64,000 bases of DNA from Tachypleus tridentatus (lineage: Eukaryota > Arthropoda > Merostomata > Xiphosura > Limulidae): positions 168,309,310-168,373,309 of the forward strand of contig NC_134837.1 in the NCBI RefSeq assembly GCF_004210375.1, read 5' to 3'. This document shows, in pieces, positions 1 through 64,000 of the stretch (position 1 is its first letter; every line of letters starts with the position of its first letter). The position numbers and the translations under genes are program-made. The notes under the pieces are model-generated. The model was not told the origin of the DNA. It worked only from the letters and a program-made list of their open reading frames with translations, and did not search any database.

Positions 1-456
1 TTTAATTGAAACTAGAAAAGGAGTAACTGAATATAAAGATCAAATTACACTTGAAAATACTGTTATATATTTTGAAAATTTAAAATAAACCAAAAACTTT
101 ATCATATAACAACATTAATAATTTGCGCAGTGAAACTGTTAGGAAAAAAGATAACTCGCAAAAGCTATACTGGTAAAAACATCATATTATATCCTGAAAA
201 TTCTCTCTGCCTCTATCAATTAGAACATATATAATTTTGCTCTCCATATTTTTTATTTCTGTATTTTTTATTCGCTATATATAATTATGGTGACTTGTGT
301 TAAGTAATTCTATTCCAAAATATGCACTGCTTTCATTTGTAATTATTGTTAATTCTAAGTTGCTTAAATATGGTCTGTTCTATTATAAAGTTGTTCAAAA
401 TCTTAGGTTTGTATTTTACTTTATTGGCTTTTAGATAATTATATAGGTTGTGACTG

Positions 457-575
457 GTACCCCAGTAAGACAGCGGCAAAGTTACAGACTTACAACTTTA
501 AAATTTGCGTTTTGATTGTTCGCGGTGAACACAGCTGTTAGCACAATGTGGCTTTGCTCTAAAACAAAGACAGCA
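457..575 (+). repeat. SINE family B copy, diverged
   Basis: CCCAGTAAGACAGCGGCAAA head and a TGTGGCTTTGCTCTAAAACA tail resemble the short tRNA-like SINE that recurs through the window. Confidence 0.55.
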
Positions 576-1464
576 TTTGACAGCTCAAGTAAATTTCTAA
601 GCATAGTTTAACTGTAATTTTTTTCTAAATGACAAAACCTATGTACCTTTTTTCTTCTTTATAAATGCGTAAAACTAAGCCTTTTAAATAAAATGGATAA
701 TTTATTTCAACATCTATGAAAATATCTGATATAAAATGACTCAAAATAGACTATTGCCTTGTGAAATACTAGTTCTAAGGCTATGGTAAAAATATCTTAT
801 ATAACTCCAAATAACTTTTCTTGTTCTTTAAAATTACTATAACAACTAATCAAGTATTCCTTTGAAAACACATGAAATCAAATAATAAAGTCGAGATTTA
901 TAATAGTGTTTAGTAAGAGGAAAATGTCGAGCTGTATTCTCTAGTGAGTTAACATAGTCACACTAGACACAATTTTTATATTCGTAAAACAAGAAACAAT
1001 ATAATATTATCTGATGTGTTTCTCTTTACTTTAAGGGAAAATGTCAATATACTTGCGTGAATATTTCTTCGTAATAGCATTCCCTTGAGAATGATATTCT
1101 GGCGTACATCCAAAATTTGAAAGTCTATGAAAGACGAAGATATTAGATGTTTTGAGAGTCATGTTGCCATAAAGTTGATAGAGTCACGAAGAAGAGGTTG
1201 TTTTTTAGAATGGTACATTCCATAGGTATAAGAAGTAAGATAAATATGTTTCATGAGTTTGGTGGGAATATCAAGTAATATTATATTTAAGCTAAAAATA
1301 AATGGTTTTAAAATATGAAAACAATGGATTCAAAGTAAAATGGCTTACTTTAAATGGTTTTAGTTGTTTGTAACATGAGTATGTCAAATTAACTCATAAA
1401 ATCTGTTTTTGTTATACAAGCAACTGTCTTCAATTCCGAGAATTATTGGTGTACATGTAATTAT

Positions 1465-1722
1465 AATACGAATCAAAACCCTAGAACCTCCTACCTTATT
1501 TGCTTCTAAGCTCAAAGCTACATAGGTGACTATCTGTCCAATAAGTGAAATCGAACCCCAGATGCTAACGTTCTAAGTAATACGAATCAAGACCCTAATA
1601 ACTCCTGTCTTATATGTTTTTTTAGCTTAAAGCTAGATAGTTGACTGTCTGCCCAATGCGTGAAATCGAACCTCAAATGCTAACGTTCTAATTCAAAAAC
1701 TTACCACTGACCCAATGAGGGC
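1465..1722 (-). repeat. Tandemly duplicated tRNA-like SINE (family D)
   Basis: Two direct copies of ~114 bp (1465-1578 and 1579-1692), each starting AATACGAATCAA and ending GATGCTAACGTTCTAA/ATGCTAACGTTCTAA. Each holds a minus-strand B-box-like region (GTGAAATCGAACC). The head (CCACTGACCCAATGAGG) follows only the second. Confidence 0.65.
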
Positions 1723-3221
1723 TCCTCTTCCTACATAAAAATCGTGAATTCCTAGGTAATTTTTTTTGGAGCTATATTAGATCCTGGGTAGTTCATGGTG
1801 TTTATTGATTATTATTGTTTCTATTAATTTTAAGGTGTTTTGAATACTTAAATCACTGCTGCTACCAAACATTGCCATCGAAAAGACCTCTCTGAGGCGG
1901 GATACAGTTGTCTTCCAGTAGTGGTGACCCCTCGTTTACCTATGATAGCATTAGGAAAAGAGATCGTAACATTTTAAATCAAGGTGAAAATAAAACCGGT
2001 TGAGCTCATTGCTGGTCTTGAAAAGTTACCTTATTTAATATAGAAATATATTTTATTTCCTAAAATAAATAAAATTAACGTGATCAAATTAGTGTACGCT
2101 GCAGGAGAGATTGAATTCATTCTCATGACAAGAAGTTATTTTATTATTGTAAAGCATAAGTTAGTTGGTTACGAATTGCAAGACCTTTATTTACAATTTC
2201 AAATTTTCTTAATGGATATCCAAACACTATGAGAAACGCATTATGAAAAAAAACTTCATTTTTTCCAAATCATTTTAAGACAATTATGTATAAATATAAT
2301 ACAATTTTAATAACTATTGCTAATAACAAAAATTAGGTTCAATGGATTGTTGAGTGTCTTTCTTTCAGAATTGCTATTTAACCATTTATCAGTTTAGGAA
2401 ATCTGCATTAACTTAGTTGATATCTTAGTCACACTTTCAGACTTGGAACATTTTCTTCTAAGTTATTCAGCAGAGTTAGCGCTATTACACAGCCTGCTTT
2501 GGTTTTATTGTTTTGAAATGTTTATATGTCTAAAGTAATTCCTGTACGCTGGATCCGAAAATGATGATCAATTTTCTCCTGCATACACAGAATTGTCACA
2601 AAACCTCACATGTACTTTTACATAAACAAATAATTTTCACTGAAACTGGGTCCCGTTTTGTTGATAACCACTGGCTATAGATCTTTCCAGACAAATCACG
2701 ACATAAGAGTTGTATAGTCATCTCGATCGTTCTAGAACCTGAAAACAACAAACATAGTAATAAAAATATGTTAATTGTGGTAAACAAAATAATAATTTCA
2801 TCTAAGAAATAATTTTTTCCCATTCGTGAAAAAGGATAGATGATAGAAAAAATGAATATTATTTTTGAAATCTGCTTAGTTGAATTAGGGTAAATCCGTT
2901 TTCAAAACCAAAATAACTTTTTGAAAATTAAATTCGCAGACCTGTGTTATCAATGTATTGATAAATAGCATACACGTTTCTAAGGTTAGTTAGTAAATTG
3001 GTATTATTTCTGATAATATTCCTTTTATATCAAAAACTCTCAACATATTCATTCCATAGAATAACTTCAGCAGAGTTATTGGTAATTTTTACCCTTTTTT
3101 TAATCTAATTTAACAAGCAAGACTCTCATTGGAATAGTAACTTTCCTGTCTACCTATTAAATCTACCTTATATTTATTTCAATGATTTTCTTCAGTTCTA
3201 CTTCAATACAAAAAGAGAAGT

Positions 3222-3340
3222 GGTGTGTGTGTGTGTTTCCTTATAGCAAAGCCACATTAAGCTATATGATAAGTCCATAGAGAGAAATCGAACTCCTGAT
3301 TATAAAGTTCTAAATCCGTAGAGTTACTGTACTAGCAGAA
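3222..3340 (-). repeat. SINE family C copy with GT tail
   Basis: Starts with (GT)n then CCTTATAGCAAAGCCACATT, includes GAGAGAAATCGAACTCC and ends near TACTGTACTAGCAG. This is a minus-strand short tRNA-like SINE. Confidence 0.65.
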
Positions 3341-4812
3341 AACAAAACAGAATAACTTTTGTCACCATGAACCAATCATCACCTTAGATTTTGAAGTTGT
3401 TTCTGTAAATTAACATCGTAGTGGAGAAAAATTGTAAAAAAAAAAAAAAAGGCTTAGAGCAACGTATTAGTATTCAAATTTTAATCCGAGAATACATATT
3501 CTGTAAGATTGCTTTTTTAAAATATTGAAACTTTCTACTTTGTCTCTAAACAAAAGATCAACATATATCCTACAAATGTTTATCTTCAAGACTTACGTAC
3601 AAGTGCCTTCTCTCTCCACTGTTGAATCAGATAACGTTCTGAAATAAGTTCAACGTTTTCCTTAGGGAAGGATGTTTAGTGTATTTACACTATGCAGAAG
3701 AAGAAAAGTTCATCTTTCGAAAGCGCTCTGGTTTTCGGGTTTATATTTCATTTTTATCAGACACATTGATTGGTATCTTTTTTTCTCTAACATTTGATTA
3801 AGGCCATCTTCTACTCTAGGCCATAAGGATAGGATCTCTCCTACGACTCTCCAATAACCATTTTCCTCTCCAATAGGAATAAGTGTTACAAAATAATAGA
3901 TCAAATATACAAAGTATGTTCATGACTGAGCGGCACCTGTTTTTTATTTTCCAATTTTTATCTCCCGCGGAGTAAAAAAAACGCACTTTCATGTAAATGA
4001 TGATATTATTCTAATATCACAACTATATTCTAACTATCTTCAACAGACGTTTCAGAACTTTTTATTGCATCTTACTGTTGAACATGGTTTATGTTTCGTA
4101 ACATATAAATAACAAAATTTTAATTCTGCAGTCACACTGCCAAAACTTATAAGAGTAAAGTTCGTCTGTATACAAGTTAAATGTAATTTTGTGACGTAGT
4201 ACACAGTAATTAATATAGATTTTTTTTTTTCTGTGGAGTTATCACCCAAAGTTACACAAAGGTTATCTGTGCATGAGTGTTCCTCAATTTGAAGTGATCG
4301 AGTAAATGAAAGGCGGATAGTCAACAACAATCACTAGAAACACTTTCATGGGCTATTGTTGTCTGACTAAATAATGTAATTTTATAGCCAACCTTATAGC
4401 TCACCCATAGCCACTAAATGCACAACGAGTTTTTTTGGCAATGGTACACGAACCCTAAACCCTCGAGTTCGTAATCTGAGTAAGCTACCACTGTGGCACA
4501 CTTACTATTTATTAGTATAAAATAGAAGATATAAAACGCACATTTGTTTAACTAAAAATTAAACTGGTTTAATATACGGGTAGTACGTTAAACTTCTTTA
4601 GTGAGCATTAATATAAAAAATTCCAACGCTTAAAAATCTAGAATTTCTGCTTAATAAATGTTTGCACTTAGACCATAGAGCTAACTCCACCAAGGTCAAG
4701 CTGACTAGATGTGTATTACAATTTATCACAGTAAGTAAGAAACTAATAAATAAGAGCACTCAGACATATTTCATACTCTCGCTTCGCTGTTCACTTTGCA
4801 AATTTATATTGG

Positions 4813-5037
4813 TTTTAGCTTGCGTTTTGTGCAAAGCTACACGAGGGCTATCTGCACTAGCTGTCCTTAATTTAGAAGTGTAAGACTAGAGGGAAAGCAG
4901 CTAGTCATCACTACCCACCGCCAACTTAAGAGCTACTTTTTACCAACGAAAAGGCGACATTGTTTTGTGTGGCGGGGATTCGAACCCGCGACCCTCAGAT
5001 TACGAGTCGAATGTCTTAACTATCTGGCCATGCCGGA
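4813..5037 (-). repeat. SINE family A copy
   Basis: Minus-strand copy of the abundant ~275-bp SINE. The tRNA-Thr-like head (A box TGGCCAGATAG, B box GGTTCGAATCC) is at the right end and the GCAAAGCTACACGAGGGCTA tail at the left. Confidence 0.85.
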
Positions 5038-5419
5038 ACTTCATGCGTTTGTATTGGATAACGACGAATTTCACTTTCGAAAACTAGAAAATCCTTCTCA
5101 GATTCAGACTGATGAAAGATCCTGATCATTTATTTGTTGTGTGATGAAAAGTATCAATCTTAATAAGCCCTTGAATTCAATCACATTTTACACAGTTATT
5201 AACCCAAAACTGCAAACATACCAAATCTTTCCATTATGCTTCAGTGTGATCTAGAATCTGGATCCAGATCAAATATGGAAAAAATTATTCCAGTACTGAC
5301 TTTTCATCTTGTTTACAAGTTTCATATACGTCAGCCTATTAGTTTCTAGAATATGAACTCGGAAACACAAACAAGATTGCAATGGTCTCTCCCTCCATCC
5401 AAGGGGGAAGATAAATTCA

Positions 5420-5526
5420 ACAAAAGCTACACAATGGGCTATCTGTGCTCTGCCCACCATGGATATCATAACCCATTTTCTAGGGGTGTGAGACCGCAGA
5501 CATACCGCTGTGCTACTGGGGGGAAT
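5420..5526 (-). repeat. SINE family B copy
   Basis: AAAGCTACACAATGGGCTAT, CTCTGCCCACCATGGATATC and ACATACCGCTGTGCTACTGG are all family landmarks. The open frame over it is not a gene. Confidence 0.75.
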
Positions 5527-6295
5527 GAATAATAAAATGCTTTCGGCTATTAACATCCATAAATTAACAAATCATCTACCTCACCAAAATTATAATTATG
5601 TCTAACATACCACGTTGCTCGGCGTAAATTGCATTGAAAATAGCAGGTTTACTAACTATTGTAACGTGTTTCAGATAATTATAATACTTTACCAAAGTTG
5701 AATATTAATTTACATTCCAGGATGATTAATTAGAATTGTCAGTTTTAATTAAACTTGTCTGTAATATATACAACAGTAGAAAGTAGTTTGTTCTATACAA
5801 AGAGACATACCACAGATATATTCTGATAAGCAGAATGTGTGTGTATTTTGTGTTATTCACTGAAGTAATAGTTTGTGTTCCTCTTCACACCTCAACATTT
5901 CTCAGGAATCTGAAACTGGACTGACATTAACATCTAATATTTTATTTATGCCTAGAAAAGAAAAATCACTAATAATTCATATTTCGTAAATACATCCTTA
6001 GTAAGGGTTCAGTTCTATTCCTTTTTGGATATATGATATAAAGACAGCTTATGGTAACATTTTCGTTTTATCTAACAAATATATTTACTGATGTTATTAT
6101 TGGGTGTAAGAAAAATTGTCTGAAATATATTACGTTGGAGCAACCTTAATTTATAACTCTGCCTAAAAAAACGTATTTGCTTTGCTATTGAAAAGAAAAT
6201 CAAAATATATTTGATTTTTTATCCTATTTAAAATTTAAAACGTAAATCTTATTAACATATTATTTTATTACATGATTTTGGGATAAAAATCTTTT

Positions 6296-6536
6296 GTTTT
6301 GAATTTCTTGCAAAGATACACGAGGGCTGTATGCGCTAGCCGTCCCTGATTTCGCAGTTTAAAACTAGAGAGAAGGCAGCTAGTTATCACCACCCAACGC
6401 CAATCATTGCGATACTTTTCTACGAACGAATAGTGGAATTAATCGTCACATTATAACGCCTCCACGCCTAAAAAAGCGAACGCGCGACCCTCATATAACG
6501 AGTCGAGTGCCTTATCCACTTGGGCATGCCGGGCTT
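6296..6536 (-). repeat. SINE family A copy
   Basis: Minus-strand, diverged but nearly full length. The tail GAATTTCTTGCAAAGATACA is on the left and the head ends GGGCATGCCGGGC on the right. Confidence 0.85.
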
Positions 6537-6605
6537 TGGAATAAAACAGTGAGAAATGAGTGTGGGGTTATTTTTTTATAAATAACCTGAAATATTTAAC
6601 CGAAA

Positions 6606-6676
6606 AGTGTGTGTATGTGTGTGCGTTTTCTTACGGCAAAGCAACATCGGGCGATCTGCTGACTCCACCGATTTAA
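6606..6676 (-). repeat. SINE family C fragment
   Basis: GT-rich tail then TTTTCTTACGGCAAAGCAAC; only the 3' half of the SINE is present. Confidence 0.5.
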
Positions 6677-7317
6677 CTGAAAAGCAAGTTAGACATAAGT
6701 GTTAATATTAAGTTCATAAATAATAATTTTAATACAAAAAAATACTGTGTTGGCTTAGTAACACGTAAATACAGTTTTTTAATTTAGTAAAAAAATCCGT
6801 GGCATATTTAGCAATTAGCGTTGTCAATACTGCTTAAAATGAACAGAATTGTCTTTTATTTTTTTAAGTCGCTTAAGGTTTTGAGAGTCGTGGGTTACGG
6901 ATTTTTAGGATTGTTTTATTCTGAGGTCACTGACTTTAACACACAGTGATTTCGGTGATTGACTGAGTCAATGAACAATCCACATCATTACAAATTTAGA
7001 ATCATATTGTCCCAGCTCCTATTCAATTAAAAAACAAATTGGCAAAATGTAAACTTTCTGTTCCGTCAATGTAACACATTCCGTGTTGCTATTTAGTTGC
7101 ATAAATTGCCACTTTGATGGCAAACCATAAACGAGATTTTGAGAGTCGATGCTACATGCTTTGGTCTTGTTTTTGAATGGCAATGTCACTTATTTTTCCA
7201 GCGAGACTTGGCAACACTGGTAGCAATGACACAAAGTACATCAACTTATGGTGCAACTACATCTGAAGTCAACAAACACTAATAGTAAACGCACGTTAAC
7301 AGAAAATATCTGGTACT

Positions 7318-7446
7318 GTGTCTCCCAGTGATACAGCGGCATGTCTGCAGACTTACAGCGCTACAAACCGGGTTTTGATACCTATAATGAGCAGAGCACA
7401 GATAACCCATTGTGTTGCTTTAACGTAATTCCAAACAAACAAACAA
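7318..7446 (+). repeat. SINE family B copy upstream of ALP
   Basis: CCCAGTGATACAGCGGCATG, AACCGGGTTTTGATACC and an (AAAC)n tail. It lies ~620 bp upstream of the first recognised ALP exon. Confidence 0.75.
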
Positions 7447-8070
7447 AACCAATAAAAAATATGGTACCGTGATAAAAAAAACAACAACACATTTTCAAGA
7501 AGTTGGTTTTCTTGGATCCCCTAAACGACAAGAGTATAGTTGATGTTATAAAAACGTACAATGTCGAGAGAGAAAAGTTACTTCGCAATATAAAACAATA
7601 TTTTTCCATTAAATTTTGTTACAGACTAAAACTAAGAATTGTAAATGAAAATTTTTGATCCAAAACATTTTAAATCCTTCGATATCTATTTCTTATGAAA
7701 ATGTAAATTGGTGATTTACTTATCAGACTTGGAGATTCGTTACTAGAAATACGATTTGCACGTTTAGCTGTACCTGCGTTATAAGTATAGCATTAGTCCC
7801 ACTAACTAACTGAAAGTAACCACTTGATGAAGCGGTTAATACTGACTGGTTACCTTCTCTTTGCTCCTAAGTTCAAAACTGGCGATATTTATGCCTGGAC
7901 CATAGCGGTCTTTCATATGCCTGTAGGGCCATTTTGTGCGCAAAGTGAACAAATAGATGTGAATATGACACAAGAAACATTGAACCACACACATATCTAC
8001 ACGATTATAAAAGAAATTATTTCGATGATAATGAGATTTGTTATTGTTTTTTTTCCTTCGTTCTTACCAG

Positions 8071-8101
8071 GAGGAACTTACCAGCTCCTAAGAACTTCAT
8101 T
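8071..8101 (+). other. 5'-UTR part of ALP exon, after a splice acceptor
   Basis: A strong pyrimidine tract (8046-8067) ends in CAG at 8068-8070, 31 bp before the ALP start codon. The start therefore lies in an internal exon, and at least one upstream non-coding exon is expected. I could not place that exon or the promoter. Confidence 0.6.
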
Positions 8102-9537
8102 ATGAACTGTGTGGTCTTTTCACTTATCTTTGGAGTTATTTTCCTGGCTGACTCAATTACAGCTACACCATACGACTTCAATGGTAAATGCATAACACAT
8201 TATATGTGTGTAAATATTATTATTGTTGTAACAGTAATCTATCTAAATATTGACACATCTTACGGTAAATATAGATACCCATCTAATTAACTTCTCTGTA
8301 TCATTCATGTGTATCAAAAGATTCGTGTTTCTATCTTTATTATACCAGAAATCTTATTAATGAGAATATTTCCTATGTTTCGTATCAGAGGACAACAAGT
8401 TGGAAGAATACAGAGAGCGCCTTCAAGAAGTTCTACCTTATGCAGAAAAGTAAGGTCCTAGCACAACCGTCATAATTATACAACCATGGTTGTGTTTTAT
8501 AAATCATAATTTTCCTATAACCAACAATTAAATAGCATACATTAGTAAGTATTAGCGAAGATATGGAAGAAATATACTTTTTACACCATTATAAACTTTC
8601 TAGAACTGTGTATCGTGCATTTTACTCTTCTGACCTGTCTTTTTGTGGATTAATTTTGTATATTGTATTGGGTTAATATGTATTCTGTGTGGTTTGAAAT
8701 TATGGTTTTAAATAACTGGGTACTATAAACTCTACAGGAAAAAGCTAAATCTCAGCTGGGTGTTAGGAACTGTACAGGAGCTACATCAAAGTTAAGCATT
8801 TTAAACTTTACAAGAGTTTTGCCACAGCTGGGCATTATAAACTTAACAGGAAAGAAATGAATTATTACTTGGTTTTCATTAAACGTTTTAAATTTCAAAT
8901 TGAGACTTAGAGATTCGTGGCATGACTTGTATTAATATGGTCTTGTTTTTGAATGGAGAAGCTATTGTTCACTGTTCTATTTGTGATGGTAAATTACGTT
9001 GGGTTGATACCATGTTACTCATTATGTTAGGTTATCACTACTGCTACTGTAGTAAGCATGTTATAAAGAACGATTTCATTACGGAATGTTCCAACTTTGA
9101 CATTAACGTTATTAAATCATTAAATACAAAAGGTAGTGGCTTTCAGGCCAACTCATTTATCTTCATAATTCTTTTGTAATTTGCTATTTTTCCAAACAAT
9201 TTGAATGTCTTAAAAAATACAAATTTTACGTATTCAGGGCTGCCACAAAGTTACGGCCATGATACCTAAAGAAATAGGTGAAGAATCTTGACCTCATTTT
9301 TAGAAAGTTCACACTAACGATATCTGCATGATATATTTAATATTTTATATAGCAAGAACATGGAAGTAAAATAAAATATCATTTAACTATTTTGCTAGGA
9401 GAAGCTGCATTCCCCGCAGCGGTAGCTGTGACAACCGACCTTACTCCTGCTGTGGGGGCTCTTCTTGTCGATGTAACCTCTGGGGCACTAACTGTCGCTG
9501 TCAGAGACAAGGCCTTTTCCAGGGATGGGGCAAATAA
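8102..9537 (+). CDS. Agatoxin-like peptide (ALP) precursor, three coding exons
   Basis: Coding exons are 8102-8183, 8389-8449 and 9399-9537 (stop TAA 9535-9537), giving a 93-residue precursor. All introns are GT-AG: intron 1 is phase 1 (205 bp) and intron 2 is phase 2 (949 bp). Residues 1-21 form a hydrophobic signal peptide with a plausible cleavage after Ala21. Residues 22-47 are an acidic propeptide. Lys48-Arg49 is a dibasic processing site whose Lys codon is split by intron 2. The mature part has eight cysteines (51, 58, 65, 66, 71, 73, 80, 82), spacing C-x6-C-x6-CC-x4-C-x-C-x6-C-x-C, and ends Trp-Gly-Lys-stop, the signal for an amidated Trp91. This cysteine scaffold plus the conserved NLWGTNC block and GLFQ-x-W-amide tail match the ALP family, known from arthropod neuroendocrine tissue and homologous to some spider-venom U-agatoxins. 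It is probably a secreted neuropeptide or hormone; a venom role is not implied. The longest open frame over exon 3 is a different frame and is not real. Confidence 0.9.
8712..8862 (+). repeat. Degenerate short tandem repeat in ALP intron 2
   Basis: About four diverged units of roughly 35-40 bp share the core 'AGCTGGGcattataaact..acagga'. They lie wholly inside ALP intron 2. Confidence 0.5.
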
Positions 9538-9822
9538 TTTCTCCAAGTGTACTATTTTAACTGTACGTCATCTATGACTGCTTTCTACGTCGCTGTAACC
9601 ACGTTGTTGATACAGTAGTATGTGTTCTATGTTTAATAATGACTTGTATTTATAGAAAGTTTATTGTCCTTTTCAAAGTATGATAGTATATATTTATTGC
9701 TTAACTTCTAATATTATTTACTTGTTCATATAAATTAAATTAAATTTGTAGTTTGCGTTTATTGATGAAATAGAATTTATTTTACGTGCTAATAAATCGC
9801 GTATATCAAACGTTACAGATGG

Positions 9823-9872
9823 CAAGTGACAACAAAGAAACAATTAAAGTCGATCTGATCGATTATGGCACA
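9823..9872 (+). other. Possible extra exon downstream of ALP
   Basis: A ~50 bp stretch open in only one frame (beginning ATG GCA AGT GAC) sits between an acceptor-like TTACAG and a donor GTAATT, about 290 bp after the ALP stop. It could be an alternative 3' exon, the first exon of another gene, or chance. Confidence 0.15.
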
Positions 9873-12171
9873 GGTAATTAAACAGTTTAATTTAATAACA
9901 TATAAGTCACTTTCAGATTCCGCCATTGTTGTTCTAAAGCAAAAATCACTAATTTCCAGAAGGACCTGCACTGTTCAACTGTCTCTTGTGGTAACACTGA
10001 TAATGAGCATCCTATCGAATGTATTGAGGAAAACATGTTAGTTTTTATACAAAGTACTTTTGAAAATGACAATCCCATCTTTTCAGTTAGCGGAATTAAA
10101 ATGTTTTATTTTAATGTTATGTCGCTGAATCAATATTGCATAAATTTTTGTGGAATCTACATATAATTCTATTTCTTCATAAATCTAATTAGAAAAATAT
10201 TGTATTTGGTATGCATCAAAGAAAAAACAAACATGATTGAATTTTTAGTTTTTAATCAATTGGTAAACTGTCTTCACGGTTATATTTCGAACATTATCCA
10301 AAGTAGATTTAGTGAGGTATCTAGAGAAAATATTAAATTAACAACTCATATGTCATAAACTTCAAATTTATTGGTAGTCGTTACTTTTCTCCAGGTTGGC
10401 CTAAAACATCAAGTGGTTCATACACAGGGCTGTATAAGTTTTTAATGTTTTATGGAAAGCAGTTTACAAATCACCTACTAGAATAGATTGTTCACAAAAC
10501 TCAAAATACACCAGTGTTAGTAGTCGAGCTTGAAGAGTAGGAATTTTTCTTTCTTTAGATTTTTGGTGAAACCGAGATTATATAGTAGAAAGTGGTCTCA
10601 CAACAAACAAACTGTGTGACACGTTTGATGACTACCCTATTGATTACACTTAACCTAGGAAATGCACAACGGCATCTATTTGCTATAAAACAAACTTTGT
10701 GAGCCGTAACGTTACAAATGTTGTTGGTTTTTGTTGGATTTTTTGCAAAAGTAACGTTAATAATAATGATAATTTGAAAAACCGTTTTTGTTTTTTTTCA
10801 AAGATCATAGTTTACATAACTCTTGAAGTAACAGGTAAATGAATTACATTCCACATTCTGTGGAAACCTATTTACTTATTTAATAAACAGATTGGAAGCC
10901 TTGAATTTATTTCCGTTTTCGTTTTGCACTTGATTTTGACATACAAAATATCATTAATTGTGAACCTACAATTCAGTATTAGTTTTGAGACTGTATAACT
11001 CTAATACTAGGTACATAAACCCGTTCAGTATACGTTCGAAGCGAATTATACGGGTAAAAATATTTTTTCTTCTGTTTTTCTGAAATTCAACTGTTCATGA
11101 AACACAGAAACGTTCAATTCAAAATACGACGAATATTTCACCACCAGTACTCCTGGAAAATGTTCTATATTTTTATATTTATGACCTAGTAAATGCAAAT
11201 GAAGTGTTTTATCATACATGTCTAATGATTTCTTTAACTGTTTATCATACATTATAATTTATTATTCTAGAATATCGATGGGTTTAGTGAAGTTTTAATT
11301 ACGTTTTGCATTATTCGTTTATCTTTTGGCCTAGCTGTATACATGAGCAGGTACTTATAATAAATTCACATGGATGTACGCAGCATAGGTAATGTGTTGT
11401 TTCTTGTATTAAACATCCTAAGAAATACAACACAGGTTTCATATAATCCTAGAATCTTATTTAAATTATAAAAATATAAAAGAAAACTCTTTTTTTTTCA
11501 ATTTCTTAGTAACGACATTTTACTATCTGTAAACACCAGAAATATAACAAAATATCTGAAGATGTGAAGAAACTATCTCCCTTTGGTGTCTTGAGTGACT
11601 ATTCCTAAAGATCAACGTTTGTAAGCAACATCAAAACATGATATTTTAAAACTCTTTAAAAATAAATTTTATTATATTGTCTACCATTTTGATTTAAGCC
11701 TTTTTAAAAATGAAATGTCCACGTATTAAAATAGGTTAAACGTACATTTATATATGCTACGCGCAAAATATCTTTCAAAAATTTACAATCTTGGAATGAA
11801 AATATAAAACGCCTCAAACTGTTATCCATTATTTTTTTTTCCAAAGTGCAAGACATCTTTTCATGGACAAAAAAAATCTTACAAACACCTGTTAGAGTTT
11901 TGTAAAATGCCAGTTGAAACGATTAATAATTTAGTAATCAAACAATGGCTGATAAATATAGTGAATATTTCCAGAATGAACATAGATAATTATTTTTTAA
12001 CTAAAACGTTATGGCAAATCAAAAAAGATAATTATGGACTCTTTTAGTCATTTACGACTCTATCAGTTTTAACTGATAATTGTGTTTTTATTGGTTTTTT
12101 TTTTTACTTTAACAAAAAGTAAAAAAAATACCTACTATTTTCTCTGTTGTGTTTTTTTTTAATATAAGGCT

Positions 12172-12266
12172 ATAAAAAGAGATATTTGTGCTGTCTACCA
12201 CGAGAACCGAAACTCGGTTTCCATCAGAGAAGTCCGTTGACATACCGCTGTGCCACTATTTTGGAC
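12172..12266 (-). repeat. SINE family B copy, diverged
   Basis: GTGCTGTCTACCACGAGAAC and GACATACCGCTGTGCCACTA on the plus strand correspond to a minus-strand SINE without a clear tail. Confidence 0.6.
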
Positions 12267-13334
12267 TAACTTTTTACTTTTGCTAATACCCGTTATTTCA
12301 TCTCTACAAGGCAGTATACATTGTTTATGCTCTCAGGTTTAGCTGGTGTGCCAATTTTAGTTGAGCTGGCCTGGTATACCAGAGATATCGGGTTCGATTT
12401 TGAGCCATAGTGATAAATCTCATCTGTAGAAGTTAAATAGATTCATTAATATATAAATTTATACTTCTCTCACGTTTATAAGTAAATTCTTTCATACGCT
12501 TCAAAAATACCTATTTCAAGTTATATATTCACTTCATCATATTCGAGAAAAAAGCAAGTCCACTTATTAAGGTTGAGAAGGCAAAATCTGTTTCCCTCAA
12601 ACCATTGCACTATTAGATTTTATTCTGTAAACGTTCATTTTAGGTATGACCGGTCTTTTATCGATCTAAGGTAGGTAACCTTTTGCCACACATTTAGAAT
12701 CAAACTTTTTTGTATTTATGCTATTAAAGTCAACTGACAGTTAAAAAAACTACCAAAATTTTAAAACATTGCAATGATTAAAAAACAACTAAATATACAT
12801 ATGTAAACGTAAACAAAGTTTATAGTTTGAAACTATGATAGCAAACTGTATGCGGAAATGTGTTCATATTGCTTTAACACGATATAGTAGGATACCAGTA
12901 TTCTCAGACATACAGTACTGTGCAAAAGTGTTAGGAAAGGAGAATGTGTTGTCATTCTTTCCATTTTATAGAGCTAATTCATCCATACTATTACAGAATG
13001 TAAATTTTAACACTATGGCAATGATTCAGTTATCTCTGTTGACAACTGAATGAGCCAGGAAGAGAATACTTATTCTTTAGAATCCCTATATACACGTTTC
13101 AAGAGCATCTGATAAAGGTTCTGCTTGAATGAACACACTGATGTAGGGCCTGAAATGATTGTCATGGTACCTCATGCAGTGTCTTAGCAATATCAAAAGA
13201 AGCTAGCATATAGTACCAGTATATACTAGAAAAAATTAGTTTAATAGCACTCCATGAATAAACCTTGATTAAAACAGTGTTTAACACTATATATTAAAAC
13301 GTTGAGAACTGTCAGCAGAGGCAGAGAGTTCACA

Positions 13335-14386
13335 TGAAACCTGATGCTAGTTTGACTCTCAACAAATTGCTGCAGACTTGAAATGCTCCCTCAAACACTG
13401 TCAAGTAAACCCTAGATCGTGAGACCGAGACAGGTAAATTTAAAAATAGGAAAGCAAAAGGCAGAACATCTAAACTCATTAATACTGGTGTTAAGTATAT
13501 TCGTTTTTGCAGCCTTTAGAACAGAAGAGAGATTACCACTGACATAAAAGTGTTCAGGTTTAAAGTATCAAGAAGACTCAAAAAGAATGGAATATTTGGT
13601 CATGTAGCAATTTTACTTTGATTTCCAAATATTGTAAAGTGTTTAAAAGCACAAAAACTGAACTGTTGATGATTGGAAAAGGGTGTTATGGACGGACAAG
13701 TCCAAGTTTGAAACGTTTGATTCACAGTGTAGGTTGCACAACTGACAGAAGAAAGGTAAATCATTGTTTGCTTGCTTGAAGTTAAGTACAAAGCTTCATA
13801 ATGTGTTATCTGTGCTCTACCCACAACGGGTATCAAAACCTGGTTTTCAGCGTTGTAAGTCCGCAGACATACCCGTGTGCCACTGGGGGCATAGTAAAAG
13901 CTACTTACCTCGGTGCATAGCATCTACCATGAAGCATGGGTGAATCTGAGTATTGGTTTGAAAGGATAGGATATATTTGCAAAATAAATGGAATAATAAG
14001 CCAGTGCAAGTATCATAAGATATAGATCCTTCATGGTATACCCAGTGTTTTTGAGTATTATTGGTAAATAATTCTACAACTAAAAAGATAATGACCTCAA
14101 GCACTCAACTAATCTATGCAGAAATTAGTTTGTTAAGAAAGAAACTGTTGAAGTATTTTAAATGGTGCAATTCTCTCTACAGAGCTCCGATATCAAACCA
14201 GTTGAGCAAACAGGGACTTGACAAATCAAAAACTTGACAAACAAAAGCTACTACTGAAGAAACTTTACGTAAGTGTTTTAGAGACACTTGGAGTAAAATT
14301 ATAATGGACACTTTAATTAAATATGTTGCAACAATGCTTGAAAAACTGCCTACAGTTATTAAAACAAAAAGGAGAGACACAAAATA
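13335..14386 (+). pseudogene. Tc1 transposase pseudogene
   Basis: Broken reading frames give, in order, a helix-turn-helix region (QIAADLKCSLKT...), the start of the DDE core (VLWTDKSKFETF at ~13688-13723), STMKHG just after the nested SINE, and the conserved C-terminus (TLRKCFRDTWSKII... VIKTKRRDTKY, stop by ~14390). Several frameshifts, internal stops and the SINE insertion disrupt it, so no active enzyme is possible. Confidence 0.8.
13770..13890 (-). repeat. SINE family B nested in the Tc1 element
   Basis: Minus-strand tRNA-like SINE (CCCAGTGGCACACGGGTATG...GGTTTTGATACCCG on the minus strand). It splits the Tc1 transposase between the first catalytic block and STMKHG, so it is younger than the Tc1 copy. 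Confidence 0.75.
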
Positions 14387-14784
14387 TTAGCTGTCTGCTG
14401 AACTCAAACACTTCTATTGAGTTTCTGTTGTACTAAATATGAAGGTTAATAAGATGTTGAGTTTTCATCTGCGATTTACCTTCCATTTCTCTTTCAAAGT
14501 AGCCTTAAATCTAACTTTTGGCTTTGTTCTAAAACTTTTACACAGTATTGTATGGTCTATGTTATAGGTAACTGCTTTTCATAACACTGTGCAACAAAAT
14601 TTTTACTTGATTATTTTCTTGTTGCTGAGCAGAAAGTGTTATTTCCCAATTGCTTATGTCTAAAGTAAATGGAAAGACCTATTGTTTCTCCAAATTTTGC
14701 TTTTGTGACCTGGGTAATGAAAATTTCAAATTTATCCATTTTCCAAAACATTCCAGGTAAATTCAGTGTTGAGTAGCTGATAGA

Positions 14785-14872
14785 GAATTTTCTCTAACTT
14801 ACAAGAATTTTCAAGAACTTTCTAGAATGTTGTAGAATTTTCAAGAACCGTTTCGAATTTTCTGGAACTTTC
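14785..14872 (+). promoter_or_regulatory. Extended heat shock element array (HSF-binding pentamers)
   Basis: GAA and TTC alternate exactly every 5 bp. GAA occurs at 14785, 14805, 14815, 14825, 14835, 14845, 14855 and 14865; TTC at 14790, 14810, 14820, 14840, 14860 and 14870. Of 18 successive pentamer slots in one phase, 14 match; the mismatches are 14795, 14800, 14830 (TTG) and 14850 (GTT). nGAAnnTTCn repeats are the binding site of heat shock factor trimers. The array ends 95 bp before the ATG at 14967, as a promoter element would. Function is inference. Confidence 0.75.
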
Positions 14873-14966
14873 CATTGTAATATATGTACAGAATTTCACC
14901 ACTCACCACTTCAGCTTAGTTCTAACTGCCTAAGTGAACACATAGACCTATCTGATTTTATTAAAC

Positions 14967-16003
14967 ATGGCATCAAGAAGCTGCAAGTATTCTCCAGACG
15001 CATTCTGCTATGTATGTGGCCAATTTATCAAGACAAGAGCGGAAACGTACTCTGTGACAGCATCTGCTAAAATGTATGAAGCCTACAAAGTATATTTCGG
15101 CATGTCTGTCGGGGATCAGGACAAACCCTGGGCACCTTATTTTACCTGCGAGCACTGCAAAAAAACTCTAGAAGGTAAGATAAACAATTTTTGCTTGCTT
15201 GAATAGTAAGATTTTATATTATACAGATTTTAGACCTTATAAAATTTAAGTATCTTTCGGCGCACCTCAAAAAGGAATACAACAATGTCATGACCTTGCT
15301 AGAAACCTTGAAGTATGATGAGTATGGCTGGAAGGTTATCGGAGAATTCAAAATGGTGGCATTCCTGATGGGTTTCCGAGGAGGCTTTACCAAGTTTCTC
15401 TGTTATCTTTGCCTTCGGGACAGCGGCGACACCGCAAGGCATTACAACAGGAAGTAGCGGCCACAACGAACCAAGTTCTCTGTGGGGAGACACAATGTTA
15501 AGTGTGAGCCACTAGTGGACCTCAAGAAGGTGTTGTTTCCACCATTGCACATTAAATTGGGTCTTATGAAACATAGTGTCACAATTCTTGATGAGGAATC
15601 TGTAGCCTTCAAGTATCTTCGAGACATTTTCCCTAAGCTGTCTGAGGCAAAGACCAAAGCTGGTTTCTTCGTTGGACCACAGATAAAGAAGATCCTGAAG
15701 TGCACAGAATTCCCCAATAAGCTCAGTAGGAAGGAAACAAAAGCTTTGGACAGCTTTGTCGCTGTGGTTTTGGGCTTCTTGGGCAATCATAAGGCCGAAA
15801 ATGATGTGGAACTGGTTGAGGCTCTCGTGAAGAACTACGGTAAAATGAGCTGCAGGATGTCCCTGATAGTCCATATCCTTGACGCTCATCTCGATAATTT
15901 CAAGGAGAACATGGTAGCAAGACGAGCGCTTCCCCCAATATATACTGGACTTTTAACGCCGCTACCAAGGAGCGTATAACGAAAACATGACGGGGGCTAA
16001 TAC
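14967..16003 (+). pseudogene. Broken gene of a dispersed, element-borne protein family
   Basis: The first part, 14967-15174, encodes MASRSCKYSPDAFCYVCG... to a Cys-rich segment with Cys pairs CYVC and CEHC (zinc-ribbon-like) and ends at a donor, GAAG|GTAAGA. The second part resumes near 15227 (KYLSAHLKKEYNNV... GFRGGFTKFLCYLC) and continues at 15482 (PPLHIKLGLMK, GFFVGPQIKK, LGNHKAEN). I recall this as a multi-copy family of unknown function. Lesions: the middle portion is missing, the two parts do not join in frame across the short apparent intron, TAG at 15455-15457 replaces a codon that is Trp in relatives I remember, a frameshift lies near 15905-15925, and TAA is at 15954-15956 within a still recognisable C-terminus. 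It is not functional. Confidence 0.75.
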
Positions 16004-16496
16004 GTGAAAGTGAATTACATTACAGTTGCAAACCTCGATAAACTACTCACTTCTAAACATTTTTGTATAACTTTAGTATAAATACATGTAAATGTTGATT
16101 CATATGTTGTTTTATTCAGACTTAATGTAAGTGAAAATGTGCAATTTTGCCCTTTTTACTTAGAAAATAGGTTAATTTGTAAATTTCATTATCTAGGTCA
16201 CAAAAACAAATTTGGAAGGGAATAATGGCTATTTTCCGTACTTTTACAACATAAGCAATTAAAACGTAACACATACTATCCAGGAACAAAATTTGTGTTA
16301 CATAGTGTAATCTAAGCCTAGCTTAATTTAGCTGAATTACTGTAATAAACGCATCTAATACATTCGCTTAGCTAACCTGAACTGTTGTAATTGACGCAAC
16401 TAAGATATTATTTTGTTAGCCTGAAGTATTGCAATAAACACATCTAACACATTCACTTAATTATCCCGAACTGTTAAAATGGATACTTCTATTTTT

Positions 16497-16748
16497 GTTT
16501 GTTTTTGTTGAATTTCGTGCAAAGTTGCTCGAGGGCTGTCTGTATTAGCTGTCCATAATATTTAAAAAAATGATGGATAAATGGGAAGGCAGCTAATCCA
16601 TACAACCCCAGTTATTTCTTGGGTTACTTTTCACCAACGAATAATAGATTTGACCATCACATTATAACGCCTCTACGCCTGAAAGGATGAGTATATTTTG
16701 TGATTTTCCCTCCATTATATTGCGAATCAAGCGCCCTAACCGCCAAGC
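16497..16748 (-). repeat. SINE family A copy, old
   Basis: Minus-strand. The body is recognisable (TCGAGGGCTGTCTGTATTAG, ACGAATAATAGATTTGACC); the tRNA-like head is heavily mutated. Confidence 0.75.
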
Positions 16749-16812
16749 TTGTAATAGTTATATAGAACACAGAAGCCTAATTAACTACAGATACAAGTAA
16801 CATATTTTACCT

Positions 16813-16928
16813 CCCCCTATTGGCTCAGTGGTATGTCTGCGGACTATAATATTAGAAATCGTGTTTGGATACTCAACAGAACATAATTAACCGATTGTGT
16901 AGTTTTGTGCTTAGTAACAAAACAATAT
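16813..16928 (+). repeat. SINE family B copy
   Basis: CCCCTATTGGCTCAGTGGTA head, GTGTTTGGATACTCAACAG body, GTAGTTTTGTGCTTAGTAAC tail. Confidence 0.65.
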
Positions 16929-17471
16929 ATTCTTGATCTTTCTAAATTCATTTTTTTATAAAGAGATATTTCTGGCTAGAAGTTTAATTGTTTAGTGGAC
17001 AATATTATGTAGTTCATATGAATGAATTCAGCTTTTCATAAAGTAAGTATTAATCATCAGAAGCAAAGCATAATGATAAAAATCCATATAATATTTTCGG
17101 ACTATATTTCACAGTAATGAAAAACAAAAACCATGAGTTCTGAAGAAATGTTTAAAATGTTGAGTTTGTATAACACTGTTGCATTTTGACTTACAACTCT
17201 CAATTGATACATAGATTTATACAGTGGTTAAATTACTTAGGAAGTGTACAAATGAAGTTTTATTATTCTATGATTATGCTTGCATAACTTGTTTTGAAAA
17301 ATAATGATGAAAATAAATTATAAGCCTGAAACACTTAAATATAAATGTGATCTGAATTACCTATGGGACAAATTAATTTATATTCATTTCATGTAATATG
17401 AAGTAATTATTTAAACTCTTACACTACTCTATTGTTTTTAGAGCCTCAGCTGATTATACTATATTTGACTA

Positions 17472-17678
17472 TCAAGCCGCTTGACTACAACCTTGTGATG
17501 TGTTTTCTATTGCTAAAGGCTTCGTAATAAGGCTATCATGTCCAAAGCACACTACTTCTCCCTGATATGTTTCTATAATCCATTTCATATACAAGAACGA
17601 CTGTTTCACAGCTCCTAATTCGACAGTCCGATCACATAGAAATTCATAGGTACTGTATCCGGCATTTTGACCAGTATA
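17472..17678 (-). pseudogene. Coding-like remnant, unidentified
   Basis: A 68-codon minus-strand frame with protein-like composition (for example ELGAVKQSFLYMKWIIETYQ) ends at a TGA at 17474-17472 and starts directly after another stop, without ATG or clear acceptor. Further minus-strand pieces in shifted frames lie at about 17800-17990 (SFVNTTLASRFPA; ISDKRLASVLDSS). This looks like a decayed gene or element ORF. I do not recognise the family. Confidence 0.35.
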
Positions 17679-18153
17679 TCAGTTTATCAATAGCCGTTTC
17701 ATTCTCTATCCGTTTGAATTATAAAGTGATTGAAAAAACAGTATAGCTGAAAGCTTTATCAGGTGAACCTGTACCCTATAACCCTTAGTTCCAGACTAGT
17801 TTATTCTTGTTTATGTGAGATACTACTGTCTAAGACACTTGCAAGGCGTTTGTCACTGATCTTCACAGGTTCACTGGTTTCATGCTTCCACAAAACATTA
17901 AACTTTGCTTACTATGGCAGGGAAACGACTTGCTAAAGTTGTATTTACGAATGATCCTGGTGTCAATCCACTTCTCCATTATCTGTGTGTATGATCAAGT
18001 TCCTTCAAAAAAAGTTGATATAATCTTATCAAAAAGCAATCATATTTTTGTGGAATTAATTTCGCACTCTGTCTCAAACTTCAAATACGATCAAAATGTA
18101 ATTCTGATACATCAGTTCCACATAGACTTTATAATGGCGGTTGTTATTGCCCC

Positions 18154-18432
18154 ACTTGGCCCGGCATGGCCAGGTGTGTTAAGGCGTTCGACTCGTAATC
18201 TGAGGGTCACAGATTCGAATCCCCGTCGCACCAAACATGCTCGCCCTTTCAGCCGTGGGGGCGTTATAATGTGACGATCAATCCCACTATTAGTTGGTAA
18301 AAGAGTAGCCCAAGAGTTGGCGGTGGGTGGTGATGGCTAGCTGCCTTTTCTCAAATCTATAATTTTAAAATTAGGGACAACTAGCGCACATAGCCCTCTA
18401 GTAGCTTTGCGCGAAATTCAACAAAGAAATAA
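18154..18432 (+). repeat. SINE family A copy
   Basis: Full-length plus-strand copy. The head GCCCGGCATGGCCAGGTGTG has anticodon-loop-like CTCGTAA (Thr-CGT), followed by a body and a GCGCGAAATTCAACAAAG tail. Its 3' part is shared with the paralogous segment at 46 kb, where the rest is very degenerate. Confidence 0.88.
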
Positions 18433-18585
18433 ATTTATTTCATATAAATATCCATACCTGTTGTTTTTAAATTCTAGAAACAGTTGCATAATAAACAACT
18501 GAGAATTTACACCAAATAAATTTTGGAACATAAACATCCATATATAAAATTTCTGTTATGAAATGTTTGTTTATATTTTATAACA

Positions 18586-19831
18586 TCAGGTCATCCGAAA
18601 AGTAATGTCCGAAAATTTATTACAGAAAGTGCATCATCATTTCTGTCTTTGTAGGAGGCTTTAATGACAAAAATATGAAGTAATACATGAATAAAAATGT
18701 TCAGACAAATAAAAGAAACTAACTCAACTCCACTTTTTTAGATCATTAATCAAATAAACCCTTATGAAGATGGATGTGTCTGAGGAACACATTAGGCATA
18801 TAATGCTTTATGGGTTTAAAAAAGGCAATAGTGCGGCAGAAACTACACGAAACATTCAAGGCGTTTATGGTGCGGAGTCTATCAATGACATAAACTGTCG
18901 AAAGTGGTTTCAGAAGTTCAGGTTAGGTGACTATAGCTTAAATGATGCGCCACGTTCAGGTCGTCCTGTTGAATTTAATGATGCCTTACAGCTGGTTGCA
19001 CTTGATGAAGATTGTACTATAACAGTTTACCGTCATCTGCAACAGATTGGAAAGGTGCCAAAATTTGGAAAATGGGTCCCATGTAATTTGATAAAAGCCG
19101 ACCTTAGAGCAAGAGTGGACATTTGCAGTTCTCTGCACTTTCGTGAACGTAACTCACCTTTTTGAACAGGTTAGTGACTGGAAGATAAAAACTTGATATA
19201 TTATAAAAATATTAAGCACCGCAGACAATGGCTCAGTGCAGGTAAACTAGTTAAAGCACAGCCCAAAATGAACCGCCACACTAAGAAAATTTTGTTAAGC
19301 ATCTCGTAGGAGATTGTTGGTGGATCCACCTCGAGTTGCTGCAACTCAATATTACGATTACATCAGACTTGTATTGTCAACAATTAGAGCTCTTGAATAT
19401 TGCACTAAAAGAAAAGAGGCCTGCTTTGATCAATCGTAAAGGTGTTGTGTTACACCAAGATAATGCATGACCCCATACAGCAAGGATCACATCAGCAAAG
19501 ATAGAAAAGCTAGACTGAATAAAACTTTCACATCCTCCTTATTATCCAGACCTTGCCCCATTTGATTCTCATCTATTCCGAAGTTTGCAGAACTATCTTG
19601 ATGAAAAAGAACTTGGACCACATGAAGATGTCAAAACTACTCTCTCTACATTATTTTCCCCCAAACCCCAAGAGTTTTATAGAAATGACATTTAGAAGTT
19701 TGTGAATCATTGGCGGGAAGTAATTAATAATAATTGATCATATATTATTGATTAAACAACATTAAAAGTGTTTGAAATCCTTTCTCTTCTTCTGAATCTA
19801 AAAATCGGATATTACTTAAGGGATGACCTGA
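18586..19831 (+). mobile_element. Mariner DNA transposon, dead, with both ends
   Basis: Left end TCAGGTCATCCGAAAAGTAA; right end (reversed) TCAGGTCATCCCTTAAGTAA. TA follows the right end (19832-19833). The left flank reads CA, presumably a mutated TA. The length of 1246 bp fits mariner. A paralogous segment at ~46.2 kb lacks the element and shows the intact target (see findings). Confidence 0.88.
18764..19735 (+). pseudogene. Mariner transposase pseudogene
   Basis: The N-terminal part (EEHIRHIMLYGFKKGNSAAE..., SGRPVEF) is open from 18764. An internal deletion joins it to VYRHLQQIGKVPKFGKWVP. Broken frames continue with the catalytic blocks VVLHQDNA-stop-PHTA near 19450 (the Arg codon of the usual NARPH is TGA) and YYPDLAPFD near 19540-19570, ending before ~19740. 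A deletion, frameshifts and the nonsense codon make it inactive. Confidence 0.85.
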
Positions 19832-19876
19832 TATTTTCCAACATTTATTGTTTTAAATATCTTCGACGATTTATGT

Positions 19877-19998
19877 TTCCTCCAGTGGCACGGTGATAAG
19901 TTTTCAGACTTACAACACTAGAAACCGGATTTTGATCCCCGTGGTGGGCAAAATACAGATATTCCATTGTGTAACTTTGTGCTTAACAGCATACAAAC
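19877..19998 (+). repeat. SINE family B copy, duplicated at 46.3 kb
   Basis: tRNA-like head (CCAGTGGCACGGTGATAAG, then a B-box-like GATTTTGATCC) followed by GTGGTGGGCAAAATACAGAT and a CTTTGTGCTTAA tail. The orthologous insertion at 46306-46432 predates the segmental duplication. Confidence 0.7.
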
Positions 19999-20739
19999 AA
20001 TCTAATTTCCAACCTGTTGAATTTTCTCTCATTTAACATTGCATATTCCTGTCTACGTGATAAGATCAACATAAAATACTTTGTACAAAATAATTTTGAG
20101 ATTGTTCTAGATTTCCGTCCTTTACTCTTTAAACGTTTATCAAACCTTCCTACTTTGATAAACTTATTAGTTCTTGTCATTCGAAACACCGAACGTCTCA
20201 ACGCCTGACTGATATTCAAAATTATCTTTCCTAATTTTGTAACATATAATTATTTTTTAAATTTAATTTACCTTAAATGTCTAAAATGATTTTACTTTAA
20301 TTTACATCAGTAAAATTCACTTGTATTATGATACTCAAGATTTTTAAATAGCTGTTACAAGCAAAAGTAACGCTCACCTTAACCTTTATTTTCTTAGTTT
20401 TACCCAAAACTCGTTGTATTCGGCTTCATCAACTCTAAAATCTGTTCTTGACATTTCAGACATACACACCCACATATTAGAAACTTTGTAGGGTTGAATA
20501 CGAACAACTAGTCTTTTTTAAAATAAAGTTCTATATAAAAGCGTATCTAAAACATATAGTCTGGTAAGACTATTAGTTAGTTTTACTAGAGTCGTTTATG
20601 GGAAAAAATAAATAAATAAACATCAAATCTATAGCTTGTTTCAAACTTTAACGTATGCTTACATTTAAGAAAACACTTTTCTTGTTCAATCTACGTACAT
20701 AAAAAATAATAGATCTTAAAATCATGTTTAAAAACTTAA

Positions 20740-22020
20740 ACATTCTGTTTTACTAACAGAAGTTTTCTTGTTAACGTCTCTGCTGATACTAGCGACATCT
20801 GCCGTACAGAATTTCTTAATAAAATGTTAACCTAAACTTCCTCTCTTCGTAATGATTAGAAACCCACTTAAAGCAAAAATGTATTCTCGAGACAGGTGGT
20901 ATCAGTATTAAAACTTTAGTTAAAATAAAATATAGAACATCGTTTTGTCCGTCTTAGATAATCTTCAGGTAAACAAAGAGAGCCGTCTTGAATATACATT
21001 TATACTCCTCTCTGATCTATCGACTACTTCTTGAACATTTTTATCACGTAAAAGTTTTAAAGTATTAATAGAAGAACTTACATGACACTACAAATACTTA
21101 TAATTCTATATGTATTTTAAAATGAAAAAAAATGTTTACTAACAGAAATTTCTCATTAAATTTCCATTGATCCTAGCGACATCTGCCCACAATAATTTCT
21201 TTATAAATGTTAGCCTAAACTCATGTCTGACCCAACAACTACTTTTTCAATATATTTATTGCATGAAAAATCTGAAGTATTAAAACTAGCACGCATATGA
21301 CATTTCAAATATTAGAATCTCTTTTCGTGTTTAAAAACCTAAACATTCTGTTTTCTTTAAATGAAACTTTCTCGTTAAATTTTTCACTGATCCAGGCGAC
21401 ATCTGCCCACAAGAATTTCTTTATAAAATGTTACAACGTTTCGAAACAACGTTTCGACCTTCGTAGGTCATCTTCAGGTTATTCTCTACTTTATTTTAAT
21501 TAAAGAAACTTTTTTAAACATATGCTTGATCCAAACTTATAATGTATAACTATAATTTAAAAAAAACGACTTTCTTACGAAATCTTCGTAAATCAAAAGT
21601 AACAAGTCTATTAAGTGAAATCATGGCACAAATGAATAGTGTTTCCGTAATATTCACTTGACTGATCTTAGCGACATCTAGCCACCAGAATTTCTTCATA
21701 AAATGTTAGCCTAAATTCCTCTTTGATCTATAGACTGCTTCTTGAACATGTTTTATAACGTAAAATATTTAATACAAGCACTTATATGATACTCGAAAGA
21801 CCTACAATCTCTTTACGTATCTAAAAACCTAAACATTCTGTTTTAATAAGAGCAGATTTCATGTTAAATTCTCCACTGATCCTAGCGTCATCTGCCCACC
21901 ATAGTTTCTTCATAAAATATTGGACTAAACTCCTCTGATATATTGACTACTTCCTTGACACTTTTATCGCGGAAAATATTTAAAGTATTAATACAAGCAC
22001 TTACATGACACTCCGTACAT
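20740..22020 (+). repeat. Degenerate tandem array, ~5 units
   Basis: The core 'ctGATCCTAGCGACATCTGCCc..agaatttctt.ataaaatgtta' recurs near 20787, 21170, 21387, 21662 and 21878, each time with flanking similarity (CTTGAACATTTTTATCACGT, AAACCTAAACATTCTGTTTT). Spacing varies from about 215 to 385 bp because of internal deletions. Copy 2 of the duplication has the core once, at ~47224. Confidence 0.75.
21432..21482 (-). repeat. Hairpin repeat motif with CTGAAGA...GAAAC core
   Basis: On the minus strand: CTGAAGATGACC, loop TACGAA, GGTCGAAACGTTG. The GACC/GGTC arms pair. The same motif lies on the plus strand at 63579-63612. It occurs within the tandem array. Confidence 0.55.
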
Positions 22021-22691
22021 GGTAAAATATTAGTCAGTTTGTTTTGTTTTTCTAATTATTTATGATTTCAAAGAACCCACAGATACAACTAGGCAGTAAC
22101 TATACCACCATACTTGCGTATTTATCAATACCTGCTCCTGTGAAATTAATTACTTTACTCCAGGGAATTGACACGTGGTCACAGGATCATTGTTAAACTC
22201 TGCCCCATGCCCTTGAAAGTTTCCCTCTCTTGTCTTCGGCCAGTGTGAACTGCGGAATCAATTTATGGACGATTTTCTATGGAGTAATTTATCATGTCTG
22301 TCAAAAAGGTTAACATCCTAGTCGGTTTTCCTCCTCTCCTTGTAACATAATTCTCAGAGCATATTCATAACTAAAACAAAAACATTTTGCTTTTTTTTAT
22401 ATTACATAAGTAGTTAGCCTTTTTTTTTTCTATATTCTAATTATTTAAACTCTGTAACAACTATACACCCAACGTTTTATTGCGATGACATTTAGCGGCT
22501 ATTTCGCTTCTTAGTAGTGAAAATAGTTCTGTATTAGCACCAGCGTCGTAAAATAAAGTCCAAAGTCGAGAAAAATGTCAAAGGTTAAGTGTTTCTCAAA
22601 CACGTACTGACCAGGAAAGTCAATAAACCTCAATGTCTTAGGAAGGTCCCTAATCACTAAATTAGTCCATTTCAAGTTGTCAGCTATAAAA

Positions 22692-22758
22692 CTAAATAGT
22701 GCAGATAGCCCTCGTGTAGCTTTGCGCGAAATTCAAAAAGAAGCAAATAAACAAACAT
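22692..22758 (+). repeat. SINE family A tail fragment
   Basis: Only the last ~65 bp (GCAGATAGCCCTCGTGTAGC to an AAACAAAC tail) is present, i.e. a 5'-truncated insertion. Confidence 0.75.
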
Positions 22759-23530
22759 AAAATTAAATAATAGGTTACAAATTAATAGCTTTATTGCAAG
22801 ACATTGTTTCAGTTTATACTTTACAGCTAAGCTTTTAACACTTACGGAACTTGAAAGAAGTGTATGCGAAGATTGTGAAAACAGAAAAATTTTGATAAAA
22901 AGTTATTGTATTTTTATCGAAATTTCTACCATGTATTATATAACTAACTAGTCGAATAAAATTAACGATAAATTCTACTGTTAACTGTTTCAAACTGAAA
23001 GTCTTAAAGATTAAATATCTATATGTTTTTAATAAAGTAAACACCTGGAATAGATATTAATAATGAAAATACATTTTAGACCACACCCATATTTGTGAAC
23101 CTTAAATATAACTTTATATCTGCCCTCAGGTATTCTTTATATGAAAACAAACACCTACCTAAATATCTGTGCTGACAGCAAGAAATGAAATATTAAGTGT
23201 TAGGTGACATATAAATAACAATTAACATATAGATAGATTGTAATGGGACTTTTGATGGGACTTGTGGATAATGAAACGTCATTCAACTTAACTATTTTTT
23301 TTTCAGGGTGTAAGAGGAAGGGAGAAGAAATGCGCTATGAAAATATTTATGTTATAAAGGTTCTCAGAATACGTTGAGTTGCTATTGCGTTTCTTATGTT
23401 ATTTGAGCACCTGTTTTGGGAATATGGTATTGTTAAACAATATTAATCATAGACGCATACAGTTTATTAACACTATCTCTTTCGATAATAGAAAATAGTT
23501 TACTTATCATATCTTTAGTGATGTACTGGG

Positions 23531-23804
23531 TCCGGCATTGCCAGGTGGTTAAGGCGCTCGACTAGTAATTTGAGGTTCGCGGTTTTGAATCCCCATCACG
23601 TTACACAGGCTCCCTCTTTTAGCCATGGGGACATTATAATGTGACTGCCAATCCCACTATTCATTGGCAAAAGGGTATCCCAAGAGCTAGCGGTGGGTTG
23701 TGACGACTAGCTACCTTCCGTCTAGTCTTACACTGCAAAATTTGGGACGGGTAGCGCAAATAGCCCTCGTATGGCTTTGCGAGAAATTCAAAAAAGAAAC
23801 AAAC
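23531..23804 (+). repeat. SINE family A copy
   Basis: Plus-strand, near full length: CCGGCATTGCCAGGTGGTTA head, GCGGTGGGTTGTGACGACTA body, GCGAGAAATTCAAAAAAG tail. Confidence 0.85.
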
Positions 23805-24837
23805 CTGACCATTCGATAATGCATTGCCGTTATATTTAACTTACGGATAAAGATTTCTGTCGCAGCTCTTTCCAAAAACAGATATTTCCACAAAAACATT
23901 TCTAAACGATCTAGAATTGAAGTGCACAACACTTTGAGGAAAGTGTCTTCAACGTCATTCAAAGAGTCGAAAAACAGTGATTTCCAAAATCACCTTATAA
24001 AGCATGGTTATGTAAGAGAATTTTACGACACCAAATACATTGAGAAAATGGCAAATAAGAATTTGCATTATAAACTACAAAAGGAAAACAAGAGCAGTCT
24101 ATTTAAACGCTAAAAGAATTGCTGCTTTAACGATTCCTTGTGTACAAGCACTCATAACCTTCCATCTAGTGAGTTACTTTACAATGAAATAACAATAAAT
24201 ATTTAACTATCACTTCGTTATTTGATGCCTGTTCTCTAAGATTTTGTTCCAAACGTTACTTCAGCATTCAGGACACAGAAATAAAAACAAAAACGGGAAA
24301 TAAATCAAATTGAAAATAATATAGGTAACGACAAGCATGTTCTACGAAATGTTATGCACGCTGTTAGAATCAAAATAATACATAAACAATAAATTTGAAC
24401 ATTATAAAAAATGTTAAACCAACTGCGAAAAATATTTTTTAAGCTGCAATATATATACACATATATATAAGCTTCATAAGATATGTGCTCAATAATATTT
24501 TTGCGATTTGTTTATACTAAGCCTTCAGTGTGGAGCACATAGAAACAAAAGCTTCAAGGTTTCAGGAGGAACTACAGGAAAGTCCCATTGCTAATCGAAT
24601 ACTTTATTGACCTTGAATTAACAGGTCTTATCCATTTCGTTAGAGAAAAATTAAATGATATAAACTAAACAAGATTATAAGGACAAGTTTTGTCTTACTT
24701 TACACGTAGAAATAACGTAAATGTATCTGACATTAATACATACACACAGAACAATGAAGATATTACAACTCCAATAACGTTCTTGAAAGTAGAATAGTAT
24801 TTAATATGCGTGAACAATTATATTTACATGTTGTGAG

Positions 24838-25088
24838 TTTGTTTGTTTGTTTTTTAAATTTCGCGCAAAGCTACTCGAGGGCTATCTGCGCTAGCCGTCC
24901 CTAATTTAGCAGTACAAGACTAGAGGGAAGGAAGCTAGTCACCACCACCCGCCACTTACTCTTGGGCTACTCTCTTACCAACGAATAGTGGGATTGACTG
25001 CCACGTTATAACGCATGTTTGGTGTGACGGGGTTGCGAACCCGCGACCCTCAGATTACACGCCTTAACCCACCTGCCCATGCCGGGCC
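24838..25088 (-). repeat. SINE family A copy with 13-bp target duplication
   Basis: Minus-strand copy flanked by TACATGTTGTGAG at 24825-24837 and 25089-25101. Direct repeats of this length are typical of LINE-machinery insertion. Confidence 0.9.
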
Positions 25089-25829
25089 TACATGTTGTGA
25101 GAAGATTGTTTTTTATTGCTTATTCAAGTAGGAGAAACAATACAAAGCCAAAATCTGAAACTAACCCATGATTGTCGTGAAAAATAAAGTGAAATTTAAA
25201 ATGAATTTCTTTCGAAACAGTATGATAATTCCGTTGGACGTAAAAATGATTATATAAATTAATCATGTGTTTACATTGAAACATGTCTCAACATGTTTAA
25301 GGAATTTCAGTACTATCATTATGTATAAATTATTTTTGTCCGGAGTACGTAATTTCATAGGGAAGTTAAAAGTGCTGTTATCAGATATTTTTCATGAACT
25401 TGTAAACGCGAAATGTCTTCTTATATGTACATGCATATATAGTTTGTTTTTATGTATTTTCAACGTTCGTATTACATTTTCACTCACAGACTTATATCTG
25501 AAAGTATACTCAATAAAAGTAATAGTGCCAAAAATGTTCTATTTAAAATGAATACTCTAAATAATAATAATTTATTTTTCAAGGTAGGAAGTACAACTAG
25601 GAAATACAATTTCGGTTTTGAAATTTAAAAATGAGACATAATTTTAAAAATGAAAATAATCAAGTTTTTTAATTTAATATCATTTACATAAAAAAAACCC
25701 ACAAAATGGTGTCATACAAATCCACTGAAAGCCACAGTAACAGGATTTAGTACTTGCAGAGGAAGCTTCAATGATTCTCTCAAGAGATTTTAAAGATAGA
25801 GTTATTTTTGAGATTCCTCTGATTTGGTT

Positions 25830-26102
25830 TGGTTTATTTCGAATTTCGAACATAGCTACACGAGGGCTATCTGTGCTAGCCATCCCTAATTTAACAATGT
25901 AAGACTAGAGGGAAGGCAGCTAGTCATCACCACCATCGCCAATCTTGAAATACTCTTTTACTAACAAATAGTGGAATTGATTGTTACATTATCACACTCC
26001 CACGGCTAATAGGGGCGAACATGTCTGGGGTAAGGAAGATTCAAACCCGTGACCCTCAGATTACGAGTAAAGCACCCTAACCACCTGGCAATGCTGGGCT
26101 CG
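25830..26102 (-). repeat. SINE family A copy
   Basis: Minus-strand full-length copy: GAATTTCGAACATAGCTACA tail on the left, GGCAATGCTGGGC head on the right. Confidence 0.85.
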
Positions 26103-26626
26103 GATCGAATATTGACATATTTGTCTAAAATATAAGATAATGAATTACAAATCATTACACATTATAAACGTATTCTCATCTTCTTTTATACGAAATACAC
26201 GTATCAGATTTCAAGATTGTTAATTCTATACTTTTTGAAAACATAATCTATAGCGTGATACGATCACCATCTGTTAGAAACTCACAAATTTTATCTGTTC
26301 ATCTTTCTCAGAGGTTTTGGTTCTTATGAGATATGAACAGCAAACCAACAAATCTATAGTGCGGTACCCTATACTTTGGGCCACGTTCAACTCATTAAGG
26401 TATAAAAACAGGAATTATTGATTAATAAGCGTAATCCGACGTGATTTGCAATGCCTTTATATTTTTATCAAGGTTTTTGGTCAGAAACATGCATAATATG
26501 CTTTTAATAAAGTGTTTAACAGTGTTCACGACTCTAGCTATGTCTTAAAATATAAGAAATGTGTTTTATGGTAACACTATGGAGTCCTGGAGGCGACACG
26601 AGAAAACATATTTGTGTTGTATATAC

Positions 26627-26724
26627 GACTTACCCATGACTAACAATGTCTTTCCCACAAGACCTTTCTCATGCGAACATCTTAAATAAATCGCGGGAAC
26701 GAAACGGTTAGTCATGGATAAGGC
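26627..26724. repeat. Imperfect inverted repeat (hairpin)
   Basis: CTTACCCATGACTAAC at 26629-26644 pairs with GTTAGTCATGGATAAG at 26707-26722 (15 of 16), with a ~62-bp loop. It is not part of any repeat family I could recognise here. Confidence 0.5.
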
Positions 26725-26954
26725 AAATATTTTTTCACCGTATTGTTTTTCTGGCTCCGTACAGTCCTATTCACAAAACTAGAGAAGTATACGAGTCGTC
26801 TGTAGTTTAGCCGTTTAATATTTAGCACTGGCTACTTTTAGTTTGAATACCATCTTATGTGACAGACGAAGTAAACAGCCAGAATATTTATATAGTTTCA
26901 GACATAGCCATATTTCATTTAGAACTACTGGAGGACTATTAATTAGCATATTAC

Positions 26955-27834
26955 TTAATATAATTTATCTCGGACGAGTCTCCGATTTATTATGTTACGT
27001 ACGTTACGTGTTATGACTTCAATTAACCAAATATTTGAATTTAGAAGTTAATTAAATGTTGATGTGTATTAAATTATGATACCTGCCAAAAAAATCGATG
27101 TACATAATTTCCCATTTTTTATAACAGATACATTTTAATATACAAACAATAAACAATACAATCTACAGTAACAGTCATTGCTAATAGTAATTACAAATAA
27201 TCGTTACAAATTACAAAGTTTTACAAACTTACAGACATTACTGATTCTTATATCGAGTCTAGAACTGAATATTTTATCAATGTTTCAGATCCACGACCGG
27301 CAAATTAATTCTGAGTTGATTTTGTTACACCCTGCTTAAGTTAATGATGTCTTTTCTTGGCTAGTCTCACACAATGTTCAAGGTCACGTCTTAACGGCGA
27401 AGATATTTAATGTCGTCTTAGAAATACAAACGTCCGAAGTTAATTCAGTGGAGCTAAACGTTTTAATGTTCGAATTCTACAAACGTTCCTGGTCAACTTT
27501 TGTAGTTTTCCGATTAATAGATGTTAGTCATAATTTTAGCTTCTTAGGGCTATAGCACAATGGCTGTAGCTTCCAATAATAATAATATTCTTTTTATATT
27601 ACTATCTCTTGGCTTTTATACGAATCGTATGAGTTTCTCGAAATTTCAATAGTGTTCTAGCCCATTTTCGTAAAACAAGTATTGTTGATTCTTACTCTCA
27701 AGCATCTTCTACAAATTTCGAGAAAAGGCGGCACCTGCGCAATACACTGTCAAGATTATACGTGACGTGCAACAAAGAAAACTATACTGAAACAAGCGTG
27801 GATATTAAAACAAACAGGTAACGGTAAATCTGAC
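26955..27834 (-). repeat. LTR-like repeat, copy 1
   Basis: One of six related repeats. On the minus strand it starts near GTAAATCC-like sequence, has TATAAAAGCC (TATA box, plus-strand 27612-27621) near its first quarter, and ends CTCGTCCGAGATAAATTATA. The consensus across copies is TGTTACGGATTTAC...ATAATACGTAACA, i.e. TG...CA ends as in an LTR. No internal retroelement genes are attached. Confidence 0.6.
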
Positions 27835-28150
27835 ATATTTGACATTTACCCAATTCTGATTAGCCTATATATATGTGTGAGAAACGTTGTAAATTAAGTT
27901 TCAGTGCAGTTCCAGAAATTATATCTATTCTTCTAAGCATCACAGGGACGTTGTTCAACTGACTTTAAATATGGCCTAAATATTTAGTTGCAAAAGCAAC
28001 GTGAAGTTAAATACCATTCTGAATAACACTTTCAATACATATGGTGTTATTTACCAATTCAGTAGTCTGTAAAACAGCTATATAATTTATATTCAACTTC
28101 CTTTCTGAAGGGATACATTGGCATCTCCTTATTTTTTCTTCTCAAATGGC

Positions 28151-28426
28151 TTGTTTGTTTGTTTTTGAATTTCGCGCAAAGCTACACGAGGGCTACCTGC
28201 GCTAGCCGTCCATAATTTAGCAGTGTAAGACTAGAGAGAAGCCAGGTAATCATCACCACCCACCGCCAGCTCTTGGGATACTCTTTTACCAAAGAAGAGT
28301 GGGGCTGACAATCACATTATAATGCCCAACAGCTGAAAGAGCGAGCGTGCATGGTGTGACGGGCATTCGAATTTGCGACCTTCAGATTGCGAGTCGAGTA
28401 CCCCAATCGCCTGGCCATGCTGAGCA
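28151..28426 (-). repeat. SINE family A copy between two LTR-like repeats
   Basis: Minus-strand full-length copy. An imperfect duplication (TTCTCAAATGGC at 28139-28150, TTCTCAAAGGC at 28427-28437) flanks it. Confidence 0.88.
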
Positions 28427-28628
28427 TTCTCAAAGGCAAATACTTAAAGAAATAGCATGAAACTTAAAACAAACTTATAAGTCACATCTATGTTTTGCTT
28501 AAAAATGAAATCATACAATTTCATTTAATGTTTTATGTTTATGTTAATATCCCATATTTTGTTGTAAAACACTGTAAGATGAAATATTTTCCAATTTCAC
28601 TTTTTTATTGTTAATCATATCATATCGC

Positions 28629-29455
28629 GTTATAATTTATCTCGGACGAGTTTGCAATTTCTAATGTAACGTATTACGATTTCAAACAACCTAAATGAGG
28701 TTAAATTATCATTTTGGTTTAAAAGTTAAGTGAATGTCGATGTATATAAACTTTATGATATTTGTCAACCAGATAGATAAGCACAGTTTTTTTTTTCTTA
28801 ATACAGATATATTTTAATATACAAACAATAATACCATTTATAATAATGGTTATTACATATAGTTATTACCAAATATGTTTTATATACAAAAGTTGTACAA
28901 ACTTACAAACAATACTGAATATTGTAATTGACCTGAAACTGAATATTTTATCAACGATTCATCATGATTCTGAGGTGATACCAGCACAGTTCACGTAACG
29001 GGACTTCTTCACCACTAAAGTTATCTAATGTTTACGTAGAATTACTAATGTCCGATGGTAATCTGTTTAGGTTAAATTGTTTGTAATGTTCGAAATCTAT
29101 GAACAATTCTGGTCAACTATCTGTAGTTTCCCGATTAATAAAGAGTTTATCACGCTTATGGCTTCCGAGGTTTATAGCAAACTGCAGCAAACCAGCAGCG
29201 TATGCTCTCACCCTGTGTGTTGCAGTGGCTACATTTTATAATCATTAGGCGACAATATTAGCAATAACTACTATTTGTATACACGTATGGTATATTTTTA
29301 CTCTTACTTTCGAGTATCTTCTACAAATTTAGAGAACAGGCGGGAAATTTTCATTACATATTTAACACTATAAGTTATATACATTTCTAAATATATATTA
29401 AAATGAAAGAAACATAGATATTAAAATAAATATAAATAGTAAATCCGTAACATAG
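28629..29455 (-). repeat. LTR-like repeat, copy 2
   Basis: Same family and orientation as 26955-27834. It ends on the plus strand in GTAAATCCGTAACA. The ~0.8 kb between the two copies contains a SINE but no coding signal, so this could be a small non-autonomous element or two solo LTRs. Confidence 0.6.
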
Positions 29456-30165
29456 TTGCTGATTTTGTTGTTCCAAGACTTACAGCAGGTAATTAATGAG
29501 AGCTAATGTTCTTGTTACAAGGCGTAAAGATATATGTGTAATTAATACTTTAGCTAGATATTTTAGATATAACAAAGCTTATCCTCACTCAGTACAGCGT
29601 GTATTCTTTGTCGTGGTATTTTATGTTTGTAATCCCGGTACGAATAGTAGCTGGATTAGGCCTTAAACTTGATTATTACGTGACACATTTTTGTAGTGCA
29701 CAGTATTCTTCTCAGGATATTATAACCTGATGGTACACATATATTTAATGTTTTCATCTGTATAAGTATAAACTAGATGATATTCTTTAAAGTTTTGAAC
29801 ATGTGTAACAAATGTAAGTAACTGTAAGACCAGGTTTTAAGGTATTCTGAGATTTCGATGTACTTAAATGAACCTAAATTACCATATACGCTTAATGCAC
29901 TCACAATTTGGTAAACTTTTATGTGATTGCAGTAAAGGTAAGTTATTTGTAAATTTGTGTGATTAAAGCAAAGCTGAGTATTGCATACACTGATGCAATC
30001 AAGGCGAGTAACCTAACAATGTATCCCTAAGGATATCTGATAAGAGTAGGGTGCTCTAAAGATCCGTATAATTATGGTAGATGTCAGGCATGAAACTCTG
30101 TATATCAGTAGCACATGTGTATAGTAATAGACGTAAGACACTTAGCATTTTTGATATCACGGCTG

Positions 30166-30258
30166 AAACGGCGAGCATGTTTGGCGTGAAGGGGATTCGA
30201 ACTCGCGACCCTCAGATTACGAGTCGAATGTCTTAACCACCTGGCCATGCCGGGCCCG
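30166..30258 (-). repeat. SINE family A head-only fragment
   Basis: Only the tRNA-like head and first body bases (GGCTGAAACGGCGAGCATGT to GGCCATGCCGGGC) remain; the body and tail are missing. Confidence 0.8.
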
Positions 30259-30679
30259 CAAGTCTTGTAGATTTCTTATATTATAGGGTTTTGTAAATCT
30301 GTTTTCTTTTTCAACCTTAGCATTGAATTTTTATTCGATATATCTAAAATAACAAATGAAAATTTAATTATTAATGCGTCTATCTTTATAAATGATAAAA
30401 TTTTCTTTGATTTGAGTGTACAAACAAACATGTCATGTTGGAGCAATAATCTCATAAAGAGTCAAATTACCCTTGTTTTTCTAGTATCAAAGGGCTAGAC
30501 TGTTAGGACTAGAAACAACTGTATACGTACGTATATGTTTTTTCAGTGTATTGGTAGAAGTAGAAATGTTACAATTTGTACAATTATTTCCAATTTTCAT
30601 ACGTTACAGACACTTCCAAAACTACATTAACTTATTATGAAAAGTTGTAAGTGAAAAAATAAGTCTTACATGTGCATAG

Positions 30680-31335
30680 TGTGATGGATTTACTATTATA
30701 TATCTATTTTAATATCGACGTTTGTTTAAGTTAAATTTGTATTTAGAAATGTTCGTAACTTATACTGTTAAATATGTATTGCGAAGTTTCTATTTACTAA
30801 AGTTGTAGAAGACTTTCAAGCGCAAGAATAAACAATATATGTATGTACATAAACGCTAGTAATCGTCACTATTGTTGTGCAAGCAGATATTTCTAGAAAT
30901 TCTCCTCACACCTATAAAATTAACAAAAGCAACGCGGTAAGAAACAGTATAACTTGAATACAGTTGGTATATTATAAACCTCTGAAGCTATAATTGTGAT
31001 TAACACTTATTAAGCGGAAACTTGAGATATTTGACTAGGAACGTTTATAAATTTCGAACTTTACAAACCATTTAACTTGAGCGCATTAATACCGGATGTT
31101 ATTATTTTTACAAAGACATTGTATAATTCAGCTGTGAAAAATCGCGTGTGATCAGCGAAGAGCTAGTTAGCCCCTCGTTAAGTGAATTGTATGTATACCA
31201 ACTAGAAATTAATTCACTTATCGTGAACCCCTGATAGGATATCAAGGATGTTCCGGATCAGAAAGAAAATTTAATACTATTTGCAAGTTTGTAAAACTTG
31301 TATATAAATCATTATTTCTAATAATTATTTGTTTG
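30680..31335 (+). repeat. LTR-like repeat, copy 3 (3'-truncated)
   Basis: Starts TGTGATGGATTTACTATTAT and carries the family block CCTCTGAAGCTATAATTGTG plus a TATA-like CCTATAAAATT. It lacks the last ~180 bp seen in other copies. Confidence 0.6.
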
Positions 31336-32904
31336 TTTGTTTTGAATGAAACAATCATTGGAAATGAGTTTGGATCCAAATGATCGATGAAACACACTAT
31401 TAACTTGCAGTTAGATCCTAAAATACTTTCGTTATCCCAAAATATAACAAACTTAAGACAGTTTTTCTTTTTTTACAAAAAAAATGAAAGAAAACGCCTT
31501 TCATCACCTATGAAAATCAGTAAGGTAATATAATACACACACATACATATTCATGTATATATTTTAAATATATGTTATATGTATTAACATTTCAACCATC
31601 TGTAAGGATATACTATCCTTCCACCAGTAATACCAATGTTATAAATGTTAAATAATAATGACATAAATCAAATAAAAGAACGAAAAGAGTATTATACCTT
31701 GAAAATAAGTACGATTATCACAGTTAATCAAATTGTGCATACAGTAGATAGTTGATTGACCTGTAAATTTAAAACTAAGTACAATAAGCATAGTCTTCAG
31801 TGTAATGTCACACAGAAAGTTTCATTCTGGCGGAATTTATGAGAAATTAAAACATAGAGATTTATAATATCTTAACAAATTGCATATTTTGTCTTCATTC
31901 TATTATGCGACATTTAATCCATTCTATTCATAATGACGAAAAACTCGACATAATATTGCACTGATTAGATAGTATTTTCTCTCTTTTATAAGAAACTTAA
32001 AGTAACGGTAACATATTTGTTAATTTTCTAATGATATGTGTAAACTGGAGAATAACTTTAAAACACGTGAAATTTTATCTTAAGTTTATTCAGTATTTTA
32101 GGCTCTTATTTCAAGATTAACTTTCTATCAACAAAAAGAGATTTAAAGAAATGGACTTACCATGGGTAGAAGAAAAAACAAAACTAAACAACAACAACAA
32201 AAACGCCTATATCACGAAATCAAATATTGTCACCAAATAGGCAGTTCTTCGGAGAATTCAATCGAAGGTAATACGTAACAGGAAGAAAATATTGTTGGGA
32301 AGCAAATCTATATATATTCAGAAGTCAAATTACTTTTAATGCATAACATATTGGTCATAACACGTTCTAGATTTGAAAAAAAAAATTGACATACGATAAA
32401 TATTTTTTCTATTTTTTACAGATAAATTACAGATGCCATGTACGTTTAAAGTAAACAACGTGTTAAATTTACGTTTAAATAAATTGATTTTGTTTTTTAA
32501 ATCAACATGTATAGGAAATTTATTTTAGTAAAAACCGAAAGTTACTCTTGAGTTAAAAATAAACTAAGCTAATTTACGATCTCTGGTGTTCACATTTTAA
32601 TAATATATTCTCAACGATATTTAAAGTTTATGAATATAAATCAACAGTTTTAACAGTCTTGTACACCTAGTAAATATTCTGGGAGTATAATATTGATATA
32701 TAAACTTACTTCATACACACGTATGTTCATACATATATAAAATAATGTTACCTGGCATTAAAAATGACAAAAAGCAGTCTAAAAACGAAATAAACTTTTA
32801 CCAGAGGATTTTAATCAAGTACAAAATGTATACATTTCTTTTTTTGTAACAGGTTTTTGCTTATAAGAATTTTTAAGATCCTTAAAAACTGTTTAAGTGT
32901 ATTG
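31336..32904. other. Nuclear receptor 3' flank
   Basis: AT-rich. Minus-strand ATTAAA (plus-strand 32809-32814) and AATAAA (~32519-32524) are possible polyadenylation signals for the nuclear receptor. Nothing else recognised. Confidence 0.4.
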
Positions 32905-34263
32905 TTATATTAGTGAATCTTTTTCTGTTTGATCATCGCAATACTTAACTCTAGACAAAAAACACTTATCCAAACCCTCACTGGAGCTAGAATCCTCCTC
33001 AAAGTCCAGTGGCCACGAGGATCTAAGATCCATTAAAATGTCTCTTCTAAAACTCCAGCGATTTCCAGCTCCACTGAGTTCAGGAGTCGATCTGGTATCA
33101 CTAGGTGAGTCTAATCGGAGATTGGAAAGCTGTTTTTGAATTTCTTCCATTTCATCTTCGTTCAGTTTCAAGTGATAGCCAGTGTGAGCTTCATTCAACT
33201 CGCGCAAGTCTGGAAGCTTCAAAAACAGCTTCGGGTAAAGGACAGTGGTGTGGTCAGGCCCATAACGCCATAGCATATAGTTCTTTAACAAAATATAATA
33301 TTTCTCCTGTTGTGCTGTGACTAGGTCTACATTTTCCAGGTCAGAGCGATCTGGAGACAAAAGAACTGTTACAAGAAGTAACATGATCGTTGGTTCGTCG
33401 GGACCCAACTCTTTAATCCCTTCATTAAATTTCATGTGTTTCTCAAATAGTGTGGGTGAGACTAGCTTCATGATGTCTTCAGCTTTCAACGTGGGTGAGT
33501 CTCTGTATAGCACCTTCTTACGATCTGGCCAACAACCACGCCTGTTATCAAACACATAGGCTCCACGAAGAAAACACATCTCCATGATGCCACTACGCAA
33601 GAGTACTTCCTGGTCTCTTTGTGGGATGTAGGAGAAACACTTCAGATTTTGCGCGAAATGAGAAAATTGTTTTATCACGGTGAAGAACATGTCGAGAATT
33701 TGTGTTCGACTTCTTTCACATGTCTGAAGCGTCAATTTATTAGTAAACGTAATAGTTTGGTAACTAATTTCGTAGGAATTAATTATCGTTTCTATGTTTT
33801 CCACATCATCCTCAGTTAGGTATTTTCCCAATTCACTAATATCTGGATCATAACCGCACACATTAATTTTCCGTGGAGGTTTTTCGGACTGTGATATACC
33901 TTGTTGCTGTTTTCTTTCCATTCGACTACGTAACAACTTCTGTCTCTCTTCGTCTGTCATCACCCACCCTTTCTCCATTCCGATTGACATACATTTCTGA
34001 AAGCGACAGTACTGGCAACATTTACGGGAAATGATATTAATTTCACATTTTTTTTCATATGGACAGTGAAAGTTCCTGTACCCTTCGTTCTGGACGGAGC
34101 GTCGGAAAAAAGCCTTACAGCTATCACAGGAGATCCCACCGAAATGATAACTTTTGGCTCGGTCCCCGCAAACACCACATGCTTTCTGTTGCTTCTTGAA
34201 CAAACGATTTCCATGATCTACGGGTAACCTAATATTGCTTCTATTGTTTGAAGGCAGGCTCAT
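32905..34263 (-). CDS. Nuclear receptor, NR1 group (HR96-like), single coding exon
   Basis: 452 residues from the ATG at 34263-34261 to the TAA at 32907-32905. The DNA-binding domain spans residues 29-102. Zinc finger 1 uses Cys29/32/46/49 and finger 2 Cys67/73/83/86. The P-box is CDSCKAFFRR, close to the ESCKAFFRR of arthropod HR96 and unlike the EGCKGFF of most NR1 members; WVMTDEER follows. The ligand-binding domain is about 145-370, with the signature FSHFAQNLKCF...RDQEVLL at 200-222 and the helix 8/9 motif LLSPDRSDL at 301-309. It is expected to be a nuclear ligand-regulated transcription factor, perhaps for dietary lipids or xenobiotics as in HR96 relatives (inference). The start was chosen because TTGTTACAG|GA precedes this ATG; the frame runs 58 codons further 5' but that part looks intronic. 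Odd points: the whole CDS is one exon; no canonical AF-2 helix is seen; residues 385-452 are Ser/acidic-rich. An ATTAAA lies ~95 bp past the stop. HR10/HR97-type NR1 receptors are alternatives. Confidence 0.9.
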   Translation of the reverse strand: MSLPSNNRSNIRLPVDHGNRLFKKQQKACGVCGDRAKSYHFGGISCDSCKAFFRRSVQNEGYRNFHCPYEKKCEINIISRKCCQYCRFQKCMSIGMEKGWVMTDEERQKLLRSRMERKQQQGISQSEKPPRKINVCGYDPDISELGKYLTEDDVENIETIINSYEISYQTITFTNKLTLQTCERSRTQILDMFFTVIKQFSHFAQNLKCFSYIPQRDQEVLLRSGIMEMCFLRGAYVFDNRRGCWPDRKKVLYRDSPTLKAEDIMKLVSPTLFEKHMKFNEGIKELGPDEPTIMLLLVTVLLSPDRSDLENVDLVTAQQEKYYILLKNYMLWRYGPDHTTVLYPKLFLKLPDLRELNEAHTGYHLKLNEDEMEEIQKQLSNLRLDSPSDTRSTPELSGAGNRWSFRRDILMDLRSSWPLDFEEDSSSSEGLDKCFLSRVKYCDDQTEKDSLI

Positions 34264-34285
34264 TCCTGTAACAAGAGATCCAACA
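34264..34285 (-). other. Likely 5'-UTR splice acceptor of the nuclear receptor gene
   Basis: On the minus strand a pyrimidine-rich stretch ends in TTGTTACAG (AG at 34266-34267), leaving two bases before the chosen ATG. This implies an upstream non-coding (or short coding) exon that I could not locate. Confidence 0.5.
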
Positions 34286-36394
34286 ATCAAGCACAAAAGA
34301 TCGTTATTGTTGGTTCGAGAAAGTATGAAAAATAAATTATTAAACAAAAAATAAATTTCGTTACGTTTGTGAAAAAGACAAGAGCTCCTAGAGTCAAAAC
34401 AAGCTTTATTATTAGTGCTCCAAAACAACTGAAACAAAAAAGTACGAACACAGAATTATTACGATAGAAATGTTTAACATTGATATTACTCAGTTTAATA
34501 CTTAATGTTTTGAAATAGTACTAGTTTGAAATCAGAGTGAATTACTTTTCAACTATATGGAAGCAATAATAATAGTAATAATTGAAATGGACACTGTAGA
34601 AGAAAAAGATAAAGATGACATTTTATAAACTATAATTATTCAATTTTCTTCTCAAATATACTTATTTTTTAAAAATAGAAACTTTTCATGGTAGTCTCTT
34701 ATTTCAAAATCCAATGAATATTTCATACAAAGCAATTCTCAAATGGACAACGTGGTTTTCGAATAAGAGACCCCAAGACTGATGACTTAAACAAATCGAA
34801 TTAAAGGTATGCAAGTAAGTAAAAACAAAATCCAACAAAGATAACAAGAGCCAGTTAGACCGTATTTACTTTGTTTAAAACAATAGTTGGTAATTTACAA
34901 GCAATTTTGAAAAAAAATTCACTTTAGAAAATGAGGTTTTCTACTTAAGATACGAGAGTGCTGGATGTTTATGATAAATATTTTTTAAATCTACATAAAA
35001 TATAGTTTGGCTTCCTTTATTTACAAATGTATACCTATAAGTATACTTAATAACAGTGATTAATAATATACTTAAACTTGCTAACACAGCAAAAACTCAA
35101 ATAAAACTGAATACATGATATGTAAGAGCATTTTAAAATACCGGTGTATGCCAGTATCAGCTACTGCTAAATGTGACAGCTTTTAAAATTGGTTGTAACA
35201 ATATAGTTTCATTAGATCTCGTAATATTTAGTATCTTATTTGATTTTCCACCATACCTAATGTTAGAAATGAAAGGTACTACAAATAAAAGTTAATAGTT
35301 GTCCACAAATCGAGATGATGAACAAAAATGTGTTTGGTTTTAAAATCCTGTAAATTTTTATCTAAAAGCAAAATTAATGGAAAGCTTGGACTTACGACGC
35401 TCGATAAATTATAACCTTGTTAAAAATCTGTCCAGCAATTACAATTACGAGCTCAAATACTACTTAGTTTCAAACAATAAGGAATAGTGTTTCGTTATTA
35501 AATATTTGTATACAGGTATGTTTCTTATAATACGTCTTATCTCTTCGGTGATGGTTTGTATGACCCTGTAAAAGTGTTCCACGAGTATGAAATACGAACG
35601 TATGTTAACCATATCTGATAGAAGCTGATATTTTGTCTGATAATTGTTAGTGTTGTAATAATAGTCATTTTTACTTAGTCGTTAGCTAGAGGCAAGCTAA
35701 TGTCTAAGGAGTGTAAAAGATAAATATTCTATACTGTCTACAAAATAACACTAGCTTTCGTCTTTAATGCAATGCTCCATAATTTATTGAGAGCTTTCTA
35801 AGTAAAGGAATACAATGGAGACGTTTATTTGGTTTCGTGTATTCTGATAACATTGTAAACACAAATAATCTTAAATTTCTAAGTGCTGCTACTTTTGGTC
35901 TGTTTATAGGTACTTAAACATAACAAGGTATAGCACACGTTTTATTTTACATTTAGTGATGCTTGTGACACTAACCATAGTCATACATATCTACTTAGTA
36001 ACAAGACATCATAATACTCTATATACAAAATTCCAAAGAAAACTTAACACTAAAGTGCTCCTAGTGTTAAGCTGTATGAAAGCAAAACATTCCCACAATG
36101 AGAAGAAAACGCCCACAAAACGTGAGCTTAAATTGTTTACTGTATATTCTTCATACACACGAGTTAATGAAAATGACTTTATATTAAGCAGTAAAGTCAT
36201 CTAAAACGTTAATACCTCAATGCTTCAGTAATTTTATAGCAAAGAGAACCAACGTTTGCGTTTGTATTACAATGGCTCATGTTAATGTTAAACGAAATTT
36301 GTGTAGTTACAAAACTTAGTTTTTAATCTAACTCCATCTGGAAAAAAATTTCTACTAAGTTATTTTTACATAATTCTGGTTTGTTTTGTTCTTA
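34286..36394. other. Nuclear receptor 5' flank or intron
   Basis: AT-rich with no repeat family recognised, unlike most of the window. It should contain the upstream exon or promoter of the minus-strand nuclear receptor, but I could not locate either. Confidence 0.4.
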
Positions 36395-36510
36395 AGCTTA
36401 AACTTAAGACAGAATTGGCTATCTGTACTGTGTCCATCGTAGGTATCGAACTCCGAAAATTAGTGTTATAAGCCCTAAAGTTTACCGTTGATCCAATGAG
36501 GTTTAAGTAA
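36395..36510 (-). repeat. tRNA-like SINE (family D) copy
   Basis: AAGCTTAAACTTAAGACAG, ATCGTAGGTATCGAACTCC and GTTGATCCAATGAGG match the layout of the duplicated SINE at 1.5 kb. Confidence 0.5.
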
Positions 36511-36624
36511 TTATCAAATTAATGTAAGATGACACTGTTACTCACTTTATGCGAAAGCAATTCCACGAAGACGTCTGATATAAATATGACATATATTCAA
36601 TAAAATAAACCATTGCGTAGCTAG

Positions 36625-36748
36625 TGTACCCCGATATTCCAGCAGTAAGTCTACGGAGTTACAACGCTAAAATCTGGTGTTCGATTCCCCTCCGTGGACT
36701 CAGCAGCTAGCCCGATATGGGTTTGGTATAAGAAAACACACACGCGCA
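36625..36748 (+). repeat. SINE family C copy
   Basis: CCAGCAGTAAGTCTACGGAG, GGTGTTCGATTCCCCTCCG (good B box) and a TATAAGAAAACACACACG tail. Confidence 0.7.
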
Positions 36749-37330
36749 AAGGTCGTCAAAAATGAATGCGCAAATTCTACCATCTCAACCTATACCTATA
36801 CGTATCTGAACTAAATAAATTTTGCAATTTTTAGTCAACCAAAACTGAGATTATTTATGAAATTAATTCTTGGCGTATTTATAGGTTAATTATTGGTAAA
36901 CATCAGTTAGGTTAAGAAATTCTAATATACAGTAAAGCTAGTAAGTATTGGTAACACTATGTTTCAACAATGACTTCTATGTCATGTTGCTTAGCAACAA
37001 AAGTGTAACCTAACATTGTTTTTAGTTCACATACTGAAAGTACAAAAGTACAAATCTAGAAAAAATATTTGTTGATTTTTTAACTTAGAGTCACTGTTGA
37101 TTAAAGCGATTTGTTTTATTGTTGAAAATTGATGATATAACAAAAATAACTTAATTCAAAAATGATTTAAATTTAAAATTGAATCAGTTTTATGCATTTG
37201 GCACAAAGGTAGGTAATATCACATTACATCTTTACTTTAGGTTTATTATACGAACATTTACTACATTTATAAAGTTTTACGGCACCTCCTACAAAGCCTC
37301 TACCACCCTCGTCACTAAAATCTTAATGGG

Positions 37331-37602
37331 TTTGTTTTTTGAATTTCACACAAAGCTACTCGAGGGCTATCTGTGCTAGCCGTCCATAATTTAGTAGTGT
37401 AAGACTAGAGGAAAGGCAGCTAGTCATCACCACCCACCGCCAACTCTTGGGCTATTATTTTACCAACGAATAGTGGGATTGACCGTCACATTATAACGCC
37501 CCCACGGCTGGGAGGGCGAGTATGTTTGGCGCGACGGGGATGCGATCCCGCGACCTTCATATTACGAGTCGCACGCCTTAACACGCTTGGCCATGCCGGG
37601 CC
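37331..37602 (-). repeat. SINE family A copy with 12-bp target duplication
   Basis: Minus-strand full-length copy flanked by perfect AATCTTAATGGG at 37319-37330 and 37603-37614. Confidence 0.92.
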
Positions 37603-37822
37603 AATCTTAATGGGAAAACAGTAATTAAACTATTCTACCTCGATAAATTCATTTCGGTGACGCGACACACACACTGAATTTTACATAGGTTAGCTACTTT
37701 GTATAAAGTTTATGTATATTAAAAACAGATAACAAGTGTCATTTTCCTAAGAAAATACCTTCCTTTTATTTAAAATACCAAGATCTATCTCACGGAAATA
37801 TGTCATACAATGCTCTCATCGC

Positions 37823-38826
37823 TGATTGTAACAAATTTACTAATATATATTTGTTTTAAAATCTGTATATGTTTCAGTTTAATATATACTTATAAATCCC
37901 TATAACTTGTATTGTGAAATATTTACTGCGAAATTCTCGCCTATTCAATAAATTTGTAGAAAATTTTCGAGCTTAAGAATCAACAATGTTGTATATAAAT
38001 ACCAGTATTGTTGTCAAACGATCTTTTGAGTGTGTTTTTCTTATAGCAAAGCCACAAAGGGCTATCTTCTCAGCCCACCGAAGGGAATCGAACCCTGATT
38101 TTAGCGTTGTAAATCCGGAGACATACCGCTGTACTAGCGAGAGGCGATCTTTTAAGAGCCTCGCATAAAGTTTGTAAATTAACGCGCTAAGAAACAGTTT
38201 TCACAATATTGTTCATCTGCTAGAGTCAGTACACTATAAACCTCGGAAGCTATAATTGTGATAAACGCTTATTAATCAGAAAACTACATATTTGACCAAG
38301 AACGTTTATAGATGTGGAACATTATAAACCAATTTCTGGTTTCTTCATAGAATTAACTTAGAACGTTAGATTTTTTTACGAGAACATTAGATATCTATCT
38401 CTTTCTGTGAAACGTCAACTTACAAACTAGGTGAGACCAGCCAAGAATAGAGCCAGTTAGAAGTGTACCTGTGTATTAACATAAAATTAATTTCCTTTCC
38501 CTGAACCGTCGCTAAATGATTCAGTTCTAGACCAGATAGAAGACTCCGTGCTGTTTTTAAATTTGTAAAACTGTTGTACATTGATTATTATTTGTAATAA
38601 CCGTTATTATAAATTGTATTATTTTTTGTATAGTAAAATGAATTTGTGTTAAGAGAGAAAATTATGTGTATCAAACTCGTTGACAAATATCATAAATTTG
38701 ATACATATCGACACTCATTTAAATTCTAAGTTAGAATTTCAACTATTTGAGGTCGTAATACGTAACGTAGTAACATAATAAGTGGAAAACTCGTTCGAGA
38801 TGAATTATAATACGTAACAACGCTGT
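37823..38826 (+). repeat. LTR-like repeat, copy 4, with nested SINE
   Basis: Starts TGTAACAAATTTACTAATAT and ends GAATTATAATACGTAACA, with the family block CCTCGGAAGCTATAATTGTG. It is the longest copy because a SINE is inserted at 38031-38144. Confidence 0.65.
38031..38144 (-). repeat. SINE family C inserted in LTR-like copy 4
   Basis: Minus-strand copy (CTTATAGCAAAGCCACAAAG..., GGGAATCGAACCC...). It is flanked by a 12-bp duplication, CGATCTTTTGAG at 38019-38030 and CGATCTTTTAAG at 38145-38156, which marks it as a clean insertion into the LTR-like repeat. Confidence 0.8.
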
Positions 38827-39149
38827 CTGGTTGGAAGACAATAACCTATCCCAAAATAATGGTTAGTTTTAGTTGACAGTCACCTATTACAGAAATTCGG
38901 CTTAATGCTTTCACTGCTGAATCTTATTTAGGTCACCCAGAGAGAAAATAGTAAGTGTTCGGACTTAGAACACTTAAATCCTTGGTTTGTTTTTCTGCTG
39001 TAGGCATAGTAGATAGTTTAATGTGGCTTTGCTCTAAAACTAACACATTCTCATTTAGAACACAGAAACCTGTTACATAAATACGGTTTAATGTTTTGCC
39101 TGTTGGCTTTTATTTAAATGACAAGAATCTATTTCGGAAATACAATTGT

Positions 39150-39268
39150 TTGTTTGTTTAGAATTAACCACAAAGCTACACAATGGGCTATCTGTGTTCT
39201 GCCCACCATGGGTATCGAAACCAGGTTTTTAACAGCGTGACTCCACAGACTTACAGCTGATTCCTAAT
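39150..39268 (-). repeat. SINE family B copy
   Basis: TTTGTTTGTTT tail, CACAAAGCTACACAATGGGC, CTGCCCACCATGGGTATCG; minus strand. Confidence 0.75.
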
Positions 39269-40326
39269 TAGAACAAGGGGATTCATTCAAGTAATACTAT
39301 TGATAGAAAAAATGATACACATCTTGAAAAGTTTGGACCACGATAATGCTATAATTATTCAAGAGATTTATTTGAGCATTGCTTAGAATGGTTAATATTT
39401 TATTAAAAAAGGCATAGATCGATATGTTTTTGCATAATTGTTTAGTTTAAAAACCAATAAAATTTATAAATTACAAAGATGTAATTTGTGTGCTGAAACA
39501 AAATAAAGGTCCCTATATCTTTAGGGTGGTTTTCGTCATATATTCTTCAAAATGTCAATCTTTTCAAAGCTCTCCTCCTTCAAACGTAACTTATTTATCC
39601 CGACAACTTAGAGCATGACCAGTTAAATGAACCTGATATTTCACTGAAACATTTGAGATATTTCGCTTTCGTCTTTACAAGTTTTTAATGTTTGTTTCTA
39701 CGACTTTTAAGTGTTTAACACCCGTTTGAATTAGTGTTTCGCCCAAGTAGTTTCTTTTTTTTTTTTTTTTAATTTCGCGCAAACTGATACACTGGAGGGG
39801 AAACAACAAGTCAAGGGAACTCATCCCCAGCTCTTGGTATGTTAGAATTGAATAATTAGATTGATGATTATTCTTGTAAAGTACACCCATCATAAAATGC
39901 AGAGCACGATTTTGAGGCAACAGGACAGAGGTCATAGACACTCGTATTCACAGTCAGACCTTGCTTGACCAGAAAGGAAAATTATACTTTGTAAGCACAT
40001 ATACTGGAACTACATACGCGAGTTACCAGCTTTTTAGGCATGTAGTATTCGTGTAAATATACAATGGATACCTTTAAGGCTAAGAAATAAAGTATTATGA
40101 AATCAGGCCACAGTAGTTCACAAAATGTGTACAAGAATTTTCAAAAAGACAGTGAGAGTATACATTATTTTATGTATTTAGTACAGTTTGATAAAAGAAA
40201 GATTGTATTGTATATTACACAGAAAAAAGTATCAATAATAAAGTAAGGGACGATGGATGAATCTACAGTGAATTAGAACAAATAAAAAGTTAGCTAATTG
40301 GTAAAGAAATATCTGACCTATTTCTT

Positions 40327-40606
40327 GTTTGTTTGTTTGTTTGCTTTTGAATTTCGCAAAAACTACATGGTGGCTATCTGTGCTAGCCGTCCCTAATTTA
40401 GCAGTGTAAGACTAGAGGAAAGACAGCTAGTCATCACCACCCACCGCCAACTATTGGGCTTCTATTTTACCAACGAATAATGAGATTGACAGCACATTAT
40501 AACGCCTTACGGCTGAAAGGGCGAGCAAGTTTGGTGTGACGGGAATTTGAGCCCGAGACCCTCAAATTACGAGTCGAGTGCCTTAACCACTTCGCCATGC
40601 TGGGCC
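40327..40606 (-). repeat. SINE family A copy
   Basis: Minus-strand full-length copy with a (TTTG)n-type tail on the left and CGCCATGCTGGGCCC on the right. Confidence 0.88.
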
Positions 40607-43422
40607 CGATATATTTCTCCGAGATTTTACAGGATGCGTGAAAATGTTTGGTGGTTAATAAGGAGGAATGCAGTAAGGACCTATCCGGTTGACAGAGGGT
40701 TAACATGAGTTTCTACTGTATGAAATATTTCAGAATCAATAAATAAATACCAAACTATCCCCTCTTTCTTTCTTCATAGTCAGAAAATTTGTTAATTATA
40801 CAAAGTGATCGACTGAAATAACATGTTCAAAAACAAATGTAAGTGAACCATTAGTTTCCACACCTACGTTGTTTTGTTTGTTTGTTTTTTCACGTTAAAT
40901 TCATCTGTCTAAATATTTCTAGAAACCATTTTTAACCAAAATAGAAATGCAGTTTAAAATAAAATTTCCCAATAAATAATAACAAGTACATGCAGTAATC
41001 CCACACACATTTTTATAGAAGTATTTCTTACCATAAAAATGTTCCATCCAAAAGATCTATAAAGCTCCAACCTCATTCTTAGAACATCTCAAAGGATACC
41101 TAGCTTATCTTGAACATGATTCCTCATATTTTCTGAAGGTAGATGAATAGCTGAAACTTAGCAGAAAAAATGAGAAAAACTGGGATCAAAAACAAGGTAA
41201 ATGCGTGGAAGCTTCTAAAAGGGAAAAGCAGTATTACGTGAAGAAAGCCTTCTTTTATATATAATCTTCTTCTAAGTATTTTAGAAAGTTTCAGTGACCG
41301 TTTCAACTGAATGAGTTGATGCCATAAAGTTTACACGAGAAAGTACCTCTAGCAGGATTAAAATGGTATAAGAAAGATTAACCTCTTAAAAATAAATTTT
41401 GACAAACTTGGGCAAAGAATTTTGAAGGCAATTTAAAGTAAATAATCTAACTATAAAAATGAAATCTATGTAGATATTGAAATATAACAGACAACATGTA
41501 TTATTTTCCTCGCAATTCTTTTTTTTTAAATCTGTCGGATTTTAATGTACAAGCTGCTCAAAGAAACTGATAACTTATATAAATTGAAATTACTCTAACA
41601 GATATAATTACTTCCATGAACATTCTCAAACTATTCACGAGTATTTGATAAACATGTTTTTATTTAGTTACACAAAAATTTTATGACTCAATATTAAAAA
41701 CTTAACAAGTTGAATTATAGGCAACAAAGAGAGATCTTAATTATTCGCTTTTCAGACCCTTGATTAATTTGTTAAATGGTGTACTTCTAGGCGGACGATT
41801 CATTATAAAGAGAAGTAAATCAAAAACCGTCGAGGCATGGATAAGTATAGAATATATTTTTCAAATTATAGTTAGCGTTAGTAGTTACTCGAAATTTTCA
41901 TATATTTAAACACAATGACAAAGAAACTCGGAGTATGTACATATATACACATCTGTGTGTGTGTAAGTATTGTATTACTCAGAGTTCTGAAAATGAAAGT
42001 TATCAATTTTGTAAAACAATGTAAATATACCACCGTTAATAGTTATGCTTTTCTATAAATCATAAAACGACTAAAATCTATTTTAAATAATAGAACAGTA
42101 AACAACTGGAGTGAGGTATTTGTAAATCAAACTGGTTAATCAAAAATACCTTAATATGATACACTTGCAATGAAAGAATAGACGAAATAAAAATCGTTTT
42201 TTTTCTTTAACAAAAACATATTACTTTCTTACAATAGAGCATTCATTTTATTTTTTCAATAGCTATCAAACATATTGTTAATGGTTAAGTTCATGACAAT
42301 TTAATATACATAACAAACAGTAGGTTTCCGGACTGGTTTGGTGAGAACACAGTCCGCTTTTAACAATAAACATGGATATAATCAGAAAATGTAATATTTT
42401 TGTTTAAAGAAATAAAATCTGTATTTCCTAACGACATTAATTACAGACTATGAATAATCGGAACATTTATACCACACTTACTCTTATGCGAATAGTACGC
42501 GTATACTCAATATTTTAGCTATCAATGTAATTTAGTTCATTTTCACGTGAATCTTAATAGTTTTCTTTACAACTAGTAATTGTTGAATAATGCGCTGACC
42601 CTTACGATTGCTTAAAATTAGTCTCATGATGAACGACACAGTCATAGATAATGAATAACAACATATTTATTGGACTTTTGGAATACACACATTTCACCTT
42701 TAGTATGTTCATATAGTAAACACAAAATTGAAGATTCAAATAATAACCTTAATACTGAATAAAAGGTTCGATATTATGATAAACATTTGTAAGGGAAATG
42801 TTAAAACTCAAAGTGGAGTAAGATTGGGAAAAAACAATTAGTCAGACAGAATATAACGTCAACCCACACTGAAAAAAATCAGTAAAAACATTTATATATA
42901 TTTAAAGGGAAATAGTTAAGACAACCTTAATTCAACGGCTTTGCTTTATTATTCAAGCTTAAAGATGTAATGTTTGTAAATAATGTGTATGTAGCATAAG
43001 TTTTCAAACTACTGGTCTAATAAGGGGTAAGTTTCGTAATGCAACATATTTTTATATAATTCCAATCAACATTTTACTATACAATAAACATTTATGTGTA
43101 ATAGATTGTAGGAAACATTTTAGATAATAAAGCAGGATAAAAGTTGTGTCTAACTTTTGAGAACTTGGAGATAAATGGTTAGTTGTAATGAATTAGCTAT
43201 ACAATATTTCCGAGAGAAAGTGTTCGTTGTACTTAAAACTTAAATAATGTGAGAACAGTGTTCATATATTTTGACTAAAGCTCATTGTTACACAAATACA
43301 GTAGCATAATTAAAATACGGGAATCCCCTTGTATAAATACTCAATGCACAGTAAATTATTTTCGTATTACAAGACTGATATACGGTTCTGAATATTAAAA
43401 TCTACTGTAGCTATAAACTTAG

Positions 43423-43706
43423 AGCCCGGCATGGCCAAACGTGTTAAGGCGTGCGACTCGTAATCTGAGGGTCGCGGGTTCGCATCCTCGTCACCCCAAA
43501 CATGCTCGCCCTTTCAGCCGTGGGGGGCGTTATAATTTGACGGTCAATCCCACTTTTCGTTGGCAAAAGAGTAGCCCAAGAGTTGGCGGTGGATGGTGAT
43601 GACTAGCTGCCTTCCCTCTAGTCTTACACTGCTAAATTAGGGACGGCTAGCACAGATAACCCTCGAGTAGCCTTGTGCGAAATTCAAAAACACAAAAACA
43701 AACAAT
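43423..43706 (+). repeat. SINE family A copy, well preserved
   Basis: Plus-strand: GCCCGGCATGGCCAAACGTG head, B box GGTTCGCATCC, full body, and a tail ending in AAAAACACAAAAACAAAC. It is one of the least diverged copies here. Confidence 0.9.
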
Positions 43707-45879
43707 CAAAACGGAATAGAAATATGTGATTTACTTTTTGCAATGAGACAACAATACCAAACTAGAATTTTTTTTTTACTTTAATAGTACACATTACTTA
43801 CGATGCTTCAATAACTAGATAGTTGGATGTATCCAAACGTTTTATTGTGAAGCCATCGTAATTGAACCGTTTTGAAATTATGCATGATTTATTAGTAAAT
43901 GCAGGGGTGCAGGTATAGGAAGAGATAAGCATTAGTAGATGCAAAAGTAAAGGTAATTAGAGACAAGTTTGAAGAGATCCGAAAATGGAGATCCTAAGAG
44001 ATAAGGAGTGGGAATTTTAAAGTAAAGCATTTCAAGGTGTATATATATATTTCGATGACCAAACTGAATTATTAACATATGTGCAACAAATATCAACGGC
44101 TACTGTTTATTTGTTTTCGGATTTTAATCATGTTGATTGCACACTAATGCAAATGTTATTAATGTTTTATGCTATGGTAAGCAGCGTGAACAATAATAAC
44201 AAAAACTGTTTTTGGGGGGTTTTATAGGAACTAAATTATTCGTTTACTTCAGTTTCATTAAATATTATTGTTTATGGAATTTTGTTTGACAAAGCTTTCA
44301 TGTTACACTTATCAAAATTATTTGATTAATTGGCTTAGTATATGAAATTGGAACTAGCCTGACTTTACTAATTCGGTCAAACGTTAATCGGATTACAGCC
44401 GAAAACACCGTGAAACTATGAAAATGATGATTCAAAGGATACTTATTAATAGAGGCTTTACTCTTCTGGTGAGTTAATCTATGATATGAGGTGTTAATTA
44501 ATACGTTTGATATAAAAATTGGCATCGCTATTTTACTGTAATATAGTAAAGGTAAGTATATTCACATAAATGGGTTCTTACATAAAACAGAAGTGATAAT
44601 TTTTAATAGCGATTATATTTTTGCATAAATGAATAATTAACTGGGTTGAAAGCCAGGAATAAAATTTAACAGACAATGTAAGGTGAATATTTCAAATATT
44701 TTATGCCTTAAAATATATTTGTTGTTTCTTCCAAGCTAAATGTGTTAGAGCATGGTAGTTTGATAAATAATTTATTTAGTAACTATAAGTAAATGAAAGC
44801 GTGCTTTGTTCTACTATTCCTGAAATTATTACTTGCACTATCTTAAATTCAATGGATATATTTATTTCGATTTTATTTGTTATTGCTTTTGTCAATTTTA
44901 AAAGATAAAAACGTGTTACCTACAAATCTATGGATTAACCAAATCCACGAGCTGGAGCCAAATGCAGAGTTAACACGTTCGTCAAACATCTACTTTCGCC
45001 AGGTGTGTCCACAGCTTCCAGAAGACAGAGGCAGAGAAACCAAATTTTCTATCTAGAGACATAAATGCTAGGAAATCAACACGTGTCTGATGCTGTGATG
45101 TAATTAAGAAATGTTAAAAAAATTAAATGTACTTTAGTTGAATTTCCAAGAAATATAAATAGGTTTATCACTGATTTACTTATTTTAAAATGTTTATTCA
45201 ATATAGCTTACTTCGAAACATTTCGTAAAGATAGTTTATAACGTGATCTATATATAGATTTATAATTATTAGCGCTAAGTGTAATTCCCAGCATGATTTT
45301 TAATGGTAGTTTCTACATTTTCTTGTGCCACCGATATCTTTTTAGTAATAATTTTTTTCTAATTTATTATTTTAAACTTTTCTACGTATTATTTAAATCC
45401 TAATTGAAATTCCCTGTCAGTATTAATAGTGTTCTGAAACTTTATCAATTTGTATAGTAAACACATGTATACTTTCATGGATTTTGTCTGCAACTCTACC
45501 CAATTCATACACAACTTTAATTTCTTTAGAAAATTAAGGGAAATGTGATTCTTGCATTAAACTAATGGTGTAATGCTAATTTAGTAACTTTATCAATTTA
45601 CGATTTCTTCTTCTGGCAAAGAAGACAAACTTCACCCGCTAATACGTGTTTATACCTGTTCTAAGCCTATTCTTTATCTCTGAGATAATTTAAAATTCAC
45701 TTATATATTTGGAATATTTTTTATAATTTTGTGAAGAATGTTTTTAAAAGATTAAATATAGCTAGTGGCTATAATTTAGCCTTCTCTGATTTATTAATTT
45801 ATATACACTATCTTATTCTTATTAGTTCCTGACATGGATTGCTTTATGATTAAGACTTTTATCTCAAACCTGTTGAACA

Positions 45880-46098
45880 TGGAAGCGGCAAACACCTTCA
45901 CCGAATATGTTTACTCTTTCAGCCACGAGATTTTGTAACATGATGGTCTGAAACCACTATTTCTTGGTTGAGAGCAAGCAATCATTTCACAGTGTGTGGT
46001 GTTGACTAGCAGCCTTTCCTCTAATCTATAATTTTAAAATTAGGGACAACTAGCGCACATAGCTCTCTAGTAACTTTGCGCGAAATTCAACAAAGAAA
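45880..46098 (+). repeat. Very degenerate SINE family A remnant
   Basis: TACTCTTTCAGCCACGAGAT, GTGTTGACTAGCAGCCTTTC and TTTGCGCGAAATTCAACAAA keep the family order. Its 3' half corresponds to the SINE at 18154-18432. Confidence 0.6.
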
Positions 46099-47420
46099 CA
46101 AATTTACTTTCATATAAATATCCATACCTGTTTTTTTTAAATTCTGGAAACAGTTGCACAATGAACAACTGAGCATTCACCCCAAATAACTTTTGGAACT
46201 TAAACATCCATATATAAAACTTCTGTTATGAAATGTTTGTTTATATTTTATAATATTTTCCAAAATTCGTTATTTTAAATATATTTGACGATTTATTTTC
46301 CTTCCAATAATACAGTGGTAAGTTTACAGACTTACGAGACCAGATATTAGGTGTTGATACCCGTGATGGACAGAACACACATAGTACATTGTGTTTAGTT
46401 TGTGCTTATCAACAAACAAACAAACTAATTTCCAACCGGTTGAATTTTCTCTCATTTAACATTACATATTCCTGTGTGCGTGACAAGAACATAAAATGCT
46501 TTGTAGAAAATAATTTTGAGATTGTTCTAGATTTCAGTTCTAAATTTAAACTTTTAAATGTTTATCGGACCTTCCTACTTTGATAAACTTATTAGTTCAT
46601 GTGATTCGAAACCCGAACGATTCGAGGCCTGACTGATATTCAAAACTATCTTTCCTATTTTTGAATCATATCGTAATTGTTTTTATTTTATTTTATCTTA
46701 AATATCTATAAATATTTTGATTTTATTTACATTAATAAAATTCATTGTATTATCATACTTAAGATCTTTAAATACCTGCTCCAAGCATAAGTAATGCTCA
46801 CCTAAACCTTTATTTTTACCCCAAACTCGTTGTATTCGACTTCACTAATTCTAAAACCTGCTCTTAATTTTTTCAGAACGTTTTGCACACGCACAAACAT
46901 ACACACATGTATATATAAGAAATTTTGTAAGGTTGAATACGAAAAATTTGTCCTTTTTTTAAATAAAGCACAAGGGCTATATAAAAAACTAATCTAAAAC
47001 ATATATACTATGTTAAGACTAATGGTTAGTATTATGGCAAAGTTATCGTTATAGGAAAAAATAAATAAATAAACATCAAACCTATGCTTTCTCCAAACTT
47101 ATAATGTATTACTATGATTTAAAAATAAAAAACTTTCTTACAAAATCTTCGTAAATCAAAAATAACTGATCTCCTAAGTGAAATCAGAGCACAAATGAAT
47201 AGTGTTATCCATAATATTTACTGATCTTAGCGACATCTACCCACCAGAATGTCTTTATAAAATGTTTTCTTAAACTCCTTTCTGATCTATCGACTACTTC
47301 TTGAACATTTTTATCACATAAAATATTTGAAGTATTAATACAAGCACTTACATGGTACTCCAAAGACTTAGAATCTCTTTACATATTTAAGAAAACCTAA
47401 ACATTTTGTTTTACTAAGAA
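46010..47420 (+). repeat. Segmental duplication, copy 2 (mariner-free)
   Basis: Diverged paralogue of 18330-22020 in the same orientation, about 27 kb away. It carries the same degenerate SINE end and family B SINE, but no mariner and only about one unit of the tandem repeat. Confidence 0.75.
46306..46432 (+). repeat. SINE family B copy, paralogue of 19.9 kb copy
   Basis: CAATAATACAGTGGTAAGTT head and an (AAAC)n tail, in the same relative position as 19877-19998 within the segmental duplication. Confidence 0.7.
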
Positions 47421-48240
47421 GCTTTTATGTTGAATTTTCCAGAAGGCGTATGATGTCTTATAAAACCTCGTTGATAAACACGAGATCTGATGAAACAAAC
47501 ACAGAATATAGAATAAAACCAGAATAGGTTGTCACGTTGGTGCAAGTCAAAATCCGAAAAAAAGTACTATAACTAACTCCAATGTTTATGTTCAGCAACT
47601 AACGAGACAAATCAACTTCTCGTGCTTTCGTTGTGCCATTGTTATTCACATCTCTGTAATCTGACTGAGAAGTTTTAGAAGAAACAGACTAACCATACAA
47701 AGATAAATTGTTAGGAATGCGTGGTGCTCGAACAATTTTCTGACATCAGTGTTTCGTGTACCTGCTATTGGCAAATGGTTTAAAATTTCCTCTCAGTCAA
47801 CCAATGAGCAAATAACATTCAAGTACCAGTGGTATTCTGGCATGTTACCGATTTGACGTTTCCCCAAGGACGTCCACTAGGGCAAGCGTCCTTCGGTGGA
47901 ATGCATCGGTGACTCCTGACAAACCGACAAGGTCCACCTGGACCCAAAACCCTCGGAATACGACTTATCAAAAATGCTATTTTTTATTACCGCTATTGGT
48001 GTGAAGGTTTGATATTTTGCTATAAATCGTCAGGTTCGTGTTCACACGTTAGTGTTTTATCATTATTCGCAATGTACCAGAAATCAAATTACAAATTTGT
48101 TGTTTTCTTTCGTCCCTGCGTGCTTATTTATCTTACGAAGCAATGTGTCATTCGTTACATCAGTAGAATAATGAAAATATTTTAAAAATTATTTAGTGAG
48201 ATTTATAACTGCCTGTGTTGAAGTATAAAATATGTAAACT

Positions 48241-48646
48241 TATTTGTTTGTTGTTAAGCGCAAAACTACACAATGAGCTATCTGTGCTCTGCCTGTTTGT
48301 GTTTTAGAATTCCGTGCAAAGCTACTCGAGGGCTATCTGGCTAGCCGTCCCTAATTTAGCAGTGTAAGACTAGAGGGAAGGCAGCTAGTCATCACCACCC
48401 ACCACAAACTCTTGGGATACTCTTTTACAAACGAATAGTGGGATTGACCGCCACATTATATCGCCCCTACGACTGAAAGGGCGAGCATGTTTGGTATGAC
48501 GTGGATTCAAACCTGCGACCCTCGGATTACGAGTCGAACGCCTTAACCCACCTGGCTATGCCGGGCGTGCTCTGTCTACCACGGCTATAAAAATCAGATT
48601 TCTAGTGGTGTCGGTCTGCAGACATTCCGCTTTGCCGCAGGGGGGG
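48241..48646 (-). repeat. SINE family B copy split by a family A insertion
   Basis: The minus-strand family B copy is in two parts, 48241-48291 (CAAAACTACACAATGAGCTA) and 48567-48646 (GCAGACATTCCGCTTTGCC). The interruption is a complete family A SINE, so A jumped after B here. Confidence 0.85.
48292..48566 (-). repeat. SINE family A inserted in family B
   Basis: Full-length minus-strand copy flanked by GTGCTCTG at 48284-48291 and 48567-48574, a target duplication taken from the family B host. Confidence 0.9.
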
Positions 48647-48973
48647 AGGACAAATGCATATGTTGATACATCTATGAATGATTTCTGTAAAAATTAGATT
48701 AGTTTCACAGACAAAGAGACATAAATTACGGTAAAAAAACGCAATAGAAACATTAGAATATACAGTATCAAGACTTATGTCTGATAAGTGTGGTACTCTT
48801 AGCAGTAGTAATGCACTAAGATATTTAATCTTTATCCGCAAACCTCACATGTGAAGTTAAATGCAATTTCATTGGAGAAGATATGGGCGTTCAAACTGAA
48901 TTACCTTTCACTATCTGCAGTCTGTTGTAAGAAGATGATTGGTCCTAATGAAGCAAAAAGGCAACAAAATATA

Positions 48974-49110
48974 ACCAATAGCTGGATTGACTGTCACAGT
49001 ATAACGCCCCCACGTCTGAAAGGGCGAGCATCTTTGGTGTAACGAGGATTCGAACCTGCAACCTTCAGATTGCGAGTAGAATATTATAACCACCTGGCCA
49101 TGCCGGGTCG
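48974..49110 (-). repeat. SINE family A head half
   Basis: Minus-strand partial copy with the tRNA-like head and early body (GGATTGACTGTCACAGTATA to GGCCATGCCGGGTC) and no tail. Confidence 0.8.
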
Positions 49111-51095
49111 CCTAAAACATTAACTCCAGCTGTCGTAATTATCATGCAATTGAGCTTGACAAAGAAAACAAAAAGAAACTCTCATTAAAAGATGCTTAAT
49201 AAGATGTGGTTTCCTTCCTGCAGTTGTAACCGCTTCTGTTCTTTATAACATGCCGTAACAAATTCTTAAATAGTATACTAAGGAATTTGGTTCCGCTATT
49301 CGTAATAACAAACTGACATAAAGCATTTCGGTTTTATTTATCCGTGATGATCTTATATGATAAAAGCCATGCTGTCATAAACTTGAACTTTTTTTATTTT
49401 ACGAAGCCAAGTAGCTGTGCACTTTGGATCACCAATGCACTTACTAATCAGGTTCCACAATCTGTCCGCTTTGAAAATTATTTAAACTTTAAATTTTTTT
49501 CTCGCGCTACTTGACAAGGAACATGGAATAGGGCATACGTATATTTGAGTAATTGAGGTCATTTAAATAACAAATTCACCAGTCAGATGAAATATAGTCT
49601 ATTTAACATAGAAGAATAGGCATAACGTTTCTATTTTTTTCTGCCTTCGTATATAGATGAATGATTTAATAAATCAAAAGTAAGCCAATATGTAATACTT
49701 CAAAATGAAGCGAGAAAATCTGTCATAGACATTTAACTTGAAGAACAAAATACTATAATATTTGATATTCAAAGCATTATTCATATCTTTATATAAAAAT
49801 AAATAGCTCGTTCTATCTGTGTAATATATGAAGTGGTGAAGTCTAAAAAAGTTTATTGTTGTTTTTTTAAATATAATATTTCTTGGTCTACTTATAACTT
49901 TACTTCATCTTTAGATAAATTAAAACATTTTGTATATTGCTAAGCACCCAATGGACAAAGTGTTAAATTTAACGGAGTTGTAGAACTGCTCCATGCAGCC
50001 ATATCTTCTTATATTAATATAACTGACTAAAATAGGAGAAACGACTCATATTTATTACATTTTATGAAAAAATTAATTATCCAAAACTGTTTAACCCTCT
50101 TGCCCTTTACCCTTCATATCATAATGTTTTCGTAAATCCTGTTATTCAAAGACATGATGCTTTCTTGAAGTACTAATATGATAACATACATTTAACACTA
50201 TCGTTGTGAATCAGATGATTCCTGGAGACTCAACACCACCAGGGAAACCAAGCATCACCCTAAGGATCCAACACCACCATAGCGGTATCAAGAATCAACT
50301 GCCAGGATAACAAATATTATAGAGGATTTTCAAAGCCGCAACCTATTGGACGTTTTGAAAGGAATAGATTACAACCAACAGTTTTAGGGTACTTACATTA
50401 CATGACCCTGCAAGTTCAACATTTTTTATTTTATTACAATAAACAAAATTTAACATAAAGCTATGTTATTTTATTCTACTGAAACAGTATTAGATAATTC
50501 GTTTTCTATAAAATTCAATGTTTTTTTTTTTTTCAAATGTGTTATTTTAGTCAGTTATGTTAATATAGTAAAGTATGAATGCCGAGGGGGAGAACAATTC
50601 CCCACAAGGTATTTGTCCCGGGGCAACTGCAGGTTATCGTTTAATTTTTAGTTATAAACGCTAAATGAGATGCTTTTCAGCAACGTGACCTACAACTCTT
50701 TTCAGGCAATTAATATTTAATATTATAAAACGTCAGAAAACTTTTAAACTGACTTGACTGATGTTTACTGAAAACAGTCGAAAATTTCTACATTAAATAA
50801 ATATTAATGTCAAACTATCGTTTTTCAAACACAACCAGAACTATTTTGGACCAAGATAAATTTAAGTTATTTATAAACATATACATTTTATGAAAAATAT
50901 CCTACTTGGAAATTGCTCAAAATAGCTATTTTTTTAAATATCTTTTATATGAAATTACACTACTTCGTTTTTCGAGTTAAACATTACTAATTTTAGAAAG
51001 TTCTAGAAAAAAGTGTAATAAAGCATTGTGAAAAAAATTGTAGTTTTTCATAAATTAAATTACGGCAAAAAAGGAGATTGTTTACTGATGTGTCT

Positions 51096-51184
51096 TATAG
51101 CAAAGCCACGTGGGGTTATCAACTGACCCCACTAAGGATTTTAGGGTTATAAATCCGTAAACATATCTCTTTACTAGCGGGGGG
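51096..51184 (-). repeat. SINE family C copy
   Basis: CTTATAGCAAAGCCACGTGG, GGGTTATAAATCCGTAAAC and CTCTTTACTAGCGGGGG; minus strand. Confidence 0.65.
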
Positions 51185-51236
51185 CATATTTAATGGTATT
51201 TATTTTCATGATATTTATACATCTGTCTCTGCAACG

Positions 51237-51474
51237 CATAATCCGAGGGTCGCGGGTTCGAATCCTTGTCACACAAAATATGCTTGCCCTTTCAGCCGTG
51301 AGGGCATTATAATGTGCGGTCAATCCCACTATTCATTGGTAAAATAGTAATCCAAGAGTTGGCGGTGGGTGGTAATGACTAGCTGCCTTCCCTCCAGTCT
51401 TACACTACTAAATTACGGACGGCTAGCGCAGATAGCCCCAATGTAGTTTGTGTGAAATTCAAACCAAACCAAAC
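51237..51474 (+). repeat. 5'-truncated SINE family A with 11-bp target duplication
   Basis: Starts inside the tRNA-like head at GCATAATCCGAGG-type sequence and runs to the tail. It is flanked by TCTCTGCAACG at 51226-51236 and 51475-51485, so the truncation happened at insertion, not by later deletion. Confidence 0.88.
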
Positions 51475-52619
51475 TCTCTGCAACGAATGAATGGTAAAAG
51501 CCAATGTTTAGGGTAATTTTTTAAGCCAATGTAAGACTATTGATATATTGGTATGATAGTACAAGAAATAAAAATTATTAAATCATTCTTCTTTATGAGA
51601 TTACTAATACACTATCAGTTGTAAGCATGTAGCTGTATCGTTTACATCGAGAAGATAATTTAAAATAAAATACTGATTAGTTGTCAGGATTCGATAAATT
51701 AATCCTAAATGTAACTGAAAGTGTTTTACTTTCGATACTCTTCTGTCAATAAACACGAAGGGAAAAAGAAAACTGACAAATTTGGCTATTACAGGAAATA
51801 TAATAGATTAAAAATGAAGTTTCTAACGAGAAAGACGACATTTTTTGTCACTCTAATCCTGAGTTATTTTGGTTGAAACGAATAACAGACGTGAGAGTAA
51901 AATTCTGGTAACTTAAGTATTTCTCATACTTTTATATTTTTATGTTATTTTCCAACTGTATGTTTACAATATTTATCGAGAGGAATAAAACACAAACTTT
52001 GATTCTCAGTTGCATAGTGTTACTGGGCATACATGTTACGCAGCATATGGAAGCATTACTTTATGAAATCCTCATTTAAATATATACCATTACAACAATT
52101 AATCCAGGTATCAATGATAAATAACGTTTGCAAGAAAAAAAGAAAAGAAACATTACCTGGTTTGTTGGTCCTCAGTAACAGAAGACTTCACATTTCTTTA
52201 TAGAACAAACGACTGTATGCTTACAAGAACACTGCCTAACTAGACTAATATAGAGGAACATAATGTCTGGGAAGGTAACTTTTGCCACGACAATAACTGG
52301 ACTCGACGTGGCAGAGATTGCACGACAAAGCGGAAAGTTACTTGTTCGATTGCTCCTTATTCCTGGGGAATGATAATATACAATTGATTCAAAGTTATGT
52401 GCAAGGAATGATTGAACGGTGTTATGCAAAAGTCACCTAACCAACATAATTCCATAAACGTTTTTTTTATGTTTTCTTGTCTAACAAATATGAGCTAAAT
52501 TCAGTCCTTCACGCCACTTAAGTAAAAATCGCCTGTGTAGGTTAGATTATTCTTACAGAAAATCTTTAAAAATGATAAAGATAAGATGTTGAAGTGTTCT
52601 GTAAAAGTTTACATATGCG

Positions 52620-53440
52620 TGTTATAACGGTAAATCCGTTATATGTTTATTTTAATGCCTACGTTTGTTTCACTTTGAATCATGTGACGTATATTGTTCA
52701 ATGTATATTACTAAAATCCCGCCTGTTCCCTAAATTTGTAAAAGATTCGCGAGAATAACAATCCTATATATTTGTTTTACTAAAGAGCTAACGTGTATTC
52801 GAATGTTGTTGAACATTCAAGAATCTCGCTTTAATCTATATAAACCGACGCTCCGAGAGACAGTTTTGTATTATTGGTTAGCTACAATCAGTTTACTAAA
52901 AACCTCGAAAGCTATAATTGTGATAAACGCTTATTAATCGGAAAACTACAGAACTTAACCAGGAATGTTTATAGATTTCAGATATGACGAACCGCTCAAC
53001 TAGAAAGAACTAACTTCGGACGCTTAGCAATCTAGGAGAAAATTCGATATCTATCTTCTTCTGTGAAAAGTAAGCTTGTAAAACGCATTAAGCCAGACAA
53101 GAATAGATGGCATTCCTGTTGAGGGTAGTAATTTGCATCTCCTGGACCTGGATCATCGATAAACTATTAACTTCTAAACCAGATAGAAGACTTAAAACTG
53201 CTTGTAGCTTTGTATAACTTTTATATATAAACCAATACTTGTAATAACTGTTGTTATAAATTGTATTGTTGTTTCTATATTAAAATATATTTGTGTTAAT
53301 GAGGAAAATCTTGTTGGCAAATATCATAAATTCAATGGATATTAACTTCTAAATTCAAATCTTAATACCTAATATACGTAACGTAATAAATCGGAGACTC
53401 GTCTGAGATTAACTATAATACAAAACAATGTAGATAATTA
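52620..53440 (+). repeat. LTR-like repeat, copy 5
   Basis: Starts TGTTATAACGGTAAATCC, has TATATAAACC at ~52838 (TATA-like), the block CCTCGAAAGCTATAATTGTG and the end CTGAGATTAACTATAATACA. Confidence 0.6.
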
Positions 53441-53479
53441 TATACTTTTATCAACTCAGTGTCATTTTATTTTGTCATT

Positions 53480-54420
53480 TTTCTAGACACTTGCAAGGTA
53501 TATGATTATTTCAAAACCGATCTTGGAAATACAACAGCTGGAGGGAAGAAAGAAGAACTGAGGAATTTTTCACGATACTCAACCTACTGCAGTTAAACAT
53601 GCTACAACTATGATGAACAAAGATATTAAAGATGCCAAAAATACGTTTAAACTGGAAATTCTCACTTTTTATTTACTGAAAACCTTCCATTTGCAAAGAC
53701 TGCAGACTAAAGTTGTGTTTTACAAAAGATAACTTTGGCTGTTCAATCTTGACAGTCATAGTAGATTGACCAAAAAAAGGATACTTCTATATATCATTTG
53801 AAAAATGAAGCAGGACGTGAAGCATAATAAGTTAGTTCTTGTCTTCGGAAACACGTCTTTTAATATTTTATGGAGATTTAATGGACTTAATAATCTGGAG
53901 TGGTTCCTGCGGTAGCTACAATAGAAATAGAAATATTATCTAGCTCCTACAACACTTACTTCTGACTCATACCTAGCTAAAGACCATCATGTTACGCTTT
54001 AGAATTGTAAGGCACAACTTCCTTCCTAATAATTCTGAATTTGGTGACGTCAAAACAGCAATGCTAATACACTGCAGATGAAATGTTGTGAGAGTATGTC
54101 ACGGGAAGAATTCCATTACCGTCATTGAGATGAAAAAGTCAGACTTTTTCAGTACAAGAAAGCAATTGTCAACAGAAACGTGAATACCGAGTATAAAGAA
54201 AATAAAAATAACTGACAGATGACACGTAAGACACAAATCAGGAAAGGCGAATCCAGTGTATTCTTCATAAGGATCTCTTTCTTTGAAAAACGTTATGAAA
54301 CAGTTCAGCATTACACAGTAATACTAGGGGACACCCCAGCTGTCCTTTTACTCAAGTCTTGCTTTCGCTTTCTCCTGACGGGAAAAAGTTCAAGGCGTAA
54401 AGCATGATGATCTGAAAGAC
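53480..54420 (+). pseudogene. Decayed transposase-like gene (tentative)
   Basis: Broken plus-strand frames give pieces in a sensible order: ENLPFAKTAD near 53682, YHLKNEAGREA near 53795, SSCLRKHVF near 53834, KVRLFQYKKAIVNRNVNTE near 54133-54190. The order and motifs resemble a large family of transposase-like proteins whose members carry a 'NEAGRG..E..SCL' block. That resemblance is from memory. Many stops and frameshifts; no ends found. Confidence 0.4.
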
Positions 54421-55162
54421 TCAATATGTCTCCTCCCAGATGACTAAAATTCATCCTTTAAGATAAAAACTCTTTCATTGATGATGTGGATAGCTTTGAT
54501 GAAAAGTTGAGTTTCTGCAGCTCACATTATTACCAGTACTGTATCAATAAGGAATAAGAATTAGAGTGAAATGCATGTTTCAGAAGTTATTTTTTAAATA
54601 AATTTGAAACAATTCGATTTTTATAATATTAAAATTTTTGACATCTTTGAAAGTATGGCAATTTTAGGAAATCTGGATTAGACAAGAATGACGTAAACCT
54701 CTTATTGTCATTTTGTTGGATCAAAATAAGTAGTTTATTGTTATGTCCTAACACAGAATAGTAATCTTTATTGATTACAATTAGAATTGACATCTGGCAT
54801 TCATCTCTGATTTGTTTGTAGGAAATTGAAACATTTTGGTAATTTACTCAAAAATACGAGGGTAGATCACTTTTGCATAACACCGTCTAGTTATAGTGAC
54901 ATTTGTTTTCAAGCCATAGATGCTCAACATCACTAAGATCCGATGATTCTGCTGATCAAGAGATAAACAATTCAAAAACTGAAACTACTGACAAGCTCTT
55001 TGAATTAACTTCGGACAATGATACGAGTATTGTGGACTTTGTATTATTGTTATTATCAATTATTTTGTTTTGTTTGGAAGATCACTTATTCATTGGGATG
55101 GAAGTAAATACACTATGGATGCTATAGCTATTTTAATTCTAAAGGAATCAAATAATCTAACC

Positions 55163-55427
55163 CAGAGTTTCCCAACCTAAACGGTAACGCCCCCTAATGT
55201 GCCTTTTAAAATTCAAGGGCAGTAAACTTTGAGAGGCGGCAAAGGGGAAAGACATTTTTTAGGATTTCAAAGTTATATTTATTAAAATTAAACCACAAGA
55301 ATTGACACTTACTGCCTTACAGTTCTCATTTTAGTAACATATTTTTGTATAAAAAATAAAAAAGGAAGGCATAAGCATTCATTGTTTGCTGAAGGTGGTC
55401 TGCAGCGAAAAAGGTTGGTAAAGACTG
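55163..55427. mobile_element. hAT-like MITE
   Basis: A 265-bp non-coding element. The left end CAGAGTTTCCCAACCTA and right end (reversed) CAGTCTTTACCAACCTT are imperfect inverted repeats. The flanking 8 bp are ATCTAACC (55155-55162) and ATCTGATC (55428-55435), 6 of 8 identical, consistent with an old hAT 8-bp target duplication. Confidence 0.55.
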
Positions 55428-56099
55428 ATCTGATCTTTACACTGAAGACCTTTCAAACACCATTACACCACCTCTAATAGTTATATTATCGAAACACACC
55501 AGAAATCATGTGTTTCTTTTCGATATTTTACTTTGCCTTTATTGTTCAATTTAATCGTGCAAACAAATTCAGAGCTAATGCATATCTCTTCAAGCTAAAC
55601 AAGGCGTATCTCAGTTGTTCTCAAATGTGCAGAAATCTTTTTTTCGTTCAAGTCTTTTTTCAACCCTTAAACAGTACAGTTTTTATCATTGATAAAAACC
55701 TTTTATGAAAAAAGTGCTTCGCGATCTGTAGTTCAGAAAGAAAACTAACCAGAATCTCACACTCTGAGTTAATAAAGTGCACAATAACCAGATAATCTAC
55801 ATTTAAGTATTTAATTATGAAAACTGAAAAGTCAGACTTAACCATTACTAAAGCTATTATGAAACTATAATGTTTAACGTAAATAAGTTTCTGATTAAAA
55901 TGCTTATTTCTAGCTAGACATATGAATAATAATGATCTAATCTGAAAGTTGGTGTAAATAATACATTAAGCATTTGCTTCATTTTAGAATTTTAGAATAT
56001 ATAATACAATTCAAGTTATCTATAGAACAGGTCGCAGAATTCCTACGCCACTATTATTGATTTTTCAAATCAGTTAACATAAAACACCCATGTAAAAAC

Positions 56100-56205
56100 T
56101 AAATGTAAAGCTAGTTTTCATGGACTGTATATGTGCTGTAAAGGATAAAATAAATGTAAAGCTAGTTTTTATGAACTGCATATGTGCTGTAAAGGATAAA
56201 GTTTA
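56100..56205 (+). repeat. 53-bp direct tandem duplication
   Basis: The unit AAATGTAAAGCTAGTTTT..ATATGTGCTGTAAAGGATAAA occurs twice back to back with only a few differences, so the duplication is fairly recent. Confidence 0.8.
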
Positions 56206-56539
56206 CTGACGGGATAAAAGAAATTGGCAAAACTTGTCACGTTAATGATTTTGTAATTTCACCCCACTTCATGATGTATTATAATTGAGCTACAAATAAA
56301 AAGCGTTCGAAAACAGACATAGGTTAAAACTAAAGGTTATAAACCTTCCACTGCATAAATTGCTATATAAATATGTGTATAATGTGAATTATAACTTCCG
56401 TTCTCTCATAGTTATTTTCATTTAGAATCATTGTTCGTGAAAATTTTAAAAAATGTTTATTTACACGCGTATTGTATCTATACCATGTTGTAAATCAGTC
56501 AAACATAAATATTAAAGCTTCGGCGATCATTCTCTAAAA

Positions 56540-56640
56540 CGTCAACGGTAGGTTTCCGGACTTCGATGTTAAAACCTACGGTTCAGGTGCCCGCACTGAA
56601 CACGGCGCGGGTTGCTTATTGCGCTAAAACTCAACCGTAA
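56540..56640 (+). repeat. SINE family B copy, diverged
   Basis: CAACGGTAGGTTTCCGGACT head, ACGGTTCAGGTGCCCGCACT, then GCTTATTGCGCTAAAACTC tail. Confidence 0.5.
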
Positions 56641-58232
56641 CTTTTTACCAGTTTCAAAAGTGGTTTTCTCGTTGCTAAACGAAATTCCATTACATTGCTA
56701 TACCTAGTTACAGAAGTCTCTGAAGGTTTAATATTGTAAACTATTGTTCAGTATGCATAATTCACACATTTGTTTATAATATTACACATTAATTATATAT
56801 TTTTTTAAAATTTTCTAAACTTTTATGTTATTTATATTCATTGCAATGTTTTGAAACATTGTTATTTTTGGGGATTTGTGTGTACTTTTTAATTATGTTA
56901 ATAAATATATTTCTTCGTTGTCAAGTGGTCATTTTCTGCTTCGAAATAAACGTGCTTTCAATATTTTATATTGAATAATTAACCATTTGATAATTCTCAC
57001 TCTTTGACTGGAATGTTACAACTTGTAGATCATATATTTGTACACTATGTAATACATCAACTGAATTAAATAACGAGAAATGTTAAGTGGCGCACGTGTT
57101 AACCCAGCAAGTCCACGATCAAGTTATGCAGGTGACATTTGTTCCAAGGCTGGTATGGAATAATCGTGGAATGTGGACTTCGGGTGAGGTTAGCTTGTGT
57201 GAAGTTTAAGCCATTGCTAACTTCTCTATCTCACTAGTTTTACAAAGCTTCCATTCTCTATTCGATTACTAACTAGTTTAAATCTTTCTGGGGCGTAACT
57301 ATAGAAATGTATTCACGAATTGGTAATATTGCCTACTTTACACCTACTAGCCATAAAACAGCTTCCTAAGTAGATAAAAGGCGCCTCGGGTCTGATTAAG
57401 CCTGTTTATCGACAGAACATATCCTGGCATTACCACGCCCACATCGTCTGTGAATAAATTGAACTTTACTTCTTAGTGTTTTCTGTAACTACAGTTTGGA
57501 TTAACAATGTATGTTCTACCATGAAAAAAAACAAACACAAAAAGCAAATGAACATATAAACGTGGTCAGTTAGTTATTTTTTATTTGAATGTTAAATTTT
57601 TTCGATTTTGTATAAAGCAAGAAAATAGAGGCCAGCTGCAAACAATTTTGTCAAAATAAAATACGTTAATCGTTTCACATGTTTTGGTAGAGTATATAAT
57701 TAAAATATTGTGTATTGGCGATATATTAATAACAACAAATTTTCATTTTTTTCAAAGTTTCTACAAAGTCCAATTGATGTCAAATATTCAAATAGAAAAA
57801 AATAGCCACAATTCTCAGATTAATAATGAGTTAAGATGTTATAAATATCGTCAGTTACAAGGCTGTATATACGTTAAAAAGAAATTTAGTTCTTCTTAGA
57901 ATTTCGAGGTTCTATACAACTATATAAAATGAAGGTTCCTTACAACTAACAGTTTAATTAAATAAAGTTTAATGCAAGCTGGTAGGATTTTCTACGTTAA
58001 TTAGAGGTGATAATTAGAAGTGATATTCATTATTTTGTCCACGAGGGGGATCAGCAGATTCCAGTTATTAAGTCTTTCAGTGATGCGTTATAACTAGCAG
58101 TTGTTGGTAAATAACGGACAAGGAAGCACAACTCTAAAAAATAAAAGTAGTCGAAATGAGCTGGCTTTATCATTAAGCAACAACAGTAAAGGTCACCCCT
58201 AAGACACGGAAAGTTCGCAATTGACTGCTGTA

Positions 58233-58512
58233 TTGTTTGTTTTTTGGAATTTCGCACAAAGCTACTCGAGGGCTATCTGTGCTAGTCGTCCCTAATTTAG
58301 CAGTGTAAGACTAGAGGGAAGGCAGCTAGTCATCACCACCCACCGCCAACACTTGGGTTACTCTTTTACCAACGAATAGTGGGATTGACCGTCACATTAT
58401 AACGCCCCCACGGCTGGGAGGGCGAGCATGTTTGGCGCGACGCGGGCGCGAACCTGCGACCCTCAGATTACGAAGCGCACGCCTTAACGCGCTAGGCCAT
58501 GCCGGACCTACG
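58233..58512 (-). repeat. SINE family A copy with 10-bp target duplication
   Basis: Minus-strand full-length copy flanked by GACTGCTGTA at 58223-58232 and 58513-58522. An open frame starting in its head (58432) is a SINE by-product. Confidence 0.92.
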
Positions 58513-59059
58513 GACTGCTGTAAGTCAGAACAGATACACTTTCTGAATTTGACAAACATTGAAGAAATCAATCCAAATAGACACTTTAAAAAAAAAAGTT
58601 ACGAACCATATTTTCTAAACATTACACTAAAGAATGCTCAAAATGGGTTTTCTGAACAACCAAAATTATATAGATATTTATTTGATGATTGTTTTGTAAA
58701 TATTTTTGTAACTGTTTTAATGAAGACCAATCAGATGAAACAAGGTATAAAAACTAATATATTTGGTAATTCATTGTATCTCATACTGACTAATGAACAT
58801 TGAAAACTCTATAAAATCTTTAAAAAATCGTTAATTTTGATATCTTTTATTGTGCAACAGAAAAATATGTAAAACTACATGTTTTTAGAACACACTCGAC
58901 GAGATCTGTCTAAATGTGATCTTAAATCCTAATTTTAACACAGGCTTTTGTAACTACCTGAATTTATTTTATGATTTTAGTTACATTCTCTCATAAAAAG
59001 TATTGTGCACGTGCTATAGTTTTTTAGATCTTTTTATTACAGTTAGCCTACAAAATGAC

Positions 59060-59312
59060 CAAACAAGTATGTCTGCAATTGATGTTATGGAATGGCCAGG
59101 TCAATTATCTGATATCAATCTGATTGAAAATTTATGGGCTGATTTAAACAGATTAACGAAAGATTGCAACCAGAACACAGAAGACAGACTTTTTTAAGTA
59201 CTCAAAGAAGAATGGCAGTCAATCACTTAGGAATATTTGTACAAACTTATTGATAGAATACCACGTTGATGTAAAGCAGTACTGAAATACAAGAAAATCC
59301 TGACTACATGTT
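59060..59312 (+). pseudogene. Tc1-like transposase 3' fragment
   Basis: MEWPGQLSDINLIENLWADL (usual WPxQSPDLNPIENLW block with the last catalytic acidic region), then EDRLF-stop, VLKEEWQSI and LIDRIPRRCKAVLKYK. This is the C-terminal third of a Tc1 transposase, with a stop at ~59196 and a further stop before the last block. It is a different Tc1 lineage from the 13-kb copy. No inverted repeats were seen around it. Confidence 0.75.
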
Positions 59313-59389
59313 AACTTATGAAACTGGTTTGTGTTATTTTGAGTTTCATTTTTCCGTTCGATTATTGTACGGTCTGTATGTATTTGTGT

Positions 59390-59412
59390 GTGTGTATATA
59401 TATATATATACA
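59390..59412. repeat. (TG)n-(TA)n microsatellite
   Basis: TGTGTGTGT followed by about nine TA units. The open frame that reads it as Tyr-Ile repeats is artefactual. Confidence 0.8.
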
Positions 59413-59694
59413 TAAATATTTGTAAATAACATTTTGCTACAAATACTAAAATAGCTTTATATTTTCACTAAGAAATTCAATAGCAGTAAAAAGCCACCAA
59501 ACATTCTAAATAATAGATTATGCAATAATTCCTAAGAATTATCAAACAAACAATAATCAAACTTCATAATTAATAACACTTAAAGGCTTTTAAAATAAGA
59601 AACGATACAAGTTCCAAGTGTTTTATAATACAAATAACTTGATCAAACTTTACAGCCAACGACACAATTACATTTTTGGAATTAGTTATTGTAC

Positions 59695-59800
59695 ACGTTG
59701 TAAAGTGTTAATACTCATACTAGCCATCTTGAGAACACATTCTTACCTCAAGTGGGTTTCTCACCATCACGAAATTGTAAATACATAAATCTGTAACTAA
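59695..59800 (+). repeat. Tail-only copy of the repeat seen at 63.6 kb
   Basis: AAGTGTTAATACTCATACTA and ACCTCAAGTGGGTTTCTCAC parallel 63628-63690. The preceding hairpin region is too diverged to recognise. Confidence 0.45.
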
Positions 59801-61189
59801 ATCATTGTGATACAACATTTAGACTATTATTCTATTTTAGCACTTTAATATGCTCTTCAGAATGTGTTCACATGCTCTTTTGTAGTTAATAATGCACAAG
59901 ATGCCACATTTACTTAATTTATTGAAGTGATTAGAGTTTAAACTGAGCTTTTCAATTGTAAAACTTTTATATATTTAAAGTTGCAGTATGTACATTTTTA
60001 TCTCACTTAATATTTTATTGAATTAAACGTCTCTGCATTGACTCCAAACTCCAAAACGTGTACTTACAGATGATGTTCTCCTGTTACCTCAGTATACAGT
60101 TACGAAAAAAAATGAAAACAAAATATCGGCACATTTTCTTTTTTGTAGAAAAACACTGAAATGAGCTATTTGCTTTTCAAGTAGGATTGAAAAAAATATC
60201 ATACTGTATATAAGAGACAATAAAAATAAGTTGAAATAAGCAATTGTACACTGACAAATAAATATATTGAAGTAAGAGTATATAAATTACAACTCAGTGA
60301 CTACAAAGGTAAGGAAAGAAAGTCACAAGATCAGAAGTTTTTTTCAAAGTGAACCCTCATTCGTAATCTGAATAATTCGAATGAAGCATTTGGTCTGTGT
60401 TCTCAGAAGAATAAAAAGCATACGTAAAGTATACGATACATATATACTCATCACATTGTAGTCTCATTTCTACGTAGTTCATGAGTGAACCACCAGACTG
60501 TAATAAATTTAAATTTAAAACAATGTCAAGTAAGCACAGAAACAGATACTCCAAAATCGGAGGAAACTATTTACAAATTATAACAAAAGATGGCAGTATT
60601 AAATTATATGAAACTCACTCTTACAAGGTACAGTTTAACCTATTTATGAGATGGATTTGGAAGAAATGCTTTGTCTTTATATATCTATTCATGAGATTCA
60701 AGCTATTTAAGAGTTTTGTAGTTTAAGCGCTAACACAAGCAATAGTTTTTCGAAACTTTGCGCAAGTAATATTTTACTTATCACTAAGGCTTGGTTTAAA
60801 GGCTATTTTACCTGAATGTGAATTTATTTGGTTCGTGTTCGGTTGCAGCAAAATCGCGCTTCGCAATATGAAACCGGAATTCGCTACAAGAGTAGTCATC
60901 CAATTCTACTATTCCACTAGAGTATCCCAGGAATAGATGGTGGATTATGTTGATTATAAGTCTTATTTCTATGTGTTTAAAAGTTGGCATGACTAACGCA
61001 GATTGTCCTCGTGCAACCTTGTGTGAATATCCGAAATAAAGCAACCTTTAAAGAAAGAGAACTAAAAGGACGGCAACTGCCGACTGTAGACACATTCAAG
61101 CAGAAGTATTTTGAAACTTTGTCCTCTGTTCTTATGTTTCTACAAAAGGTAGTTCACGTTCATTCAACTAAACGACACGAATACTTTGT

Positions 61190-61466
61190 TTTATTTGTTT
61201 GTTTGTTTTGGAATTTCGCACAAAGCTACTCGAGAGCTATCTGCGCTAGCCGTCCCTAATTTAGCATTGTAAGACTAGAAGGAAGGCAGCTAGTCATCAC
61301 CACCCACCGCCAACTCTTGGGCTACACCAACTAATAGTGGGATTGACCGTACCATTATAACGCCCCCACGGCTGGGAGGGCGAGCATGTTTGGCGCGACG
61401 CGAATGCGAACCCGCGACCTTCAGATTACGAGTCGCACGCCTTAACGCGCTTGGCCATCCGGGCCT
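61190..61466 (-). repeat. SINE family A copy with 11-bp target duplication
   Basis: Minus-strand copy flanked by GAATACTTTGT at 61179-61189 and 61467-61477. It sits just left of LTR-like copy 6. Confidence 0.92.
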
Positions 61467-61485
61467 GAATACTTTGTCTAAGCAA

Positions 61486-62330
61486 TCTTAGACGGATTTA
61501 CAAATGTATACTTATTTTAATATTGATGTTTGTTAAATATATATTTAGAAATGCTTATCACTTATACTGTTGAATCCGTATTTCGAAACTCCTGTCTATT
61601 CACTAAAATTGTAGAAGATTCTCGAGTGTACGTCTGTACTAGTATTGTTGTTTTAGCTGAAATTTCCAGAATCTCACCTTATGCTTATAAAAGGTAACCA
61701 ACGCAATGCACGGATAACAATATATATTACTGGTTTGCTACATTGGATATACTATAAACCTCGGAAGCTATAGCTGTGATTAACGCTTATTAATCGAGAA
61801 CTCATATATCGACCAGGAACATTTATCGAGTCAAAACGTTACTTCAACAAACTGACATCGGAAGTTAGTGATTTTAGGAAGATATTATGTAGTTTCAGCT
61901 GCAAAAAACTCATGTGTGATCAGCGGAAAGTTCGCTAGCTTCTCGTTTAGTGGATGGTACCGATACTAACTCGAAATGAGATCTCTCTAGGATATTATGG
62001 AATTTCTGGATCAGATAGAAGACTCAGTATTGTTTGTAAGTGTGTAAAATATTTGTATATAAATCATTATCAGTATTAACTATTTGTAATAACCATTATT
62101 ATAAACTATATTATTGTTTGTATATTAAAATGTATTGTTATTAAGAAGGAAAACTGTGTTTATCTATCTTGTTGGCAAATATCATAAATTTGAAACATAT
62201 CGACATTTAATTAACTTCTAAGTTTAAATTATAATTAAAACTCAGATCCGTGCTATTTCATATTGTAATATGTAAAATAATAAACTGTAGTCTTGTCCAG
62301 GATAAACTATAACACGTTACAAATCTATTA
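61486..62330 (+). repeat. LTR-like repeat, copy 6
   Basis: Begins near GACGGATTTACAAATG, with CTTATAAAAGG at ~61687 (TATA-like), the block CCTCGGAAGCTATAGCTGTG, TTGGCAAATATCATAAATTT and the end GGATAAACTATAACACGTTA. Confidence 0.6.
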
Positions 62331-62544
62331 AGGAAACTAACCTTTATTATTACATTTAACTGACCTTGATACCGAATGTAATTACAAGATGCAATAGCAA
62401 TATTCTTATGCAAATTATCTATTGTTACTTAAGTTTTCTACCTTAAGAGGATAGAGTAATGTTTTGTCAAAACATGTATTAACATGTTCCACCAAAATAT
62501 ATCACTTCACTATCTTTATAATATGTTGTTTGTCAGCTTGTCAT

Positions 62545-62814
62545 TGTTTGTTTTAAATTTCGTGCAAAATAACACGAGGGCTATCTGCGCTAGCTGTCTC
62601 TAATTTAGCAGTACAAGACTAGAAAGAAGGCAGCTAGTCATCACGACCCACCGCCAACTCTTGGGCTACTTTTTCAATGAATAGTGGGATTGACTGAATA
62701 TTATAACGTCTTCACTGCTGAAAGGGCGAACAGGTTTGGTGTGACGGTGATTCGAACCCATCGACCCTCAGATTACGAGTCGAGTGCCTTAACCACCTGG
62801 CCATGCTGAGCCCC
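62545..62814 (-). repeat. SINE family A copy
   Basis: Minus-strand, diverged but full length: TGCAAAATAACACGAGGGCT tail, GGCCATGCTGAGCC head. Confidence 0.85.
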
Positions 62815-63574
62815 AACTTGTTATTATTGACATATATTTATTTAAAGATTTGTTAACGACATATATCACTACATTCGGTATCAAAGCTCCTTTAGCAGAG
62901 GGTATTGAAAACAATAAATTAAATATTAATATATTTGCAGTAACTAGTAACCATACATTATTTAATGTACATTAAATATTACTTTTGGATGTCACTAACA
63001 TGTTATTATATATACTTCTTCGCTTTCACTTAGAGGCTCTTATTAACAAATTTACAATACATTATGGTATTTATATTCGGATGAAAATAATACTAATGAT
63101 AATTTATTAGGTAAAAAAAAATTATACTTATCGAGAGACTTAAATGCATTGCACATTCTTCGTATTTTAAATTGATTCTAATAACAGTATCATATATTTA
63201 TTTCATTAAAGTAATTTGAAACTGCTTAAGATGTAACACAATTATATACAGTAAAGCAGTAAGACTAACCTGCAACTTGTTCTCGTTTTATTGAAAATTT
63301 ACACCACTGTCACAATTGATTCATACCAATCATAGACAATTCTATTCATAAAATAAGTGTCAGTGTTTGTTTAATATCTCTGTATTCGGTAATTATTAGT
63401 CACTATAAATTTATTATACAATAAATACAAAGTAAGTAATTAAATACACCAATTCAAATGCTCAACACAAATGAAAAATAATTTTCAACTGAGTAGTTAA
63501 CTATAAAAAACTCATTGCGATAAAACGCTGAAATGTTTCAAATTTGCAACAATAAATTACAGAAAACCTTTTAA

Positions 63575-63712
63575 CCTGAAGATAACCTATGAAGGTCGAA
63601 ACGTTGTTCTCTGCTTATCAATAAAAGTGTTAATACCCATACCAGTCGCTCTGACATACATTTTTACTTCAGGTGGGTTTTTTCTGTTCATCAGGAAATT
63701 ACAGACAATTAG
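63575..63712 (+). repeat. Interspersed repeat end with the CTGAAGA...GAAAC hairpin
   Basis: CTGAAGATAACCTATGAAGG, then TCGAAACGTTGTTCTC, followed by a conserved tail (AGTGTTAATACCCATACCAG, ACTTCAGGTGGGTTTT). The tail recurs without the hairpin at 59700-59800, so this is a repeat family with a defined end rather than a chance hairpin. Confidence 0.55.
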
Positions 63713-63715
63713 CGA

Positions 63716-63812
63716 CAGTGCCCTAGTGGAACAACAGTAAGTTTACCGGCCTGCATCACTAAAATCCGGAGTTCTATTCTCTGTGGTGGTCATACCAAAT
63801 AACCAAAACAAA
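63716..63812 (+). repeat. SINE family B copy
   Basis: CCCTAGTGGAACAACAGTAA head, CGGAGTTCTATTCTCTGTGG; tail AAACAAACA. Confidence 0.55.
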
Positions 63813-64000
63813 CATAAGTAACAGTACAAAACAGTTTTAAATGAACACTATATTAATATCATTAAGTGACTGTTTACTGTTTACAAGAAGCTCAGACATT
63901 CAAACTATCAACTTTTCCTTTGTAATATTTCGTGTTTTGTTTCCTTCTGAAATGTTTTACCGTTATTTTACAAAATAATGTCTTTTGTTGTAACAATAGG

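Follow-up and report, generated by a model that had tools for sequence, protein, structure and literature searches.

The 64,000-nucleotide stretch of Tachypleus tridentatus DNA analysed here (the window) carries a run of GAA and TTC pentamers that alternate in a single 5-bp phase, close to the start of a transposase-like reading frame. The question raised by this locus is whether the run is a genuine cluster of heat shock elements (HSEs), through which a transposon answers to the heat shock factor (HSF) of its host, or a repeat that happens to read like one.

The array and its chance expectation

Read in 5-base slots, positions 14785-14872 give GAA, TTC, TAA, TAC, GAA, TTC, GAA, TTC, GAA, TTG, GAA, TTC, GAA, GTT, GAA, TTC, GAA and TTC. 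The matched slots include perfect runs of 5, 3 and 4, and an HSE, taken as at least three alternating nGAAn units in 5-bp phase, is present. Simulated 64-kb sequences with the composition of the window (n = 180; 60 for each of the Markov orders 1, 2 and 5) reached at most 6/18 slots, against 14/18 in the real array, and the top twelve 18-slot scores listed for the window all overlap 14785-14872. The array is thus far above chance expectation, and the original prediction of its coordinates and phase is borne out. The 'exceptional regularity' claimed for it holds for the 5-bp phase but not for the letters, since four slots do not match. At three of them the family majority is itself imperfect (TAC, TTG and TTT there); relative to that majority the window array lacks one 10-base unit. 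Tandem Repeats Finder reports the same feature as a 10/20-base repeat at 14784-14847. A short second phased stretch of GAA/TTC lies at 52796-52818 (4/6 slots, with one mismatch to the 4-slot pattern).

A host yardstick is provided by the cluster of hsp70 genes on contig C8. In all eight promoters read there, a 4/4-slot element precedes the coding match by about 170-188 bases, with identical HSE letters, so that they count as about one; 2-3 slots were seen at three further genes of the hsp70 family. With 14/18 slots against 4/4, the array is longer than the HSEs of this hsp70 cluster, in line with the claim that it exceeds typical heat shock gene promoters. The DNA-binding domain of HSF gives five matches in the genome, one of them complete and without stops.

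The transposon and its promoter

The array belongs to a DNA transposon of 1,723 bases (14585-16307) with an internal deletion. Its features are collected in Table 1.

Table 1. Features of the array-bearing transposon (window coordinates)
Feature	Position	Strand	Remarks
Left target site duplication, TAA	14582..14584	.	Same letters as 16308-16310
Left terminal inverted repeat, CACTGTG... (family majority CACTATG)	14585..14746	+	
Phased GAA/TTC heat shock element array	14785..14872	+	14/18 slots matched; in 40/40 copies aligned
TATA box, TATATGTA (family majority TATATATA)	14881..14888	+	
Probable initiator, TCAGCT (family majority TCAGTT)	14911..14916	+	A about 32 bases after TATA start
Transposase exon 1 (MASRSCKYSPDAFCYVCGQF...)	14967..15174	+	Translation; GT splice donor at 15175
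Exon 2 remnant, broken	15257..16015	+	tblastn with family proteins; translation
Right terminal inverted repeat, ends ...CATAGTG	16160..16307	-	Inverted match to left repeat
Right target site duplication, TAA	16308..16310	.	

The ends are defined in several ways: CACTRTGYAACAMAAWTT is matched exactly at both of them, 14619-14746 and 16160-16289 form an inverted match (73% alike over 131 columns), and homology among 40 copies starts at 14581-14585. Where TWA is found on both sides, the two triplets are identical in 18/20 copies; over all pairs the figure is 18/30 (shuffled mean 10.4, p 0.0013). This count took 30 of the 40 copies (six had no right repeat in the fetched DNA and in four no right end was found), and two pairs within it, L016/L020 and L029/L030, have common flanks and are not independent. 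The exon junction is supported by homologue P0156, which reads ...KTLEG and then WYRGEK. With terminal repeats, TWA target duplications and transposase remnants all present, the array is carried by a transposon, as predicted.

The copy in the window is an internally deleted relic with a broken transposase frame: about 220 residues are gone from the start of exon 2, and an in-frame stop and a frameshift follow. Longer family copies, such as L016, measure about 2.5 kb. The exon-2 match begins at homologue residue 221-223 in 8/37 other copies that have such a match and, judged by eye, in the window copy too. The internal deletion of L018, L019, L025, L031, L033, L035, L041 and L042 ends around homologue residue 222, as at window position 15257. 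This apparently common deletion probably marks a non-autonomous lineage that multiplied with promoter and array kept.

Array end (14872), TATA (14881), initiator TCAG (14911) and ATG (14967) follow one another; the distance from array to ATG measures 94 bases, in agreement with the 95 bp announced. When 94-base pieces are drawn at random from the window, 1.65% contain a TATA and initiator at such spacing, and in 30/40 copies the pair lies 26-36 bases apart. Judged by its letters, the region has array, TATA and TCAG spaced like a core promoter, with the array sitting where a promoter would be expected. The right end of the element (15977-16361) has no phased array, its best score being 2/12 slots.

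This asymmetry bears on a first alternative. Plant CACTA elements have subterminal repeats that are bound by their own transposase, and the array could be such a repeat, only resembling HSEs. It is a tandem repeat that adjoins the left terminal repeat, and the majority ends (CACTATG) together with the 3-bp duplication are CACTA-like. Against this, the array is restricted to the promoter end, and the unrelated piggyBac transposase described below would need the same GAANNTTC phase; since unrelated transposases hardly share a binding site, we give this explanation little credence.

Two further repeats were noted in the window: a mariner-like transposase remnant at 18764-19770 (HTH_48, PF17906, in 18764-19162) and a tRNA-derived SINE-like repeat at 18150-18430, of a type that we take to be typical of horseshoe crab genomes. 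ARAGORN finds no tRNA in the 64 kb.

The transposase group

Among the families in the fold listing, the transposase has the fold of RAG1/Transib, an RNase H fold with the order D, D, CxxC, HxxxxH, E. The target site duplication, 3-bp TWA, is unlike the 5 bp of RAG-like and Transib transposons. Pfam gives no match above cut-off for the transposase, a search of solved structures by sequence yielded nothing beyond weak matches to EXO70 (E of 0.1 or worse), and no relatives were confirmed in the viral_contigs and genome_contigs collections. In animals the family is very large, with 2,244 database proteins (best candidates scored); window 14967-16015, P0122 and P0159 are among its representatives. 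Protein relatives also come from sturgeon, lamprey, frog and Octopus. The family thus joins the fold of RAG1/Transib to ends resembling those of CACTA elements and to 3-bp TWA duplications, without a Pfam match above cut-off. One relative, P0230, is annotated in sturgeon as peroxisomal biogenesis factor 7; a stretch of this gene model is 82% identical to relative P0054, and by its sequence it is probably an annotation fusion.

Copies of the family

A search of the genome (2.17 Gb, 205 contigs) with the promoter as query gave 1931 candidates, the best 40 of which were scored. The array is found in all 40 aligned copies, the window included, the query itself having contained the array. The family majority has 20 slots of which 16 are matched (GAA 10/10, TTC 6/10).

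An array-independent sample was drawn by transposase homology: 16 copies from the 93 match rows of the best candidates, namely those matching near the query start and lying outside two diverged groups. Terminal repeat and core promoter are kept in 12/16, and the array is present in 12/12 of these, three of them much reduced. The best runs (matched/slots) are 15/20, 11/16, 11/14, 10/12, 9/14, 7/8, 7/8, 7/8, 6/8, 4/5, 4/4 and 3/3; the short ones belong to L096 (4/5), L101 (4/4) and L100 (3/3, shrunk to 29 bases). For the other four (L091, L094, L095 and L104) the promoter was not found in the DNA read.

In the two diverged transposase subfamilies (8 and 5 copies), the 1.4-1.5 kb that was read contains no array, the best phased scores being 3/8 and 4/14 slots. 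The array therefore belongs to the subfamily of the window and is not fixed across the transposase group. It had been proposed that other copies lacking the array would speak against the prediction: the array is there in 40/40 copies and in 12/12 that keep the promoter, but it is missing from these two subfamilies. L063 was considered as a possible diverged subfamily and rejected. It belongs to the family of the window; its similarity ends shortly before the start site, apparently at another insertion, and it was left out of the array-less count.

Several members of the 8-copy subfamily have uninterrupted frames of 628-629 codons. Sister-subfamily copies L051-L054 (G000:C9:46104772, C5:26137528, C4:11941515 and C7:112417668) have nearly identical upstream DNA, again with no array. 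Taken together, frames and upstream DNA suggest that this sister subfamily may be recently active.

Drift of the array

Across the 40 copies, departures from the majority amount to 5.0% in the array (5.1% for the GAA/TTC letters, 4.9% for the spacers), 6.6% in the left flank and 5.5% between array and ATG. Exon-1 columns reach 15.0%, which is ascribed to deletions and poor alignment there, and were set aside. The expectation that the array would be better conserved than its flanks fails: 5.0% against 5.5-6.6% is drift at the neutral rate, an outcome named beforehand as one that would refute the prediction, and the dispersed copies give no sign that their array is being preserved. Nonetheless, dead copies drift neutrally, and the comparison therefore cannot refute function in an element that was once active.

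These figures also bear on the idea that host genes have taken over dispersed arrays as enhancers responding to heat. Array-bearing copies are many (40/40 of those scored, the best 40 of 1931 candidates), but the decay of the array at the rate of the flanks makes such co-option unlikely.

A different comparison concerns the ten 10-base units of the array: from unit to unit, GAA/TTC columns vary less than spacer columns do (uniform letters 56/60 against 27/40, Fisher p 0.001; p 0.03 when counted as events). The result is only suggestive, as the test is post hoc and the units, being related by duplication, are not independent; it would fit GAA/TTC having been held more constant than the spacers before insertion, in the element's own lineage. 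The array has a periodicity of 10/20/40 bases, and its length differs between copies largely by 10-base steps, from which it follows that slippage made much of it. Slippage accounts for the variation in length, not for the letters or the place.

Long arrays elsewhere in the genome

The perfect 7-slot pattern has 97 + 86 = 183 matches genome-wide (some places matching on both strands), whereas the reversed pattern has 0. By an eye count of the 100 matches listed out of 183, 54 rows read GAATATTCTTGAAGCTTCTAGAATATTCTAGAA or close to it, and the remaining 46, at 32 places, are of the window-family type. Of the places fetched as a check, 8/32 of the window type all belong to the window's family, and 5/54 of the other type all belong to one element.

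That element is a piggyBac transposon. Its five fetched copies (L065-L069, for example G000:C1:55586690) are nearly identical over about 2.2 kb, and L065, the only copy scanned, contains the piggyBac transposase domain DDE_Tnp_1_7 (PF13843, E 8.8e-59). TTAA precedes CACTCCTACG at 5/5 left ends, and ...GGAGTGTTA is found at 4/5 right ends. The array is perfect (7/7 slots) and stands 14 bases before TATATA in four copies and 13 in the fifth, with the ATG 53 bases after the array in 4/5. Within three mismatches it occurs at 272 places genome-wide (control 0). The arrays of the two families have GAA/TTC and phase in common, and most of their spacers differ.

With a pattern chosen to leave out the main spellings of both families (C or G at the second spacer position), 5-slot arrays proved rare: 22 were found, against 6 for the reversed pattern. 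At least four of the 22 lie at 7-slot places (C2:66856381, C4:54235460, C6:137929458 and C7:28107644), and one lies at a piggyBac-type place (C7:18198278).

This independent piggyBac case is the stronger evidence for function, and two of the remaining alternatives can be weighed on it. One holds that the array is a chance 10-base minisatellite reading GAANNTTC, with no regulatory role. The 10/20/40-base periodicity, the length changes largely in 10-base steps and the neutral drift in copies are all in its favour. So are similar arrays in the viral collection, where three contigs (L001, L002 and L003; L001 and L003 have the same sequence there) contain perfect 8-slot GAA/TTC arrays: no HSF is expected in such contigs, so that GAA/TTC arrays can arise without it. 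Yet a random 10-base unit would read this way with a probability of only about 0.003, the array lies just upstream of a TATA box, and a second HSE array with other spacers occupies the same spot in an unrelated transposon. Overall, we regard a chance repeat as quite improbable.

It might also be argued that helically phased A/T tracts (AATTTT per 10 bases) bend the promoter and that GAA/TTC is incidental. The commonest unit, GAATTTTC, does have a short in-phase A/T tract. The alternate units GAACTTTC and GAATGTTG interrupt it, however, and the piggyBac array (spacers TA, TT and GC) has GAA/TTC with fewer such tracts, which leaves this explanation hardly credible.

Proposed role of the array

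We consider it likely that the array is an HSE cluster through which a cut-and-paste transposon, with a transposase of RAG1/Transib fold, has its transposase promoter activated from upstream. That two unrelated transposases are preceded by one motif at one position points to the heat shock factor of the host. Under stress, host HSF would trimerise; its trimers would bind the phased GAA/TTC units, which end a few bases short of the TATA box, bound HSF would drive transcription of the transposase, and the element would move in stressed cells. The heat-responsive promoter is predicted at the level of the family, from sequence, and the same applies to binding by HSF, induction by heat and a presumed benefit to the element.

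A broader proposal is that at least two unrelated cut-and-paste families of horseshoe crabs (RAG1/Transib-fold and piggyBac) independently gained HSF-driven transposase promoters, with arrays longer than that of the hsp70 cluster. Transposons would hence supply nearly all long HSE arrays of the genome, and heat would mobilise, or have mobilised, several families at once. We see even chances for and against it.

Comparison with known systems

Helitrons are rolling-circle elements, and ONSEN is driven by an HSE in its LTR. CACTA (EnSpm) elements typically make a 3-bp target duplication. To our knowledge, stress control of transposons has usually been argued from single cases. Our literature search, made largely outside subscription journals, returned no work with a title or abstract on HSEs in piggyBac promoters or in the transposons of horseshoe crabs.

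With the CACTA elements the present family shares the 3-bp duplication and the CACTA start of the terminal repeats (majority CACTATG on the left, CATAGTG common on the right; the left end of the window copy reads CACTGTG). It differs from them in having the array at one end only and in a transposase that goes unmatched in Pfam above cut-off. The animal TRC elements, which are CACTA-type, are described with a 2-bp target duplication (PMC1636069), and RAGL and Transib with one of 5 bp (PMC7204232). ProtoRAG, the ancestral RAG transposon of lancelet, is described as regulated by YY1 (PMC7481187): it, too, is of the RAG family and has a site for a transcription factor of its host within a terminal region, but the factor is YY1 and not HSF. 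ONSEN is a heat-activated retrotransposon of Arabidopsis (PMC8376061), that is, a plant LTR element, whereas we describe a DNA transposon with a predicted heat response.

The closest parallel is found in Caenorhabditis, where Helitrons have clustered HSEs in many copies and are bound by HSF-1 (PMC6927752); heat induction of Helitron transposase mRNA is cited in the same source. As far as its cited text goes, that study inferred, from the genomes it examined, that high-density HSE clusters (>10 per kb) do not occur outside Helitrons. In the family majority the present array contains about seven perfect three-slot units that overlap one another, a number that might not reach this density cut-off. 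Both cases are DNA transposons with clustered HSEs and many copies; binding by HSF-1 is reported there, and binding by HSF is predicted here. The window's family is not a Helitron: it has inverted repeats at its ends, it duplicates its target, and its transposase has an RNase H fold of RAG1 type. The horseshoe crab case involves two cut-and-paste families.

Summarizing, a single animal genome holds two transposases, unrelated to each other, whose TATA boxes directly follow one and the same host regulatory motif, in arrays longer than that of the hsp70 cluster. The case is of the same kind as the HSE-bearing Helitrons of Caenorhabditis, in other transposon classes and, very probably, another phylum. 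If true, capture of HSF would be a repeatable strategy of DNA transposons and not a peculiarity of Caenorhabditis Helitrons.
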